Assembly: GCA_947500525.1 (NCBI GenBank)
Contig: CANMSH010000005.1
Span: forward strand, 62,001 to 126,000
Source of the DNA: an uncultured Flavobacteriaceae bacterium
Lineage (GTDB): Bacteria; Bacteroidota; Bacteroidia; Flavobacteriales; Flavobacteriaceae
Direction: 5' to 3'
DNA: 64,000 nt
Shown here: one piece after another, positions 1 to 64,000 of the stretch
How positions within the stretch are numbered: position 1 is the stretch's first letter
Layout of the letters: each line of letters starts with the position of its first letter
Position numbers and translations under genes: made by a program
Notes under the pieces: model-generated
The model's input: the letters and a program-made list of their open reading frames with translations, nothing else
Database searches by the model: none
Told to the model about the DNA's origin: nothing

Positions 1-1
1 A

Positions 2-856
2 AATCTATTTCCGACGGTAAACTTAGGTTACGAGATAAACGATAGAGAAAGTTTTACTTTAGGTTATAATAGACGTATTCGACGCCCAAGGTCTAGATTT
101 ATTAACCCTTTCCCTTCGAGGTCAAGTGCAACGAATTTATTTCAAGGAAATCCAGATATTGACCCGAGCATATCTGATGGTTTTGATCTTGGTTATCTGA
201 ATAGATTTGGAAAATTGACCTTAAACACATCTATTTATTTCCAACATGCTCAGGATGCTTTTAACTTTATTAGTCAAGATACAGGAGAAACAGTAGACCT
301 CAATGGGCAAGAGGTACCAGTAATAAGAAGAACTCCAATAAATTTAGCAACGAATGATCGATACGGTTTTGAATTCACCCTTACCTACAATCCGAGTAAA
401 AAATGGCGGATAAACGGTAATTTCAATCTATTCAAATCTATAACGAAAGGAGATTTTCAAGGTGAAAATTTTGATGCTGATAATACGAGTTGGTTTATTC
501 GACTAAATAATAAAATTACATTACCTGGAAAAATAGATTGGCAAACTCGTTTATCGTATCGAGGTCCTAGTGAAAACGCTCAAAACAAAAGAGAAGGTAT
601 TTTCTCTACAAATATGGCCTTTAGCAAAGACTTATTTAAAGAAAAAGCCTCGTTAGCATTTAACATTAGTGACCTTTTTAACACAAGGAAAAGAAGGTCA
701 GATACATTCACCCCAACTTTTATCGGCACTAGTGAATTTCAATGGAGAGAACGAAGTTTCAATTTATCATTTACCTATCGATTTAATCAAAAGAAAAAAA
801 GACAACAAAGACAACGTAATTTTGATGGTGGTGAAGGTGAAGAATTTGGAAGCTAA
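2..856 (+). CDS. Outer-membrane beta-barrel receptor, C-terminal part (partial)
   Basis: The reading frame is open from the first bases of the window and stops at TAA 854-856, so the start lies upstream. The visible 284 residues are alternating amphipathic strands typical of a large TonB-dependent-receptor-like barrel. There is a late IRRPRSRFINPFPS stretch, a conserved NPDIDPS loop, and the final strands SFNLSFTYRF followed by a charged Lys/Arg tail and Glu/Gly-rich end. That tail resembles the Bacteroidota outer membrane beta-barrel family (OMP_b-brl_3 type) rather than classical SusC. The N-terminal carboxypeptidase-like and plug domains, if present, are outside the window. It would sit in the outer membrane; the substrate cannot be judged. 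The family call is inference from strand pattern and tail. Confidence 0.8.
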   Translation, partial: NLFPTVNLGYEINDRESFTLGYNRRIRRPRSRFINPFPSRSSATNLFQGNPDIDPSISDGFDLGYLNRFGKLTLNTSIYFQHAQDAFNFISQDTGETVDLNGQEVPVIRRTPINLATNDRYGFEFTLTYNPSKKWRINGNFNLFKSITKGDFQGENFDADNTSWFIRLNNKITLPGKIDWQTRLSYRGPSENAQNKREGIFSTNMAFSKDLFKEKASLAFNISDLFNTRKRRSDTFTPTFIGTSEFQWRERSFNLSFTYRFNQKKKRQQRQRNFDGGEGEEFGS

Positions 857-887
857 AAACAGCAAATAAATTAATTTAAAAATACAC

Positions 888-918
888 TTGTTCCAACTTA
901 TAATAGTTAGTATTTTTG
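888..918 (+). promoter_or_regulatory. Bacteroidota-type promoter for the VTT/DedA-like gene
   Basis: TTG at 888-890, a 20-base spacer and TATTTTTG at 911-918 match the Bacteroidota sigma-A consensus TTG-N19-TAnnTTTG. Transcription would start near 924, about 15 bases before the ATG at 939. Confidence 0.6.
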
Positions 919-938
919 CAAACTCAATGGGGCTATAA

Positions 939-1565
939 ATGGGAAAAAAAGAAAAAGGAAAAGTTAGAAAAAAATCAAGATTTAGACTTTTACATCAGTA
1001 CTATTCTTATACTGGGTTTTATTCTTTTGTAGGAAAGAGTTTAAAAAAGTCAATACTTCCTATTGTGCTTGTTATTGTAGCTCTCTTCTTGCTCAATAAA
1101 TACGTTTTTAATATCAATGATGGTTTAAAACTAATTACTGAAACTTTTTCTACAACTGGTATTTTCTTGGTATTCTTCTTGTCGGAATCATTTCTAGGTT
1201 TAATTCCTCCAGAAATTTTTATTGCTTGGTCTAAGAAAACCTCTGAACCGATTTTATATTTGAGTGCTTTAGCTTGCTTATCATATATAGGTGGTATTAT
1301 ATCATTTTTTATAGGCAAATCAATTGCTCAAATTAAATCAGTAAAGAACTATTTTGAAAATAAGATGGCGAAACAACTCAAAAACACCCGCAAATGGGGT
1401 GGTTTCTTAATCGTTGCTGGTGCCTTATTGCCGATACCTTTTTCAATTACTTGTATTGCCGCGGGTATGATACAATACCCTTTCAAAAGTTTGCTTTTAT
1501 TCGGGTCATTGCGTTTTGTCCGTTTTGCCGTATATGCAATCGCAATTTTTCAAATTGTTAGTTAA
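939..1565 (+). CDS. DedA/VTT-like inner-membrane protein
   Basis: A 208-residue membrane protein. A basic N-terminus (GKKEKGKVRKKSRFR) is followed by a hydrophobic helix around residues 40-55, then helices near 70-90, 103-125, 152-175 and 180-205. The LIPPEIF segment and the later GxLLPIPFSITCIAAGMI stretch match the re-entrant loop pattern of the VTT/SNARE-associated (DedA/YqaA) family, whose members act in lipid flipping and envelope homeostasis. The gene follows its own promoter and lies upstream of fumC, with no evident functional link. The exact substrate is unknown; the family call is by motif and topology. Confidence 0.7.
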   Translation: MGKKEKGKVRKKSRFRLLHQYYSYTGFYSFVGKSLKKSILPIVLVIVALFLLNKYVFNINDGLKLITETFSTTGIFLVFFLSESFLGLIPPEIFIAWSKKTSEPILYLSALACLSYIGGIISFFIGKSIAQIKSVKNYFENKMAKQLKNTRKWGGFLIVAGALLPIPFSITCIAAGMIQYPFKSLLLFGSLRFVRFAVYAIAIFQIVS

Positions 1566-1571
1566 AAACAC

Positions 1572-1600
1572 TTGAGCTCCATAGCTATTTTGTAACTTTG
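1572..1600 (+). promoter_or_regulatory. Bacteroidota-type promoter for fumC
   Basis: TTG at 1572-1574, an 18-base spacer and TAACTTTG at 1593-1600 fit the Bacteroidota consensus. The predicted start near 1606 leaves a leader of about 17 bases before the fumC ATG at 1623. Confidence 0.6.
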
Positions 1601-1622
1601 TTTACTCTTAAATTATACCTTC

Positions 1623-3020
1623 ATGAAATATAGAATTGAAAAAGATACAATGGGTAAAGTTGAAGTCCCTGCCGATAAATATTGGGGCGCACAAACTCAA
1701 CGTTCTCGAAATAATTTTAAAATTGGAGCTCCAGCTTCAATGCCTTTAGAAATCGTTTACGGTTTTGCATATCTAAAAAAGGCTGCGGCTTATACTAATT
1801 GTGAATTAGGTGTATTGTCTGAAGACAAACGAGACTTCATCGGATCTGTATGTGATGAAATCCTTGAAGGTAAACATGATGATCAATTCCCTTTGGTGAT
1901 TTGGCAAACAGGTTCAGGAACTCAAAGTAATATGAACGTTAACGAAGTCATTGCCAATCGTGCACATGAACTGGCGGGTAATGTTATTGGTGAGGGAGAA
2001 AAAACCATTCAGCCTAATGATGACGTAAATAAATCACAATCTTCCAACGATACATTTCCTACAGGTATGCACATTGCTTGCTATAAAATGATTGTTGAAA
2101 CGACTATTCCTGGTGTTGAAAAATTAAGAGATACCTTAAAACAAAAATCACAACAGTTTTCTAATGTTGTAAAGATCGGACGGACGCATCTAATGGATGC
2201 TACACCGCTAACTGTGGGTCAGGAATTTTCTGGATATGTCTCCCAATTAGATCATGGTATTAAAGCTTTAAGAAATACATTGGATCACCTTTCAGAGTTA
2301 GCACTCGGTGGAACGGCTGTGGGTACAGGTTTGAATACACCCGCTGGTTATGACGTATTAGTTGCTAAATATATTGCCGAATTCACAAAGCTTCCCTTCA
2401 GAACTGCTGAAAATAAGTTTGAAGCTTTAGCTGCACATGACGCTATTGTAGAATCTCACGGAGCCTTAAAACAATTAGCAGTATCTCTTAATAAAATCAC
2501 CAACGATATTCGTATGATGGCCTCTGGTCCTCGCTCTGGCATTGGAGAATTGATAATTCCTGCGAATGAACCTGGAAGTTCAATTATGCCCGGAAAAGTG
2601 AATCCAACACAAGTTGAAGCAATTACCATGGTTTGTGCGCAAGTAATGGGTAATGATGTCGCTATTACTGTTGGAGGCACTCAAGGACATTATGAGCTCA
2701 ATGTTTTTAAGCCGATGATGGCGGCAAACTTGTTGCAATCAGCTAGATTGATTGGAGATGCCTGTGTTTCTTTTAATGACAATTGCGCTGCTGGGATCGA
2801 ACCGAACGAAAAAGTCATTAATGAGTTATTAAACAATTCGTTAATGTTAGTAACTGCATTAAATACCAAAATAGGTTATTATAAAGCCGCAGAGATTGCA
2901 AATACGGCTCATGAAAATGGTACAACGTTAAAAGAAGAAGCAATTCGTCTTGGTTATGTAACTGCTGAGCAATATGATGAATGGGTAAAACCTGAAGACA
3001 TGACGGGCAGCCTTAAATAA
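1623..3020 (+). CDS. fumC: Class II fumarate hydratase
   Basis: Cytosolic fumarase catalysing reversible hydration of fumarate to L-malate in the TCA cycle. At 465 residues it has the normal class II length, without iron-sulfur cysteines. The superfamily signature [13 protein letters not shown] carries the catalytic serine in the flexible loop. [15 protein letters not shown] holds the catalytic histidine region, [15 protein letters not shown] is the N-terminal substrate loop, and [16 protein letters not shown] precedes the active site. The GSS and THLMDATP motifs separate it from aspartase and argininosuccinate lyase. The guanine deaminase-like gene follows 18 bases downstream, so the two may share a transcript. 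Confidence 0.96.
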
Positions 3021-3038
3021 GACTTAAATATTAAAAAT

Positions 3039-3578
3039 ATGTGTAATAGTTTTAATAAAAAGTTCTTAGATGAAGCAGCAAAAGCGCAAGCTTCAACTCC
3101 AATAACAAAGTCGAATGAAGAATTCATGAGCGAAGCGGTTCAAGCTGCGTTAAAAGGAATGGCGAATAATGAAGGTGGACCATTTGGTTGTATTATTGTG
3201 AGAAATGGTGAAATCGTTGGTCGTGGTAATAACAAAGTTACCTCAACAAACGATCCTACAGCACATGCAGAAATTACAGCAATTAGAGATGCGTGTAAAC
3301 GTTTAAATGATTTTCAGTTAAGTGATTGTGTCATTTATACCTCATGTGAACCTTGCCCAATGTGCTTGGGAGCAATTTATTGGGCCAGACCCAAAAAGGT
3401 ATACTATGGTAGTAACCAACAAGACGCAGCTAACATCGGTTTTGATGATGAATTTATATATAAGGAAATTCCTTTACCTTATGAGAAACGCAGTATTCCT
3501 TTTGAGCAATGTGGTCGTGATATCGCCTTAGAACCATTTCAAAAATGGTCTGAGAAAGAAGATAAAACGGAATATTAA
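3039..3578 (+). CDS. guaD: Guanine deaminase-like nucleoside/nucleobase deaminase
   Basis: A 179-residue zinc-dependent deaminase of the cytidine deaminase fold. The catalytic motif HAE (in DPTAHAEITAIRDACK) and the zinc motif PCxxC (in TSCEPCPMCLGAIYWARP) are intact. The C-terminal half (GFDDEFIYKEI, then ERSIPF-like text and PFQKW) follows Bacillus subtilis GuaD closely, which points to guanine to xanthine conversion rather than tRNA adenosine deamination. An N-terminal extension of about 20 residues precedes the domain. It lies close behind fumC and converges with a small exported protein. GuaD identity is inferred from remembered motif similarity; a related purine deaminase specificity is possible. 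Confidence 0.82.
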   Translation: MCNSFNKKFLDEAAKAQASTPITKSNEEFMSEAVQAALKGMANNEGGPFGCIIVRNGEIVGRGNNKVTSTNDPTAHAEITAIRDACKRLNDFQLSDCVIYTSCEPCPMCLGAIYWARPKKVYYGSNQQDAANIGFDDEFIYKEIPLPYEKRSIPFEQCGRDIALEPFQKWSEKEDKTEY

Positions 3579-3581
3579 AGG

Positions 3582-3938
3582 TTAAAGGTTCTTCCAAGGA
3601 ATTGTTCGCAAATCGTAAATACGAGGGATATGTTTATATAAATCTATATCTCTATAAGATTCGTAAGACATGTTAGTAGCACTTCTCCCAATATTCCTCA
3701 GATCTACATTGAAAATACCATTTCTTATATGCTCATGATTTACAAAAAGAAATTTAAACTTTTTTAGATCCAAAGTTTCGGTCATTGTCTTTTCAAACAT
3801 TAGTACATTTTGTTCATTTATATCGAATGTGAAAATACTAACTGGTACTTCTCCTGAAAATTTAAAGTTTACCTTTTCCTGCGAAGTAAGTTCAGTACAT
3901 ATAATAAAACAACAAATAACTACTATTTTTCTTATCAT
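3582..3938 (-). CDS. Small exported protein of unknown function
   Basis: A 118-residue protein with a hydrophobic signal-like N-terminus (residues 1-18, MIRKIVVICCFIICTELTSQ) and a predicted mature part that starts with EKVNFKFSGEVPVSIFTF. The mature segment is mixed beta/alpha with no motif I recognise. The stop lies 3 bases from the guanine deaminase stop on the other strand, so the two converge. It could be a species-specific periplasmic protein. Confidence 0.55.
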   Translation of the reverse strand: MIRKIVVICCFIICTELTSQEKVNFKFSGEVPVSIFTFDINEQNVLMFEKTMTETLDLKKFKFLFVNHEHIRNGIFNVDLRNIGRSATNMSYESYRDIDLYKHIPRIYDLRTIPWKNL

Positions 3939-3961
3939 AATATGATAAAAATACGAAAATA

Positions 3962-4129
3962 TTATAACTCTAATGATCTACCACTGCTCATCATTTTTAG
4001 ATGATCAAGGTAATTCTGATATTCTTCAATTTTAGAGAGACTATTTTTACATTTTTTGTAGGGCGAAAAGCGTTTTTTTCTCTTTTTATTCTTCGTTTTT
4101 CGTTCTGTAGGGTCAAAGATTTTTTCCAT
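3962..4129 (-). CDS. Small basic protein, 55 residues, unknown function
   Basis: This short frame fills the gap between the exported protein and the DinB gene. It runs from ATG (4129-4127) to TAA (3964-3962). The product begins MEKIFDPTERKTKNKKRKKR, is strongly basic for about 30 residues, and ends in an acidic/leucine helix and SSGRSLEL. The residue pattern (basic Lys/Arg block, then IEEYQNYLDHLKMM helix) looks coding rather than random in AT-rich DNA. It may be co-transcribed after DinB on the minus strand, 46 bases downstream. A nucleic-acid-binding role would be a guess. Confidence 0.5.
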   Translation of the reverse strand: MEKIFDPTERKTKNKKRKKRFSPYKKCKNSLSKIEEYQNYLDHLKMMSSGRSLEL

Positions 4130-4175
4130 GTTTAGCGACATTTAGTACCCTTCAATAACGTTCAGCTTTTACAAT

Positions 4176-4694
4176 TTATTGCAAATACCTTTCTTTAAGT
4201 ACCTTTACATGATGTAATGCATGTCCAGAAATAATATAACCGGTTACCCTTACAGACATTGGGGAGTTACTGGCCAAACCAATCTCTTTCAATGTATCAT
4301 CATTAAAACTTTTAAACAACAATATAGTAGACTCTCGAACGCCCCTAAGTTCTTCAATTAATTCTGTAAAATCTCTATCATTTGCATTGGACGTTTCATT
4401 AAACGTGTCTTGATCGAAACCGAGCAAGTTAACTGTATCTTTTCGAGCAAAACGCAATGCTCGATAGGCAAAAATGCGTTCAGTATCTATCACATGCTGA
4501 ATCAGTTCTTTCACCGTCCATTTATCATCTGCATATTTATATAACTGTTTACCTTCAGGAATTGATTTTAAAGTTTGTAGTATATCTTCTAAAGAATCAA
4601 TCAAATTTTGAATAACTCCTTTACCGTTTTTGACTAAACTCTCGAAATACGGTCTGTAATAACTGTTATATTCGTTCTCGTTTATTTGTAACAT
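4176..4694 (-). CDS. DinB-family protein
   Basis: A 172-residue four-helix-bundle protein of the DinB/DUF664 type. The characteristic WTVKELIQHVIDTERIFAYR segment supplies the first metal-binding histidine. The C-terminal SGHALHHVKVLKERYL supplies the remaining histidines of the usual three-His site. Family members are metal-dependent thiol transferases or enzymes of unknown substrate. Several Bacteroidota paralogues accompany bacillithiol metabolism, and bshB1 is elsewhere in this window, but no direct link is visible here. It is divergent from hutI with a 35-base gap. Confidence 0.88.
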   Translation of the reverse strand: MLQINENEYNSYYRPYFESLVKNGKGVIQNLIDSLEDILQTLKSIPEGKQLYKYADDKWTVKELIQHVIDTERIFAYRALRFARKDTVNLLGFDQDTFNETSNANDRDFTELIEELRGVRESTILLFKSFNDDTLKEIGLASNSPMSVRVTGYIISGHALHHVKVLKERYLQ

Positions 4695-4729
4695 ATTTCA
4701 ATTATATTTACTACGAATATACAGGATAA

Positions 4730-5968
4730 ATGCGAACACTCATAAAAAATATAAAAGACTTAATTCAGGTACGTGAACCATCAATCAACATGGTTTCTGG
4801 TGCCGATATGAAAATACTCCCAACCATTTCGAATGCCTATCTTTTTATTGAAAATGACGTGATTGTTGATTTCGGTTCTATGAATGAAATTCGAGAAATT
4901 GAAAGCGATATTACGATTGATGCAACTGGTAAAATTGTATTACCTACTTGGTGTGATAGCCATACGCATATAGTTTATGCGGGCAATAGAGAAAACGAGT
5001 TTGTCGATAGAATAAATGGCCTTTCATATGAAGAAATTGCGAAGAAAGGAGGGGGAATATTGAATTCAGCAAAAAAATTGCAAGAGACATCAGAGAACGA
5101 ATTATATATACAATCATCGAAGCGTCTTGAAGAGATTATGTCTTTAGGCACAGGTGCAGTTGAAATCAAATCGGGTTATGGGTTAACAACCCAAGCTGAA
5201 TTAAAAATGTTGCGCGTAATTAAACAATTGTCGAACAACTATTCAATTGAAATCAAAGCGACCTTCCTCGGTGCACATGCGTTTCCTCTAAAATATAAGG
5301 ATAACAAGGATGCCTATGTCGATCTTATTGTAAGTGAAATGCTGCCGAAAATATCACAAGAAGGTTTAGCCGAATTTGTTGATGTTTTTTGTGAAACAAA
5401 CTATTTTACAGTAGCTCAAACTGACGCTATCTTAAAAGCTTCGAAACGATATGGCTTAATTCCAAAAATTCATGTAAATCAATTTACTACTATAGGAGGA
5501 GTTCAGGTTGGTGTAGAGCATAATGCATTATCTGTAGATCATTTGGAGCTCGTTAATGATGATGATATTAAGTTATTAAAAACGTCAAAAACAATGCCAG
5601 TTGCTCTTCCTTCATGCTCTTATTTTCTCGGAATTCCTTATACCCCCGCTCGACGACTTATCGACAATAATTTGCCTTTGGCCTTGGCTTCAGATTATAA
5701 TCCTGGATCAACCCCTAGTGGAAATATGAATTTTGTAGTCAGTACGGCTTGTATAAAAATGAAAATGACTCCCGAGGAAGCCATCAATGCGGCTACAATT
5801 AATGGAGCTTATGCTATGAATCTATCTAAAACGCATGGCAGTATTACAAAAGGAAAAAAAGCGAATGTAATCATTACAAAGAAAGTTCCTTCGTATTCCT
5901 TTTTACCTTATGCTTTCGGAAGTAACTTAATCGATACGGTTTTAATTAATGGAAAATCAATCCATTAA
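4730..5968 (+). CDS. hutI: Imidazolonepropionase
   Basis: Amidohydrolase of 412 residues that opens imidazolone-5-propionate to N-formimino-L-glutamate, the third step of histidine degradation. The metal motif is SHTHIVYAGNRENEF, followed by the HutI-specific GGGILNS loop. GAVEIKSGYG, ATFLGAHAFP, KIHVNQFTTIGG, SVDHLELV and ASDYNPGS supply the remaining conserved metal and substrate residues. Length is normal. The next pathway enzyme, FtcD, lies 1.75 kb downstream. Histidase and urocanase are not in this window. The short divergent gap with dinB suggests a compact promoter. Confidence 0.95.
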   Translation: MRTLIKNIKDLIQVREPSINMVSGADMKILPTISNAYLFIENDVIVDFGSMNEIREIESDITIDATGKIVLPTWCDSHTHIVYAGNRENEFVDRINGLSYEEIAKKGGGILNSAKKLQETSENELYIQSSKRLEEIMSLGTGAVEIKSGYGLTTQAELKMLRVIKQLSNNYSIEIKATFLGAHAFPLKYKDNKDAYVDLIVSEMLPKISQEGLAEFVDVFCETNYFTVAQTDAILKASKRYGLIPKIHVNQFTTIGGVQVGVEHNALSVDHLELVNDDDIKLLKTSKTMPVALPSCSYFLGIPYTPARRLIDNNLPLALASDYNPGSTPSGNMNFVVSTACIKMKMTPEEAINAATINGAYAMNLSKTHGSITKGKKANVIITKKVPSYSFLPYAFGSNLIDTVLINGKSIH

Positions 5969-6032
5969 TATATTATTTTGAATAAAGTTCGTATTTAATT
6001 ATTAATTTTAGCAATCATCTTAAAATTACATT

Positions 6033-6857
6033 ATGAAACTTCATGCTTACTCTAAGTATTTTTATATAATGGCGTTGCTTTGTTTATTTGGATGCGACAA
6101 GGATGATAACATGATTGAAGTAGTGCCCGAAAATAGAATCGAAACCATTGGGTTCGCAGATAATAGCAGATTTAAATTTGAATATTTCAATAAATTTACA
6201 CTTATCAAACCACAAGTCTTGCGAGAAAACGATTATGAAGATACGAGTAATGGATTGGAAACGCGCACTTTTGATGGTAAACTTGAGATTCGGTTTTCTA
6301 CAGGTATCGGTAGGCAAGGTCCTTTGTTTGTAAGTGGATCTTTTGATGCTGATAATCAAATTACTGAAGTAAAACGTTTTTTCGGAAATGGCACTACTTA
6401 TATTTATAACTTAGATTATACTCCTGCCAATATAAGAATTACAGCCAGTGTTGATACGGATGGAGCAGATGGTGATGAGCTGCCAATTACTTTTGAGTAT
6501 GGCGATTACAAATTAGATGAAAGGGGTAATGTTATTGAGATTTTAAAGTATCGAAATATAGAAACACCTCCAACCGAGAATGATTTGTACGAAAGAAGCA
6601 CCTTCACTTATGACACGGGTAACAATAATTGGAAAGATTTAGCCGTATTTTTCTTCGGTTGGCAAACATTACCAGATACGCGTTATTTCTCTCCCAATAA
6701 TATTTTATCAGTGAATCGACAAGTTCCTAACGACGAAGCCAGAGTGTTTCAATTTCAATATGTTTACGACGGAGAAGGTAGAACTGTTACTGGATTCACT
6801 CAGTGGTTTCCTATTAATACAGATGGCAGAATAGAATCATACTCTTATATAGAATAA
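6033..6857 (+). CDS. Lipoprotein of unknown function
   Basis: A 274-residue protein with a lipoprotein signal: hydrophobic stretch ending ALLCLFGC, Cys near residue 21, followed by DKDD. The mature part is rich in aromatic beta strands with recurring patterns such as FKFEYF, TFEYGDY, STFTYDTGN and FQFQYVYDGEGR. These resemble the Tyr-Asp strands of Bacteroidota surface lipoproteins with RHS/YD-like folds. It stands alone between hutI and a terminator. The function is not known; export and lipidation are inferred from the lipobox. Confidence 0.65.
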   Translation: MKLHAYSKYFYIMALLCLFGCDKDDNMIEVVPENRIETIGFADNSRFKFEYFNKFTLIKPQVLRENDYEDTSNGLETRTFDGKLEIRFSTGIGRQGPLFVSGSFDADNQITEVKRFFGNGTTYIYNLDYTPANIRITASVDTDGADGDELPITFEYGDYKLDERGNVIEILKYRNIETPPTENDLYERSTFTYDTGNNNWKDLAVFFFGWQTLPDTRYFSPNNILSVNRQVPNDEARVFQFQYVYDGEGRTVTGFTQWFPINTDGRIESYSYIE

Positions 6858-6884
6858 AAAAAGAGGCTTCTAGCCTCTTTTTTT
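6856..6884. terminator. Bidirectional rho-independent terminator
   Basis: A-tract, perfect 7-bp stem AGAGGCT/AGCCTCT with a 3-base loop, then a T-tract. It sits between the lipoprotein gene and the convergent FKBP gene and can serve both. Confidence 0.88.
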
Positions 6885-6905
6885 ATTCTATTTTTTCATT
6901 TAAAC

Positions 6906-7601
6906 TTATTCCAAAATTTCCAATATCTCTACCTCAAAAACTAATGCTTCATAAGGTCTAATTGGTCCTCCAGGACGTGGATTCGCACCATAGGCCAATT
7001 CAGAAGGGATAAAGAACTTATACTTAGAACCAGCATTCATAAGTAATAATCCTTCCGTAAAACCTTTCACAAACTGATTCGCAAGTAATTCAACAGGCTT
7101 ACCTTTGTCTACAGAGCTATCGAATACCTTTCCATCTGTAGAAGTACCATGATAATGTAATTTCAATTTCGATGTTGGTTCAGGTTTTGCTCCACTACCC
7201 TCTTTTATAACACTATATTGTAAACCACTTGCAGTAGTTTTCACTCCTTCTTTAGTTGCATTTTCTGCTAAAAAGTCCTCACCCGCTTTTTTCAACTCAG
7301 CAAACTGAGCCAATTGTTTCTCTTCTTGTCTTTTTCTGAAAAAAGAATTCAAAATCAATCCTATTTGCTGATTATCCATCAAAATATTCGTCGAATCAAT
7401 ACCATTTTTAAAACCTTGAACAAATAAATCTTGATCAATATCCTCAAAATTTCCTCTAATTTGATTTGCCATACTTAATCCAACAGCATAACTAACAGAA
7501 TCAATTTCACTCGTTAATTCTTTTTTAGCAACAGTAGTTTGGTTACAAGAAACAAACGCTAATACGGTAATTACTATGATAAAACTCTTTACAATCCTCA
7601 T
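6906..7601 (-). CDS. FKBP-type peptidyl-prolyl isomerase lipoprotein
   Basis: A 231-residue periplasmic foldase. The signal ends with a lipobox (LAFVSCNQ), so membrane anchoring is likely. Residues about 30-110 form the helical FKBP_N dimerisation domain (SYAVGLSMANQIRG, FVQGFKNGID). Residues about 120-231 are the FKBP catalytic domain with LHYHGTSTDGKVFDSS, GKPVELLANQFVKGFTEGL and the ending FEVEILEILE. The architecture matches FkpA/Mip-type isomerases. It converges with the lipoprotein gene; a TAnnTTTG-like element on this strand (CAAAAGTA at 7628-7635 on the plus strand) could be its -7 box. Confidence 0.93.
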   Translation of the reverse strand: MRIVKSFIIVITVLAFVSCNQTTVAKKELTSEIDSVSYAVGLSMANQIRGNFEDIDQDLFVQGFKNGIDSTNILMDNQQIGLILNSFFRKRQEEKQLAQFAELKKAGEDFLAENATKEGVKTTASGLQYSVIKEGSGAKPEPTSKLKLHYHGTSTDGKVFDSSVDKGKPVELLANQFVKGFTEGLLLMNAGSKYKFFIPSELAYGANPRPGGPIRPYEALVFEVEILEILE

Positions 7602-7721
7602 TTTATTATATTATTTATAATGAGCGCCAAAAGTAGTAAATTATTATGGTTTTTTTTTGAATAAAAATCATACATTCTAGAAAACAATTTTAAATTTGAT
7701 TACGAATTCTAATCAAGCATT

Positions 7722-9413
7722 ATGGCGAAGCAACTTATTGAATGTGTACCAAACATAAGTGAAGGGAGAGATCCTATAAAAATAAAAGAAATTGCCCATG
7801 TTGTAGAAACAGTTGAGGGTGTGAAATTGCTGGATATAGATCCTGGAAAAGCAACCAATAGAACAGTAATTACATTTGTAGGTCAACCTGAATCGGTAAT
7901 TGAAGCAGCTTTTCGATTAATTAAAAAAGCTTCCGAACTTATAGATATGAGTAAACATGCTGGTGAACATCCTCGTTTTGGTGCTACCGATGTTTGTCCC
8001 TTGGTACCAATTTCTGGAATTACATTAGATGAAACGGCACTTTATGCACACAAATTAGGAGAACGCGTAGGGAAAGAACTAGGAATTCCAGGTTATTTTT
8101 ATGAGAATGCAGCAAAATTTGAAGTACGTAAAAATTTAGCAAATTGTCGTGCAGGCGAATATGAAGGTTTGTCCAAAAAACTAGATGACAAAGAATGGAA
8201 ACCTGATTTCGGGCCGGCTACTTTTAATAAAAATGTTGTTAAAACTGGTGCCATTGCAATTTCTGCACGTGATTTTTTGATCGCTTATAATGTTAATCTT
8301 AATACTACTTCAACACGTCGTGCAAACTCCATCGCTTTTGATATAAGAGAAGCTGGGCGAGTAAAACGTGATGGAAATCCCATTACTGGAAAAAAGGTGT
8401 TAGATACCAATGGAGACGTTGTACGTATTCCGGGTAAACTAAAAGCTGTAAAAGGAATTGGTTGGTATATTGAAGAATATGGCATTGCTCAAATTTCTTA
8501 TAATTTAACAAATATATCTATTACATCTATGCACGAAGCTTTTGACGAAAGTTGTAAAGCCGCACTCAAAAGAGGGTTAAGAGTAACAGGATCTGAACTT
8601 GTTGGATTGGTGCCATTGAAAGCAATGTTAGATGCCGCAGACTTCTATTTAGCGAAACAAAAACGCTCATTAGGTATTGCTATAAGTGAAAAAATAAAAA
8701 TAGCCATCAAATCTCTTGGGTTAGATGATCTCAAACCCTTTAATCCAAATGAAAAAATAATTGAATATTTACTAGAAACGGATCAATCTAAGTTGGTAAA
8801 CCTAAGGTTAGATGCCTTTGCGGATGAAACTGCTGGTGAATCTCCAGCACCTGGAGGAGGTTCTATCGCTGCTTATGTTGGTGCGCTAGGTGTTTCGCTC
8901 GGAACAATGGTAGCCAATCTATCTGCACATAAAGCAGGTTGGGATGATCGATGGGAGTTTTATTCTAAATGGGCTGAAAAAGGGCAATTATACAAGAATA
9001 AGCTGTTGTTTTTAGTCGATGAAGACACCATCGCTTTTAATAAAATCATTGAAGGCTTTAGAATGCCTAAATCGACTGATAAAGAGAAAGAATTACGTAA
9101 AGAATCCATTGAACAAGCCACCAAATATGCAACAGAAATACCCTTTAAGGTAATGGAAACGGCATACGAATCAATGGAGGTAATGTTAGCAATGGCGAAA
9201 GAAGGCTTACAAAGTTCTTTATCCGATGCTGGAGTTGGGGCTCTTTGTGCGAGAACCGCCGTAATTGGGGCCTACTTTAATGTAAGAATTAACGCGAAAG
9301 ACATTAAGGATCGTTCATTTGCAAATACCATCCTCTCAAAAGCAAAAAAATTATACGACCGCACAGTTGCTAAAGAAAAAGAAATCATAGCATACATAGA
9401 CGACAACATGTGA
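7722..9413 (+). CDS. ftcD: Bifunctional glutamate formimidoyltransferase / formimidoyl-THF cyclodeaminase
   Basis: A 563-residue fusion. Residues about 3-330 are the formiminotransferase part (ECVPNISEGRD, GEHPRFGATDVCPLVP, NCRAGEYEGL). Residues about 360-560 are the cyclodeaminase part (ESPAPGGGSIAAYVGALG, SDAGVGALCARTAV). Together they move the formimino group from formiminoglutamate to tetrahydrofolate and convert it to methenyl-THF with release of ammonia. This completes the route begun by HutI. Many bacteria split or omit one half, while the fused order is also that of animal FTCD. A -7-like TAAATTTG at 7691-7698 precedes it without a clear -33 box. Confidence 0.94.
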   Translation: MAKQLIECVPNISEGRDPIKIKEIAHVVETVEGVKLLDIDPGKATNRTVITFVGQPESVIEAAFRLIKKASELIDMSKHAGEHPRFGATDVCPLVPISGITLDETALYAHKLGERVGKELGIPGYFYENAAKFEVRKNLANCRAGEYEGLSKKLDDKEWKPDFGPATFNKNVVKTGAIAISARDFLIAYNVNLNTTSTRRANSIAFDIREAGRVKRDGNPITGKKVLDTNGDVVRIPGKLKAVKGIGWYIEEYGIAQISYNLTNISITSMHEAFDESCKAALKRGLRVTGSELVGLVPLKAMLDAADFYLAKQKRSLGIAISEKIKIAIKSLGLDDLKPFNPNEKIIEYLLETDQSKLVNLRLDAFADETAGESPAPGGGSIAAYVGALGVSLGTMVANLSAHKAGWDDRWEFYSKWAEKGQLYKNKLLFLVDEDTIAFNKIIEGFRMPKSTDKEKELRKESIEQATKYATEIPFKVMETAYESMEVMLAMAKEGLQSSLSDAGVGALCARTAVIGAYFNVRINAKDIKDRSFANTILSKAKKLYDRTVAKEKEIIAYIDDNM

Positions 9414-9428
9414 TTTTGCTAACATGAC

Positions 9429-9459
9429 TTGGAAAATTAATGTAAAGTTTATATTTTTG
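9429..9459 (+). promoter_or_regulatory. Promoter of the marR-gnat operon
   Basis: TTG at 9429-9431, a 20-base spacer and TATTTTTG at 9452-9459 form a close match to the Bacteroidota promoter. The -7 box is immediately followed by a palindrome at 9461-9472. Confidence 0.65.
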
Positions 9460-9460
9460 C

Positions 9461-9472
9461 ATAAGTACTTAT
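9461..9472. promoter_or_regulatory. 12-bp palindrome, possible MarR operator
   Basis: ATAAGTACTTAT is a perfect 12-bp palindrome placed over the expected transcription start of the marR gene that begins at 9483. The location fits autorepression by the encoded MarR protein; that is inference. Confidence 0.45.
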
Positions 9473-9482
9473 ATAAATATTT

Positions 9483-9968
9483 ATGAAAGATTCATTATTA
9501 CAGTATCAAGAGTTGGCTTTAGGGTCGAGATTAAAACGGTTGAGTGATTACTTAATGAAGGAAGTCGCCATAATATACAAGGCCTTGAGTATCGATTTTG
9601 ATCCTTACCATATGCCAATTTTTAAACTTATTGGTGAACAGAAAGAATTGACCATTGGAGAAATTAGTGAATTACTTAACGTTACGCAGCCAGCTGTTAC
9701 ACAATACATTAACAGCCTTGAGCAAAAAAAAATGATCCAACGGAAAATCGGCAAAAATGATCGGAGAAAGAAAAAAGTGAATCTATCACACTTAGGAAAC
9801 AAAATGTTGGTGGAACTCAAACCAATTTGGAAAGTCATTGATAGTGAACTGAAGTTATTAACTCATAACTCTTCTCATGAAACGTTGTTAGAACATGTAA
9901 CTTATATTGAAGATGAAACAAGAGAAGAATCTTTAAGTAAAAGGATATTATCAAAAATTAAAAGATGA
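9483..9968 (+). CDS. MarR-family transcriptional regulator
   Basis: A 161-residue winged-helix regulator. The recognition region LTIGEISELLNVTQPAVTQYINSLEQKKMI is followed by the wing KIGKNDRRKKKVNLSHLG, the usual MarR signature. Its stop overlaps the start of the acetyltransferase gene in an ATGA arrangement, so the two are translationally coupled. MarR-GNAT pairs also occur as single fused proteins in other bacteria, which suggests a common pathway. A palindrome over the likely start site could be its own operator. The inducer is unknown. Confidence 0.9.
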   Translation: MKDSLLQYQELALGSRLKRLSDYLMKEVAIIYKALSIDFDPYHMPIFKLIGEQKELTIGEISELLNVTQPAVTQYINSLEQKKMIQRKIGKNDRRKKKVNLSHLGNKMLVELKPIWKVIDSELKLLTHNSSHETLLEHVTYIEDETREESLSKRILSKIKR

Positions 9969-10429
9969 ATACAACAGTGACCATAGTTCCCTATGAAGTT
10001 AAATACAGTAAAGCTTTTCATGATCTTAACATCGAGTGGTTAGAAACCTATTTCTATGTTGAAGATCACGACAAAGAAGTACTCGAGAATGCCAAATCAT
10101 ATATTATTGATAACGGTGGGTATATCTTTTTTGCCTTATATGAAGGAAAAATTGCAGGAACCGTTGCTTTAATGAATGAGTCTGAGGGTTATGAATTAAG
10201 TAAAATGGCCGTTTCACCTCGTTTTCAAGGTTTAAAAATCGGTCAACATCTAATGCAACATTGTATTAATTTTGCGAAAAACAGAGGATGGACAGAGCTT
10301 CTCCTCTATTCTAATACAATCTTAGAAAATGCCATTTACATCTATAAAAAGTTTGGATTTAAAGAAGTAGCATTAGAAGCTAATAGTCCGTATGCAAGAA
10401 GTAATATTAAAATGGTATTAACGCTCTAA
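9965..10429 (+). CDS. GNAT-family N-acetyltransferase
   Basis: A 154-residue GCN5-type acetyltransferase. The acetyl-CoA binding motif A is visible as LSKMAVSPRFQGLKIGQHLM (R/Q-x-x-G-x-G/I variant), followed by the LLLYSNTILENAIYIYKKFGF motif B typical of GNAT proteins. It overlaps the marR stop by 4 bases and is very likely regulated by it. Its stop overlaps the convergent aroQ stop by 4 bases. The substrate is unknown. Confidence 0.9.
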   Translation: MNTTVTIVPYEVKYSKAFHDLNIEWLETYFYVEDHDKEVLENAKSYIIDNGGYIFFALYEGKIAGTVALMNESEGYELSKMAVSPRFQGLKIGQHLMQHCINFAKNRGWTELLLYSNTILENAIYIYKKFGFKEVALEANSPYARSNIKMVLTL

Positions 10430-10848
10430 GCGTTCATGAATGCATTTATTGCCAGTTCATATCCTTTCATTCCCATTCCAATAACTATTCCGCTAGCATT
10501 CGGTGAAACATATGAATGATGTCTGAAATCTTCTCGTGCGTAAACATTTGAAATATGCACCTCAATTACTGGTGTTTCTATCGCTTTTACGGCATCTCCT
10601 ATGCCCACAGAGGTGTGTGTATAGGCTGCTGCATTTAATATGATTCCGTCATAATTAAAACCTACTTCATGTAATTTGTCAATGAGTTCGCCTTCAATAT
10701 TTGATTGAAAATATGATAAAGAGATACTGGCATATTTCTCGGTCAATTCACTAAAGTAGTCAGCGAAGGTCACTCCACCATAGATTTCTGGTTCTCTCTT
10801 TCCTAACAAGTTTAAATTGGGTCCGTTAATTATTATTATTCTTTTCAT
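10426..10848 (-). CDS. aroQ: Type II 3-dehydroquinate dehydratase
   Basis: A 140-residue dodecameric-type dehydroquinase for the third step of the shikimate pathway (3-dehydroquinate to 3-dehydroshikimate). The N-terminal INGPNLNLLGKREPEIYG contains the catalytic Tyr loop. The NAAAYTHTSVGIGDA segment holds the Asn/Ala substrate contacts. IEVHISNVYAREDFRHHSYVSP contains the catalytic His and the Arg of the lid. Length matches the family. It lies convergent to the GNAT gene and divergent from an outer-membrane protein. Confidence 0.95.
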   Translation of the reverse strand: MKRIIIINGPNLNLLGKREPEIYGGVTFADYFSELTEKYASISLSYFQSNIEGELIDKLHEVGFNYDGIILNAAAYTHTSVGIGDAVKAIETPVIEVHISNVYAREDFRHHSYVSPNASGIVIGMGMKGYELAINAFMNA

Positions 10849-10948
10849 ATTAAATTAGATTAATAGCAATTTTATTTTCTTAAAGAAGATTAAAAATATA
10901 TATATTAGCTTAATAAATTCTTAAATCACCCATTAAAATTTTACTATT

Positions 10949-11422
10949 ATGAAAAAAACATGTTTACTCATCATCGCAATCTTTACTTTTACATTAGCTT
11001 CAGCACAAGAACAAGCAATTAAAGTAAATCCAATTGGTATCGCCTTTGGTGTTGCAAATGCCGGTTATGAATTTTCTGTTAATGATTCGCAATCCTTGAC
11101 TGTTTCTGGTCTTTATTACAATATTTCAGATATTTCAGGTTTTGGCCTTGGAGCAGATTATAGGTTTTACTTTTCGAGTAAAGAAGCTTTGAGAGGTTGG
11201 CATGCAGGACCTACTGCTGGTTATTTTTCATTATCTGATGATTTTGATAACTCAGCTGGTTTCTTTAATATAGGTGGTGCAGTTGGTCATCAATGGATTT
11301 TAAAAGAACATTTTGTTATAGATACTTTCGCAAGTGTTGGATTTCTAACAGGAAGTTCTGATAGTTTCACTGTGAGTTCTACCGCCATTGGAATAGGTGT
11401 ATCGCTTGGGTATGCTTGGTAA
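10949..11422 (+). CDS. Small outer-membrane beta-barrel protein
   Basis: A 157-residue protein with a cleavable signal (MKKTCLLIIAIFTFTLASAQ) and a short barrel of about eight strands. Typical strand ends are AFGVANAGYEF, LGADYRFYF, AGPTAGYFSL, GGAVGHQW and IGIGVSLGYAW. The ending on an aromatic residue (W) fits BAM-dependent outer-membrane insertion. Similar small DUF3575-like or OmpW-like proteins are common in flavobacteria; the specific role is unknown. A strong terminator follows. Confidence 0.75.
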   Translation: MKKTCLLIIAIFTFTLASAQEQAIKVNPIGIAFGVANAGYEFSVNDSQSLTVSGLYYNISDISGFGLGADYRFYFSSKEALRGWHAGPTAGYFSLSDDFDNSAGFFNIGGAVGHQWILKEHFVIDTFASVGFLTGSSDSFTVSSTAIGIGVSLGYAW

Positions 11423-11438
11423 TAACGAAATAAGTTAT

Positions 11439-11467
11439 AAAAAAGCGGCAATCATGCCGCTTTTTTT
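11439..11467 (+). terminator. Rho-independent terminator
   Basis: A6, stem GCGGCA/TGCCGC with a 4-base loop, then T7. It ends the small outer-membrane protein transcript. Confidence 0.9.
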
Positions 11468-11482
11468 ATGTCGAAACAAATT

Positions 11483-11686
11483 CTAATTGAACTTATACGC
11501 TGCTCCCAAACCGAACAAAGCAACAGTATCTTCATCCCTACTGACCTAATTGTAAAAGAGAAAAATATCTAACATCTCTGGTTGGCAACCCATTTTAGAT
11601 TGATAATACACTCCACCTATATCACTTTTGTTAGCAATTCCATATTCCAAAATTGCTTTCAATCTAGGTTTTAAGGTATATTCATT
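11483..11686 (-). pseudogene. Decayed 3' fragment of an outer-membrane barrel gene
   Basis: Minus-strand translation directly behind the stop of the neighbouring barrel gene gives an uninterrupted barrel-like stretch, including LKPRLKAILEYGIANKSDIG. A single in-frame TAG at 11546-11548 then interrupts it, and it resumes as TVALFGLGAAYKFN before a proper stop at 11483-11485. The ending is a typical outer-membrane C-terminal strand. No start or signal peptide is present. The remnant probably comes from a tandem gene whose 5' part was deleted. The coding-like text is read directly; the deletion scenario is inference. Confidence 0.6.
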
Positions 11687-12277
11687 TTAAAATTTATAAA
11701 TCAGTCCGAACTGCAACGTATTTGTCCTTAACGTTGGTCTTATACTAGAAAGTGCGTCAGAAATTTCACTTTCTAACCTATTTCTGAGTCCGAAAGCATA
11801 CCTAGTTTGCACTATTATTTTAGGACTTATATCATATCCTAAACCAACCACACCACTATATCCGAAGGTATCGAAAAAATTATCGACAAAATCTGATAAA
11901 CCCAAGACCAAATCAAATTGCGGTCCTGCTTGCACATTTAATGATTCACTTACATAATATTTAGCTACAATTGGAAATCCAATGATGCTTTCATCACCTG
12001 CACCCGCATAAAACAGTTCAGATTGAATTTTTAAATCCTCTAGAATTCGAATATCACCTACCAAACCTAGATACAAGCCTATTCCGTCTAACACATCAAG
12101 GGCATCTTCATTTTGCCCCAGTAAACTCAATACTGGGCCAATATCAACACCAGATGTTTTTAGTGTTGCATTGCCATAAAAGGCACCTCCAATAATTCCA
12201 AACTCAATTTTCTTTTGAGCAAAAGTTTGAATACCGCAAAAAAGCACTATTACCAGAACAATATAATTTTTACGCAT
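11687..12277 (-). CDS. Outer-membrane beta-barrel (porin-family) protein
   Basis: From ATG at 12277 the product is 196 residues. It has a clear signal peptide (MRKNYIVLVIVLFCGIQTFAQ) and a mature barrel that opens KKIEFGIIGGAFYGNATL and ends LQFGLIYKF, the canonical aromatic terminus. A more upstream ATG at 12304 would add nine hydrophilic residues before the signal and is less likely. It resembles the PorT-like/outer-membrane beta-barrel proteins of Bacteroidota. A decayed related fragment lies immediately downstream. It is divergent from xerD with a 44-base gap. Confidence 0.75.
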   Translation of the reverse strand: MRKNYIVLVIVLFCGIQTFAQKKIEFGIIGGAFYGNATLKTSGVDIGPVLSLLGQNEDALDVLDGIGLYLGLVGDIRILEDLKIQSELFYAGAGDESIIGFPIVAKYYVSESLNVQAGPQFDLVLGLSDFVDNFFDTFGYSGVVGLGYDISPKIIVQTRYAFGLRNRLESEISDALSSIRPTLRTNTLQFGLIYKF

Positions 12278-12321
12278 AGATTTCTTATAATGATTATATT
12301 GCAATATATGAAAAAACGTTT

Positions 12322-13224
12322 ATGTCGATGATATGGAGAAACGCGATACAAGATTATACCTTGTATTTAAAAATTGAACGCGGCCTTTCAGAAAATTCTA
12401 TTGAGAATTATGCCCGAGATGTCACTAAATTAGTCACTTATTTAGAACTCTCTCAAATTAAGATGACTCCTGTGAACATTTCGGATGAGACAATTCAACA
12501 ATTTGTTTATGAATTAGCGAAAACAGTAAACGCTCGATCCCAATCTCGCACGATCTCAGGTCTTCGCAGTTTCTTCGATTATTTGATTTTCGAAAATTAT
12601 CGAACGGATAATCCAACCATATTACTTGAAACCCCGAAAATTGGAAGAAAACTTCCCGACACCTTATCGCAAAAAGAAATAGATCAAATTATAAGTCAAG
12701 TTGATCTTAGTCATCCTCAAGGTCAACGTAATAAAACTATACTCGAGACTTTGTATAGTTGTGGGCTTAGGGTTACAGAGTTAATCACTTTACAGCTGTC
12801 TGATCTATTCTTTGAAGAGGGTTTTATTAGAGTTATTGGAAAAGGTAACAAACAGCGATTTGTACCCATTAATGCTGAAACACAAAAATTAATACATATC
12901 TATATCAAACAAGTGAGAAATCATATGAAACCTCAAAAAGGATTTGAAGATACTATCTTTCTAAATCGAAGAGGCAAACAACTAACGCGTAATATGATAT
13001 TCGTGATAATAAAAGATCTCACGGAAAAAGCTGGAATTAAAAAAAAGGTAAGCCCTCATACATTTCGACATTCATTTGCAACACATTTACTAGAAAATGG
13101 AGCCGATTTACGTTCTATACAACAAATGCTCGGTCATGAAAGTATTACAACAACTGAAATATACATGCATTTAGATAAAACATTCTTAAAAGAAGTTGTA
13201 GAAAAATTTCACCCGCGAAACTAA
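12322..13224 (+). CDS. xerD: Site-specific tyrosine recombinase XerD
   Basis: A 300-residue tyrosine recombinase for chromosome dimer resolution at dif. The N-terminal SAM-like core-binding domain covers about residues 8-95 (LYLKIERGLSENSIENYARD). The catalytic domain shows the Arg in LYSCGLRVTELITL, the Lys region GKGNKQRFVPI, HTFRHSFATHLLENG (H-x-x-R), LGHESITTTEIYMHL with the His and the Tyr nucleophile. Length and motifs fit housekeeping XerC/D rather than a transposon integrase, and there is no mobile context. No dif site was identified here. Confidence 0.93.
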   Translation: MSMIWRNAIQDYTLYLKIERGLSENSIENYARDVTKLVTYLELSQIKMTPVNISDETIQQFVYELAKTVNARSQSRTISGLRSFFDYLIFENYRTDNPTILLETPKIGRKLPDTLSQKEIDQIISQVDLSHPQGQRNKTILETLYSCGLRVTELITLQLSDLFFEEGFIRVIGKGNKQRFVPINAETQKLIHIYIKQVRNHMKPQKGFEDTIFLNRRGKQLTRNMIFVIIKDLTEKAGIKKKVSPHTFRHSFATHLLENGADLRSIQQMLGHESITTTEIYMHLDKTFLKEVVEKFHPRN

Positions 13225-13225
13225 A

Positions 13226-13252
13226 AATACCTCCTCATTAAGAGAAGGTATT
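13226..13252. terminator. Hairpin between convergent xerD and rny
   Basis: AATACCT and AGGTATT arms extended by CTC/GAG around an ATTA loop, with one internal mismatch. The hairpin fills the gap between two convergent genes. The T-tract is weak, so terminator activity is moderate inference. Confidence 0.55.
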
Positions 13253-13263
13253 GCTTTTGATAA

Positions 13264-14832
13264 TTATTTGGCAATATTTACCGCTCTTGTTTCTCTAATT
13301 ACGGTCACCCTCACTTGTCCTGGGTACGTCATATCATTTTGTATTTTTTGTGAAATATTGAACGATAATTCTGACGCCTTCACATCATCTACTTTTTCAC
13401 TTTCAACAATAACACGCAGCTCTCTACCCGCTTGAATGGCATACGCTTTTTGAACTCCGCTAAATCCAAATGCAACGTTTTCCAAATCTTTTAAACGCTG
13501 AATATATGAATCTAAAACCTGTCTTCTAGCTCCAGGTCTTGCTCCAGAAATAGCATCACAAACTTGAACAATTGGTGCAATAAGAGATTTCATTTCTATT
13601 TCATCGTGGTGGGCACCAATTGCATTACAAACATCTGGTTTTTCGCCATGTTTTTGAGCCCATTCCATTCCCAACAAAGCATGCGGTAGTTCACTTTCTG
13701 TTTCTGGAACTTTACCAATATCATGTAATAACCCAGCTCTTTTAGCAACTTTCGGATTTATTCCAAGTTCAGCGGCCATCACAGCACATAAATTTGCTAC
13801 CTCGCGCGAGTGTTGTAATAAATTCTGACCATAAGAAGAACGATATTTCATTCTTCCTACTACTTTGATTAATTCTGGATGCAATCCATGAATTCCTAAA
13901 TCAATAACTGTTCGCTTACCGACCTCTATAATTTCTTGATTAATTTCCTTTCGAGTTTTTGCTACAATTTCTTCAATTCGGGCAGGATGTATTCTTCCAT
14001 CGGTTACCAACTTATGCATGGAAAGTCTTGCTATTTCTCTACGAACAGGATCAAAACAAGATAAGATAATAGCTTCTGGGGTATCGTCTACAATTATTTC
14101 AACACCTGTTGCAGATTCTAAAGCACGAATATTACGTCCTTCTCTACCAATGATTCTACCTTTAACATCGTCGGATTCTAGATTAAATACTGATACACAA
14201 TTTTCTACAGTTTGCTCAACACCAATTCGTTGTATCGTACTTAATACTACTTTCTTTGCCTCTTGTTGTGCGGTCAATTTGGCTTCTTCTAGTGTTTCTT
14301 GAATGTAGGCCATAGCATCTGTCTTAGCCACTTCTTTTAAAGACTCAACCAATTCCTTTTTGGCATCATCAGCAGACAGTCCAGAGATCACTTCTAATTG
14401 TTCAACCTGTTTCTTATGTAGTTTTTCTGTTTCGGTCTTTTTCTTTTCTAAGAATTCAATACGATAATTATAATCGTCTTCTTTACTCTTCAAAGACTTA
14501 TTAAGCTTTGTCGTTTTATCAAGTTCTTGAGATACTTTTGATTCTTTCTCTCGAATACGTTTTTCTGCTTCTGATACCTTTTTATCTCGAGATAAAATTA
14601 CTTTTTCATGTTCCGATTTTAATTCAATAAACTTTTCTTTGGCCTGTAGTATTTTATCTTTTTTAAGTGCCTCTGCTTCTAGTTTCCCTTCTTTAAGAAT
14701 ATTAGAAACTTGTTTCTTAGCATTTTTAAGCATCATCGATGCCTTATTCCTTTCTAACATTTTGGCTATAAAGAAACCGATAGCTATACCAGCAACTATT
14801 CCAATTATAATCGGCATTATCAATTCTTCCAT
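13264..14832 (-). CDS. rny: Ribonuclease Y
   Basis: A 522-residue membrane-anchored endoribonuclease that initiates mRNA decay. An N-terminal transmembrane helix ([18 protein letters not shown]) is followed by a long Lys/Glu coiled coil (residues about 30-200), a KH RNA-binding domain ([19 protein letters not shown]) and an HD domain ([13 protein letters not shown] plus [11 protein letters not shown]). All catalytic His/Asp are present. It is downstream of zapA and a putative 6S RNA on the same strand, an arrangement I believe recurs in flavobacteria. Confidence 0.96.
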
Positions 14833-14849
14833 TATTTTGATTTTTGTGT

Positions 14850-14883
14850 AAAAAAAAACCTACACTAGTTCGGGGTTTTTTAA
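14850..14883 (-). terminator. Terminator of the putative 6S RNA
   Basis: Read on the minus strand, A-rich CC, a 13-base loop and GG followed by at least eight T form an intrinsic terminator just before rny. Confidence 0.6.
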
Positions 14884-15000
14884 ACTCCTTGATGACAAGT
14901 TTAGGGCTAACTGGTTGATCAATAATCCGCTTTGATACTAAATTGAATCAGTACCTGCGGCCCGCTTTAACAACCAAACTCACCCTTTCTAATTAAATAG
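14850..15000 (-). ncRNA. ssrS: Putative 6S RNA (6S-Flavo type)
   Basis: The 226-base gap between zapA and rny holds no ORF but folds, on the minus strand, like 6S RNA. A terminal hairpin spans 14927-14960: CCGC/GCGG at its base, a 7-bp upper stem GTACTGA/TTTAGTAT and a 5-base loop. It is flanked by a large internal bubble. The bubble is closed by GGTTG/CAACC (14913-14917 with 14971-14975) and AGGG/CCCT further out. An intrinsic terminator follows. The zapA-adjacent position also matches ssrS in Escherichia coli. The fold was worked out by hand; the 5' end is approximate. Confidence 0.6.
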
Positions 15001-15058
15001 TGTTGAGTTTAATAAACAAATAACTAATGTAGGCAGTAATTGTTTTATTTTAAAGAAC

Positions 15059-15352
15059 TTACTGTAGATGTGTATCTAAAAGACCATTCATCTCTATTAA
15101 TTTATGCTCAATTTTTTCTGCATCCTGACCGTTATATACCGTTTTCACCTCTTGCAATGAGGCAAATTGTAGGGCACACATAGCAAGAACATCTTGCTTA
15201 TCTCTTACTTCATAATTCTCTTCAAACCTTTTGATAAGGTCATTTATTTTCTTAACAGCTTTTCGCACCCCTTCTTCCTCACCTTCATTATTAATTGTTA
15301 GAGGATAAACTCGATCTCCAATGGTAACTTTTATTTTAAGTTTCTCGTTCAT
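15059..15352 (-). CDS. zapA: Cell division protein ZapA
   Basis: A 97-residue ZapA. The N-terminal beta domain (KLKIKVTIGDRVYPLTI) and the helix EEEGVRKAVKKINDLIKRFEENY followed by DVLAMCALQFASL are the family hallmarks. ZapA tetramers bundle FtsZ filaments at the septum. It follows, 7 bases downstream, a coiled-coil gene that resembles ZapB in size and composition. The 6S RNA candidate follows. Confidence 0.92.
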   Translation of the reverse strand: MNEKLKIKVTIGDRVYPLTINNEGEEEGVRKAVKKINDLIKRFEENYEVRDKQDVLAMCALQFASLQEVKTVYNGQDAEKIEHKLIEMNGLLDTHLQ

Positions 15353-15359
15353 ATAGAGT

Positions 15360-15650
15360 TTACTCTCCTAATTGAGCTATGCATTTATCGATTTCACGTA
15401 TTAACGCATTTATTTTTAATTTCGTTGTATGTTTATCCTCTTTGCTGCCTACTATTGCATTTGCAATCTTTAATGATTCGTATTCGTTTTGTAAACTAGA
15501 CCTCGATTCTTTCGCTTGTGAAAGCTCTTCAACTAACTTATTGCTTTTTTCTAATAATTGCTTATTTTCAATTTTCAATAATTCATATTTAGAAAGCAAC
15601 TTATGTAGTTTACTTTGCAGAGAATCAACTATTTCTATAACATTACTCAT
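15360..15650 (-). CDS. Coiled-coil protein, ZapB-like partner of ZapA
   Basis: From ATG at 15650 the protein has 96 residues, almost wholly coiled coil (VDSLQSKLHKLLSKYELLKI, then KSNKLVEELSQAKESRSSLQ). An upstream in-frame ATG at 15689 would add a short hydrophobic leader not typical of this protein; I prefer 15650. It lies just upstream of zapA on the same strand. That position and the heptads suggest a ZapB-like divisome linker, although sequence homology to ZapB is not evident. Confidence 0.75.
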   Translation of the reverse strand: MSNVIEIVDSLQSKLHKLLSKYELLKIENKQLLEKSNKLVEELSQAKESRSSLQNEYESLKIANAIVGSKEDKHTTKLKINALIREIDKCIAQLGE

Positions 15651-15815
15651 CAATACAAAGATTATAAACCTTTTGAACAAATTTAGCACTACTTGTTCAA
15701 TTAAACAACTGTTTTATTGATTTATGTCAATAACCCTATTCAATCTGCTGATTCATAAAGGCTTAATTTTTAATTTTTAATTGTTATTTCTTATAGTTAT
15801 TTTAGCAACACAATT

Positions 15816-17510
15816 ATGGGGAGATTCTTGTTTTTTTTAATGATACTATGCTTAGAGTCTAGTGTATTTTCGCAAACCAAATATCCAACAGATTATTTTG
15901 TAAAACCCTTAGATATACCGCTAATTTTATCAGGTACATTCGGAGAATTACGAAGTAATCATTTTCATTCTGGCCTCGATATTAAAACACAACAACGTCA
16001 AGGGTTGAACGTATACGCCGCTGCCGAAGGTTATGTTTCACGTATAAAAATTTCGCACTGGGGATATGGAAAAGCCTTGTATATTAGGCATCCAAATGGC
16101 TATACTACTGTTTATGGACATTTAAAGAAATTCTCTCCAAAAATAGAAGCCTATATTAAACAACGACAATACGAAAACGAGAGTTATACAATACAACTCT
16201 TCCCAAAAGAAGATGAACTAAGGGTGAATAAAAAAGAAATTGTGGCACTATCGGGTAATTCAGGAGGTTCTGGTGGCCCTCATCTACATTTTGAAATTAG
16301 AGACGCCAATGAATACCCTATGAATCCCATGTTATTTGGCATTCATATTAAAGATACGAAAGCGCCACAAATTAGAGCCGCAGTAGCTTACACTTTCACA
16401 GATTCATCACACGTAAACCAATTAAATGGTGTAAAAGAACTTAATTTTAAGATTCAAAAAGATGGAAGTTTATTAGCTGATACAGTGGAAGCTTTTGGGC
16501 TGATTGGTTTTGGTGTTAATACTGTTGATAGGCAAGATGGCGCTCTTAATAATAATGGTATTTTCAGTTTAGAAATGTTGGTAAATGGCACCAGACAATA
16601 CAAGCACACCATCGATAAGTTTAGCTTTAGTGAAACGCGATATTTAAATGCATTGATTGATTATGGTAGATTTTTTCGTAAGCGACAACGTATTCAAAAG
16701 GCTTTCGTAGAACCAGCAAATAAATTAAGTATTTATGAAGGTGTTCAAAATAATGGTTATGTAAGCATTGAGGATGGTAAATCATATAGCATACAAATCA
16801 TTGCAAAAGACTTTAAGGGCAACAAAAGAAAACTAATTATTCCTGTAAAAGGTAAAAAAGATTCTATCTATACAAGAAAGAAAATAAAGACAACTCCTTA
16901 TTTCTTTAAAGCAAATCAATTTAATAAAATAGAAAAAGAGAAAGTCACCATTGCTTTTCCTAAAAAAAGTTTTTATAATGATTTTTACTTCGATTTTAAA
17001 AAAGAACAAGATGTTGCCTTTTTACATAATGGTAGTGTTCCTGTGCACAAAAACTTCACCCTAACTTTCGATGTCTCAGAATATTCGCAAGACGAGCAAG
17101 ATAAGTTATTCATAGCAAGAGTAAATAAAAAAGGACGTCCTTCATATTCGAATACAAAGCGCAAAAAAAGTAAATTATATACTCTAAATAAGACTTTAGG
17201 AAATTATGCTTTGTTTTCAGATAATCAACCACCTAAAATACGTCCGGTGAATTTCAAAAAAGGACAATGGTTATCAAAGTACAGGTATTTAAAATTAAGA
17301 ATCAGTGATGACCTTTCGGGTATTAAATCGTACCGAGCAGAAATTGATGGTGAATGGATTCTAATGGAATATGATGCAAAAAGAAGCTTATTAACATATG
17401 ATTTCAACGATAAAAAATTATCGAATAATAAACATACGTTAAAAGTAATTGCTGTTGATAACGTTAACAATTCTAATACGTATATTGCAACGTTTTTCAG
17501 AAAACAATAA
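15816..17510 (+). CDS. M23 (LytM) metallopeptidase, exported
   Basis: A 564-residue exported protein with signal peptide (FLFFLMILCLESSVFSQ). The LytM/M23 domain at about residues 35-175 shows GTFGELRSNHFHSGLDI (first His and Asp ligands) and GGSGGPHLHFEIRD (HxH motif), with the conserved YGHL before it. These residues imply an active zinc glycyl endopeptidase on peptidoglycan crosslinks. The remaining 380 residues are beta-rich with an Ig-like end (SDDLSGIKSYRAEIDGEWI). A TonB receptor begins 15 bases downstream, so the two form an operon. Confidence 0.92.
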   Translation: MGRFLFFLMILCLESSVFSQTKYPTDYFVKPLDIPLILSGTFGELRSNHFHSGLDIKTQQRQGLNVYAAAEGYVSRIKISHWGYGKALYIRHPNGYTTVYGHLKKFSPKIEAYIKQRQYENESYTIQLFPKEDELRVNKKEIVALSGNSGGSGGPHLHFEIRDANEYPMNPMLFGIHIKDTKAPQIRAAVAYTFTDSSHVNQLNGVKELNFKIQKDGSLLADTVEAFGLIGFGVNTVDRQDGALNNNGIFSLEMLVNGTRQYKHTIDKFSFSETRYLNALIDYGRFFRKRQRIQKAFVEPANKLSIYEGVQNNGYVSIEDGKSYSIQIIAKDFKGNKRKLIIPVKGKKDSIYTRKKIKTTPYFFKANQFNKIEKEKVTIAFPKKSFYNDFYFDFKKEQDVAFLHNGSVPVHKNFTLTFDVSEYSQDEQDKLFIARVNKKGRPSYSNTKRKKSKLYTLNKTLGNYALFSDNQPPKIRPVNFKKGQWLSKYRYLKLRISDDLSGIKSYRAEIDGEWILMEYDAKRSLLTYDFNDKKLSNNKHTLKVIAVDNVNNSNTYIATFFRKQ

Positions 17511-17525
17511 TTAAAATTATTCTAC

Positions 17526-19982
17526 TTGAAAATTGTCATTTCATACGTATTTTTCTTCTTTTTATGTGGAAATATGTTAATGGCTCAAACTGGATCTATC
17601 AAAGGGGTTGTGCAAGATAAGCAAGGTACTCCCATAGAAGGGGTGACCGTTAGTTATGGTCAAAAAGGTACTTCAACAAATTCTAAAGGAGAGTATACTT
17701 TAGAAATCCCTTCCGGAAAGAACATCACAATTACATTTAGTCATATTGGACATAAATCGATCAAAAAACGAATTCGAGTAGGTCGTAATCGCATCGTTTT
17801 TTTCTCTCCAAAAATGACTATTAAAACCGAAATTATAGATACTATTGAATTAAAAAACAATAAAGATAAGGCTCAAGGAATCGACAAGGTCGCCATAGAA
17901 ACGGTTAAAAACTTACCAAGTGCCAACCCTGGAATTGAAGGAACTCTCAAAAATATAGGTTTAGGAGTTAGCGGTAATAATGAATTAAGCACCCAATATA
18001 ATGTTCGAGGAGGAAACTATGATGAAAACTTAGTATATGTAAATGGTATTGAAGTTTATCGCCCATTTTTAGTTCGATCAGGTCAACAAGAAGGTTTAAG
18101 CTTTGTGAACCCAAATTTAACTCAAAATGTTCGATTTTCTGCTGGCGGTTTTCAAGCTAAGTATGGAGACAAATTATCTTCAGTTCTAGATATTACCTAT
18201 CGTAAACCGACAACATTTAACACCAAAATAGATGCTAGTTTTTTAGGAGCCAGTGGCACCATAGAAGGAACACTTTTTGAAAATAAACTTTCTGCCATTT
18301 TAGGAATTCGCTATAGAAATAACAGTCTTTTCGTGAATAGTAAAGATATTGAAACTAATTTTAGACCGAGCTTTACCGATGCACAAACATATCTGTCGTA
18401 TCAACTCAATGAAAAACTAAATATCGATTTTCTAGGTAATTTTTCGTTAAATAATTATCGCTATGAGCCAGTTTCGAGAACAACAAATTTTGGCACTTTA
18501 GGAGATACTCAAGCATTAGTAGTTAATTATGAGGGACAAGAAAATGATCGCTACCTAACCTTATTCGGAGCATTAAAAGCTGAGTATGCCGTAAATGATA
18601 ATATAAGGTTTACAGCGAACACGTCATTATACAATACGCAAGAAGAGGAGTACTTTGACATTTTCGCTTTTTACGGAATTGGTGAAGTAAATGCCGATTT
18701 TGGTAGTGATAATTTTGGTGATGTTGAATTTACGCAAGCTATTGGTTCACAATTAGATCATGCAAGAAACGATCTTGATGCCTTAATTGCAAATGCACAG
18801 ATTAGAACTACTATAAAAAAAGACGATACTACCTTTGAAATTGGTGTAAAATATCAAACCGAAGATATTAAAGACCGTATTATTGAATGGCAAGTTATTG
18901 ATTCGGCGGGGTTTTCTTTGCGTCCTCCCAGTCTTATTAATAGCGATGAACCTTATACTCCATTTACTGGACCAATTGTTCCTTTTATAAGTACAAGGGC
19001 AACGAATAATGTGAAAATTAATAGACTCTCTGGTTTCTTACAATGGAGTAGAAAATTATTCGTAAAAGAGCATCAATTGTGGTTAAATGCGGGTGTTAGA
19101 GCGCAAAACTGGCAAGTAACCAATAGCGGAACAACTTCTAAGGGTCAAACAGTTGTTAGTCCGAGATTCCAGATAGCGATAAAACCCGACTGGAAGAAGG
19201 ACATGCTATTTCGTGCTTCAGGGGGGTATTATTATCAACCTCCATTCTATAGAGAACTTCGGGATTCTTTGGGTGCTGTAAATGCGAATGTCAAAGCACA
19301 GCGATCTATGCACTTCGTATTAGGTAATGACTATAGCTTTAAGTTGTGGGGTCGACCTTTCAAACTAGTAACCGAAGCATATTATAAATCGTTAACAGAT
19401 ATTAACCCATTCACAATTAGCAATGTGCAGATTCGATATAGAGCTAAAAATAATGCAAAAGGTTTTGCCACAGGTTTCGACACTCGCCTTAATGGTGAAT
19501 TTGTGCCAGGAACAGAATCTTATGTAAGTTTTGGGTATTTAGTGACTAAAGAAAATATTCAGAATAGAGGTTATATTTCTAGACCCACAGACCAACGTTT
19601 CAAATTTGCAGTATTGTTTCAAGATTATGTACCCAGTAATCCTAATTTAAAAATGTACTTAAATATGGTATACAATACTGGGCTGCCAGGCGGATCTCCA
19701 CCTTATGCCGATCCATACATTTTTCAAAACAGATTGAAGAGTTATTTCAGATCAGATATAGGGATTTCTTATGTTTTTGTTGATCGAAATAAGAAATCAA
19801 AAACGAAGTGGCTACAGAAATTTAAAGAATTATCGGGTGGTATTGAATTGTTTAATATGTTCGACGTTCAAAATACCATTACCAATACTTGGGTACGAGA
19901 TATTTCAGCTCAAAACTCAAAAGCAGTACCGAATTTTTTATCGGGTAGGGTACTCAACCTAAAAATTAGTGCTCAATTTTAG
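17526..19982 (+). CDS. TonB-dependent receptor with carboxypeptidase-like N-domain
   Basis: An 818-residue outer-membrane receptor. The start is TTG at 17526, because a signal peptide (MKIVISYVFFFFLCGNMLMAQ) starts there and no ATG fits. Residues about 23-100 are the CarboxypepD_reg-like domain (GSIKGVVQDKQGTPIEGVTV). The plug follows (STQYNVRGGNYDENLVYVNG), then a 22-strand-type barrel ending LNLKISAQF. The barrel lacks SusC features. It follows an M23 peptidase by 15 bases. The ligand is unknown. Confidence 0.92.
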   Translation: MKIVISYVFFFFLCGNMLMAQTGSIKGVVQDKQGTPIEGVTVSYGQKGTSTNSKGEYTLEIPSGKNITITFSHIGHKSIKKRIRVGRNRIVFFSPKMTIKTEIIDTIELKNNKDKAQGIDKVAIETVKNLPSANPGIEGTLKNIGLGVSGNNELSTQYNVRGGNYDENLVYVNGIEVYRPFLVRSGQQEGLSFVNPNLTQNVRFSAGGFQAKYGDKLSSVLDITYRKPTTFNTKIDASFLGASGTIEGTLFENKLSAILGIRYRNNSLFVNSKDIETNFRPSFTDAQTYLSYQLNEKLNIDFLGNFSLNNYRYEPVSRTTNFGTLGDTQALVVNYEGQENDRYLTLFGALKAEYAVNDNIRFTANTSLYNTQEEEYFDIFAFYGIGEVNADFGSDNFGDVEFTQAIGSQLDHARNDLDALIANAQIRTTIKKDDTTFEIGVKYQTEDIKDRIIEWQVIDSAGFSLRPPSLINSDEPYTPFTGPIVPFISTRATNNVKINRLSGFLQWSRKLFVKEHQLWLNAGVRAQNWQVTNSGTTSKGQTVVSPRFQIAIKPDWKKDMLFRASGGYYYQPPFYRELRDSLGAVNANVKAQRSMHFVLGNDYSFKLWGRPFKLVTEAYYKSLTDINPFTISNVQIRYRAKNNAKGFATGFDTRLNGEFVPGTESYVSFGYLVTKENIQNRGYISRPTDQRFKFAVLFQDYVPSNPNLKMYLNMVYNTGLPGGSPPYADPYIFQNRLKSYFRSDIGISYVFVDRNKKSKTKWLQKFKELSGGIELFNMFDVQNTITNTWVRDISAQNSKAVPNFLSGRVLNLKISAQF

Positions 19983-20060
19983 GTGCACCTCTACTCTTTT
20001 TATAGTATGTTTTAAACCTTTTATTATTTTTAGGGTCTAATAGAATAAATTGCCAACTCA

Positions 20061-20603
20061 GTGATTGAGGAGATTATACTTATTCAACAGCTTAAAAATA
20101 AACAAACGCAAGACAAGGCGTTTAGAGAACTCATGTCTTTATATAAAGAACGTTTGTATTGGCATATTCGTAAAATTGTAATTTCACATGATGATACGGA
20201 CGATGTACTTCAAAATACCTTTGTAAAGGTATATCGAAATATAAGTAATTTTAAAGGTGACAGTAAACTGTACTCTTGGATGTATCGTATTGCTACTAAC
20301 GAGGCCATTACCTTCATAAATAAAAGAGCAAAAGATAGAAAGGTAGACTTAAACGAAATGCAGTATCAAATGGCAGAAAACCTGCATGCTGATGTATATT
20401 TCGATGGAAACGAAATTCAAATACAACTGCAAAAAGCAATTGCATCTTTACCACAGAAACAACAACTTGTTTTTAACATGAAATATTTTGATGATATGAA
20501 ATATAAAGATATTTCAGAAATCTTAGATACTTCAGTAGGAGCCTTAAAAGCCTCTTATCATCATGCAGTAAAAAAAATTGAAGCAACACTTAAACAAACA
20601 TAA
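20061..20603 (+). CDS. ECF sigma-70 factor
   Basis: A 180-residue sigma factor with GTG start. Region 2 contains DDTDDVLQNTFVKVYRNI and LYSWMYRIATNEAITFINK. Region 4 contains LPQKQQLVFNMKYFDDMKYKDISEIL with the helix-turn-helix SVGALKASYHHAVKKI. It is followed by a membrane protein with a cytoplasmic-facing N-terminus and by an LTXXQ-like periplasmic protein. That is a normal sigma/anti-sigma/sensor operon layout in flavobacteria. The inducing signal cannot be inferred. Confidence 0.93.
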   Translation: MIEEIILIQQLKNKQTQDKAFRELMSLYKERLYWHIRKIVISHDDTDDVLQNTFVKVYRNISNFKGDSKLYSWMYRIATNEAITFINKRAKDRKVDLNEMQYQMAENLHADVYFDGNEIQIQLQKAIASLPQKQQLVFNMKYFDDMKYKDISEILDTSVGALKASYHHAVKKIEATLKQT

Positions 20604-20640
20604 TTTAAACCTTTTAGTACTTTTGTAGTCGTATAGCACA

Positions 20641-21234
20641 ATGAGTAACAACAATTTAGACATATTAAAAAAGACAGGAACTGGTTTTAAAACTCCAAAC
20701 GGATATTTTAAAAATATTGAAAAAAATGTTTTTACCCAGTTGTCTGAGAATCAACTTCCTCAAGAAGAAGGTTTTAATATGCCACCAAATTATCTAGAAA
20801 CCGTAGAAGACAAAGTACTCACTAAAATTACGGTTGATTATACTCAACCTAATGAGTCTTTAAATATACCTGACGGGTACTTCGAAGGTATTGAAGATCG
20901 AGTATTTAGCAAAATACAGCAGGAGGATATCGCAGAACCTAAAGTAATCAATTTTAGATCTAGATTAATCAAACTAATTGTACCAATAGCCGTGTCCGCA
21001 TCTGTTCTATTGATTTTAGTGTTAAATCAAAATGAAAACAAGTATTCTTTACAAGATGTAGCAGCAAGCGATATTGAAGGATGGATAGAAGAAGATCTCG
21101 TTACGTTGGATTCATATGAAATAGCCGAACTTTATGGCGACGTAAATCTTGAAGAGGAATTCAGTAATGACGATTTAGATATGTTGAATTACGTGAATGG
21201 CACGGATATTGAAAGTGTATTATTAACCGACTAA
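20641..21234 (+). CDS. Single-pass membrane protein, candidate anti-sigma factor
   Basis: A 197-residue protein with no signal peptide, a single transmembrane helix at about 109-126 (LIKLIVPIAVSASVLLILVL) and an acidic C-terminus. The N-terminal 92 residues hold three copies of a P-x-G/N-Y-F/L-x3-I/V-E-x2-V-F/L pattern, with the Pro at 19, 48 and 77, i.e. an exact period of 29. The 37-base gap after the ECF sigma gene suggests it binds that sigma factor. A -7-like TACTTTTG at 20619-20626 precedes it. The anti-sigma role is inferred from context and topology. Confidence 0.7.
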   Translation: MSNNNLDILKKTGTGFKTPNGYFKNIEKNVFTQLSENQLPQEEGFNMPPNYLETVEDKVLTKITVDYTQPNESLNIPDGYFEGIEDRVFSKIQQEDIAEPKVINFRSRLIKLIVPIAVSASVLLILVLNQNENKYSLQDVAASDIEGWIEEDLVTLDSYEIAELYGDVNLEEEFSNDDLDMLNYVNGTDIESVLLTD

Positions 21235-21246
21235 GAACACAAAGAA

Positions 21247-21711
21247 ATGAGAAAAATTATACTCATGATAACTATTGTAATGATCAGCTCATTACAAATG
21301 CATAGTCAAAGAAAAGATAATGAAAGAATCAAAGCATTTAAAACTGCTTTTATTACCAACGCACTAGATTTAACGTCTAAAGAGGCGCAGGCATTTTGGC
21401 CGATTTATAATGAATACAATAAAACTATTCATAAAGTAAAAAATGAGAAAAACAGACAGTTAAGGCAACAAGCAAGAGCAAAAGGAGGTATTGACAATAT
21501 CTCAAACAATGAGGCCAAAGTTTTACTTGATGAATATATAAATATAGATGTAAAAGTATTAGAAGCAAAGAAATTACTAAACACCAAACTCAACGGTGTG
21601 ATTCCTCCAAAAAAAATATTAAAGCTTTTTAAGGCTGAACAAGACTTCAATAAAGAGTTGTTAAAACGCTTTAGACAAAGAAGAAATGAAGCTAGAAATA
21701 AAAAGAATTGA
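21247..21711 (+). CDS. Periplasmic LTXXQ/Spy-like protein of the ECF operon
   Basis: A 154-residue exported protein (signal MRKIILMITIVMISSLQMHSQ). The mature part is helical with KAFKTAFITNALDLTSKEAQ and AFWPIYNEY, an arrangement seen in CpxP/Spy-like and in flavobacterial sensors of ECF sigma factors. A very basic C-terminus (KRFRQRRNEARNKKN) follows. It is third in the operon, 12 bases after the membrane protein. A periplasmic stress-sensing or chaperone-like role is likely; this is inference from context. Confidence 0.72.
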   Translation: MRKIILMITIVMISSLQMHSQRKDNERIKAFKTAFITNALDLTSKEAQAFWPIYNEYNKTIHKVKNEKNRQLRQQARAKGGIDNISNNEAKVLLDEYINIDVKVLEAKKLLNTKLNGVIPPKKILKLFKAEQDFNKELLKRFRQRRNEARNKKN

Positions 21712-21759
21712 TACTAAATTGCTAAAAAAAACGTTAAACAAAAAGAAAAATAGGAGGAT

Positions 21760-22119
21760 ATGAAAAGATTAGTGATCGGTTTGATTGCAATAGTCGCTTT
21801 TGCAACATCAAATCAAATTGTAGCGCAAAAAGTAGTTGATACTAGTTCTACTGTAACGGAAACGATTCGAACTTCAGATAAGAAAAAAGAAATCGTAGAA
21901 ATAGAATATAAAGGAATTATGTATTATGTGTTTAATGGCACGTGGCATACAAAAATGAAAAACAGATATGTATTAAGAAATGCACCTAAAGGAGCAAAAA
22001 TTTCTTTCAAACCGGCAGGTGGAACATATGTCACCATGCATGGAAAAAAATATTATCGATGTAAAGGTATCTTCTATAAAGAACATAAAGATAGCATTTA
22101 TGAAGTAGTTCGAATATAA
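21760..22119 (+). CDS. Small exported protein, DUF6515-like
   Basis: A 119-residue exported protein with a signal peptide ending QIVAQ. The mature part carries repeated aromatic motifs (IEYKGIMYYVFNGTWHTK, GGTYVTMHGKKYYRCKGIFY, then YEVVRI) similar to the G-x-YYY-x-G-x-YY pattern of DUF6515-like proteins. It is the last gene before a strong terminator and sits 48 bases after the LTXXQ-like gene, so it may belong to the same transcript. The function is unknown. Confidence 0.65.
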   Translation: MKRLVIGLIAIVAFATSNQIVAQKVVDTSSTVTETIRTSDKKKEIVEIEYKGIMYYVFNGTWHTKMKNRYVLRNAPKGAKISFKPAGGTYVTMHGKKYYRCKGIFYKEHKDSIYEVVRI

Positions 22120-22138
22120 GTTCTACTTTATCTAAAAT

Positions 22139-22169
22139 AGAAACCGTTCTTTTTGAGCGGTTTTTTTTT
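22139..22169 (+). terminator. Rho-independent terminator
   Basis: AAACCG and CGGTTT arms around an 11-base loop, followed by nine T. It ends the sigma-factor operon and also shows that the next CDS cannot start before about 22170. Confidence 0.85.
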
Positions 22170-22184
22170 GGTTCTTATTTTCTT

Positions 22185-22192
22185 TAGCTTTG
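22185..22192 (+). promoter_or_regulatory. -7 element for the desaturase-family gene
   Basis: TAGCTTTG matches the Bacteroidota -7 consensus TAnnTTTG exactly. The upstream TTTG at 22167-22170 is only 14 bases away, so the -33 partner is uncertain. The expected start near 22198 agrees with translation from TTG at 22216. Confidence 0.4.
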
Positions 22193-22215
22193 TTACACAT
22201 CAAATAACATATACA

Positions 22216-23034
22216 TTGGAAAGTTTTCTATTATTTTTTGAAGAAATGCCTGCTTGGCAAAAATTGGTATGGGTTTTCTCATGCCTACTAATTAGTTGGC
22301 TGTTTGAAGGAAATTTTCCGCTATTTAATTTTGACTACAAAAAGTGGAAGCATGATGGTGTAAACCTTATATTTCTATCAATGAGTTTAGTAATTAACGT
22401 TCTCTTTGGATTGATGACAGTAGGCGTTTTCACTTTTCTAACTACGAACGAATTTGGTCTACTCTACTTATTCGAAACCCCAATTTGGATAGAGTTATTG
22501 ATTACCATACTCTTTTTAGATTTTTTTGCTCAGTATATTGTGCATTACCTCTTACACAAAGTGAAATGGATGTGGAAATTTCATATGATTCACCATAGTG
22601 ATACCAAAGTAGATGCGACCACCGGTTCTAGACATCATCCAGGCGATTATGTTTTAAGGGAAATTTTTGCTTTGATTGCAATTATTATACTTGGTGCTCC
22701 TTTCGCTTTTTATGTTATTTATCGAATAGCGACCATATTTTTCACATATTTTTCTCATGCAAACGTAAACATGCCCATTTGGATCGATAAAATTATTAGT
22801 ACAATTTTTATTACACCAAATATGCATAAATTTCATCATCACTTTGAACGACCATGGACGGATACTAATTTTGGAAATATTTTTTCTTTTTGGGATCGCC
22901 TGTTTGGCACACTAGTGTATGATGACCCAAAGAAAGTGGTCTATGGTTTAGATGTTCTTGACGATAGTAGAGATGAAGATCTATTATATCAAATCAAAGT
23001 GCCATTTGACAATAGCATCAAAACAGATTATTAG
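22216..23034 (+). CDS. Sterol desaturase / fatty acid hydroxylase family protein
   Basis: A 272-residue integral membrane di-iron protein. The eight-histidine motif is intact: HYLLHK, FHMIHHSD (HxxHH), and HKFHHHFERP. There are about four transmembrane helices. Members hydroxylate or desaturate lipids or sterol-like substrates; the substrate here is not known. I chose TTG 22216 (LESFLLFFEEMPAW, i.e. start then ESFLLFF) because an upstream frame extension would run through the preceding terminator; ATG 22246 is a second option. The stop overlaps the next, convergent gene by 4 bases. Confidence 0.88.
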   Translation: MESFLLFFEEMPAWQKLVWVFSCLLISWLFEGNFPLFNFDYKKWKHDGVNLIFLSMSLVINVLFGLMTVGVFTFLTTNEFGLLYLFETPIWIELLITILFLDFFAQYIVHYLLHKVKWMWKFHMIHHSDTKVDATTGSRHHPGDYVLREIFALIAIIILGAPFAFYVIYRIATIFFTYFSHANVNMPIWIDKIISTIFITPNMHKFHHHFERPWTDTNFGNIFSFWDRLFGTLVYDDPKKVVYGLDVLDDSRDEDLLYQIKVPFDNSIKTDY

Positions 23035-23531
23035 ATTTTTTTCTTTTTAAGCTTTTCTTCTTCCTCTTTTCTACTATTCGGAAAAGTCAACCCCGTGCTG
23101 TTATAAGTAGAACCATAGGTATGTGCTGCTGTATAGACTTGTTCAATAGCTCGAAGTACCTGTTCTTCACTTAATTCTTTTAAAGGATGAATAAAAACCG
23201 ACCATAAAACACCATTTGTGATAGCATACTTTACATCAAGGGCCGTATGAAAATTTGCCTCCATCAATTTTAGCATATCGGTATAGGCCAATTTTTTTTG
23301 CTCAATTATTGGAGTCATGATACGCATTCTATTATTATTCTTGTCCGTAATACAAATCAATAGACGATCTCGAACGGCAAATTGCCAGTTTCCAGAAACT
23401 CCTTTCACACTATCCGCCACAATATAAATAGCTTTCTCTAATTTTTCGTTATCCATGCTTTGTGCATATATGGGCTTCATAAAAAAACTTACTGTAACAA
23501 GTATAAGAGATGATACTAAAAACTTCTTCAT
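23031..23531 (-). CDS. Exported protein of unknown function
   Basis: A 166-residue protein with a signal peptide (MKKFLVSSLILVTVSFFMKPIYAQ). The mature domain of about 125 residues (WQFAVRDRLLICITDKNNNR, TDMLKLMEANFHTALDVKYA, LWSVFIHPLKELSEEQVLRA) resembles the alpha/beta fold of YbjN-like proteins or type III chaperones in the alternation of strand and helix, but no signature confirms this. It ends in a highly charged tail (RKEEEEKLKKKKI). It converges with the desaturase-family gene with a 4-base overlap. I do not recognise a function. Confidence 0.6.
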   Translation of the reverse strand: MKKFLVSSLILVTVSFFMKPIYAQSMDNEKLEKAIYIVADSVKGVSGNWQFAVRDRLLICITDKNNNRMRIMTPIIEQKKLAYTDMLKLMEANFHTALDVKYAITNGVLWSVFIHPLKELSEEQVLRAIEQVYTAAHTYGSTYNSTGLTFPNSRKEEEEKLKKKKI

Positions 23532-23654
23532 AGTGGTAGGGTTTTACTTAATTCGTCAATATAAATTTAAAATCCTTACTAAGATAGATAATTTTAATAT
23601 TTGTGTTTTTACTTCAACTATAAATTATTACTTTTGACAAATCTTTTTTGAATA

Positions 23655-25610
23655 ATGCAATTTAAGCACCCAGAAATTCTTTACGCTTTATTTTTGCTCA
23701 TCATTCCTATTTTAATTCATCTATTTCATCTTCGTAAGTTTGAAAAAGTAGCTTTCACAAACGTCCAATTTTTGAAAAAAATTGAACTAAAAACACGAAA
23801 AAGTTCTAAGCTTAAAAAGATACTTGTTTTAATGAGTCGCCTGCTATTATTCACTGCACTCATTTTTGCTTTTGCTCAACCTTTTTTTAGCGAAATTTCG
23901 ACGAATCAAGAACAACATACTCATATTTATCTCGACAATTCTTTAAGCATGCAGGTGAAAGGGAAACAGGGAGAATTATTTAAAAGAGGCGTTCAAGATA
24001 TTATTGAGGCCACACCAAATTCTGCGAATTTCTCATTGTATACGCACACTAATAAATGGTCAAATTTAAATTCTCAAGATTTAAAAAACACATTACTGTC
24101 CTTATCATACCACCCTGTAGAAAAATCTTTCAATAGTATTGAGTTAGATATACGCAAGAATTTAAATAAAGACAAGAACACAGCAAATACCGTCTTTTTA
24201 ATTTCCGACTTTCAAGATGCCAATGACTCTTTTAATTCTATTTCATTAGATAGTATCACTAATTATAATTTCATACAGTTACGTCCATCCAGTAAAGAAA
24301 ACATTACCATTGATAGTCTTTATATTTCGAATAGAAATAGTGAAACGATTGGATTAAAAATAGGTTTGAAAAACTATGGTAGTGAAGTTGCGGCGCTACC
24401 AATTTCATTGTATGATGAGAACGTTTTACTGGGGAAATCTACTGTAGATATCTCAAAAAATGGAGAAAAAGAAATTGAATTTAAGATACCATTCCAAAAG
24501 AATATTAACGGAAGAGTTACTATTCAGAACGATAATTTGACTTTTGATAACAATTTTTACTTCACGATTAATCAAACAGATAAAATAAATGTTCTTTCTA
24601 TTGGAGAGGATACGAACTATTTAAAGAAAATTTATTCGAATGATGAGTTTAATTATAAAAGCAGCAAGTTAAAGCAACTCGATTATAATAGTATATCGCA
24701 ACAAAATTTAATCGTTTTGAATGAGATTGAAACAATTCCAACTACCCTAATAGACAATCTTGCTGACGCTATTAAACAAGGGCTCAATGCTGTTATTATC
24801 CCAAATGAGAATAGTGATATAAATTCATATAACCGCTTACTTTCGGCACTAAATATTGGAGCCATGGATGTTAAAAATGACAATGAACTACAAATTACTG
24901 ACATACATTTTTCTCAACCCTTTTACGAAAATGTTTTCGAAAAACCTGTCGAAAATTTTCAATATCCAAAAGTCAATACTTACTATAAAACTACATTGAC
25001 TAATAACTCCCGTCTTTTAAGTTTTGAGAATAAAACACCTTTTCTAACACAAATTAAGAAAGCTGCAAGTACCATTTATATGTTTTCTAGTGCTATTAAT
25101 AACTCGAATTCTAACTTTAAAAATTCTCCGTTAGTTGTACCAATATTTTATAATTTTGGGAAGTACAGTTACGAGATAAGCCAACCTGCTTATACTATTG
25201 GCAACACTAATCAAATAGAAATTAAAGCATCCTTGCAAAAAGATGATATTTTAGAGATCAAAAATAGCGAGTCGACCTTTATTCCGGCTCAGCAAGTGGG
25301 AAATTCTTCTGTAAAAATAACAATGAATAATATGCCCTTAGAAAACGGTATCTATGCTGTTCGAAACAAAGAAAATACTATTAAAAATATTGCTTTCAAT
25401 TATAATAGACGAGAAAGTGAGTTGACCTATGTCGACATAAAAAATAAATTTCCTAAAGCTTCAAACATACACCATTTCGAATCGATAAAACAAGCTTTTG
25501 AACGTTCAAATGATGCCAAAAAAACGAATACTCTTTGGCAGTTTTTCTTGGGGCTTTCATTACTTTTTCTAATACTAGAAGTACTGTTACTTAAATTTTT
25601 CAAACCATGA
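23655..25610 (+). CDS. BatA-type vWA membrane protein
   Basis: A 651-residue inner-membrane protein. The N-terminal 75 residues are the BatA/aerotolerance leader with two transmembrane helices (YALFLLIIPILIHLFHL and LLLFTALIFAFAQPFF). A von Willebrand-like A domain begins with YLDNSLSMQ (MIDAS DxSxS) and is followed by a large extracytoplasmic region. A final helix is LFLILEVLLLKFF. Family members occur in Bat operons and, in flavobacteria, as stand-alone genes beside pyrC. The stop overlaps the next start (ATGA). Confidence 0.85.
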   Translation: MQFKHPEILYALFLLIIPILIHLFHLRKFEKVAFTNVQFLKKIELKTRKSSKLKKILVLMSRLLLFTALIFAFAQPFFSEISTNQEQHTHIYLDNSLSMQVKGKQGELFKRGVQDIIEATPNSANFSLYTHTNKWSNLNSQDLKNTLLSLSYHPVEKSFNSIELDIRKNLNKDKNTANTVFLISDFQDANDSFNSISLDSITNYNFIQLRPSSKENITIDSLYISNRNSETIGLKIGLKNYGSEVAALPISLYDENVLLGKSTVDISKNGEKEIEFKIPFQKNINGRVTIQNDNLTFDNNFYFTINQTDKINVLSIGEDTNYLKKIYSNDEFNYKSSKLKQLDYNSISQQNLIVLNEIETIPTTLIDNLADAIKQGLNAVIIPNENSDINSYNRLLSALNIGAMDVKNDNELQITDIHFSQPFYENVFEKPVENFQYPKVNTYYKTTLTNNSRLLSFENKTPFLTQIKKAASTIYMFSSAINNSNSNFKNSPLVVPIFYNFGKYSYEISQPAYTIGNTNQIEIKASLQKDDILEIKNSESTFIPAQQVGNSSVKITMNNMPLENGIYAVRNKENTIKNIAFNYNRRESELTYVDIKNKFPKASNIHHFESIKQAFERSNDAKKTNTLWQFFLGLSLLFLILEVLLLKFFKP

Positions 25611-26863
25611 ATATTTTATTAAAATCTACTAAAATCATTGATGAAAAAAGTCCACTCAATAACAAAGTGAGAGACATTTTAATTGAAAATGGAAAGATTT
25701 CGAAAATTGGAGTCAATATCTCTAATCCAAAAAACTACAGAACTCTCTCGTTAGAAAACCTTCATGTTTCTTGTGGTTGGTTTGATTCAAGTGTTTCTTT
25801 CGGTGAACCAGGTTTTGAAGAAAGAGAAACACTAAAAAATGGTTTGTTAACGGCAGCTAAAAGTGGGTTCACTCAAATAGCATTAAATTCTAATACGAAT
25901 CCGCCTATTGACAACAAATCTGTCGTAGATTATGTATCTAGTAATAACAAGACTAACGCAGTTAGCCTCCATCCTATTGCTTGTTTAACGAAAAGTTCTA
26001 AGGGCAATGATTTAGCCGAGCTATATGACATGTTCACAGCTGGAGCTATAGCTTTTGGAGACTATAAAAAAGCTATTTCTAATCCTAATTTAATGAAAAT
26101 AGCCTTATTATATGCACAAAACTTTGATGGGCTGGTACTCAGTTTCCCTCAAGATAATGCTATTGCTAATAACGGAATCGCAAATGAAAGTGATGCGAAT
26201 ACGAGGCTTGGTTTAAAAGGAAATCCGTCATTGGCAGAAGAATTACAAATCGCTCGAGATTTATTTTTGCTCGAATACACAGGAGGGAAATTACATATCC
26301 CTACTATTTCCACCAAGGGTGCAGTAAAACTAATTAAAGAGGCCAAGAAAAAAGGACTAGATGTTAGTTGCAGTGTATCGGCTCATCATCTTTGTTTAAC
26401 AGATACTGAGTTAAAAACTTTTGATGCCAATTATAAAACCTTACCCCCAATTCGTACTAAAAAAGATACTACAGCACTAATTAAAGGAGTTAAAGATGGA
26501 ACTATAGATATGGTTACATCAGACCATGTACCTATTGATATAGAACATAAAAAAGTTGAATTTGAAAATGCCCTAGACGGAACTCTCGGACTTGAAAGTC
26601 TATTTGGTGCCGTACATTCTGAAATTGATCTACAAACATTGGTGAAATGTTTGACAACACACCCAAGAAAACGCTTCGGTTTTGATGAAGTTTACATTAA
26701 AGAAGGTGAAAAAGCGAATCTTACCCTGTTCAATCCTAATGTTGAATATACTTTTACCGAAACAGAAATACTATCGACCTCTAAAAACACTGCTTTTATC
26801 AATAAAGAATTAAAAGGAAAAGCTTACGGTATATTTGCGAACAACAAACTCGTTCTTAGATAA
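25607..26863 (+). CDS. Dihydroorotase-like protein lacking the HxH metal motif
   Basis: A 418-residue class I dihydroorotase-type amidohydrolase. The usual DxHxHxRxPG becomes DSSVSFGEPG at residues 60-69: Ser62 and Ser64 replace the two metal-binding His, and Gly66 replaces the substrate Arg. SVSAHHLCLT and TSDHVP retain other conserved positions. Such metal-less forms resemble PyrX-type pseudo-dihydroorotases. They are commonly annotated pyrC in flavobacteria. Catalysis is therefore doubtful; a structural role beside aspartate transcarbamoylase, or an unrecognised activity, is possible. It overlaps the BatA-type gene by 4 bases. Confidence 0.85.
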   Translation: MNILLKSTKIIDEKSPLNNKVRDILIENGKISKIGVNISNPKNYRTLSLENLHVSCGWFDSSVSFGEPGFEERETLKNGLLTAAKSGFTQIALNSNTNPPIDNKSVVDYVSSNNKTNAVSLHPIACLTKSSKGNDLAELYDMFTAGAIAFGDYKKAISNPNLMKIALLYAQNFDGLVLSFPQDNAIANNGIANESDANTRLGLKGNPSLAEELQIARDLFLLEYTGGKLHIPTISTKGAVKLIKEAKKKGLDVSCSVSAHHLCLTDTELKTFDANYKTLPPIRTKKDTTALIKGVKDGTIDMVTSDHVPIDIEHKKVEFENALDGTLGLESLFGAVHSEIDLQTLVKCLTTHPRKRFGFDEVYIKEGEKANLTLFNPNVEYTFTETEILSTSKNTAFINKELKGKAYGIFANNKLVLR

Positions 26864-26902
26864 TTTTTGTAAATTTATCAAAGTAACTAAAATATATTCT
26901 AC

Positions 26903-27232
26903 ATGGAAAATGTAACTGTCAATGAAGGAAAAACAATTGCCATTATTTCCTATCTAACCTTTATAGGTACCATCATTGCTTTTGTTATGAATAGTGATAA
27001 AAAAAATGCTTTTGCTTCATTTCATATTAGGCAAGCCTTAGGAATGGTTTTATTGAGTGTAGCCATTTCATCATTACGATTAATTGGGATTGACGGTTTC
27101 TTAGCTCGAATATTATGGATTGTATTTTTTGTTCTGTTGGTTCTTGGTGTTCTTGGTGCCATTCAAGGGGAAGAAAAAAAGATACCTCTTCTGGGCGATC
27201 AATTTCAAGAATGGTTCAAAGGAATTGGATAA
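26903..27232 (+). CDS. DUF4870-like small membrane protein
   Basis: A 109-residue protein with three hydrophobic segments (AIISYLTFIGTIIAFVMN, FHIRQALGMVLLSVAISSL, WIVFFVLLVLGVLGAI) and the QGEEKKIPLLG stretch typical of Tic20-like/DUF4870 proteins. The function is unknown; it is an inner-membrane protein probably co-transcribed with the preceding two genes (39-base gap). The promoter of the next gene starts inside its 3' end. Confidence 0.75.
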   Translation: MENVTVNEGKTIAIISYLTFIGTIIAFVMNSDKKNAFASFHIRQALGMVLLSVAISSLRLIGIDGFLARILWIVFFVLLVLGVLGAIQGEEKKIPLLGDQFQEWFKGIG

Positions 27233-27255
27233 ATGCCTAAATAATTATACTTTTG
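27225..27255 (+). promoter_or_regulatory. Promoter of the esterase gene
   Basis: TTG at 27225-27227, a 20-base spacer and TACTTTTG at 27248-27255 form a strong Bacteroidota match. Transcription would begin near 27261. Confidence 0.65.
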
Positions 27256-27287
27256 GAATCGCTTGAAAAAAGGTGAGTTATATAGTT

Positions 27288-27950
27288 ATGGGCATGCAAC
27301 AATTATCATTAGATTACTTAGTCAGAGAACCTAAAACGTCAGTTAAAAAGCCTCCACTACTTATCATGTTGCACGGTTATGGTAGTAATGAACATGATTT
27401 GTTTTCATTTGCGAATGAATTGCCTGATGAATTATTAGTAGTAAGTGCAAAAGCTCCATTAACTCTTATGCCAAATAGCTATGCTTGGTATACTATTCAT
27501 CTAGATAATATAGAAGGTAAATTTTCGGATATTCCAGAGGCCTTAAAAGCAAGAGACACAATTGCCAATTTCATCGATGAAGTTAAAACAGCTTTTGACG
27601 TAGATACCAATAACACTTTTTTACTTGGTTTTAGTCAAGGAACTATATTAAGTTATGCTGTCGCTTTAAATTATCCCGAAAAAGTGCAACATGTTGTAGC
27701 ATTGAGTGGCTATATCAATGATGAACTTTCACCGGAAACATTCGAACCATCGAATTATAAAAATCTTGATTTCTTTATTTCTCATGGTACTGTAGATCAA
27801 GTATTGCCTCTAGAATGGGCTCAGAACGCGCCTCCATTTTTAGATAATCTAAACATTAATAATGTCTACAAAGAGTATCCTGTTGGTCATGGAGTAGCTC
27901 CTCAAAACTTTTATGACCTTAAAGAATGGATAACAAAACGTATCTCTTAG
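27288..27950 (+). CDS. Alpha/beta hydrolase (phospholipase/carboxylesterase family)
   Basis: A cytosolic esterase of about 220 residues. MLHGYGSNEHDLFSFA forms the oxyanion region. LLGFSQGTILSYA contains the nucleophile elbow GFSQG. SHGTVDQVLPLEWA holds the acid and GHGVAP the catalytic His. This pattern matches the acyl-protein-thioesterase/YpfH-like group. The frame can begin at GTG 27273 or ATG 27288 or 27294; the ATGs agree better with family N-termini. The following DUF2490 gene starts 25 bases before this gene ends. Confidence 0.88.
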   Translation: MGMQQLSLDYLVREPKTSVKKPPLLIMLHGYGSNEHDLFSFANELPDELLVVSAKAPLTLMPNSYAWYTIHLDNIEGKFSDIPEALKARDTIANFIDEVKTAFDVDTNNTFLLGFSQGTILSYAVALNYPEKVQHVVALSGYINDELSPETFEPSNYKNLDFFISHGTVDQVLPLEWAQNAPPFLDNLNINNVYKEYPVGHGVAPQNFYDLKEWITKRIS

Positions 27951-28570
27951 AGCGATTAGCAATTATCGTTTTTCTATGTCATTCTACAGCTTTTTTGGCG
28001 CAAAATGACCATATCAATTGGAGTTCATTTCAACTACAGAAAGATCTTTCTAAAAAGACAACATTGAATATAAAACCAATTTTTAGATTTAATGAAGACC
28101 TGTCTAATTATCAAAACATGTCAATTGATGTTTTCGCTAGCCACAAATTAAATAAAGGGTGGAAAGTACAATTAACTTCTAGAACCTGGTTCATTCCGAA
28201 CCAAAAACCACGTCAATTTATTTGGCCAGAAATTTCTCATGGTTTCTCAAAAGGACGTCTCAAAATTGATAATCGATTGCGGTATCATCTAGCATTGGAT
28301 ATTAATGATCGTAATGATCCTGATTTTTTAAGATGGAGCGTACGCTTTATGTATAATAAGGGAAACGTCAAGCCTTTTCTGGCATTCGAACCTTGGTTAC
28401 GTCTGAATGGTATCGAAAAAATAGAACGTTTGCGTTATATGCCAGGAATCAACTGGAAATTAAACAATAAGTACTCAATATCCTTTATCTACTGGAAGCA
28501 AGAAAGTGCATCGATTCAACCGAAAGAAAGTACAAATATATGGTTGCTAAATTTATTGGTGAAAATTTAG
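27926..28570 (+). CDS. DUF2490 outer-membrane barrel protein
   Basis: A 214-residue exported barrel. The signal peptide (YLLERLAIIVFLCHSTAFLAQ) is followed by DHINWSSFQLQKDLSKKTTL, LRWSVRFMYNKGNVKPFLAF and a final strand NIWLLNLLVKI. The spacing of WSSFQLQ and EPWLRLNG fits DUF2490. It overlaps the esterase gene by 25 bases in a different frame, and no later ATG preserves the signal. The function is unknown; it is likely in the outer membrane. Confidence 0.8.
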   Translation: MDNKTYLLERLAIIVFLCHSTAFLAQNDHINWSSFQLQKDLSKKTTLNIKPIFRFNEDLSNYQNMSIDVFASHKLNKGWKVQLTSRTWFIPNQKPRQFIWPEISHGFSKGRLKIDNRLRYHLALDINDRNDPDFLRWSVRFMYNKGNVKPFLAFEPWLRLNGIEKIERLRYMPGINWKLNNKYSISFIYWKQESASIQPKESTNIWLLNLLVKI

Positions 28571-28621
28571 ACGGTCAAAAGAAGGTAAAAAAGAAGGCCT
28601 TCAGCATAGAAACTAACTGTA

Positions 28622-29467
28622 TTAAAACGTTCCCACCAAACCTATCCGCCCAGGACCTAAATTCATTTTCCAAGAAATCTTTCGTTTTTTCTCAAGATTA
28701 TATTTGTTATTGGCTTTCATATAATTATCAATGCTATCAACAATAACTACACTTAGTAAAACACCTAATGTCACATCGGTTAACCAATGTGCCCCAGATG
28801 ACAAACGAGATATAGGTGAAATCAGTCCAACGGTATATATACCTCCCTTCACCCACCAATTGTCAAATTGACGTGCTATGGCATGTGCCGTTGTAAATGA
28901 CAATACCGAGTGTCCAGAAGGAAACGAATGAAACGCCCCCTCTTTATTAAACGGTTTAAAGGTACTTCTTCCTTCTAATGTTCCTGGTCTTGCTCTGCCT
29001 ACAACGGTTTTACTCACAGATTGTATAAATCCGGCTGCAGTTGCTGATGCTATTAAAAGTACACCCGTATGCCTCCATTTTTCATTTCTTGTAAATAATC
29101 CGACCCCATAAATACCTGCCGATAACATATAATTGTTTTGAGGAGCCCCAAAATATCGTCCAAAATCTTTCAAGATTCGAGGTGCATTCTTTTCTTGACG
29201 TATAAAAAAACGAGAACTTTCTGCATCAAAACTATATAATACGGCAGTACCAACAATGACAGCCCCCGCAGTGAGAAAATCATCTTTCTGCCAATGAAAA
29301 GGGCGGGTATATGCGTGTTTTAAGCCTCCAAATGCAGTAATTCCATCATATTTGAGCATTTGTAGTATCGTCTCTCTAGGTATAGAATCTTGAGTTTTTT
29401 GTGCAAAAACTGACATCGAAAGAGTACAAAGTACAATACGCCATAGATTTTTGTTAACAATGTTCAT
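28622..29467 (-). CDS. PAP2-family phosphatase, exported
   Basis: A 281-residue PAP2 acid phosphatase. All three signature blocks are present: KTVVGRARPG (K-x6-RP), FPSGHSVLSF (PSGH) and SRLSSGAHWLTDV (SR-x5-H). A signal/anchor at the N-terminus and several later helices place it at the membrane. Homologues dephosphorylate lipid phosphates such as undecaprenyl diphosphate or phosphatidate. ATG 29467 is preferred over a TTG two codons upstream. It follows the MBL-fold gene on the same strand by about 20 bases. The vanadium haloperoxidase downstream shares the same catalytic fold but is unrelated in context. Confidence 0.9.
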   Translation of the reverse strand: MNIVNKNLWRIVLCTLSMSVFAQKTQDSIPRETILQMLKYDGITAFGGLKHAYTRPFHWQKDDFLTAGAVIVGTAVLYSFDAESSRFFIRQEKNAPRILKDFGRYFGAPQNNYMLSAGIYGVGLFTRNEKWRHTGVLLIASATAAGFIQSVSKTVVGRARPGTLEGRSTFKPFNKEGAFHSFPSGHSVLSFTTAHAIARQFDNWWVKGGIYTVGLISPISRLSSGAHWLTDVTLGVLLSVVIVDSIDNYMKANNKYNLEKKRKISWKMNLGPGRIGLVGTF

Positions 29468-29486
29468 TACCAATATTTTCTTGAAT

Positions 29487-30248
29487 TTAAACTTCTATTT
29501 TCAACCCATCATATGCTAAAAAGACATTTGATGGTAATTCTTTCTCAACTTCGTTATGAAACCCAAGTAGATGGCTAATATGCGTTAGATACACCTTTTT
29601 AGGTTGTAATTCCTTAACAAAAGCCAGTGCTTCTTCTAAATTTAAATGTGTTGGATGCGGTGCTATTCTCAACGCACTTAGCACCAAAATATCTAAACCT
29701 TTTAACTTTTCTTTTTCCCCAGGCTCAATTCTTTTAAAATCAGTAATATAGGCAAAGTTATCAATGCGATACCCAAAAATCAAAATCTTACCGTGGTAAT
29801 ACTCTACTGGTACTATTTGTTTCCCCTTTAAGTTAAAATCTTTGTTATAAATTAATTGCATAGAAACACTTGGCGCACCAGGATATCTATTTTCTTTCGT
29901 GAAGATATAGTGAAAACGCATTTGCAAATTATCTGCTATTCGTTCGGGCACAAAAATGGGCATATCCCCTATTTTATGACAAAAAGGTCTAATATCATCG
30001 AGTCCAGCGGTATGATCAGCATGTTCATGTGTAAATATAATTCCATCAATATGCTCCACATTTTCTCTCAGCATTTGCTGCCTAAAGTCGGGGCCACAAT
30101 CTATAATATATCTATATGAATCCCATTCTAACATAATAGAACTTCGTAAACGCTTATCTTTAAAATCTTTAGATAGACAAACCTCATGAGTACTCCCAAT
30201 TACTGGGATTCCCTGCGAAGTACCTGTTCCTAAAAATGTAACCTTCAT
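29487..30248 (-). CDS. MBL-fold metallo-hydrolase, PhnP/RNase Z-like
   Basis: A 253-residue cytosolic enzyme. The metallo-beta-lactamase motif TFTHEHADHTAGLDD is complete (HxHxDH). LGTGTSQGIPVIG is the N-terminal loop typical of the PhnP and RNase Z-like group, and the later THISHLLG holds the second histidine set. It probably hydrolyses a cyclic phosphodiester. It lies upstream of the PAP2 gene on the same strand. Confidence 0.9.
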   Translation of the reverse strand: MKVTFLGTGTSQGIPVIGSTHEVCLSKDFKDKRLRSSIMLEWDSYRYIIDCGPDFRQQMLRENVEHIDGIIFTHEHADHTAGLDDIRPFCHKIGDMPIFVPERIADNLQMRFHYIFTKENRYPGAPSVSMQLIYNKDFNLKGKQIVPVEYYHGKILIFGYRIDNFAYITDFKRIEPGEKEKLKGLDILVLSALRIAPHPTHLNLEEALAFVKELQPKKVYLTHISHLLGFHNEVEKELPSNVFLAYDGLKIEV

Positions 30249-30335
30249 GAAGAAATATTTTCACAAAAATAACGTTAAATTATTTAATATAATTCGTGAA
30301 TGTTAGTACATTTGTAACCTATTAAAAGCCTAAAA

Positions 30336-31790
30336 ATGTCTATTACTCTAAAAGGAGATAAAGAAATAGCAAATATCCCCTCAATAAAGCGTAAAGCGCT
30401 AAGAATCAATTTAAACGAGCATATCTACGGAACTTTTGCTGAAATTGGTGCTGGTCAAGAGACGGTGCGTAATTTCTTTAGAGCAGGAGGAGCTTCTGGA
30501 ACCATAGCCAAAGCAATGTCAGCATATGATAAAGATTTCTCTGATGCTGTATACGGTATTGAGCCAGACAAAAGGTATGTTACTGAGCCACGCTTAAAGC
30601 GTATGCTTTCTCACGAAATCGAGTTGATGGAAGATAGGTTGAGTAGAAACAAACATCCTGAAAAGTTGTTTTTCACCTATGCTAATACGGTGGCAACCAT
30701 TGATTTTGCTAAAAAATTTAAAGGACATGGATGGGTAGGTGTAAAATTTCAATTAGATCCGTTAGAAGATTATAATGAAATTATTTTACACATACGATTT
30801 AGACAAACCGATGCTCGTTTGCAGCAAGAAACACTAGGTACCTTAGGCGTAAACTTACTATATGGGGCTTACTATATGAATGATCGCCCTAAAGATTTAT
30901 TGAAATCTTTTTATGATCATTTAGATAAAGATCAGATTGAAATTGATATGATTAATTTTTCTGGTCCAAGGTTTATGTATGTAGACAATAGACTCATGAG
31001 TTTGCAATTGGTTAAAAATGGCATGACCGATGCGGTAATGTTCGGTCCTGACGGAAATAACCTATTGCCTGCTCAAGAATTATATAAAAAGAATATACTC
31101 GCTTTGCGCGGAAGTTTTAGACCCGTTACGAAGGTAAATATGGATATGTTTGAAAAAGCACATCAAATGTTTCTTAAAGAAAAAACGGTAAAAGAAGACA
31201 AAGCACGTGTAATATTCGAAATCACATTAGCCAATTTAAGAGCAGAAGGAGAAATTAACGAACGTGACTTTTTAGATCGGGCAGAACTATTATGTTCTCT
31301 AGGTCAAACAGTTATGATTACCAATTTCCAAGAATATTATAAGCTTGTTGAGTATTTCGCTGAATTTACCAAAGAACGTATGGCATTGGCCATGGGTGTC
31401 TATAATCTAGTACAAATATTTGATGAAAAATACTACCGCCATTTAAGTGGTGGTATTTTGGAAGCCTTTGGGAAGCTATTCTTTAAAGATCTAAAAGTAT
31501 ATCTATATCCATTAAAGGATCAAGAAAGTGGAGAATTTATTACTAGTGAAACTTTAAAGGTTCACCCTCGTATGAAAGAATTGTATAAATTCTTTAAATA
31601 CAACGGTAAAATGCTAGATATTAAAGATTTTGATCCAGCAAACTTAGATATTTTTTCAAGAAAAGTGTTGAAAATGATCGGTGACTGCGAAGAAGGATGG
31701 GAAACGATGTTACCAGAAGGTGTTGCCGATATTATTAAAGAACATCGATTGTTTGGTTTCTCTCGAAGGAAATTCGCCAATAAACAATAA
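30336..31790 (+). CDS. Conserved cytosolic protein of unknown function, 484 residues
   Basis: A 484-residue soluble protein without signal peptide or transmembrane helix. It opens with KGDKEIANIPSIKRKALRIN, then FAEIGAGQETVRNFFRAGGA, and contains a strongly conserved-looking NFSGPRFMYVDNRLMSLQLV and FGPDGNNLLPAQELYKKNIL. The GAGQETV and FGPDGNNL blocks resemble phosphate- or nucleotide-binding loops but match no family I can name. Outer-membrane or TonB-receptor annotations would not fit, because there is no export signal. A -7-like TACATTTG at 30307-30314 precedes it, and a strong terminator follows. Confidence 0.75.
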   Translation: MSITLKGDKEIANIPSIKRKALRINLNEHIYGTFAEIGAGQETVRNFFRAGGASGTIAKAMSAYDKDFSDAVYGIEPDKRYVTEPRLKRMLSHEIELMEDRLSRNKHPEKLFFTYANTVATIDFAKKFKGHGWVGVKFQLDPLEDYNEIILHIRFRQTDARLQQETLGTLGVNLLYGAYYMNDRPKDLLKSFYDHLDKDQIEIDMINFSGPRFMYVDNRLMSLQLVKNGMTDAVMFGPDGNNLLPAQELYKKNILALRGSFRPVTKVNMDMFEKAHQMFLKEKTVKEDKARVIFEITLANLRAEGEINERDFLDRAELLCSLGQTVMITNFQEYYKLVEYFAEFTKERMALAMGVYNLVQIFDEKYYRHLSGGILEAFGKLFFKDLKVYLYPLKDQESGEFITSETLKVHPRMKELYKFFKYNGKMLDIKDFDPANLDIFSRKVLKMIGDCEEGWETMLPEGVADIIKEHRLFGFSRRKFANKQ

Positions 31791-31824
31791 AAAAAAAGTG
31801 AAACATAATGTTTCACTTTTTTTT
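31789..31824. terminator. Bidirectional terminator
   Basis: A-tract, perfect 8-bp stem AGTGAAAC/GTTTCACT with a 5-base loop, then a T-tract. It lies between the unknown gene and the convergent bcp. Confidence 0.88.
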
Positions 31825-32278
31825 AGGCATCTAACAATTGGGCTGAATGTTCTTTTGTTTTTACTTTCATAATAATATTTTCGAGTGTGCCATTTTCGTC
31901 AATTACAAAGGTGGTTCTATGAATTCCGTCGAACTCTCTACCCATGAATTTTTTTGGTCCCCACACACCATAACTCATAATTACTTCTTTCTCTACATCG
32001 GCTAACAATGGAAAAGGCAATTCATGCTTATTAATAAAATTTTGCTGCCTTTTCGCTGTATCGGCACTTACTCCAAGAATTTCATACCCTAGTGATTGAA
32101 ATCGTTTATAATTATCTCTTAAATCGCAGGCTTCAACAGTACATCCTGGTGTACTCGCTTTAGGATAAAAAAATAACACTAATTTTTTACCTTGATAATC
32201 ACTTAGCTTTCTAGTTACATCTGCGTTATCTTCTGCAATAAAATCTGGAGCCTTATCGCCTATTTTTAATGTTGTCAT
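31823..32278 (-). CDS. bcp: Thioredoxin-dependent thiol peroxidase (Bcp/PrxQ)
   Basis: A 151-residue peroxiredoxin. The active-site block FYPKASTPGCTVEACDLRDNY carries the peroxidatic Cys in TPGCT and a resolving Cys five residues later (EACDL), as in the PrxQ/Bcp group. YGVWGPKKFMGREFDGIHRTTFVID completes the family pattern. It reduces hydroperoxides using thioredoxin. It is divergent from nth with a 32-base gap. Confidence 0.95.
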   Translation of the reverse strand: MTTLKIGDKAPDFIAEDNADVTRKLSDYQGKKLVLFFYPKASTPGCTVEACDLRDNYKRFQSLGYEILGVSADTAKRQQNFINKHELPFPLLADVEKEVIMSYGVWGPKKFMGREFDGIHRTTFVIDENGTLENIIMKVKTKEHSAQLLDA

Positions 32279-32310
32279 AATTTGTATTTTAGCATCGCAA
32301 TTTAAGCATT

Positions 32311-32973
32311 ATGACGAAACAAGAACGTATCAATTTTATTATAAAAACGTTAAATGATTTATTTCCAGAACCACCAATTCCGTTAGATCATAAAGATCCG
32401 TATACTCTATTGATTGCGGTATTGTTATCTGCCCAAAGTACCGATGCTCGCGTAAATACGATCACTCCTTTATTGTTTGAAAAAGCAGATAACCCTTATG
32501 ATATGATAAAGTTATCTGTAGAAGAAATTCGAGCAATTATAAGGCCTGTAGGACTTTCACCTATGAAATCTAAAGGTATCTACGGGTTATCTCATATTTT
32601 AATCGATTCATACGGTGGAAAAGTACCTCAAGATATGGATGCACTTGAATCACTACCTGCAGTTGGTCATAAAACAGCTTCGGTAGTAATGAGCCAAGCG
32701 TTTAATGTACCGGCGTTTCCCGTAGATACGCATATTCATCGATTACTCTATAGATGGAATTTAAGTAATGGGAAAAATGTAGTACAAACGGAAAAAGATG
32801 CTAAAAGATTGTTTCCCGAAGAAACTTGGAATAAATTACATTTACAAATTATATATTATGCTAGAGCCTATTCTCCTGCTCGCGGATGGGATTTAGAAAA
32901 AGATGTGATTACTAAAACTGTAGGAAGAAAAAGTGTATTGGCGGCGTATTACAAGAATAAAAAAGGCTCGTAA
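32311..32973 (+). CDS. nth: Endonuclease III, cysteine-free variant
   Basis: A 220-residue base-excision repair glycosylase/lyase. The helix-hairpin-helix LPAVGHKTASVV contains the catalytic Lys at residue 121, and FPVDTHIHRL contains the Asp at 139, matching Lys120 and Asp138 of Escherichia coli Nth. The C-terminal iron-sulfur loop is recognisable by position (YYARAYSPARGWDLEKDVIT, then KTVGRKS), but the four cluster cysteines are all replaced, and the whole protein contains no cysteine. It should therefore fold without the [4Fe-4S] cluster, while keeping both catalytic residues. A bidirectional terminator follows. Confidence 0.93.
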   Translation: MTKQERINFIIKTLNDLFPEPPIPLDHKDPYTLLIAVLLSAQSTDARVNTITPLLFEKADNPYDMIKLSVEEIRAIIRPVGLSPMKSKGIYGLSHILIDSYGGKVPQDMDALESLPAVGHKTASVVMSQAFNVPAFPVDTHIHRLLYRWNLSNGKNVVQTEKDAKRLFPEETWNKLHLQIIYYARAYSPARGWDLEKDVITKTVGRKSVLAAYYKNKKGS

Positions 32974-32994
32974 TTTACATTACGAGCCTTTTTA
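32960..32994. terminator. Bidirectional terminator after nth
   Basis: Nine-bp stem GGCTCGTAA/TTACGAGCC with a 6-base loop, flanked by an A-tract and a T-tract. It lies between nth and the small minus-strand ORF. Confidence 0.9.
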
Positions 32995-32995
32995 A

Positions 32996-33139
32996 CTAAT
33001 TCAAATGAAACATGATTGGTTTCTGTCTGCTATCCTTTACAACTTTAACTGACTTAGAGTAGTTTAAGATGAAAGATACAGTTTTGTTTAGGGGGTTGAG
33101 CTCCTCATTGAGTAACTCTTCAGAGTAAAATTTTTCCAT
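32996..33139 (-). CDS. Small protein of 47 residues downstream of an ECF sigma gene
   Basis: This short frame begins ATG at 33139-33137 and stops at TAG 32998-32996. The protein starts MEKFYSEELLNEELNPLNKT and continues VSFILNYSKSVKVV, ending in MFHLN. The pattern (acidic N-terminal helix, hydrophobic core, basic loop) looks like a real small soluble protein. It lies 60 bases after the sigma factor stop on the same strand and before a good terminator, so it is likely co-transcribed. I have an impression of similar small proteins beside ECF sigma genes in flavobacteria, not confirmed. Confidence 0.6.
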   Translation of the reverse strand: MEKFYSEELLNEELNPLNKTVSFILNYSKSVKVVKDSRQKPIMFHLN

Positions 33140-33199
33140 AAAATCTTTATTATTTTGTTGGGGTTATTCATAAAGAACGGAAAAATATTTACTTTATTG

Positions 33200-33784
33200 T
33201 TAATTCGTTAAAATAATATTGTTTTTTTCTATTACTTTCCTCAAATTAATCAAAGCATAACGCATTCTACCTAAGGCGGTATTAATACTCACCCCTGTTT
33301 GTTCAGAGATTTCTTTAAAGCTCATATCTCTATAAATACGCATCATTAATACCTCTTTTTGATCTTCTGGTAACTCTTCAACAAGGTTACGAACATCTGA
33401 ATGTATTTGATCTTTAATCAATGCCTTTTCAGCATTCAAAGAAGAATCACTTAATACTGAAAAGATATCGAACTCATCAGTATTTTTAAATGATGGCATT
33501 CTGTTGTCTTTTCTAAAGTGATCAATTACCAGATTGTGTGCAATTCTCATCACCCAAGGTAAAAACTTACCTTCTTCATTATAATTACCTTTCTTCAAGG
33601 TATTAATTACTTTGATAAAAGCATCTTGAAATATATCTTCAGAAATATCTCTATCCAATACTTTTGAGTAAATAAAACTATAAATTCTTTGCTTGTGACG
33701 ACCGATTAGGATTTCTAATGATCTTTCGTTCCCGCTGATGTAATTACTAACTAAAACGCTGTCGTTTAATTGATTTTTGTGCAT
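33200..33784 (-). CDS. ECF sigma-70 factor (RpoE-like)
   Basis: A 194-residue ECF sigma factor. Region 2: LIGRHKQRIYSFIYSKVLDR, DISEDIFQDAFIKVINTLKK and the -10 contact WVMRIAHNLVIDHFRKDNR. Region 4: LPEDQKEVLMMRIYRDMSFKEISEQTG and VSINTALGRMRYALINLRK. It has no adjacent classical anti-sigma; only a 47-residue ORF follows. The 260-base divergent gap to uvrA holds the promoters of both. Confidence 0.93.
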   Translation of the reverse strand: MHKNQLNDSVLVSNYISGNERSLEILIGRHKQRIYSFIYSKVLDRDISEDIFQDAFIKVINTLKKGNYNEEGKFLPWVMRIAHNLVIDHFRKDNRMPSFKNTDEFDIFSVLSDSSLNAEKALIKDQIHSDVRNLVEELPEDQKEVLMMRIYRDMSFKEISEQTGVSINTALGRMRYALINLRKVIEKNNIILTN

Positions 33785-34008
33785 AATTCCCTTTTTTATA
33801 ATGAAGCTATGAGACTTCGTTAATAATGATTAAAAGTAGAACTATACTATAAGCGTAATTTTTTAAGTTAAGGGGAAACTAGTTCCGAAAATTGTTAATG
33901 TCACTATGAGATGACTGGGCAAATATAAAAACAAACTTTTGAATAAAACAAATTTTTTTTAATAAAATTTTAATTTAAACTTAATTTCCGTACCAATTTG
34001 TAAGTAGT

Positions 34009-34016
34009 TATCTTTG
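34009..34016 (+). promoter_or_regulatory. -7 element upstream of uvrA
   Basis: TATCTTTG matches TAnnTTTG. It lies 28 bases before the GTG start, with no convincing -33 partner. The remainder of the 260-base sigma/uvrA gap shows no other feature I can support. Confidence 0.4.
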
Positions 34017-34044
34017 CAATTATTTCATATTTTAAAGGCTTTTT

Positions 34045-36825
34045 GTGAAGATAAACGACCTAAATCCCAAAGATTACATTATTATTAAAGGGGCAGCATT
34101 GCATAATCTAAAAAATGTAGATGTTGCCATTCCAAGAAACAAATTAGTAGTTATTACGGGACTCTCGGGCTCTGGAAAATCCAGTTTAGCCTTTGATACG
34201 CTCTATGCTGAAGGGCAAAGACGTTATGTTGAAAGTCTTTCTTCATACGCGCGTCAGTTTTTAGGTAAACTCAATAAACCTAAAGTAGAATATATTAAAG
34301 GTATCGCACCTGCTATTGCTATTGAACAAAAAGTAAATAGTACAAATCCGCGTTCGACTGTAGGTACATCAACCGAAGTTTATGATTATTTAAAATTATT
34401 ATTTGCTAGAATAGGAAAAACCATCTCTCCTGTTTCTGGTAATGAGGTGAAAAAAGATAGTGTTTCAGATGTTCTTAACTATTTGAAATCATTTGATCGT
34501 CAAGAAAAATTGTTGCTATTGGCTCCAATCATTATTGATAAAAACAGAAAATTGGAAACCTTATTACATGTTTTAGAGCAACAAGGTTATGCGAGAATTA
34601 AGGTAAATGATACTGTTGTTAGGATTAATGAATACACAGCCAAAAAAAATGACAAGCTATTTCTTGTGGTAGATAGAGTCGTAATGGATCATGATGAAGA
34701 TTTCTATAATAGATTGGCCGATTCAATTCAAACTACTTTTTTTGAAGGTAAAGGTGAGTGTATCATAGAAAAACTAGCAGATAACAGTATTCGAACCTTT
34801 AGCAATAAGTTCGAACTTGATGGAATGACATTTCTCGAACCCAATACACATTTGTTTAGTTTTAACAATCCGTATGGAGCCTGTCCTACCTGTGAAGGTT
34901 ATGGCAACATGATTGGTATTGATAAAGATTTGGTCGTACCAAACACAACATTATCTATTTTTGATAATGCCATTGCTCCGTGGAAGTCAGAATCTTTTCA
35001 ATCTTATAAAGATAACTTAATAGATAATGCCTATAAGTTCGATTTCCCAATACATAAGCCTTTTTACGAATTGACATCAGCGCAACAACAGTTGCTATGG
35101 GATGGGAATAATTATTTTGAGGGACTAAATAGTTTCTTCAAGTTTTTAGAAGAAAAAACCTATAAAATCCAATATCGAGTGATGCTCTCTCGATACCGAG
35201 GTAAAACTCAATGTACTGAATGCCATGGACAAAGACTCCGTAAAGAAGCAGATTATGTAAAAGTTAGCGGCAAAACGATCACAGATTTGGTACAACTTCC
35301 TATTGATGAAGTACTCGATTTTTTCACTAATTTATCATTATCTGAACATGATCAAAGTATTGCAAAACGTCTATTAAAAGAAATTAAAAATCGTTTGGCT
35401 TTTTTATATGATGTTGGTTTAGGCTATCTCACTTTAAATAGAACTTCAAACACCTTATCTGGCGGAGAAAGTCAACGTATTAATTTGGCAACATCTCTTG
35501 GAAGTAGTCTTGTAGGCTCAATGTACATTTTAGATGAACCTAGTATTGGTTTACATTCGAGAGATACAGAGCGCTTAATTAAAGTTTTAAAAGGTTTGCG
35601 CGATTTAGGAAATACTGTTATTGTAGTTGAGCACGATGAAGATATTATGAGAGCTGCAGATTATATTATTGATATTGGTCCAGAAGCGGGTACGTTTGGA
35701 GGGGAATTAGTTGCTGAAGGTAATTTTAAGAAAATCGTTAAATCAAATTCTTTGACTGCCAGTTATCTAAATGGAACAATGGAAATTGCAGTCCCTAAGA
35801 AAAGGAAAGTCCCTAAAACATATATTGAAATTATTGGTGCTCGAGAGCATAACTTAAAAAACATAGACGTTAAATTTCCGCTAAATGCCTTGACCGTAGT
35901 TACTGGAGTTTCTGGGAGTGGGAAAACTACATTGATACGTAAAATTTTATATCCAGCACTGCAAAAACAATTGTATAATTATGGCGAAAAAGCGGGGCAA
36001 TTTTCAGAATTAAAAGGTGCGTATACGTCCATACAAAATATTGAATTTGTTGATCAAAACCCAATAGGTAGATCGAGTAGATCAAATCCTGTAACATATA
36101 TCAAAGCGTATGATGATATTAGAGCCTTGTTTACGCTTCAAAAACTAGCAAAAATAAGAGCTTATAAAGCGAAACACTTTTCATTTAATGTAGATGGTGG
36201 TCGATGCGAAACCTGTAAGGGTGATGGTAAAGTAGTAGTTGGTATGCAGTTCATGGCCGATGTGCATTTAATTTGTGAAACTTGTAAAGGTAAACGCTTT
36301 AAAAAAGAAATCTTAGAGGTACAATTTGAAGGCAAATCAATTGCCGATGTACTTAACTTGACAATTGATGATGCTATTGCATTTTTTAAATTGCATAATC
36401 AGAAAAAGATAATTTCAAAATTACAGCCACTGCAAGATGTTGGGTTGGGATATGTACAGCTGGGGCAATCATCTTCTACCCTTTCTGGAGGCGAAGCGCA
36501 ACGTATTAAGCTAGCTTCGTTTTTGGTAAAAGGAACTACAAAAGACAAAACCCTATTTATATTTGACGAACCGACTACTGGTTTACATTTTCATGATATT
36601 AAAAAACTATTAGCCTCATTTGCTGCATTACTCGATAAGGGCCATTCAATTATTGTGGTGGAACACAATATCGATTTAATAAAATGTGCCGATTATATTA
36701 TAGATTTAGGTCAAGAAGGCGGTAAAAATGGAGGTTCTCTTCTATTCCAAGGTACTCCAGAAGATTTATCCAAATCTAAAAGTTCATATACAGCGAAGTA
36801 TTTAAAGGAAAAATTGGTTAATTAA
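34045..36825 (+). CDS. uvrA: Excinuclease ABC subunit A with incomplete first zinc module
   Basis: A 926-residue nucleotide-excision damage sensor, starting with GTG. Two ABC modules are seen: Walker A at GLSGSGKSS (about 39-47) and GVSGSGKTT, signatures [13 protein letters not shown] and [13 protein letters not shown], and Walker [11 protein letters not shown] and [10 protein letters not shown]. The C-terminal zinc finger (CETCKGDGK and CETCKGKRF) is intact. The first zinc module keeps only C280-PT-C283; the preceding CPxC pair of typical UvrA is replaced near residue 256 by FELDG. The UvrB-binding region is present by length. The stop overlaps the convergent regulator gene by 8 bases. Confidence 0.94.
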
Positions 36826-37516
36826 GGCCCTGTTCACCAAGTTTACTCAAAAAATTAGATTTGAACTTTTGACCAATAGGTACAATCTTATCTTGTATAT
36901 GAACTTGATTGCCTACAATTGAATTTATTTTATCAATATTTACCGCAAATGATTTGTGAGTTTGTATAAATTTTGTGTCTGGTAATGCGTTTGTCATATT
37001 TATAAATGTACTATGAGTTACCAAACATTGATCCAACAAATATACCTTTACATAGTCACCAAATGCTTCAACAAATAAAATTGCATCCATTAGCACTTTA
37101 TGAAGTACTTTATTCGATTTTATCAATAAGAACTCCTGTTTAATTGCCTGATCAAATTTTACGTTAGAATTCCTAAATTTATTAACTGCGGTTAAAAAAC
37201 GGTTAAATGAAAAGGGTTTTAGTAAATAATCAATTGCATTAACTTCAAATCCTTCTACGGCATATTTTGTATAGGCCGTAGTAAAAATTACACTTGGAGG
37301 CGATTGCAAAGATTTGTAAAACGTTAATCCAGATATTTTTGGCATGTTCACATCTAAAAAAAGTAAATCTACATGTTCGGCGTTTAGGGTATCAAGAGCT
37401 TCGATGGCATTATTACAAACCGAAACTAAATGCAAAAAATCAACATCCTTAATGAACGTCTTTAAAACATCTTGTGAAGATGGTTCATCATCTATAATTA
37501 AACAATTAATTTTCAT
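36818..37516 (-). CDS. LytTR-family response regulator
   Basis: A 232-residue two-component regulator. Receiver residues about 1-115 contain the acidic pair IIDDEP and the phosphorylatable Asp55 in LLFLDVNMP, with the conserved Lys in KPFSF. The C-terminal LytTR DNA-binding domain runs from about 135 (LIKSNKVLHKVLMDAILFVE, then FIQTHKSFAVNIDKINSIVG). It overlaps the histidine kinase stop/start region by 4 bases, so they are co-transcribed. Its stop overlaps uvrA on the opposite strand by 8 bases. Confidence 0.92.
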   Translation of the reverse strand: MKINCLIIDDEPSSQDVLKTFIKDVDFLHLVSVCNNAIEALDTLNAEHVDLLFLDVNMPKISGLTFYKSLQSPPSVIFTTAYTKYAVEGFEVNAIDYLLKPFSFNRFLTAVNKFRNSNVKFDQAIKQEFLLIKSNKVLHKVLMDAILFVEAFGDYVKVYLLDQCLVTHSTFINMTNALPDTKFIQTHKSFAVNIDKINSIVGNQVHIQDKIVPIGQKFKSNFLSKLGEQGLN

Positions 37517-38562
37517 TCGGATAATGTTAATGTAACTGAAAATAACTTTTCTGACTTCTGAATATTCAAGATATAATTTTCTTTATAAACAATATCTAAG
37601 TTCCTTTTTATATTCTCAATACCTAAACCAGAATGCTCTTTATTTTCAATAGGAACTTCTACAAAGTTATTCTCAATAAGAAATCTAAATTCTTGCCTTT
37701 TTTGATCTATCTCTATTTTAATAAAAGCATTTTCAGGGTCGCTTTTAAGACCATGCTTAAAACTATTTTCAACGAACGGTAGTAATATCATTGGATAAAT
37801 TTGATAATCATCATTAAGAATTATAGCACTAAAGGTTACTGAAGCATTTGCGCGCTGTCGGTACTTTTGAAATGCTAAATAATTCTCGATTAAATCGATC
37901 TCATCTTTTAAAGAAACCCGTTCGGTATTAGAATCGTAGATGACATATCTTAAAATATCTGATAATTTAACGAGTGCCTCTGTAGTTTCTTTCTTTTTAT
38001 CGAGTGCCAACGAGTAAATAACATTGAGCGAATTGAATAAAAAGTGTGGATTGATTTGAGAGCGTAAAACTGCCAGTTGAGATTGTATTTGATGATGCGC
38101 CACTTTTAGTTTTTCATTTTCTCTTTTGTTATAATAGAACCAGTCTTCAGAAAGTTTTACTAAGGTTGTTCCAACAATAAAAATTGAAAATATGGTAGTT
38201 AATTTTGTATTTGAATGATAGGATATAAAAAAATAGTCAGGAAATATATAATCAACCAAATTATCAAAGAACCAACTATTTATCTGAACAAACACAAGAA
38301 TAGTGAGCACAACAGAAATAATATAGATGACATACTTTTCTTTTTTTAAAAATATAGGAATAAAACCATATAAATTTATAAGCACCGGAGGAACAATGGT
38401 GCATAAAAACAACCCCGTATACATCACATCTATTTTAGCTGGGTTGTTATCTGGTGAAAACGCAAACAAGAGTATCACAAAAGAACATATCCAAAGTATA
38501 AGATTAAATATATACGGATTATGGTTATTTATATTTAACACATCCAAATTAAGGTGTTGCAT
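37513..38562 (-). CDS. LytS-type sensor histidine kinase
   Basis: A 349-residue membrane kinase. Four hydrophobic segments in the first 130 residues are followed by a coiled linker, then the His_kinase box RSQINPHFLFNSLN, with the phospho-accepting His in PHFLFN. The GHKL ATPase domain shows MILLPFVENSFKHG (N-box) and GLGIENIKRNL. It pairs with the LytTR regulator immediately downstream. The preceding lipoprotein gene overlaps it by 14 bases, so all three form one operon. Confidence 0.92.
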   Translation of the reverse strand: MQHLNLDVLNINNHNPYIFNLILWICSFVILLFAFSPDNNPAKIDVMYTGLFLCTIVPPVLINLYGFIPIFLKKEKYVIYIISVVLTILVFVQINSWFFDNLVDYIFPDYFFISYHSNTKLTTIFSIFIVGTTLVKLSEDWFYYNKRENEKLKVAHHQIQSQLAVLRSQINPHFLFNSLNVIYSLALDKKKETTEALVKLSDILRYVIYDSNTERVSLKDEIDLIENYLAFQKYRQRANASVTFSAIILNDDYQIYPMILLPFVENSFKHGLKSDPENAFIKIEIDQKRQEFRFLIENNFVEVPIENKEHSGLGIENIKRNLDIVYKENYILNIQKSEKLFSVTLTLSE

Positions 38563-39211
38563 CTATTTTTTTAAGGTTAAATTTAACTGAAGTTTCCCAC
38601 TTCTCTTTAGTATCGATTGCCATGTATTTTTTTACAAATTTTTGCAATTCCTCAGATGATGCTGTTAATAAAAACGATTCATCAATTCCTACTTTTTCAT
38701 GTCTTATTTTAATTTTTTTCTCTTTAAAAAGATGTTTAATTCTATCTTCATCAAACCATTTAATACTTATATTTTTGGCGTCGACAATATCAAATTTCAC
38801 AAGTGAATGGGTTCCTACCAGATGTGCCTGAACTAAGTTATTTAAATTGCTACCAAGTTCTAATGGAGTAAAATCTATAAATAGTTGATTCTTAATTTTA
38901 AACGGAATCCCGAGAAATAAAGATTCTTTTGAGTTCTTAGTATAATTAATGATATATCCATCTTTATATTTGTTAAAAACCTCAAGATCTTCTGGTTTTA
39001 CTTCGGATTCCGACGACTTTTTGGCGTCCTTTAAAAATTCATCTTTAAAAGATTTTACATCCCAAACTCCCTTTTCCTTATCTTCCCAAACCCCTATGAA
39101 TTTTTGTTCAAAACGAATTGTGTCTTTCGTGTAAAAAGGGTGTAACGATTTAACAATGCAAGAACTTAGAACCATAACAATGGCTACTAGAAATAATGTT
39201 TTTGTTTTCAT
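38549..39211 (-). CDS. Lipoprotein of unknown function in the LytSR operon
   Basis: A 220-residue protein with a lipobox (MVLSSC, Cys at about residue 18), then VKSLHPFYTKDTIRFEQKFI. The mature domain contains GVWEDKEKGVWDVKSF, a lipocalin-like opening often seen in flavobacterial lipoproteins, then charged strands. It overlaps the kinase gene by 14 bases and is first in the operon. A sensory or envelope role near the kinase is plausible but unproven. Confidence 0.65.
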   Translation of the reverse strand: MKTKTLFLVAIVMVLSSCIVKSLHPFYTKDTIRFEQKFIGVWEDKEKGVWDVKSFKDEFLKDAKKSSESEVKPEDLEVFNKYKDGYIINYTKNSKESLFLGIPFKIKNQLFIDFTPLELGSNLNNLVQAHLVGTHSLVKFDIVDAKNISIKWFDEDRIKHLFKEKKIKIRHEKVGIDESFLLTASSEELQKFVKKYMAIDTKEKWETSVKFNLKKIDATP

Positions 39212-39325
39212 ATTTACTCAAATTTAATTATTTGAGATCAAAACAATCTAAATCCTATTATTAAAACAAAAAAATTCGTTAAACACGGTTATTTTAAGGT
39301 CAAACAAGGTTCATTTCATTTTTTA

Positions 39326-39359
39326 AATAAAAAAACCGAAGTAAAACTTCGGTTTTTAT
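39326..39359 (-). terminator. Terminator of the TPR gene
   Basis: Perfect 8-bp stem ACCGAAGT/ACTTCGGT with a 3-base loop, with a long A-tract on the plus strand (T-tract on the minus strand). Confidence 0.85.
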
Positions 39360-39386
39360 TTAGTTAGACAATAAGTCTACTGTTAT

Positions 39387-40082
39387 TTATTTATCTTCAA
39401 AGGTCTTACCATCAATTATAGATTGTAAATTCTCTTTGGCAAATACAAAATCAGATTGTAATGCAATTGCGTTCTCAAAACTTGCTTTTGCAGAAGTGTT
39501 ATCCTTCATTGCAAACTGTATCAATCCTTTTAAATTGGCAATTGCAGCTTTTAGATCTACCTGCTGATTATGATTTTTATTAATTGCATAAGTTACTTTG
39601 ATCTTACCCGAATCTTTTAAACTTTCGGCTTTTTTTACCGCCATTAAGGCTTCCTTATTCTTTTTCGTACTAAAATATAAATTCGCCAATTTGTACGCAT
39701 GGAAATTATTATTTGATTTTGCTGTTAATTTAGCATATGATTGCGCTGCTTTATCAATAGCACCAATACTCTCTAATGAAATAGCTTGCATCTCTAAAAT
39801 TTCCAATTTATTACTGTCTCTACTCAAAACATCAGTACACACCATAAAACAAGAGGTGTACTTTCTACTATTAAAATAAACATAGGCTAAACTATCTTTA
39901 TAAGTACTGTTGGCTCCTTCTTTAGCAATAATCGTATATAAACTGTTTGTTGCAATTGTATTATCACCATAAGCTAATGCTTGTTTCATAATCATTTTAT
40001 CAAGCGAAGTATCTTTATGCTCTTGCGCATAAAAACTTATACATGCTAATAAAGCACTAAGGGTAATGTAATATTTCTTCAT
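39387..40082 (-). CDS. Exported TPR-repeat protein
   Basis: A 231-residue protein with a signal peptide (MKKYYITLSALLACISFYAQ). The mature part is a row of tetratricopeptide-like helical hairpins (LAYVYFNSRKYTSCFMVCTD, QAISLESIGAIDKAAQSYAK, YKLANLYFSTKKNKEALMAV and a last repeat with AKASFENAIALQ). About five repeats are visible. ATG 40082 fits the signal start; an ATG three codons upstream is possible. A periplasmic scaffold role is likely; the partner is unknown. Confidence 0.82.
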   Translation of the reverse strand: MKKYYITLSALLACISFYAQEHKDTSLDKMIMKQALAYGDNTIATNSLYTIIAKEGANSTYKDSLAYVYFNSRKYTSCFMVCTDVLSRDSNKLEILEMQAISLESIGAIDKAAQSYAKLTAKSNNNFHAYKLANLYFSTKKNKEALMAVKKAESLKDSGKIKVTYAINKNHNQQVDLKAAIANLKGLIQFAMKDNTSAKASFENAIALQSDFVFAKENLQSIIDGKTFEDK

Positions 40083-40165
40083 GAAGTTCAATTTTTGTTT
40101 GTGCCTGCAAATTTATTTAAATAATTGAGAATTAAAACTTAAAGTTTTGATAAAATCATCAGATA

Positions 40166-40197
40166 CAAAAAAAGCTCCTCTATAAAGAGAAGCTTTG
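40166..40197 (-). terminator. Intrinsic terminator of tRNA-His
   Basis: On the minus strand, AAAGCT-x-CTCT arms with one internal mismatch and a 4-base loop are followed by seven T. It lies directly behind the tRNA gene. Confidence 0.75.
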
Positions 40198-40204
40198 TCT
40201 TTTG

Positions 40205-40279
40205 GGTGGAAGATGGGGCTCGAACCCACGACCCTCGGTACCACAAACCGATGCTCTAACCAACTGAGCTACAACCACC
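40205..40279 (-). tRNA. tRNA-His (GTG anticodon)
   Basis: The minus strand folds as a full cloverleaf: G-1 (pairing with C73) and a D-arm beginning TAGCTCAGTTGGTTAGAGC. The anticodon stem/loop is TCGGT-TTGTGGT-ACCGA with GTG, and the T-arm is GTGGG/CCCAT around TTCGAGC. The 3' CCA is not encoded. In the acceptor stem, pairs 5-68 and 6-67 are U-U. The surrounding 326-base gap (40092-40417) otherwise holds only the terminator and no ORF I can support. Confidence 0.93.
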
Positions 40280-40417
40280 ATATTAAGTTGCGGGTGCAAA
40301 TATACTCTATTTGAATATTTGAACAAATAAAAAATTAAAAATTATTGTTTAAATCTGTGCTATTTTAAAAAGTCAATTTTAGATCCGCTAGTCGTACTAT
40401 AATTAGTATACAATAGG

Positions 40418-41134
40418 TTATTTTAATTTATTCAAACTATCTACGGCAATAAATCGTTCAACTGTAAAGCCTTCCCCTGCTTCTGTCCCTATCAGTCTAC
40501 CTAAATCTTGGGCTCTATATCGTATACTATCTAGAAAATTCTTACTCGTTATTGGAGAAACAGGTTCTGTATTATTAGGGTCATAAAATTGAGAACTATA
40601 TGCTTGAACCGCTTTCATCTTTTTCTCAACGAATCCAGAAACATCCACAACAAAATCGGGAGTCAAATTCTTCCATTGAATATAATGATATACTTGTTTT
40701 GGTCTCCACTCCTGCTGGGTCTCACCATTTAATGCTGTTTCAATTCTACGCAAACCAGATAAAAAACATGCATCACTCGCCAATCTACTACCTTTACCAT
40801 GATCTATGTGCCTGTCGTCTATTGCATTACATAAAACAATGTCAGGTTGATATTTGCGAATTATTTTGATGACTTCTAACTGGTGTTCTTTATCGTTTAC
40901 AAAAAAACCATCGGCAAAAGCAAGATTCTCTCGAGCAGATAAACCTAATATTTTGGCTGCCGCTGCCGCTTCTTGATCACGTATTTCGGCTGAGCCGCGT
41001 GTACCTAACTCACCTCTAGTTAAATCTAAAGCACCAACTTTCTTTCCTAAAGAAATTTCTTTTGCAATGGTCGCAGCACAACCCAATTCAATATCATCTG
41101 GGTGTGCCCCTATGGCCAGTATATCTAATTTCAT
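40418..41134 (-). CDS. bshB1: Bacillithiol biosynthesis deacetylase BshB1
   Basis: A 238-residue zinc-dependent N-acetylglucosaminyl-malate deacetylase of the second step of bacillithiol synthesis. The metal motif is AIGAHPDDIELGCA. LTRGELGTRG and CNAIDDRHIDHG are the BshB-specific loops. The ending FTVERFIAVD is typical of bacteroidetal BshB1. ATG 41134 (MKLDILAIG) is preferred; one three codons upstream is possible. A divergent marR begins 100 bases away with a shared palindrome between them. Confidence 0.93.
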   Translation of the reverse strand: MKLDILAIGAHPDDIELGCAATIAKEISLGKKVGALDLTRGELGTRGSAEIRDQEAAAAAKILGLSARENLAFADGFFVNDKEHQLEVIKIIRKYQPDIVLCNAIDDRHIDHGKGSRLASDACFLSGLRRIETALNGETQQEWRPKQVYHYIQWKNLTPDFVVDVSGFVEKKMKAVQAYSSQFYDPNNTEPVSPITSKNFLDSIRYRAQDLGRLIGTEAGEGFTVERFIAVDSLNKLK

Positions 41135-41151
41135 ATAATTCAAATGTAGTT

Positions 41152-41181
41152 CAAATATACTACAAGTATTTTTTTAACAAA
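41152..41181 (-). promoter_or_regulatory. Promoter of bshB1
   Basis: On the minus strand, TTTG (plus-strand 41178-41181), an 18-base spacer and TATATTTG (41152-41159) match the Bacteroidota promoter. A start near 41145 gives a leader of about 10 bases. Confidence 0.6.
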
Positions 41182-41186
41182 ACTTT

Positions 41187-41210
41187 AATTAGTTGCATAT
41201 ACAACTAATT
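41187..41210. promoter_or_regulatory. Inverted repeat between bshB1 and marR, possible MarR operator
   Basis: AATTAGTTG, 6 bases, CAACTAATT: a perfect 9-bp inverted repeat. It lies just upstream of the bshB1 -33 box and 25 bases before the marR ATG. The form and position fit binding by the encoded MarR dimer and could control both directions. Confidence 0.55.
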
Positions 41211-41234
41211 TGGTTCTATCCTTAAATTTGCACT

Positions 41235-41699
41235 ATGAAATCAAAAAATACAACGATTGATTTTGAAGCATCAATTGCTCCTTGGTTAGGAAAAACAATG
41301 AAAATTGTTGACTATTATATTCATGAATCTATGACTAATCATGACCTAGATTTGACCAAAGAACAAATGATTGTTTTAAAACGTTTAAATGATAAGGATG
41401 GCATCCCTCAAAATGAACTTGCCTTTTTAACTTTGCGTAATAAGTCAACTCTAACGCGTTTATTGGTGAAAATGGAGAAAAAAGGATACATCATCAGAAA
41501 ACAAGATCAACATGATAAGCGTATAAATAAGGTATACTTATCGACAGCAGGACGTGAAACTTATAAAAAAACGAGACCCATAATAAAGAACCTTATTGAT
41601 ACTATGGAGCAAAATATTTCTACTTCTGAAAAGGAGCAAATGATTTCTTTGTTACAAAAAATTCAATTCAATTTTACTTCTACTAAACCAACTCTTTAA
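41235..41699 (+). CDS. MarR-family regulator of an RND efflux operon
   Basis: A 154-residue winged-helix regulator: LNDKDGIPQNELAFLTLRNK, STLTRLLVKMEKKGYIIRKQ and a wing DQHDKRINKVYLSTAG. It is followed by the adaptor gene after 10 bases and then by the pump and the outer-membrane channel, so it is probably the local repressor. TAAATTTG at 41223-41230 lies so close to the ATG that, if used, the mRNA would be nearly leaderless. Confidence 0.92.
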   Translation: MKSKNTTIDFEASIAPWLGKTMKIVDYYIHESMTNHDLDLTKEQMIVLKRLNDKDGIPQNELAFLTLRNKSTLTRLLVKMEKKGYIIRKQDQHDKRINKVYLSTAGRETYKKTRPIIKNLIDTMEQNISTSEKEQMISLLQKIQFNFTSTKPTL

Positions 41700-41709
41700 G
41701 TATACTCAA

Positions 41710-42819
41710 ATGAGAAAAATAATTCTTTCAATAGTAGGCGTCGCTCTTGTACTAGGAGCAATTGCATTAGGCAACATGTTTGCAAAAAATAAAAAGAAGC
41801 CAAAACCAACCTTTAACAAAATAGTTAAAACCGTTTTTGTAGATACCGTTGAGAACAGAGATATTCCCATAATTATTTCGGCCAGCGGTAATTTAACTGC
41901 CAAGAATAAAATAGAATTATTCTCTGAAGTTCAAGGTGTTCTAAAAATAACATCCAAAGACTTCAAATCAGGAACCAGGTATAGAAGAGGAGAAACCTTA
42001 CTTAGCATTAACAGTGATGAATTTTATGCAAGTTTAAAATCTCAAAAAAGTAATTTATACAATTTAATTACTTCTATCATGCCAGATATTCGTCTAGACT
42101 ATCCAAATGAATTTGTCAAATGGCAGAAATATTTACAAGATTTTGACTTAAATAAACCAACGCCAAAACTTCCTGAATTTACTTCTGACAAGGAACAATA
42201 CTTTGTTTCTGGGCGAGGTATAACATCCAGTTACTATGGAGTTAAGAACTTAGAAGTTAAGCTAGGAAAATATAGAATTAGAGCGCCATATAGTGGTATT
42301 TTAACAGAAGCCTTGGTAACACCAGGCACATTGGTAAGAGTTGGTCAAAAATTAGGTGAGTTTATTAACCCTTCGGTCTATGAAATGGAAGTGGCAATTA
42401 GTGCCGCTTATAGTGATCTCTTAAAAATTGGAAACACTGTTTCATTGTCTAATTTAGAACGTACTAGTACGTATAAAGGTACCGTTGTTCGTATAAATGG
42501 CAAAATTGATCAAACATCGCAAACAATTAAAGCATATATACAAGTAAGAGACAAAAGCTTGAGAGAAGGTTCCTATTTAGAAGCAAATCTTACCGCTAAA
42601 TCAGAAAAAGACGCGTATGAAATTTCTCGTAAACTGCTTGTTGATAACAAAAATGTATTTGTAGTGAAAGACTCCATTTTGAATTTATTGGAAGTGAATC
42701 CAGTTTATTTTAATTCAGAAACAGTAGTCTTAAAAGGCATCCCCAACAATACTATAGTATTGTCTAAGGTAGTACCTGGTGCTTACGATGGTATGATTGT
42801 AAAAATCAACAAAAAATAG
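41710..42819 (+). CDS. RND efflux periplasmic adaptor (membrane fusion protein)
   Basis: A 369-residue adaptor anchored by one N-terminal helix (MRKIILSIVGVALVLGAIAL). Barrel-sandwich halves are visible as ISASGNLTAKNKIELFSEVQ and the return strand GKYRIRAPYSGILTEALVTP. A beta-barrel and a membrane-proximal domain follow. The usual long alpha-helical hairpin between the halves is replaced by an insert of about 70 residues rich in Pro (LNKPTPKLPEF). It joins the pump 6 bases downstream to the TolC-like channel. Confidence 0.92.
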   Translation: MRKIILSIVGVALVLGAIALGNMFAKNKKKPKPTFNKIVKTVFVDTVENRDIPIIISASGNLTAKNKIELFSEVQGVLKITSKDFKSGTRYRRGETLLSINSDEFYASLKSQKSNLYNLITSIMPDIRLDYPNEFVKWQKYLQDFDLNKPTPKLPEFTSDKEQYFVSGRGITSSYYGVKNLEVKLGKYRIRAPYSGILTEALVTPGTLVRVGQKLGEFINPSVYEMEVAISAAYSDLLKIGNTVSLSNLERTSTYKGTVVRINGKIDQTSQTIKAYIQVRDKSLREGSYLEANLTAKSEKDAYEISRKLLVDNKNVFVVKDSILNLLEVNPVYFNSETVVLKGIPNNTIVLSKVVPGAYDGMIVKINKK

Positions 42820-42825
42820 CGTAAG

Positions 42826-45800
42826 ATGAAAAAAGTAATATCATATTTCATTAAATATCATGTCGCTGTTAATGTGATAATATTAGCCTTTTTTGTCTTT
42901 GGTATTTTAGGGGCTTTATCAATGAAGTCCTCCTTTTTACCGTTGGTAGATTCTCAACTAATTAGTATCAGCTTGGCATATCCTGGGGCATCACCGTCAG
43001 AAATGGAAGAAGGTGTTGTCTTAAAAATTGAAGACAATTTAAAAGGAATTGTAGGCGTTGAAAGAGTTACCTCAGTCTCTCAAGAAAATTCGGCTCGGGT
43101 TAATGTTGAAGTTGAAAAAGGGAAAAACATCGATGTTGTATTATCTGATGTGAAAAATGCCGTAGATCGTGTACCATCTTTTCCTTCAGGAATGGAACCT
43201 CCTGTTATTGCAAAGATTGAAAGCATTCGACCTACAATTAGCTTTACTATAAGTGGAGACAACCTACCCTTAAAAACTATAAAGCAATACGCTAGAGTTG
43301 TAGAGAATGATTTGCGTAATGTTCCTGGAATTTCGCAAGTAGCGCTATCTGGATTTCCTGAAGAAGAGATTGAGATTGCGGTAAGAGAAAATGATTTGCG
43401 GGCCTTTAATATGTCTTTTACCGAAGTTGCTAATGCAGTGCGAAACTCAAACATATTAATTACTGGAGGTAATATTAAAACAGAAGCTGAAGACTACCTA
43501 ATACGAGCCAGTAATCGCTCTTATTATGGTGATGAGTTACTCAACCTTATTGTTAGAACAGAAGATTCGGGTAATATCATCCGATTGAAAGACATTGCAA
43601 ACGTAACAGATACCTGGTCTGAAACTCCGGATCGGATTTTTTATAATAATAATCTAGCCATTGATGTAACTGTAAGTAATACCAATAATGAGGATCTTAT
43701 TTCTGCGGCAGACAACATTAAAGAGTATGTCGATAAGTTCAATCAAGAATACGACAACGTGAATATCAATATTTCTAGTGATCGTTCGATAGTACTTAAC
43801 CAACGTACTGAGTTATTGATATGGAATGGTTTGATAGGTATCTTATTAGTTTTGTTCTTTTTGGCGTTATTTTTAAACGTTCGATTGGCATTATGGGTAG
43901 CTGCCGGTTTACCGATTGCCTTTTTAGGAATGTTCATCTTTGCGGGTCAATTTGGTGTTACGATTAATGTATTATCTCTTTTTGGTATGATTATCGTTAT
44001 CGGTATTTTGGTCGATGATGGTATTGTTATTGGTGAAAATATCTACCATCATTATTATGATAAGGGCAAGTCTAAAATTAGAGCTGCTATCGATGGAACT
44101 ATGGAAGTCATACCTCCAATTGTTTCGGCTATTTTAACTACTATAATTGCTTTTGCTACCTTCTTTTTCTTAGACGGTAGAATTGGAAGTTTCTTCGGCG
44201 AAGTATCTACAGTCGTTTTATTAACCCTAAGTGTTTCTTTAATTGAAGCTTTAATAATACTTCCTGCGCATATTGCACATTCAAAAGCACTCTCGAAAAA
44301 AGATAGGAAACGAAATAAAGTAGATGCATTTTTTACTAAAGTCAATGAAAAAGCAGACCGTTTTCTCGTCAAAGTAAGAGATAAAATTTACATGCCCTTT
44401 TTAAGATTCTCTTTAAACTATAAGATTTTCATTTTCTCACTATTAGTAGCATTATTTGTTTTGAGTATTGGTACGATTAGAGGTGGTATTGTAAGAACAA
44501 CGTTCTTCCCTTTTATTAGTAGCGACCGCGTGCAAATTACCTTGAAAATGCCTCAAGGTACAAACGAGAAAATTACCGATTCTATCATCTCTTCTATAGA
44601 AGAAAAGGTATGGCTGGTAAACAAAGATTTTACAGAAAGACAGACCGACAATCAACAAGTAGTACAAAACATTATTAAAAGAGTGGGGCCCGGTACCGCC
44701 AACGCTACTTTGACAGTTAATTTATTACCTGGTGAGTTAAGAGATTTCTCTTCTCCAGAAATCACTGGAGCTATTCGAGAAAAGACGGGTAAAGTTTATG
44801 GAGTTGAAAGTTTGGTTTTTGGGTCTGGAGGAAATTTTGGAGGAAGTCCAATAGCAGTTTCTTTATTAGGTAATAATATTACCGAACTAAAAGCAGCAAA
44901 ACAAGCTTTAAAAGCCGAGCTAGAGAAAAATCCTTTGGTAAAGGATATTACAGATAACGATCCTGCCGGTATCAAAGAAGTAAAGATTAAACTGAAAGAT
45001 AATGCCTATCTCTTAGGCTTAAACTTGCAATCGGTTATGAGTCAAGTACGAAACGGTTTTTTTGGTTTTCAGGCACAACGGTTTCAACGAGGACAAGATG
45101 AAATAAAAGTTTGGGTTCGATACACCAAAGAAAATAGGTCTTCGATAAAGAATTTAGATGATATGCGTCTCATAACGCCAAGTGGTTCAAGAATACCGCT
45201 ATCCGAAATAGCGACTTATGAAATTGCCCGTGGAGATATAACGATTAACCATTTAAATGGGAAACGTGAAATTCAGATATCGGCCGACATGAAAAGTCAG
45301 AAAGAGAGTCCTACAGAAGTTATGGACGACCTTAAAGAGAATATTATGCCCGAAATTATCTCTAAATATTCATCGGTAACACCACTTTTTGAAGGGCAAA
45401 ATAGAGAAGCGAAAAAGGCATCAGATTCTGTGAAGTTGGTGGCTCCTATAATTCTCCTATTAATTTATATCACTATTGCATTCACGTTCAGATCATATAG
45501 TCAACCAATATTATTAATAATAATGGTACCCTTTAGTATGATTGGTGTTGTGATGGGGCATTATTTACATGGTATTAATATTAGTATCTTTTCTTGGTTA
45601 GGAATTATTGCCTTAATAGGAATCATGGTAAACGACGGGCTCGTATTAATTGGCAAGTTCAATAACTTCTTGAAGGAAGGAATGCGCTATGAAGAAGCGT
45701 TGATACAAGCCGGTAAATCTCGTTTTAGAGCAATCTTTTTAACTTCATTAACGACTATCGCTGGTCTTGCACCCTTGATGCTAGAAACAAGTAGACAAGC

Positions 45801-46086
45801 TCAATTTTTAATTCCGATGGCTATTTCTATTTCGTATGGTATTGCTATTGCTACGGTGCTCACACTAATCATGTTACCTTTGTTACTCTCTGTTTCAAAT
45901 CAAGTGAAAGTAGGTTTCAAATGGTTAAGAACTGGTAATAGTGTTACTCCTGAAGAAGTAGAAAGAGCGATTATCGAATTAAACAGTGAAAATGAAAACT
46001 TGGATACAGAAATGAGTCGACTGCTCTCAAAAGAGGAAATAAAACAACTACTCCTTGAAATAAAAAATGATCATGATGGACTATAG
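42826..46086 (+). CDS. RND-family efflux pump
   Basis: A 1086-residue inner-membrane proton/drug antiporter with the two-fold repeat of RND pumps. Features are an N-terminal helix, a large porter loop (SISLAYPGASPSEMEEGVV), and central helices around 330-480 with the proton-relay pair in GILVDDGIVIGENI. A second loop follows (RVQITLKMPQGTNEKITDSI), then the C-terminal helix bundle with GIIALIGIMVNDGLVLIGKF. The DD motif supports active transport. Substrate class (drug, detergent, metal) is not resolvable. The TolC-like gene starts within its last 20 bases. Confidence 0.95.
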   Translation: MKKVISYFIKYHVAVNVIILAFFVFGILGALSMKSSFLPLVDSQLISISLAYPGASPSEMEEGVVLKIEDNLKGIVGVERVTSVSQENSARVNVEVEKGKNIDVVLSDVKNAVDRVPSFPSGMEPPVIAKIESIRPTISFTISGDNLPLKTIKQYARVVENDLRNVPGISQVALSGFPEEEIEIAVRENDLRAFNMSFTEVANAVRNSNILITGGNIKTEAEDYLIRASNRSYYGDELLNLIVRTEDSGNIIRLKDIANVTDTWSETPDRIFYNNNLAIDVTVSNTNNEDLISAADNIKEYVDKFNQEYDNVNINISSDRSIVLNQRTELLIWNGLIGILLVLFFLALFLNVRLALWVAAGLPIAFLGMFIFAGQFGVTINVLSLFGMIIVIGILVDDGIVIGENIYHHYYDKGKSKIRAAIDGTMEVIPPIVSAILTTIIAFATFFFLDGRIGSFFGEVSTVVLLTLSVSLIEALIILPAHIAHSKALSKKDRKRNKVDAFFTKVNEKADRFLVKVRDKIYMPFLRFSLNYKIFIFSLLVALFVLSIGTIRGGIVRTTFFPFISSDRVQITLKMPQGTNEKITDSIISSIEEKVWLVNKDFTERQTDNQQVVQNIIKRVGPGTANATLTVNLLPGELRDFSSPEITGAIREKTGKVYGVESLVFGSGGNFGGSPIAVSLLGNNITELKAAKQALKAELEKNPLVKDITDNDPAGIKEVKIKLKDNAYLLGLNLQSVMSQVRNGFFGFQAQRFQRGQDEIKVWVRYTKENRSSIKNLDDMRLITPSGSRIPLSEIATYEIARGDITINHLNGKREIQISADMKSQKESPTEVMDDLKENIMPEIISKYSSVTPLFEGQNREAKKASDSVKLVAPIILLLIYITIAFTFRSYSQPILLIIMVPFSMIGVVMGHYLHGINISIFSWLGIIALIGIMVNDGLVLIGKFNNFLKEGMRYEEALIQAGKSRFRAIFLTSLTTIAGLAPLMLETSRQAQFLIPMAISISYGIAIATVLTLIMLPLLLSVSNQVKVGFKWLRTGNSVTPEEVERAIIELNSENENLDTEMSRLLSKEEIKQLLLEIKNDHDGL

Positions 46087-47404
46087 CAAATACATCTTAT
46101 GGACCGTTTTGTGCATAGCGTTCACATCGACACATGCCCAAACGATAGAAAAAACACTTTCGAAACAAGAAGCCTTGAAAATTGCCTTAGAAAATAACTA
46201 TGGTATTCAAATTTCGAATAACAATAAAAAGATTGCGGAAAATAACAAAAGTTTATTGAATACTGGTTACCTCCCTACCCTTACCGGTAATGCTGGAGCT
46301 GTTTATAATTTAGATAATACTGAGGCCACTTTTTCTAATGGAAATACAACCAGTTTAGAAGGCGCCGAAAGCAATCGCTATAATGCATCAGTAAGCTTAA
46401 ATTATACCTTGTTCGACGGACTTGGTAGACGCTACAACTATAAACAATTAAAAGAACAATATAATCTCTCCGAATTACAAGCTAGAGAGACTATTGAAAA
46501 TACTGTTTTACAATTATTTAGCGTGTATTATAATGTAGCCAAATTGTCTGAGGACGTCGCAGTGCTTCAGCAGAATTTAAAAATTTCGCAAGATCGTTTA
46601 GAACGCGTAAATTATCAATTTGACTATGGTCAAAACACAAAATTGGCTGTTTTAAATGCCGAAGTAGATGTGAATAATGATAGTATCAATTTACTAAACA
46701 CAGCGCAATTATTAGCAAATTCAAAACGTGACTTGTATGTAGTTCTTGGTAAAAATGAACTTCCAAATTTTAACGTTGACACACTAGTAACCTTTAATCT
46801 TCAACCCACAAGAGATGAGTTGTACAAAAAAGTAAGCTCAAATAATGTTACTTTACAACAATTAGAAAAGAACATTTTGATTAGTGATTTTCAATTAAAA
46901 TCTAATAAATCAGGTTATTTACCGTCTATTGGACTGACTGGAACCTACGGATGGAACAAAAATAATAACAATGCAGCCGCGTTTGTGGCTACCTCAACAA
47001 ATACAGGACTGTCTGGTGGTATCAATTTAAGTTGGAATATTTTCAATGGTGGAAGAAATAGAACCCAAGTTCAAAACGCAAAAATTAATTTAAACAATCA
47101 ACAATTACAAAAGAAACAAATAGAACTTCAAGTTTCTCGAGACTTTAACAATGCCTGGGAAGATTATCAAACGAAACTGTTCGTTCTGCAAACGCAGAAA
47201 AAAAATGTGCAAACAAACACTAATAATTTTAACAGAACTGAAGAACGTTTTAAACTAGGGCAAATAACTTCTATCGAATTTAGGCAAGCTCAATTAAATC
47301 TAATCAATGCCATCAATGCCAAGAATGGAGCCAAATATGAAGCAAAATTGGCTGAATTGCAATTGCTTCAGCTAAGTGGCGATTTATTGAATAGCACGTA
47401 TTAA
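46067..47404 (+). CDS. TolC-family outer-membrane efflux channel
   Basis: A 445-residue outer-membrane factor. The signal (ILWTVLCIAFTSTHA) is followed by the two-repeat TolC pattern: LSKQEALKIALENNYGIQIS early, KQEALK-type repeats later, and LFSVYYNVAKLSEDVAVLQQ coiled coils. It ends ALAELQLLQLSGDLL-like. It completes the tripartite pump with the previous two genes. Several ATGs (46067, 46073, 46076) are close together; I use 46067, which overlaps the pump gene by 20 bases. Confidence 0.92.
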   Translation: MIMMDYSKYILWTVLCIAFTSTHAQTIEKTLSKQEALKIALENNYGIQISNNNKKIAENNKSLLNTGYLPTLTGNAGAVYNLDNTEATFSNGNTTSLEGAESNRYNASVSLNYTLFDGLGRRYNYKQLKEQYNLSELQARETIENTVLQLFSVYYNVAKLSEDVAVLQQNLKISQDRLERVNYQFDYGQNTKLAVLNAEVDVNNDSINLLNTAQLLANSKRDLYVVLGKNELPNFNVDTLVTFNLQPTRDELYKKVSSNNVTLQQLEKNILISDFQLKSNKSGYLPSIGLTGTYGWNKNNNNAAAFVATSTNTGLSGGINLSWNIFNGGRNRTQVQNAKINLNNQQLQKKQIELQVSRDFNNAWEDYQTKLFVLQTQKKNVQTNTNNFNRTEERFKLGQITSIEFRQAQLNLINAINAKNGAKYEAKLAELQLLQLSGDLLNSTY

Positions 47405-47427
47405 GTTTATTTACTACTTTTACTTAC

Positions 47428-47907
47428 ATGAAGAAATTCATTTTATATATACTGCCAATTGCTCTATATGTGGTCGCCTGTAGTGAACCCAGTCAACTTG
47501 ATTTAGTTGTTGATTCAGAAGATTCGGCGAAAGCGTCCATTGTAAGTGTTTCGGCTAGTGGTGATGAAAAGAGCTATACTTTTAACGTTGGTATAGAAAG
47601 TTCAGAAACTGGTTGTGCTCAATATGCCGACTGGTGGGAAGTAATTTCTGAAGATGGTACTTTGATTTACCGACGGATTTTAGCCCACAGTCATGTGAAT
47701 GAGCAACCTTTTGTTAGAAGTGGTGGTACGATAGATATTACTGAAGGCCAAATTGTTATTATTCGAGCGCATATGAACACGAGTGGTTATGGTACTGATG
47801 TTTTTAAAGGCTCTGTTTCGCAAGGATTTACAAAAACAACCCTCACCTCTAATTTCGCAAATGACTTAGCTAATCAAGCGCCATTACCTAATGGATGTGC
47901 CTTTTAA
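47428..47907 (+). CDS. Lipoprotein of unknown function after the efflux operon
   Basis: A 159-residue protein with a lipobox (YVVACSE, Cys at about residue 18). The mature part contains SFTFNVGIESSETGCAQYAD-like text with a conserved WWEVISEDGTLIYRR block and HVNEQPFVRSGG. It lies 23 bases after tolC and 22 bases before the molybdoenzyme, so it may be co-transcribed with either. It may be a species-variable periplasmic lipoprotein; the function is not recognisable. Confidence 0.6.
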   Translation: MKKFILYILPIALYVVACSEPSQLDLVVDSEDSAKASIVSVSASGDEKSYTFNVGIESSETGCAQYADWWEVISEDGTLIYRRILAHSHVNEQPFVRSGGTIDITEGQIVIIRAHMNTSGYGTDVFKGSVSQGFTKTTLTSNFANDLANQAPLPNGCAF

Positions 47908-47929
47908 CATCACAATAGTTTAAGATACC

Positions 47930-49150
47930 TTGAAAAGACGCAGCTTCATAAAAAAGACATCTTTGAGTACGATTACCGCACTTGTTGGTGCTGAAATTGT
48001 TTTTGGGCATTTACTCCCGGAGGGATATACTCCTTTAGCCTTGCAAGAAAAAGATCCTTTTAACCTATTCAAAAAAGATAAGGAAATGCGCGTATTGAAT
48101 GATCGTCCTTGGAATATGGAGGCTCAAGCTCATTTATTAGATGACGACATTACGCCAAATGAATTCATGTTTATTAGAAATAATGGATTCATCCCAAAAA
48201 ATATAGACGTAAATACGTGGAATTTAACCATTAAGGGAGAATCTGTGAAAGAAGAGAAAACATATTCTTTGGCGGCGCTAAAATCAAAATTTAAACAGTA
48301 TACCTATCAATTAACCTTAGAATGCGGTGGCAATGGGCGTAGTGAATTTAATCCTCCCGCCAAAGGAAATCAATGGACAATCGGTGCAATATCATGTGCC
48401 AATTGGACAGGGATTAGATTAAGAGATATCTTGAAAGATGTTGGTATAAAAGATGATGCAATTTATATTGGTTATCACAGTGCAGATACACATTTAACTG
48501 GAGACAAAAGCAAAGCACCAATATCTAGAGGAGTACCTATATCTAAAGCGTTGCAAGATGAAACTATCTTAGCTTTCAAAATGAACGGTGAAGATATTCC
48601 TATTGCACATGGTTATCCGTTACGATTAGTTGCAGGAGGTTGGCCCGCTTCGGCATCTGGAAAGTGGATTACCAGTATTAGTATTAGAAATAAAGTCCAT
48701 GACGGAGCAAAAATGAAAGGCTCTTCGTATCGCGTGCCTTGTAAACCCGTTGCTCCTGGAACTAAAGTGAAAGATGAAGACATGTGCATCATAGAATCTA
48801 TGCCTATAAAATCTTTGATTACATATCCTAAAACGGGTGCCCTCATAAAACAAGGTGAAAAACTAACTATTAGGGGCCATGCATGGGCCGGTGAGTTAGA
48901 AGTCAGCGAAGTAGAATACTCTATAGACTATGGTTCGACTTGGACCAGTTGTAATTTAAAAAAGGCATCGAACAGGCTTGCTTGGCAACATTTTTCGGCA
49001 ACCGTTACCTTACCGAGTAAAGGATATTTTGAAGTGTGGGCAAGAGCTACTGATTCTAATGGAAAATCACAACCTATGCTCTTACCTGGATGGAATCCGA
49101 AGGGGTATTTAAACAATGCTTGTCATAGAATTGCTATTAAAGTAGTATAA
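47930..49150 (+). CDS. Sulfite dehydrogenase-like molybdopterin oxidoreductase (SorA-like)
   Basis: A 406-residue periplasmic molybdoenzyme. It starts with TTG and a twin-arginine signal KRRSFIKKTS, so it is folded in the cytosol and exported by Tat. The sulfite-oxidase-fold domain contains the molybdenum-ligand Cys132 in LTLECGGNGRSEF. RGVPISKAL and HGYPLRLVAGGWP are substrate-region blocks. A dimerisation domain (GHAWAGELEVSEVEYSIDYG) completes it. A monohaem cytochrome follows after 5 bases, matching the SorA/SorB pair. Substrate assignment to sulfite is inference. Confidence 0.86.
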   Translation: MKRRSFIKKTSLSTITALVGAEIVFGHLLPEGYTPLALQEKDPFNLFKKDKEMRVLNDRPWNMEAQAHLLDDDITPNEFMFIRNNGFIPKNIDVNTWNLTIKGESVKEEKTYSLAALKSKFKQYTYQLTLECGGNGRSEFNPPAKGNQWTIGAISCANWTGIRLRDILKDVGIKDDAIYIGYHSADTHLTGDKSKAPISRGVPISKALQDETILAFKMNGEDIPIAHGYPLRLVAGGWPASASGKWITSISIRNKVHDGAKMKGSSYRVPCKPVAPGTKVKDEDMCIIESMPIKSLITYPKTGALIKQGEKLTIRGHAWAGELEVSEVEYSIDYGSTWTSCNLKKASNRLAWQHFSATVTLPSKGYFEVWARATDSNGKSQPMLLPGWNPKGYLNNACHRIAIKVV

Positions 49151-49155
49151 TACGA

Positions 49156-49575
49156 ATGAGACAAAAACTTATATTTTCCGTCTTACTTTTAATCCTTGTG
49201 ATCGGTTTGTTTTTTTTGATTCTTCGCAATACTCAAAGTACAACATCTAATTATCAAAAAATTGAAACATCAACCGATACGACCGCAATAGAAAACGGTG
49301 TTCATATTAATACTGGTTTGATCGAAGCTGAAGGACTTCATTTAGTTATTGCCCATTGTACGAGTTGTCATTCTGCCAAACTAATTACACAAAACAGATT
49401 GTCTAAAGAAGGTTGGCAAGAAACGATCAAATGGATGCAAGAGACTCAAAATTTATGGGATCTTGGCAATGATGAAGAAGCTGTTGTAAACTATCTTGCC
49501 AAAAATTACGCACCAACAGATATAGGCAGAAGAGCCAGCTTAAAAAATATTGAATGGTATTCTCTTAAAGATTAA
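49156..49575 (+). CDS. Monohaem cytochrome c, SorB-like electron acceptor
   Basis: A 139-residue exported c-type cytochrome with an N-terminal helix (ILVIGLFFLILRN), which may anchor it, and the haem motif C68-TS-C71-H72. Met94 in IKWMQETQNLW is the likely distal ligand. The SxKxxWxETIKWMQ pattern and size match SorB-like subunits that take electrons from the molybdoenzyme. It lies 5 bases after the SorA-like gene. Confidence 0.86.
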   Translation: MRQKLIFSVLLLILVIGLFFLILRNTQSTTSNYQKIETSTDTTAIENGVHINTGLIEAEGLHLVIAHCTSCHSAKLITQNRLSKEGWQETIKWMQETQNLWDLGNDEEAVVNYLAKNYAPTDIGRRASLKNIEWYSLKD

Positions 49576-49580
49576 CTGTT

Positions 49581-49763
49581 ATGTTTGAACATTTCTTTCA
49601 ATGCCCATATTGCTGGGAGACCATTTCGATGCTCCTAGACACTTCAATTTCTCATACCAGTTATGTTGAAGATTGTGAAGTTTGTTGTCGCCCCATTCAA
49701 ATTAGGTTCTCATTTAGGAATCAGGAATTGACCGCATTTGACGCGAGTGATATAGAACAGTAA
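49581..49763 (+). CDS. CPXCG-motif cysteine-rich small protein
   Basis: A 60-residue protein with C8-PY-C11 and C32-EV-C35-C36. This matches the small Cys_rich_CPXG (CPXCG) family, a probable zinc ribbon. The motif reads CPYC instead of CPxCG, with W in place of G. It lies 5 bases after the SorB-like gene and may be co-transcribed by position alone. The function is unknown. Confidence 0.8.
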   Translation: MFEHFFQCPYCWETISMLLDTSISHTSYVEDCEVCCRPIQIRFSFRNQELTAFDASDIEQ

Positions 49764-49772
49764 AATTACCGT

Positions 49773-50822
49773 TTAAAGTACTTCATGAATTTCTTCAAAC
49801 CATGATGTTAAGTTCCCTGCATTCGTATTTAAAGCCCTATTATTACCTCCATATGGTCCATATTTCTTTTGATCAGTAACCGAAAAAAGACCTATGACCG
49901 GTGTATTCGTCGCCGCGGCAAGATGCATAATTCCGCTATCGGCTCCTATAAACAACGCAGTGTTTTCTATTAAAGAAGAAATCTCTCGGATATCTTTACA
50001 ATAAAAAGTAGGTGCTTCGAAAGCTATTTGTGAAACGTTTTCAATAGGCAATACCTCAAGAATAGCATAATTTGGGTATTCTATCTTCAATTTTTCATAA
50101 AAACTCGACCACCAATCTGGACTATAACATTTTCTCCCCGTAGCGAACGTAAAAATTGCAATTGTCTCTTTTTTAGGGTCTATAATATCGTCTAACATTT
50201 TCTTACCGTTGGTAATTTCATCCTGCAATAATGCTAAACTAATTTTAGGCATACTAGATGACTGGTATTCGAAACCAACTAATTTTAAATAATCTCTTAA
50301 ATTGTAAATACAATTTTTAGCAATATGGGCTCGATCTGTTAATTGTACTTCCTCTTCTTTGATAAAACCATCATATACTTTAAACTGTGATTTTGCCGTT
50401 TTCGTCAATAGTTTCCCTGACGAAGAATCTTTTACAGCATTGATTACTAGATCATAGGTTCTATCTCGAACAGAGAACCACACCTTGATATAGTTTAATA
50501 ACTCTTTAAAGGGCTTTCTAGGTAATATGATAAGTCTGTCTACATGTTCAAAGTTTTCGAACACTTGCAAAGCCATATTTCCTTTTACTACAATATCAAT
50601 TTTACAGTTTGGAAAAATCGCTATTACTTCCTGAATCAAAGGCGTTATCAAGAGCAAATTACCCAATCGTTGGTTTGGTCTACAGATGAGCACATGTTTT
50701 ACATCTAGCTTTTCGCCATTCTTTTTTGATGCTCTTTTAAAATGAGATTTTCCTATACTTCCTGTCACCCATTTCATGATGACTCTCTTTATATTGTTTG
50801 AGCGTTTCTTAAAAGTCTTCAA
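49773..50822 (-). CDS. Glycosyltransferase family 9 (heptosyltransferase-like)
   Basis: A 349-residue GT-B glycosyltransferase of the ADP-heptose type. The N-terminal half has VLICRPNQRLGNLLLITPLI. The C-terminal half has ETIAIFTFATGRKCYSPDWW, then LFIGADSGIMHLAAATNTPV and IGLFSVTDQKKYGPYG, the donor-binding block. It probably builds lipopolysaccharide core or another glycan. The protein is very basic at the N-terminus. It is convergent with the CPXCG gene by 9 bases. Confidence 0.88.
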   Translation of the reverse strand: MKTFKKRSNNIKRVIMKWVTGSIGKSHFKRASKKNGEKLDVKHVLICRPNQRLGNLLLITPLIQEVIAIFPNCKIDIVVKGNMALQVFENFEHVDRLIILPRKPFKELLNYIKVWFSVRDRTYDLVINAVKDSSSGKLLTKTAKSQFKVYDGFIKEEEVQLTDRAHIAKNCIYNLRDYLKLVGFEYQSSSMPKISLALLQDEITNGKKMLDDIIDPKKETIAIFTFATGRKCYSPDWWSSFYEKLKIEYPNYAILEVLPIENVSQIAFEAPTFYCKDIREISSLIENTALFIGADSGIMHLAAATNTPVIGLFSVTDQKKYGPYGGNNRALNTNAGNLTSWFEEIHEVL

Positions 50823-50867
50823 AATAATTTTATGAAATTTTGCATGAATTGGTAACTATTTTTGATC

Positions 50868-52031
50868 TTATACTAATGTTACTAAGGCCTTTTTTAGCGC
50901 ATGTTCTACATCATTCATAATATCTTGAGTGCTTTCTATACCAACAGAAAATCGTAGTAAGTTATCAGAAATACCGACCTCAGCTCTTTGCTCAGCAGTC
51001 AACAAAGCGTGTGATGTAGCAGAGGGTAATAAAATTGTGGATTCTACACCCGCCAAGCTCATTGAAGGTTTTATAAGTTGTAACTCTTTCTGAAACTGTA
51101 CCGCATCATATTCATTAGTAAGTTCAAAAGAGAGCATGCCTCCAAAGCCATGCATTTGTGATTTAGCAATTGCATGCTGTGGGTGACTCGTTAGCCCTGG
51201 ATAATATACTTTAGAAACAGCAGCATGAGCATCTAAAAATTCAGCAATTTCTTGCGCATTCGAATTGTGTTTGTCTACTCGTACTCCCAACGTTTTTATA
51301 CTTCTCTCTAACAAATAACACATAAAATCACTTAAACTCCCTCCTATATTTTTTGCTTTTTGCCAGATTCTTTCAATGTGTTCTTCAGATGCGGCGACAG
51401 CACCGGCACAAATATCACTATGCCCACCGAGATATTTTGTGGCAGAATGAAGAGAAATATCAATCCCCAAATCCAAAGGTCTTTGATTAATAGGAGATGC
51501 AAACGTATTATCAATCATAGAGATCAATCCGTGTTTTTTTGCTACCAACGCCACTTTTTTAATATCCGTAATTGTCAACAACGGATTTGAAGGTGTTTCT
51601 AAATATAGCACCTTCGTATTCGATTTGATTTTATTCTCAAAATCACTTGCTTCTACCCCATCAGTAAATGAATATTCAATACCCATTTTTTCGAATTCTT
51701 CGACAATTAAATTGAAAGTTCCTCCATAAATCTCATTTTGCAAAACTATATGATCACCATGATTTAAGAAAGCAAACAAGGCCGTACTTATTGCTGCCAT
51801 TCCTGAAGCAAACGGCAAGGCCACTTCGGCATGTTCTAAAGCTGCTATTTTTTTACCAACAGCATCTTGATTGGGTGTATTAAAGTATCTTGGATATCTC
51901 TTTACATCTACATCCATATAAGCATACGAACTTGCCATGTATATTGGCGAAACTGCTCCTCCAAATTGCTCATCTTTTATCTCTCCTGTATGGGTACAAA
52001 TGGTATGTACACCCAACTTATTTTTTGCCAT
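50868..52031 (-). CDS. PLP-dependent trans-sulfuration enzyme (cystathionine gamma-synthase/methionine gamma-lyase family)
   Basis: A 387-residue Cys/Met-metabolism enzyme. The PLP lysine is in SLHSATKYLGGHSDICAGAV. SMAAISTAL-type GMAAISTALFAF and LYLETPSNPLL are the cofactor-binding blocks, and RFSVGIE is near the C-terminus. The family includes cystathionine gamma-synthase, beta- and gamma-lyase and methionine gamma-lyase; the exact reaction is not decidable from the sequence. ATG 52031 (MAKNKLGVHT) is preferred over an upstream ATG at 52043. It stands as a single gene. Confidence 0.9.
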   Translation of the reverse strand: MAKNKLGVHTICTHTGEIKDEQFGGAVSPIYMASSYAYMDVDVKRYPRYFNTPNQDAVGKKIAALEHAEVALPFASGMAAISTALFAFLNHGDHIVLQNEIYGGTFNLIVEEFEKMGIEYSFTDGVEASDFENKIKSNTKVLYLETPSNPLLTITDIKKVALVAKKHGLISMIDNTFASPINQRPLDLGIDISLHSATKYLGGHSDICAGAVAASEEHIERIWQKAKNIGGSLSDFMCYLLERSIKTLGVRVDKHNSNAQEIAEFLDAHAAVSKVYYPGLTSHPQHAIAKSQMHGFGGMLSFELTNEYDAVQFQKELQLIKPSMSLAGVESTILLPSATSHALLTAEQRAEVGISDNLLRFSVGIESTQDIMNDVEHALKKALVTLV

Positions 52032-52171
52032 GGTTATTGTCATTTATATAGAGCTCTAAAATACAAAACATTCGACAACAAGTATCTCTATTATCAAAAT
52101 TAAACACAATTGTGAAAAGAAGTAAAATTCTTATGCTCTTGGATGTATAACAAGATTGATTTTAATATCTC

Positions 52172-53581
52172 TTAAACCTTCACTTTTTTCCAATTACCTT
52201 TTCTAAACAAAATTATTCCAATAATGGCGATTAGAGCTTCAGCTAATACTATGGCCAAAAAAACACCTAGCGGTCCTATTTCAAAGGTAATGGCCAATAT
52301 GTAAGCAAAAGGTAGCTGAAACAACCAAAAACAAACAAAGTTGATATATGTTGGTGTTTTTGTATCTCCTGCTCCATTAAAAGATTGAATAACAACCATT
52401 CCGTAAGCATAAAAAACATATCCTGCTGCTATTACTTGTAAGCATAGAGCACCATACTCAACCACTTTAGTCTCAGGACTAAACCAAGATAATATTTCTT
52501 GTGCAAAGACAAGATATACGAGCGAGACGATTACCATAAAAATGGCATTGTATTTTCCTGTTATCCAAACAGATTTTTCAGCACGTTCGGGCTTCCCTGC
52601 TCCTAAATTTTGACCTACTAAAGTTGCCGCTGCGTTACTCATTCCCCAAGATGGCATAAACGTAAACATCATCACTCGAATGGCAATGGTATATCCGGCG
52701 AGTACCTCACTCCCAAATTCAGACATTATTCGCATTAAAAATACCCAACTCGATGTTCCTATTAAAAACTGTCCAATTCCGCCTAAAGAAACTTTAATCA
52801 GGTTAAACATTACAGAGGTGCGAATAACCATATCCTTTACCGCTATTTTGATTTTACCCCATCCATAAAATAAAATCATGAGTTGAAAAATTACAGCTGT
52901 ACCTCTTCCTATTGTAGTCGCAATTGCGGCACCTTCAACACCATAGGCCGGAATAGGTCCAAATCCGAAAATAAACATAGGATCTAAAATTATATTCAAT
53001 CCATTTGACAGAACTAGGGTCCACATCGCTATTGATGCATTTCCCGCTCCTCTAAAAATAGCATTGATAAGAAACAATAACATAATAGTCATATTACCGC
53101 CTAATAAAATTTGGGTATATCCATAACCTTCAGAAATTAGGTCAGGCGCTGCCCCCATAAGTCCTAATATTTCTTTTGGGTATAATATGCCTATCATACT
53201 CACTATAAGCGATACGGCAATTCCTAAGATTATCACCTGCACAGCTGCTTGATTTGCGCCGACGATATCTTTTTCGCCAACTCTACGGGCCACAATAGCT
53301 GTAGCTGCCATACTAAGGCCAATAGCTATGGCATAAACTAATGTAATTACTGATTCTGTAAGGCCAATTGTGGCCACCGCATTTACACTTACCTGAGATA
53401 CATAGATAATATCTACTAGCGCAAAAATAGATTCCATGAGCATTTCTAGAATCATAGGTACAGAGAGCATAAAAACAGCCTTGCGTATGCTGCCTGTTGT
53501 AAAGTCCTGTTCTTTACTGCTTAACGAAGCCTTAAAAGCCTTGAATAATTTATGTATTGAAAATGTATGTTTATCTGACAT
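52172..53581 (-). CDS. MATE-family multidrug/sodium antiporter
   Basis: A 469-residue inner-membrane protein with about twelve transmembrane helices in two matching halves. The first half opens SVPMILEMLMESIFALVDII, with a second-half counterpart VSLGGIGQFLIGTSSWVFLM, and AAATLVGQNLGAGKPERAEK is a strong MATE signature. The drug or ion specificity cannot be assigned. It is a single minus-strand gene; the 221-base gap to the following plus-strand hydrolase holds that gene's -7-like TACCTTTG at 53738-53745. Confidence 0.92.
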   Translation of the reverse strand: MSDKHTFSIHKLFKAFKASLSSKEQDFTTGSIRKAVFMLSVPMILEMLMESIFALVDIIYVSQVSVNAVATIGLTESVITLVYAIAIGLSMAATAIVARRVGEKDIVGANQAAVQVIILGIAVSLIVSMIGILYPKEILGLMGAAPDLISEGYGYTQILLGGNMTIMLLFLINAIFRGAGNASIAMWTLVLSNGLNIILDPMFIFGFGPIPAYGVEGAAIATTIGRGTAVIFQLMILFYGWGKIKIAVKDMVIRTSVMFNLIKVSLGGIGQFLIGTSSWVFLMRIMSEFGSEVLAGYTIAIRVMMFTFMPSWGMSNAAATLVGQNLGAGKPERAEKSVWITGKYNAIFMVIVSLVYLVFAQEILSWFSPETKVVEYGALCLQVIAAGYVFYAYGMVVIQSFNGAGDTKTPTYINFVCFWLFQLPFAYILAITFEIGPLGVFLAIVLAEALIAIIGIILFRKGNWKKVKV

Positions 53582-53802
53582 GATTGTTATGTATAAAATA
53601 GAAAATGGAAATAGCTAGCTATTTCTTTGAAAGGAAGACAGTTCTTAAACTGGCTTAAAACGTGAAGTCTTGCTTAAACAATCATAAGACCACAAAGATA
53701 TAAAAATAAATTTTAGAGGGAAATTCGAAAAAAATAATACCTTTGGTTTGTATTTACTTCCTTCCTATTCTTCTTCTTCAAGAATTATTAAACTAAAAAT
53801 TA

Positions 53803-54606
53803 ATGAAAAATATAATTGTGGGACTCATAACACTATATGCGTGTTACAGCTTTTCCCAAACCCAAAAAAAAGCAGAAAGAGTATTCGTAAATAACAAGAA
53901 TATCTATTACGAAGTTTATGGTAAGGGTACACCACTCGTTTTTTTACATGGCTATAGTTTATCATCACAATCATGGCGACCATATGTAAAAGATTTCGCT
54001 GAAAATTATGAAGTTTATCTGATTGACTTAACCGGCCATGGAAAATCTGACGCATTCACTGAAGATTTATCCATTACAAATGTGGCGAAAGATGTGTTTG
54101 CTTTACTAAAACATCTAGAATTAAAAAATATTCAAGCCATAGGTTTTAGCTTCGGAGGTGATGTACTCTATCAGTTAGCATTACAAAAACCAAGGCTTAT
54201 TACATCTATGATTACAATTGGAGCAGTAGGCACTTGGACCGTAGAAGATTTTCCTGAGTATCAAAAGGCATTCTCTTTTGAAAATCGAGCAAATTTTCCT
54301 TGGTTAGTTCATCATAAAAATGATGATCAAATAAAAGCAATCATGACACAATTTAAAAATTACAAGGTCAAAATTAGTACTGAAGAATTAAAAATTATAG
54401 CTCCAGAAGTACTCATTATGATTGGAGATGATGATGAAGGAATGGATTTTAATGAAATAGCACGAGTTAAAAAAAATCTGCCTAAATCTGATCTTTGGGT
54501 ATTACCAAATGTAGCACATGGAGCGCATGAAGGAAAAACCAAACACGAATTTGTCAAAAAAGCCAACACTTTTCTCAAAAAAGTAAAAATTAACAAGGCC
54601 AATTGA
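53803..54606 (+). CDS. Exported alpha/beta hydrolase
   Basis: A 267-residue hydrolase with a signal peptide (MKNIIVGLITLYACYSFSQ). LVFLHGYSLSSQSWRPYVKD is the oxyanion region, LIDLTGHGKSD the HG region, and IGFSFGGDVLYQLAL the nucleophile elbow with Ser. LMIGDDDEGMD and NVAHGAHEGK provide the acid and His. It is a periplasmic esterase or related enzyme with unknown substrate. The VOC gene follows after 55 bases. Confidence 0.88.
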   Translation: MKNIIVGLITLYACYSFSQTQKKAERVFVNNKNIYYEVYGKGTPLVFLHGYSLSSQSWRPYVKDFAENYEVYLIDLTGHGKSDAFTEDLSITNVAKDVFALLKHLELKNIQAIGFSFGGDVLYQLALQKPRLITSMITIGAVGTWTVEDFPEYQKAFSFENRANFPWLVHHKNDDQIKAIMTQFKNYKVKISTEELKIIAPEVLIMIGDDDEGMDFNEIARVKKNLPKSDLWVLPNVAHGAHEGKTKHEFVKKANTFLKKVKINKAN

Positions 54607-54661
54607 GGATTCAATCAAGAAAATAAACGAACTTAGTGACTAAATTTTAGTTACTTCAAAC

Positions 54662-55009
54662 ATGAGTTCTCCTAACAACCACATTGATTATATAGAGTTT
54701 AAAACGCATGACCTGGAAAAAACCAAGGCTTTTTATTCAAGTGCTTTTGGTTGGACCTTTACGGACTATGGCTCCGAATATATTGCTTTTTCGCATAGTG
54801 GTTTAGAAGGAGGTTTTGAAAAAACAGACGAGCCTATTGTGAATGGAGTTCTTGTGGTTTTATACCATACCAATTTAGAACAGTGTATTGAAACAATCAA
54901 AAAAGCGGGCGGCACAATTAGCGTACCCATATTTACTTTTCCAGGTGGTAAGCGTTTTCAATTTAAAGACCCTTCTGGCAACGAACTGGCAGTTTGGTTA
55001 GAAGATTAA
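54662..55009 (+). CDS. VOC-family (glyoxalase-like) protein
   Basis: A 115-residue single-domain glyoxalase fold: NHIDYIEFKTHDLEKTKAFY, then SAFGWTFTDYGSEYIAFSHS and the final block FPGGKRFQFKDPSGNELAVW. The family includes glyoxalases, dioxygenases and antibiotic-binding proteins; the function is unknown here. A 292-base region rich in inverted repeats follows before the haloperoxidase. Confidence 0.88.
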   Translation: MSSPNNHIDYIEFKTHDLEKTKAFYSSAFGWTFTDYGSEYIAFSHSGLEGGFEKTDEPIVNGVLVVLYHTNLEQCIETIKKAGGTISVPIFTFPGGKRFQFKDPSGNELAVWLED

Positions 55010-55301
55010 TCGTGTACAACCAATAGATTGCCCAAAGGCCATTCTATTCTTCAAAAATTTCAAAAAGACCTAGGAAAAACCCTTTGAAAATCAAGGGTAA
55101 AGCCCTATTAAATACAGGCAAATACCTCTTTCATAACTCATAGAAACGACAGAAATTTGTCGTCAGAAACTTACACGCCGCAACCATCTATCTGCTCTAA
55201 CAACCTTGTTTGAAGAAGCCCGTTTGTTAGTCAATTGATCGGTTTGATTATATAAACCGAAATCATATTAATGTAAATTTTCTTCACTAAAAAAAAGCAC
55301 T
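55010..55301 (+). promoter_or_regulatory. Hairpin-rich leader region before the haloperoxidase
   Basis: No ORF is supported in this gap. It contains three inverted repeats: ACCCTTTGA/TCAAGGGT with a one-base bulge at 55079-55098, ACGACA-N6-TGTCGT at 55146-55163, and TCGGTTT-N8-AAACCGA at 55239-55260. The last lies 42 bases before the ATG and may be an operator or RNA hairpin. The role is inference. Confidence 0.5.
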
Positions 55302-57236
55302 ATGAACAATTACAGAAAAAAAGAAGCGTTGCAAAAACGTAACGAAGCCAATTTGTTGGCTAATGAAAGACCCACAAAACGTCATAAAAGTAATGGCGAT
55401 GAACAAAAATTTAGAAATGTAGATGGTGACGGGAAACCTAACTATATGGTTAGTTTTACCAAAGGTTTACCTCATAACAAAATAACTGGTTTAATTAAAG
55501 ACCCTCAACATTTTCAGTATTTCGTTAGAGGAATTGATAGTGGAGACCCGAGAGACTTTCGCGACACACCGCTCGGTCCTGACGAACACTGCGGTCCTAC
55601 AAACCCCACGGCACCTAAAAGTTGGGAGTCACTTATTGCACAAAAAGGTAAATTAGATGCTGATCCCTCAGATCCAGATAATAAAGTTGGATTAAGAGCT
55701 TGGGAAAGTCAAAGTGCGGGCTTAATTTTTGAGTTAGAAGGACCTGATGCTCAAGCTGTATCGATGCCTCCTCACCCTATACTGGGGAGTGCAGAGTTAA
55801 CCGCTGAAATGGCCGAAGTATACGCGCAAGCATTGCTAAGAGATGTTCCGTTTAATGCCCTCAGTGCTGGTATTCTAGATCAACAATACCTAGAAGATAA
55901 GTGTCAGCCTATCCCCCAAAACGGTGTCGTTAATCAACCAATATTAGGGAAATTAAAAGCGAAAAAAAATGATGTTAAAGAGTATCTAAAAATTACAGAA
56001 ACATTAAAGGATCTAGATTGGTTCTCATCAAAAGATTTAAAATTAACACCACAAGAAGAAATTAGAAGATGTAATAGGCAATGCCCTACTCCATCAAATG
56101 CATTTCGAGGCATTACCAAAGGTGATGATATAGGTCCTTATATATCACAGTTTCTTTTAATTGGTAATGCTGGAATTGGTAATGAGCAAAGAACGAGTGA
56201 CGATGGGCAAATTTCTTTCGGAGCTATTTCTATCGATCAAAAAGTGCGTATCGCCAAGGAAAGAAACTATATGACGAAATGGGAAGAATGGTTAGACGTT
56301 CAAAATGGAGCAAAGGTATCCAATTTAGAAAGTTATACGGAAGCACCGGCAGATTTGAGACGCTTTATTTATACACCGAGAGATTTGGCTACCTATGTGC
56401 ATTATGACGCCTTGTATGAAGCCTATTTAAATGCTTGCCTTATACTACTGGGCAATGGTGTTGGTTTTGATCCTGGCATTCCGTTTCAAGAAGACGATAA
56501 ACGAGACCATCAACAAGGTTTTGCACATTTTGGCGGGCCTCATATTTTAACACTTGTAACCGAAGTTGCTACTCGCGCGTTAAAAGCAGTTCGCTTTCAA
56601 AAGTATAATGTACATCGAAGATGTAGACCCGAAGTATTGGCAGCAAGGATTACCAAGGTAGACGAATTAAAAAACAATGCTAACGAACTCGTACAAATGA
56701 CAAACGATATTGGTACGGGGACAGGTTCTCTATTAGATTTAATTGACAAGGCAAACGGAGACTTATTTGAAGCAATTCCAGGAACTGCCGATAAAAATTA
56801 CCTGTTACCAATGGCCTTCACAGAAGGATCACCGATGCATCCAGCCTACGGTGCCGGTCATGCAACGGTAGCTGGGGCTTGCGTAACGGTGTTAAAGGCA
56901 TTCTTTGATTGCAACAGCTTATTTAAACCTAATGGCACTGACGCCAATCAAGCATATGTTTCTGTTAATAATGGCAAAAAATTAGAACTTGTTCCTGTTT
57001 TAGATCAACTCGGAAACAATATTGATTTAACTGTTGAAGGAGAATTGAACAAGTTGGCTTCTAACATTTCTATTGGAAGAAACTGGGCTGGAGTGCATTA
57101 TTTTACCGATTATTATGAGTCGATATTAATGGGGGAACAAATAGCAATTGGTATTTTAGAAGAACAAAAATTAATGTTTAAAGATAATTTTTCGATGACA
57201 ATTCCATTGTTTGGAGGAGAAACGATACGAATCTAA
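55302..57236 (+). CDS. Vanadium-dependent haloperoxidase (bromoperoxidase-type)
   Basis: A 644-residue enzyme with no signal peptide. The vanadate and catalytic residues align in spacing with algal bromoperoxidase: K434-x7-R442 (in KYNVHRRCRP), H513, the A518-G519-H520 triad position (HPAYGAGHATV), and R593-x5-H599 (RNWAGVHYFTDYYE). The usual PSGH Ser is Ala518. In the family these residues bind vanadate and oxidise halide with hydrogen peroxide. It may produce halogenated metabolites or remove peroxide. It is preceded by a 292-base region with inverted repeats. Substrate halide cannot be assigned. Confidence 0.88.
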   Translation: MNNYRKKEALQKRNEANLLANERPTKRHKSNGDEQKFRNVDGDGKPNYMVSFTKGLPHNKITGLIKDPQHFQYFVRGIDSGDPRDFRDTPLGPDEHCGPTNPTAPKSWESLIAQKGKLDADPSDPDNKVGLRAWESQSAGLIFELEGPDAQAVSMPPHPILGSAELTAEMAEVYAQALLRDVPFNALSAGILDQQYLEDKCQPIPQNGVVNQPILGKLKAKKNDVKEYLKITETLKDLDWFSSKDLKLTPQEEIRRCNRQCPTPSNAFRGITKGDDIGPYISQFLLIGNAGIGNEQRTSDDGQISFGAISIDQKVRIAKERNYMTKWEEWLDVQNGAKVSNLESYTEAPADLRRFIYTPRDLATYVHYDALYEAYLNACLILLGNGVGFDPGIPFQEDDKRDHQQGFAHFGGPHILTLVTEVATRALKAVRFQKYNVHRRCRPEVLAARITKVDELKNNANELVQMTNDIGTGTGSLLDLIDKANGDLFEAIPGTADKNYLLPMAFTEGSPMHPAYGAGHATVAGACVTVLKAFFDCNSLFKPNGTDANQAYVSVNNGKKLELVPVLDQLGNNIDLTVEGELNKLASNISIGRNWAGVHYFTDYYESILMGEQIAIGILEEQKLMFKDNFSMTIPLFGGETIRI

Positions 57237-57256
57237 ATATATGTATCATCATTTAT

Positions 57257-57298
57257 AAAAACGGAAACCGAATTAAAGAATCGTTTTCCGTTTTTTTT
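57257..57298 (+). terminator. Terminator of the haloperoxidase gene
   Basis: AAAACGGAAA-x-CG stem with its complement CG-TTTTCCGTTTT (one mismatch) and a T8 tract. Confidence 0.85.
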
Positions 57299-57307
57299 GC
57301 TTATAAA

Positions 57308-57339
57308 TTTGTGTAACCGAATGATTACGTATATATTTG
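57308..57339 (+). promoter_or_regulatory. Promoter of the arsR-SRPBCC operon
   Basis: TTTG at 57308-57311, a 20-base spacer and TATATTTG at 57332-57339. This is a full Bacteroidota match. Confidence 0.7.
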
Positions 57340-57354
57340 TAACCAATCAGTTAC
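57313..57354. promoter_or_regulatory. Tandem ArsR-type operator half-sites
   Basis: GTAAC-N6-ATTAC at 57313-57328 (between -33 and -7) and GTAAC-N6-GTTAC at 57339-57354 (over the start). The two copies start 26 bases apart, fitting two ArsR dimers that block the promoter. Autoregulation is inference. Confidence 0.55.
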
Positions 57355-57361
57355 ATAAATT

Positions 57362-57700
57362 ATGCGAAGAGATGTTTTTCAAGCCATTGCAGATCCAATC
57401 AGAAGAGATATATTATCACTCTTAGCGGATACACCACTTACGGTGAATAATGTTGCAGAAAAATTTGATGTTAGTCGTCCTGCTGTATCTAAACATTTAA
57501 AAATCTTGCAAGAATGTGATCTTATCACAGTAGAACGAAATGGCAGAGCACGCATGTGCATGATCAAACCCCAAAATTTAATGCCTGCTTTCATGTGGAT
57601 AGAACAGTATAAAAAATTATGGGAAAATCGCTTAGACGAATTTGGTGACTACTTACATGAATTACAAACAAAAACGACATCGAATGAACCCAAAAAATGA
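57362..57700 (+). CDS. ArsR-family transcriptional regulator
   Basis: A 112-residue winged-helix repressor of the SmtB/ArsR fold: IADPIRRDILSLLADTPLTV, then EKFDVSRPAVSKHLKILQEC (recognition helix), LITVERNGRARMCMI wing. There are no ArsR-type metal-binding Cys pairs, so it is probably of the SRPBCC-partner type that does not sense arsenic. The next gene overlaps it by 17 bases and encodes its usual partner. Two operator-like sites precede the gene. Confidence 0.92.
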   Translation: MRRDVFQAIADPIRRDILSLLADTPLTVNNVAEKFDVSRPAVSKHLKILQECDLITVERNGRARMCMIKPQNLMPAFMWIEQYKKLWENRLDEFGDYLHELQTKTTSNEPKK

Positions 57701-58136
57701 AGCAAACAGAACAGTTACAATTGAAAGAATCTATGACGCTCCCCTTGCGTTAGTGTGGGAAGCTTGGACCAACCCTGAGCATATAGCCCGTTGGTGGGCT
57801 CCGAAAGGTATGAACACAAGAGTTATTGCCCATGACTTTGTAAAAGGTGGGCAATGGAAATATGCCATGACCATGCCTGACGGAAATGAATTTATTTCAG
57901 AGGGTACCTATAAAGAGATTCTACCTATGACAAAGATTGTAACATTGGCAGATTTTAAGCCTATGACCGAAGGTGTAGAATTACACATTTTACTCGAAGC
58001 TCAAGAAGACAAGACTAAATTCACTTTCAAAGTTATTCACCCAACTGAAGCCTATAAAATACTACAAGAAAAAATGGGAATTTACAACGGTTGGGGTTCT
58101 ACTTTTGACAGACTAGAAACCTTTCTCGCAAGTTAA
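57684..58136 (+). CDS. SRPBCC (AHSA1-like) protein
   Basis: A 150-residue SRPBCC/START-fold protein: TIERIYDAPLALVWEAWTNP and ARWWAPKGMNTRVIAHDFVK form the conserved AHSA1/CalC-like opening. ATG 57684 is chosen because the product then starts at MNPKNEANRT as in the family, although the frame extends upstream inside arsR. It is co-transcribed with arsR, an arrangement seen widely. It probably binds a small hydrophobic ligand. Confidence 0.9.
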   Translation: MNPKNEANRTVTIERIYDAPLALVWEAWTNPEHIARWWAPKGMNTRVIAHDFVKGGQWKYAMTMPDGNEFISEGTYKEILPMTKIVTLADFKPMTEGVELHILLEAQEDKTKFTFKVIHPTEAYKILQEKMGIYNGWGSTFDRLETFLAS

Positions 58137-58147
58137 ACTTACATAAC

Positions 58148-58172
58148 ACTGGTCGTTTGCTAGCGACCAATG
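58148..58172. terminator. Hairpin between convergent genes
   Basis: TGGTCG and CGACCA arms around an 8-base loop between the SRPBCC gene and the ResB-CcsA gene. The T-tract is weak, so the terminator call is moderate. Confidence 0.5.
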
Positions 58173-58173
58173 T

Positions 58174-61100
58174 TTACTTTTTGTAATACTTCTTATTCTT
58201 AATGAATGCCAATATAGAGAGTACAATTCCAACGCCTAACCAGTTCCATATTTGATATGGTATTGGTGCCGATTCACCAGCAGCGTACGAATGCAGACCT
58301 GAAAGTAAATGGTTTACTCCTAGATATCCCATCAAAATTCCTGCAAAAGCGAAATACGCAAGAACGTTAAACGTTAATTTTCCGCGTAAGCCTGGAATCA
58401 AACGGGTATGTAAAATAAAAGCATACAAAATAATATTAATAAGTGCCCACGTTTCTTTAGGATCCCATCCCCAATAGCGTCCCCAACTCTCATTAGCCCA
58501 CATAGCACCTAAAAAATTACCAATGGTAAGCATTACAAGCCCTACAGTCATAGACATCTCACTAATAATGGTAATTTCTTTAATGTGTAAATCAATTTTC
58601 TTCTTGTTCTTAGAATTTGTCAGAACAAAAAGTATAAGCGCTATCAAACCAAGAATCATACTGAGAGTTAAAGGGCCATAACTTGCCACAATAATAGATA
58701 CGTGTATCATCACCCAATATGAATCGAGTACCGGTACTAAATTAGCAATTGATGGATCCATCCAATTCATATGAGCCCACATCAAAATCATAGATACTAC
58801 AAATGATGAAGCCGCAATAGTTAAACTAGATTTTCTTCCAAAGGCCAATCCAAAGAACATCGTCGCCCAAGCTACATAAATCATTGATTCATAGCCGTTA
58901 CTCCAAGGAACATGACCAGAAATATACCAGCGAATTCCTAGTCCTATTGTATGATAAATAAATAATAAAAAGATGATAAATCCACTTATTTTGATGAGTT
59001 TATTTACCAACTGCGAAGTATTAAATATCTGCACTACAACTAAGATGAGCAAGATCAAACTCGCCAACATATAGTACATAAAAAGGCTCTTAAAAATATC
59101 GTATTTGTTATAAAATATTTCAAGCTCAACCTTACGTTTTGTTGGTAATACCTCACTTCCGTACCTCTCCTGAAACTTATGTATACCTTCTAATAATTGG
59201 TTCGACTGAGTATAATCACCAGTTTTGACTGCTTCTCCTAAAGTTTGAGTATAATACGGAATTACGTTACGTACAAAGGAAGAATCTGCTTTGTTAAAGC
59301 CAGCAGTTTGCAACTCCGCTCGAGACACCCATTTATTATTTTCGTCTCCATTTATGGGGAAAAATCTAAAAATATCACCTGAAATTCCACTGTATAATAA
59401 ACTAACGCGATTTGAAATATTGACTATACTTTCTTCAAATTTGGTTTTGATCACTTTTTTAGACGCTTTTTCTACTTCTTCTCCTAGTTTATATTCTCCT
59501 TTCTCATTAAAAAAATCAGCTAAACTGGCATATTTTTGTTCTTTCGGAATACCTATCAATTCTCTTACTTTGGTATTGGCACTTTTCATGTAAATAAATG
59601 GAACCGAAAACCAAATTCTCGGATTGGTAACAATAGAAACTGCCACTTGATTAGCATCCAAATCTTTATAAGTGTCTTTTTTACTTACTTTTCGAAGTAA
59701 CTCTGAGGCAAAAGTATGCACAGGCTTCATACGCCCGCCTTCATCTTGAATTACTAACTGGCTAAAACGTTCGGCATGTTCTGCAGAAACTTTAGTGGCA
59801 TTTAAAATAGAATCAACTTTTTGATAACTCAGGTGAGGATCTTGCGAAAAAGCAGCCGTACTTAAAAGTAAAACGATTAATGTTAATGCTTCCTTTTTCT
59901 TCTTAATTTTCTCTAGCATTTTACCTAAATCTGCGAATCGTGTTCCTTTTAAAAATAGTACAAATGTCATAGCAAAAAACAATAACACATATCCGAAATA
60001 AGTGACTGTGGTTCCTAGTACGTCATAATTAACCGAAAGTTGTGTTTCTTCTACTTCCCCAGATAAATCGTAACTCGCTTGAAAGAATCTATATCCTTTA
60101 TGATCTAATATGTTATTCATGAAAATGCGAAAATCAAAAGAATCATCGGTATCAATAACAGTCACCTCACTAGCAAATGATTTTGGTTGATTAGAACCTG
60201 GATAACGTTCTAACTGAAAGTCTCGCAGCTTTAGTGAGAAAGGTAGTTCTAGTTGTTTGGATCCGTAGCTCAACCTAAAGTTTAAGCCATCCATAGAAAA
60301 CGTCTTTGGGGGGTTAATTACGTAGCGTGTACCTAACAAGGCTATTTTTTTACTTTCGTTTTCTGTTGTCACTTCTACTTCGATGATGTCTTCTGGATGT
60401 TCTTCTTTATCTCCAGACGTCATTACTAATTGTCCTTTGGTTGCAGGCTTAGGAACAACAAACTGCATGTCATGCATTGTGTACAATGATCGTAGATTAA
60501 AGGGTTGCAAAGAATCTTTTTTTACCCTTCCTGTATCTTGTGTAGCCATCACCATGAAATCGGCATCTAATGGCATTTTTATAAATAGTTGATCATTCTG
60601 TGTTAAGAAGTTAATCGCTCCTGGAGTGTCATTATCAAAACTAACAAGTTGATTGTGAATATTCTCTATTTCACCTTTTTTTATATAATGATCATGTCGA
60701 GATCCTCCTCCAGATTCTACAAAATGTAAATACTCAGTACCGTTCTCATCTTCTTGAAACTCTTCATAAGCATTGGGTATATAGCTTGAGTAATTAATTG
60801 AAACAGGTTTTCCTCTAAAGTCTGTTTCAATTGAAAAATCATTACCTCCGCGAAGTAGATTAAAAAATTGTGCGGCATATGCCGTAAAACCACCTTTATC
60901 AGTTACTTCAGGAGCAAACAAATACTTCCTTTCTAATATTTTTTGATCTTTATCATCATCAATTGTAATGTTTACATAGGCCGTTTCAGAAAGCATTAAA
61001 TTAGATACTTGGCCTTCTTCTATAGGCATATAACCTTCATAACTTATATACCGCGTAATTCCGGCGCCTAGAAGTATAAAAATAAACGCTAAATGAAATA

Positions 61101-61338
61101 TAAGAACCGATAACTTTTCTTTTCTGAATAAGCGATATCGAAAAATATTACCGACAAAATTGACAATAAAAACAATGTGTAGTACTTCAAACCACCAGGC
61201 ATTATATACCAGCGCTTTTGAAGCTTGCGTACCATAATCATTCTCAATAAATGTAGCAATTCCCATAGCGGCAGCATAGACAATAAAAAGAACACCTGTA
61301 AGTCGTGTAGAAAAGAGAAAATTAGCTAGTTTTTTCAT
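58174..61338 (-). CDS. Fused ResB-CcsA cytochrome c biogenesis protein
   Basis: A 1054-residue System II cytochrome c synthase. The N-terminal ResB part has transmembrane helices (VLFIVYAAAMGIATFIENDY, LIFHLAFIFILLGAGITRYI) and a large periplasmic region. The C-terminal CcsA part carries the haem-handling WWD segment GRYWGWDPKETWALIN and conserved His residues (for example in HVPWSNGYES and HTRL). A hydrophobic stretch ending AAFSQDPHLSYQ separates the two. Both haem transport and ligation are in one polypeptide, typical of Bacteroidota. It delivers haem to apocytochromes such as the SorB-like one in this window. Confidence 0.93.
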   Translation of the reverse strand: MKKLANFLFSTRLTGVLFIVYAAAMGIATFIENDYGTQASKALVYNAWWFEVLHIVFIVNFVGNIFRYRLFRKEKLSVLIFHLAFIFILLGAGITRYISYEGYMPIEEGQVSNLMLSETAYVNITIDDDKDQKILERKYLFAPEVTDKGGFTAYAAQFFNLLRGGNDFSIETDFRGKPVSINYSSYIPNAYEEFQEDENGTEYLHFVESGGGSRHDHYIKKGEIENIHNQLVSFDNDTPGAINFLTQNDQLFIKMPLDADFMVMATQDTGRVKKDSLQPFNLRSLYTMHDMQFVVPKPATKGQLVMTSGDKEEHPEDIIEVEVTTENESKKIALLGTRYVINPPKTFSMDGLNFRLSYGSKQLELPFSLKLRDFQLERYPGSNQPKSFASEVTVIDTDDSFDFRIFMNNILDHKGYRFFQASYDLSGEVEETQLSVNYDVLGTTVTYFGYVLLFFAMTFVLFLKGTRFADLGKMLEKIKKKKEALTLIVLLLSTAAFSQDPHLSYQKVDSILNATKVSAEHAERFSQLVIQDEGGRMKPVHTFASELLRKVSKKDTYKDLDANQVAVSIVTNPRIWFSVPFIYMKSANTKVRELIGIPKEQKYASLADFFNEKGEYKLGEEVEKASKKVIKTKFEESIVNISNRVSLLYSGISGDIFRFFPINGDENNKWVSRAELQTAGFNKADSSFVRNVIPYYTQTLGEAVKTGDYTQSNQLLEGIHKFQERYGSEVLPTKRKVELEIFYNKYDIFKSLFMYYMLASLILLILVVVQIFNTSQLVNKLIKISGFIIFLLFIYHTIGLGIRWYISGHVPWSNGYESMIYVAWATMFFGLAFGRKSSLTIAASSFVVSMILMWAHMNWMDPSIANLVPVLDSYWVMIHVSIIVASYGPLTLSMILGLIALILFVLTNSKNKKKIDLHIKEITIISEMSMTVGLVMLTIGNFLGAMWANESWGRYWGWDPKETWALINIILYAFILHTRLIPGLRGKLTFNVLAYFAFAGILMGYLGVNHLLSGLHSYAAGESAPIPYQIWNWLGVGIVLSILAFIKNKKYYKK

Positions 61339-61444
61339 CTAAAAATTAAAAAGAAATTTGACTTCGCAAAGGTACTCAAAAAAAGCACTTTACACTTCGA
61401 ATTTCAAGTTTTTTAATCACTAAAAATTGATGTAACTTCGCTTT

Positions 61445-62197
61445 ATGATTCGGGTAGTTTTATTAGGAGCTGGAAACGTTGCTTCACACCTATTACGTGC
61501 ATTTAAGCAAGGCACAAATATTGAGGTAGTGCAACTTTATGCGCGATCAGAAAAAAGTTTGATTCCATTTAAGAAGAGCGTTTCAACAACAAACAATCTT
61601 GATCATTTGAAACCTGCTGATGTGTATATCATCGCAGTAGCAGACGATGCTATTGCTAGCGTTTCAAAAAAACTATCTTTAAAAAACAACTTGGTAGTAC
61701 ATACCTCTGGGAGTGTAGATATGAGCGCGTTGGTAGGAGATTTTAGAAAAGGAGTTTTTTATCCTTTACAAACCTTTACAAAAGGAGCCATTGTCGATTT
61801 TAGCACCATACCTATTTGCTTAGAATCAGAGAGCAACGAAGATCTCTTAGTGTTAGAAAAATTGGCTTCATCTATTTCAAATGAAGTATACTTTATCAAT
61901 TCGGAGCAACGTGAAAATTTGCATGTGGCTGCCGTATTTGTAAATAATTTTACAAATCATCTATATCATATTGGGCAGCAAATTTGCGATCAAAATAATG
62001 TTCCTTTTGAAATATTGAAACCTTTAATTCAAGAAACTGCCTCTAAAATTGAAAAAGTAACCCCATTAGAAGCGCAAACGGGTCCAGCCAAAAGAAAGGA
62101 TGCACAAACGATTACCAGGCATATGCATCAATTACCAAAAAAATATAAAGAGATTTATGATCTCATCACTAAATCAATTTCAACTACATATGAGTAA
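61445..62197 (+). CDS. Rossmann-fold protein with DUF2520 domain
   Basis: A 250-residue protein. The N-terminal Rossmann dinucleotide motif is VVLLGAGNVASHLLRAFKQG, followed by a short insert, HTSGSVDM and VFYPLQTFTKGA, then a helical DUF2520 domain with ENLHVAAVFVNNFTNHLYHI. It resembles the ProC/F420-oxidoreductase shape. The stop overlaps the kdsC start in ATGAGTAA. In Bacteroidota the gene often sits beside kdsC. The reaction is unknown. Confidence 0.9.
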   Translation: MIRVVLLGAGNVASHLLRAFKQGTNIEVVQLYARSEKSLIPFKKSVSTTNNLDHLKPADVYIIAVADDAIASVSKKLSLKNNLVVHTSGSVDMSALVGDFRKGVFYPLQTFTKGAIVDFSTIPICLESESNEDLLVLEKLASSISNEVYFINSEQRENLHVAAVFVNNFTNHLYHIGQQICDQNNVPFEILKPLIQETASKIEKVTPLEAQTGPAKRKDAQTITRHMHQLPKKYKEIYDLITKSISTTYE

Positions 62198-62717
62198 AAG
62201 TTACAAAGAAATCATGCCACAAATTACTACATTTATATTTGATGTAGATGGGGTGTTAACCGATGGAAACGTAAGTGTTTTATCTAATGGAGAATTGATT
62301 CGAAGCATGAATATAAAGGACGGATATGCCTTAAAGACTGCTGTTAAAAAGGGGTATAATGTGTGTATTATTTCGGGTGGCACTAATGAAGGGGTTCGCT
62401 TGCGCCTGCAAGGATTGGGAATTACAAACATTTATTTGGGAGCTCATCATAAAACGAAACAGCTACATGAGTATGTTGACAGTAAACCTATTGAATTAGA
62501 GCAGATACTATACATGGGAGACGACATTCCAGACGCCCCCGTCATGAAATTGGTAGGTTTGGCGGCTTGTCCAAAAGATGCAGTTCCTGAAATTCAAGAT
62601 ATTTCGCATTATATATCACAAAAAAAAGGTGGTCGTGGATGCGTTAGAGATGTCATCGAGCAAGTCTTAAAAGTACAAGACAATTGGGATGGCAATTTTG
62701 ATGCTCAAGTTGATTAA
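62190..62717 (+). CDS. kdsC: 3-deoxy-D-manno-octulosonate 8-phosphate phosphatase
   Basis: A 175-residue HAD-family phosphatase without a cap domain. ITTFIFDVDGVLTDG holds the DxD nucleophile motif, IISGGTNEGVRLRLQ the Thr/Ser motif, and YMGDDIPDAPVMKLVGLAAC the metal-binding motif. It dephosphorylates KDO-8-phosphate for lipopolysaccharide synthesis. ATG 62190 is chosen because the stretch upstream lies within the DUF2520 gene. The BrkB-like gene follows 6 bases downstream. Confidence 0.92.
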   Translation: MSKSYKEIMPQITTFIFDVDGVLTDGNVSVLSNGELIRSMNIKDGYALKTAVKKGYNVCIISGGTNEGVRLRLQGLGITNIYLGAHHKTKQLHEYVDSKPIELEQILYMGDDIPDAPVMKLVGLAACPKDAVPEIQDISHYISQKKGGRGCVRDVIEQVLKVQDNWDGNFDAQVD

Positions 62718-62723
62718 AAAAAC

Positions 62724-63644
62724 ATGTCAAGAAAAGAAGAACTTTTAAAAATACCAATCATTGGGTCTATTGTAAAGATTTTACAAAAGATTAAAGTCCC
62801 TGGTTTAGAAGGGATGTCACTCTACGATGTACTCGAAATGTACATCATTGGTATTGTTCAAGGAGCACTAACTTCTAGGGCAGGTGGTGTTGCTTTTAGT
62901 TTTTTTATGGCATTATTTCCTGCTGCACTTTTTATCCTTACACTCATACCATACGTGCCTATTGAAAATTTTGATCAAATTTTCATGGATTTTATAGGTC
63001 AGGTATTGCCTCCTAAAACCTTTGATTCTGTGGGCTTAGTGTTAGAGGATATTGCCAGAAACAAATATGGAGGATTGCTATCTTTTGGTTTTATACTTTC
63101 CGTTTTTTTAATGACAAACGGTATCAATTCGCTGTTTGGAGGTTTTGAATATACCTATCACAAATTACAAACACGCTCTATCCTTAAGCAATACTTAGTG
63201 TCGATGGTTGTTTCTCTAATATTGGCACTATTATTGTTCTTGACTGTTGGGACCATTATTTATTTTGAAATTGCCATTAAAAATTTAATAGCAAAGGGAT
63301 ATGTCTCAGATAATTTATTTTGGATACAAACGGGAAGATATGTATTAACATTTTTAATGATTTTTATATCGGTAGCCATGTTTTATTATCTAGGAACAAA
63401 AGAAGGAAGGAAAATATCTTTTTTCTCTCCTGGTGCTATACTAACTACTCTATTAATCGTACTAAATTTTAGAATTTTTGGTATCTATGTTAAAAGGTTT
63501 GCCCAGTACAATGAACTATATGGATCTATTGGAACGTTATTGGTAATAATGCTGTTCATTTGGTTGAACTCTATTATATTATTGTTAGGATTTGAATTAA
63601 ACGCGTCTATGATTCGACTAAAAAGGGAATGTAAAACTCAATGA
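62724..63644 (+). CDS. YihY/virulence-factor BrkB-family membrane protein
   Basis: A 306-residue inner-membrane protein with six hydrophobic helices. The family block is AGGVAFSFFMALFPAALFIL, with TNGINSLFGGFEYTYHKLQT and a later FLMIFISVAMFYYLGT helix. The last helix is IWLNSIILLLGFELNASMIR. BrkB/YihY proteins have an uncertain transport or lipid role and are not ribonucleases despite old names. It is in a tight cluster with kdsC and the DUF2147 gene. Confidence 0.9.
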   Translation: MSRKEELLKIPIIGSIVKILQKIKVPGLEGMSLYDVLEMYIIGIVQGALTSRAGGVAFSFFMALFPAALFILTLIPYVPIENFDQIFMDFIGQVLPPKTFDSVGLVLEDIARNKYGGLLSFGFILSVFLMTNGINSLFGGFEYTYHKLQTRSILKQYLVSMVVSLILALLLFLTVGTIIYFEIAIKNLIAKGYVSDNLFWIQTGRYVLTFLMIFISVAMFYYLGTKEGRKISFFSPGAILTTLLIVLNFRIFGIYVKRFAQYNELYGSIGTLLVIMLFIWLNSIILLLGFELNASMIRLKRECKTQ

Positions 63645-64000
63645 GAAAAAATTTTGTAATTGGGATATTATGCTTTATTTGTTCATTATCAATACAGGCA
63701 CAATCTATTTTTGGTAAATGGAAATCGGTAGATTCAAAAACTGGTAAAACCGAAGCGATTATTTCTGTGTACGAAGAAAACGGTAAGGCATACGCCAAAA
63801 TAATTGACATTTTAAATCCAGAGGATAAAAAAAAGATCTGTGTCTATTGTAAAGGTGATAAAAAAAATAAACCTATTTTAGGAATGATTATCTTAGATGG
63901 ACTAAAAGAAAATGGTGACGAATGGAGTGGCGGAAAAATATTAGATCCAAAAAACGGAAACGTCTATAAATGCTATATCAAGTTAACGAATAAAACAACG
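63641..64000 (+). CDS. DUF2147 exported protein (partial)
   Basis: The frame begins ATG 63641, overlaps the previous stop by 4 bases (ATGA), and runs off the window end. The visible 120 residues have a signal peptide (NFVIGILCFICSLSIQAQ) and a lipocalin-like opening IFGKWKSVDSKTGKTEAIIS. CVYCKGDKKNKPILGMIILD and GGKILDPKNGNVYKCYI are typical of DUF2147. A periplasmic location is likely; the function is unknown. Confidence 0.88.
   Translation, partial: MRKNFVIGILCFICSLSIQAQSIFGKWKSVDSKTGKTEAIISVYEENGKAYAKIIDILNPEDKKKICVYCKGDKKNKPILGMIILDGLKENGDEWSGGKILDPKNGNVYKCYIKLTNKTT

Follow-up and report, generated by a model that had tools for sequence, protein, structure and literature searches.

The locus considered here lies in a window of 64,000 nucleotides (contig CANMSH010000005.1 of an uncultured Flavobacteriaceae bacterium) and raises the question of whether a vanadium haloperoxidase that carries alanine in a place held by serine in the algal and fungal enzymes has departed from the function of its relatives. 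The gene at 55302-57236 on the plus strand encodes 644 amino acids when read from an ATG. Its open frame comprises 654 codons and opens just 10 codons before this ATG, so that no longer N-terminus has been overlooked. The features on which the argument draws are the following:

55302-57236, plus strand: vanadium-dependent bromoperoxidase resembling AmVHPO, 644 amino acids (phmmer E 3e-176 to 5LPC; best Foldseek matches 8q20, 8q21 and 5lpc; active-site residues).
56475-56540, plus strand: residues 392-413, a low-confidence loop (pLDDT <50) overlapping residues 396-410, the equivalent of AmVHPO loop 390-404.
56592-56594, plus strand: Arg431, aligned with AmVHPO Arg425, the halide-specificity position at i-3 from the active-site lysine (role from the available text of PMC11871015).
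56601-56603, plus strand: Lys434, aligned with AmVHPO Lys428, the active-site lysine.
56625-56627, plus strand: Arg442, aligned with AmVHPO position 436.
56838-56840, plus strand: His513, aligned with AmVHPO His513.
56853-56861, plus strand: Ala518-Gly519-His520, AGH versus SGH of the algal and fungal enzymes, aligned with identical residues bearing identical numbers in AmVHPO.
57078-57080, plus strand: Arg593, aligned with AmVHPO position 588.
57096-57098, plus strand: His599, aligned with AmVHPO position 594, the putative axial vanadate ligand as judged from the family.

The best match among solved structures is AmVHPO of Acaryochloris marina (5LPC, 590.9 bits, residues 3-644 of the window protein), with 52.1% identity over 601 aligned columns. 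It is followed by the Corallina bromoperoxidases with phmmer E values between 5.8e-143 (1UP8) and 8.8e-141 and then by that of Ascophyllum (E 6.7e-45, 156.9 bits). A structure model, calculated for the monomer from an alignment of 19 sequences including the query, reached a moderate mean pLDDT of 71.3 and is closest to AmVHPO in Foldseek (8q20: E 1.2e-39, TM 0.79, rmsd about 5 A, exceeding 5 A for the best matches); the chains matched at E <= 0.001, 12 in number, are all titled vanadium haloperoxidase or bromoperoxidase. The lowest-confidence block of the model is the loop formed by residues 392-413. According to the available text of PMC11871015, loop 390-404 is disordered in wild-type AmVHPO and lines the tunnel leading to the active site of the neighbouring subunit. 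The residues named in the original prediction (K434, R442, H513, G519, H520, R593 and H599) as well as Ala518 are all found at these positions and line up with their counterparts in the crystal structures of the A. marina and Corallina pilulifera enzymes, a similarity well outside what chance would give (phmmer E 3e-176 to 5LPC). Each residue of the AmVHPO/Corallina-type vanadate site has its counterpart in the window protein: a Lys, a Gly, two Arg, the acid-base His and the axial His. With full-length homology to solved members and the active-site residues in place, the assignment to the bromoperoxidase-type vanadium haloperoxidases stands.

Pfam-A and NCBIfam models gave no match to the protein at E 0.001, and of the textbook vanadate contacts one is missing. 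This could be taken to indicate that the protein is no longer a haloperoxidase and has, for instance, degenerated or become phosphatase-like. We regard this as the least probable of the readings considered, with hardly any weight left to it, because the remaining catalytic residues are present, the match to active bromoperoxidases extends over the full length and the gene is under strong purifying selection. The bromoperoxidase of a sister species (L002) is 94.1% identical, and a dN/dS of 0.024, obtained with dS near saturation, is the lowest among nine genes compared, the bromoperoxidase itself included (0.035-0.114 for the other eight). Degeneration was rejected on the basis of this value.

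The alanine is real, as confirmed both in the reading frame and in the alignments, where serine stands in the corresponding column of C. pilulifera, Corallina officinalis and Ascophyllum nodosum. In the fungal chloroperoxidase from Curvularia the equivalent residue, Ser402, belongs to a group of residues that form hydrogen bonds to the oxygens of vanadate, as stated in the available text of PMC9144378. The original prediction proposed that, with Ala518, this one enzyme has diverged functionally and differs in halide specificity or turnover, and the serine retained in algae together with the fungal hydrogen bond speaks for that proposal. Against it stands AmVHPO, which brominates and has the same alanine: the aligned stretches read HPSYGAGHATVA in AmVHPO and HPAYGAGHATVA in the window protein, and the AmVHPO residue is likewise number 518 after conversion of chain numbers to the published numbering, a conversion that fits K428, R425, Q399, F401 and E139. 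Furthermore, the published specificity switch sits elsewhere, at R425 (PMC11871015, available text).

Bacterial homologues were collected from 21 related loci, from genome samples and from plasmids (two of six matching plasmid records were taken). After removal of duplicates the set contained 50 rows in addition to the query and two references, one row being a fragment that lacks column 518. The 49 rows counted comprise both copies of the tandem loci L007 and L015 as well as several partial proteins; 38 of them have Ala and 11 have Ser at column 518. Where arginine occupies the column of AmVHPO Arg425 (the Arg431 group), 29 rows carry Ala and seven Ser, the latter all stemming from genomes of one family sample that contains Spirosoma. 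The mostly more distant rows with tryptophan in this column (Trp431) divide into eight with Ala and four with Ser, and one further Ala row is without the column. As the rows are not independent and sampling was uneven, these numbers demonstrate that Ala is usual but do not give its exact frequency.

A quick tree was built from 47 rows, leaving out L015, L015_2, L028_2, L029, L058 and L059. In it, the query falls into a 28-row all-Ala group together with AmVHPO with a support of 91, and the 27 rows of this group without AmVHPO are supported with 98; both values are SH-aLRT, the only support calculated, on a tree that kept the trait's own column, in which long branches meet and the root serves for drawing only. 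At least four changes between Ala and Ser are required on this tree, two of which are forced by strongly supported branches. The sequences show alanine as the usual residue at position 518 in this branch, most members of which lack the vanadate contact made by serine elsewhere. Since the residue is both usual in the branch and present in the one characterised bacterial enzyme compared, the comparison with bacterial homologues contradicts the proposal of the original prediction, and an effect peculiar to this enzyme was rejected; it appears very improbable to us, if marginally less so than loss of haloperoxidase function. No published exchange between Ser and Ala at the 518-equivalent position, S358A included, was found in the main texts searched, and the available text of the AmVHPO paper (PMC11871015) does not discuss Ala518. 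By far the most probable reading is that the window protein is an ordinary member of a cyanobacterial/Bacteroidota vanadium bromoperoxidase branch in which Ala518 is usual and no mark of altered function.

How such an ordinary member would work can be outlined by analogy to AmVHPO, which also provides the model for a putative dodecamer. By homology, vanadate would be bound axially to His599 and held by Lys434, Arg442, Gly519 and Arg593, with His520 acting as the acid-base residue. Hydrogen peroxide would then give rise to peroxo-vanadate, by which bromide (and iodide) would be oxidised to hypohalous acid. The enzyme most likely consumes H2O2 or halogenates small molecules. According to the available text of PMC11871015, conversion of monochlorodimedone by wild-type AmVHPO reaches 53% for bromination and 8% for chlorination, and the KM for H2O2 is 60 uM; with AmVHPO only about half identical, these kinetics need not carry over to the window protein. 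In the same text, chlorination is raised by the R425S exchange in AmVHPO and by replacement of R397 with Phe or Trp in the Corallina enzyme, and specificity is placed in the outer sphere around the active centre. The specificity and tunnel residues E139, Q399, F401 and R425 of AmVHPO are all kept in the alignment as E135, Q405, F407 and R431 of the window protein, the latter being the arginine at i-3 from the active-site lysine that is a feature of the AmVHPO/Corallina-type bromoperoxidases. Retention of these four residues leads to the prediction of a bromo/iodoperoxidase that would oxidise bromide and iodide and show weak chlorination.

The original prediction had also noted the lack of a signal peptide and considered a cytosolic haloperoxidase unusual. 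The first part holds, as no hydrophobic stretch is visible in the hydropathy profile of the N-terminus, while the second does not. Among 35 rows of the Arg431 group, including the query but neither the partial sequences L028 and L015_2 nor the two references, 33 are without an N-terminal stretch over the threshold of 1.6. The two rows over threshold, L065 when read from an extra upstream Met and L054 with a stretch resembling a normal helix, were judged unconvincing as signal peptides. One row of this group, L014, matches a loose twin-arginine pattern, albeit within the part homologous to mature protein. On the basis of hydropathy, an absent signal is therefore usual in the close branch and no peculiarity of this gene. 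Among 11 Trp431 rows examined, three exceeded the hydropathy threshold and four have a twin-arginine-like N-terminus. The latter (L077, L078, L080 and L081) are divergent homologues from a class sample around a betaproteobacterial MAG and point to possible export of some members of the wider family. The window protein itself is probably active in the cytosol or once the cell has lysed; non-classical export would also be compatible with the missing signal peptide.

Presence of the gene in genomes was scored at E 1e-20, the window's own genome being counted in the genus, family and phylum samples. The gene is patchy within the genus, where it was found in three of 17 genomes (two of 11 well-completed ones), and occurs in 5/397 sampled genomes of the family and in 1/395 of the phylum sample, the single match being the own genome. 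Samples around other carriers gave matches in 11/298, 7/222 and 10/274 genomes, already known carriers counted. Relatives in viral contigs were not detected in one scan. A scan for sigma-70 sites, which does not cover the Bacteroidota promoter type, returned six sites versus an expectation of 11.1; on the strand of the gene, the 300 bases preceding it contain no site.

A conserved operon was rejected: in a comparison of 21 loci with flanks of up to 6 kb, several of them shorter, no locus apart from that of the sister species L002 carries genes resembling those next to the bromoperoxidase in the window. Two further related genomes are informative in this respect. Measured by a cytochrome-biogenesis protein (86% each), genome G786 stands at the same distance as the sister species. 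It retains the adjoining hydrolase and regulator genes, but the corresponding slot (L105:7968-8850) contains neither the bromoperoxidase nor the glyoxalase-like gene and instead has an ORF of 175 amino acids matching none of the window genes tested. In genome G777 (L107:2053-4934), a divergent bromoperoxidase of 58-63% identity, placed elsewhere on the tree (L031), lies between counterparts of window genes 50868-52043 and 58174-61338 without the window's intervening genes; this evidence for replacement comes from one contig alone, 5.4 kb long, in a genome that is 68% complete. Taken together, the two arrangements suggest gain, loss or replacement of the bromoperoxidase at one region.

The gene at 53803-54606, upstream of the bromoperoxidase, encodes an alpha/beta hydrolase, a fold that is also used by cofactor-free haloperoxidases. 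As G786 keeps the hydrolase without the bromoperoxidase, a functional tie of the two is unlikely. Several other gene arrangements were encountered among the homologues. Two uncultured Dokdonia genomes have two bromoperoxidase genes in tandem (L007:5986-10244 and L015:1-3161), and on Pseudanabaena plasmid NC_019690.1, typed as conjugative, the gene is split by an IS630 element (L028:3001-5827). The homologue on Polymorphobacter plasmid NZ_CP080242.1 (L029:2968-4764) reads GAGL for GAGH, with leucine as the His520 equivalent, and is possibly inactive or altered. Active Streptomyces enzymes with Ser or Thr for a motif 2 His, perhaps the equivalent of His520, are described in the available text of PMC13198595.

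The prevalence of alanine has a practical consequence. The conserved family motif is quoted as PxYxSGHA in the available texts of PMC10427571 and PMC9144378, and the window protein does not conform to it owing to Ala518 in the place of Ser before Gly-His. As AmVHPO and 38 of the 49 homologous rows also lack this serine, the motif is too narrow for the branch and excludes most of its bacterial bromoperoxidases, one of them characterised. Genome mining should therefore allow Ala at the Ser position or use profile searches. One may go further and speculate about a soluble cytosolic AGH-type branch in Bacteroidota and cyanobacteria, in which a stable and nearly branch-wide alanine would suit intracellular halide and peroxide chemistry and the gene would undergo recurrent exchange, including exchange at a single chromosomal region among members of one genus; we consider this extended picture improbable, though less remote than the two alternatives weighed above.

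As an enzyme, the window protein is ordinary, and the alanine that had seemed odd is what the bacterial relatives examined usually carry at this position. Placed beside the known vanadium haloperoxidases, it shares a flavobacterial origin with the iodoperoxidase of Zobellia galactanivorans (4CIT/4USZ), which was absent from its phmmer matches up to E 1 and was weakly matched by one divergent homologue (E 1.2e-4). The bromoperoxidase of A. nodosum (1QI9) belongs to the same family but is a weaker match and differs in having Ser in SGH and Trp at the i-3 position. The Corallina bromoperoxidases (1UP8, 1QHB and 8VGX) agree with the window protein in fold, catalytic set and Arg at i-3, 1UP8 being 48.1% identical, but have Ser in SGH where the window protein has Ala. 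AmVHPO, also termed AmVBPO (5LPC, 8Q20-8Q22), is of cyanobacterial rather than flavobacterial origin, and indels separate the two proteins. Its crystallised construct starts with MNTRRQQ at residue 1, which may not be the native start, and is also without a hydrophobic N-terminus. It resembles the window protein over the full length and shares its active-site residues, among them Ala518, Gln399, Phe401, Glu139 and the arginine at position 425.
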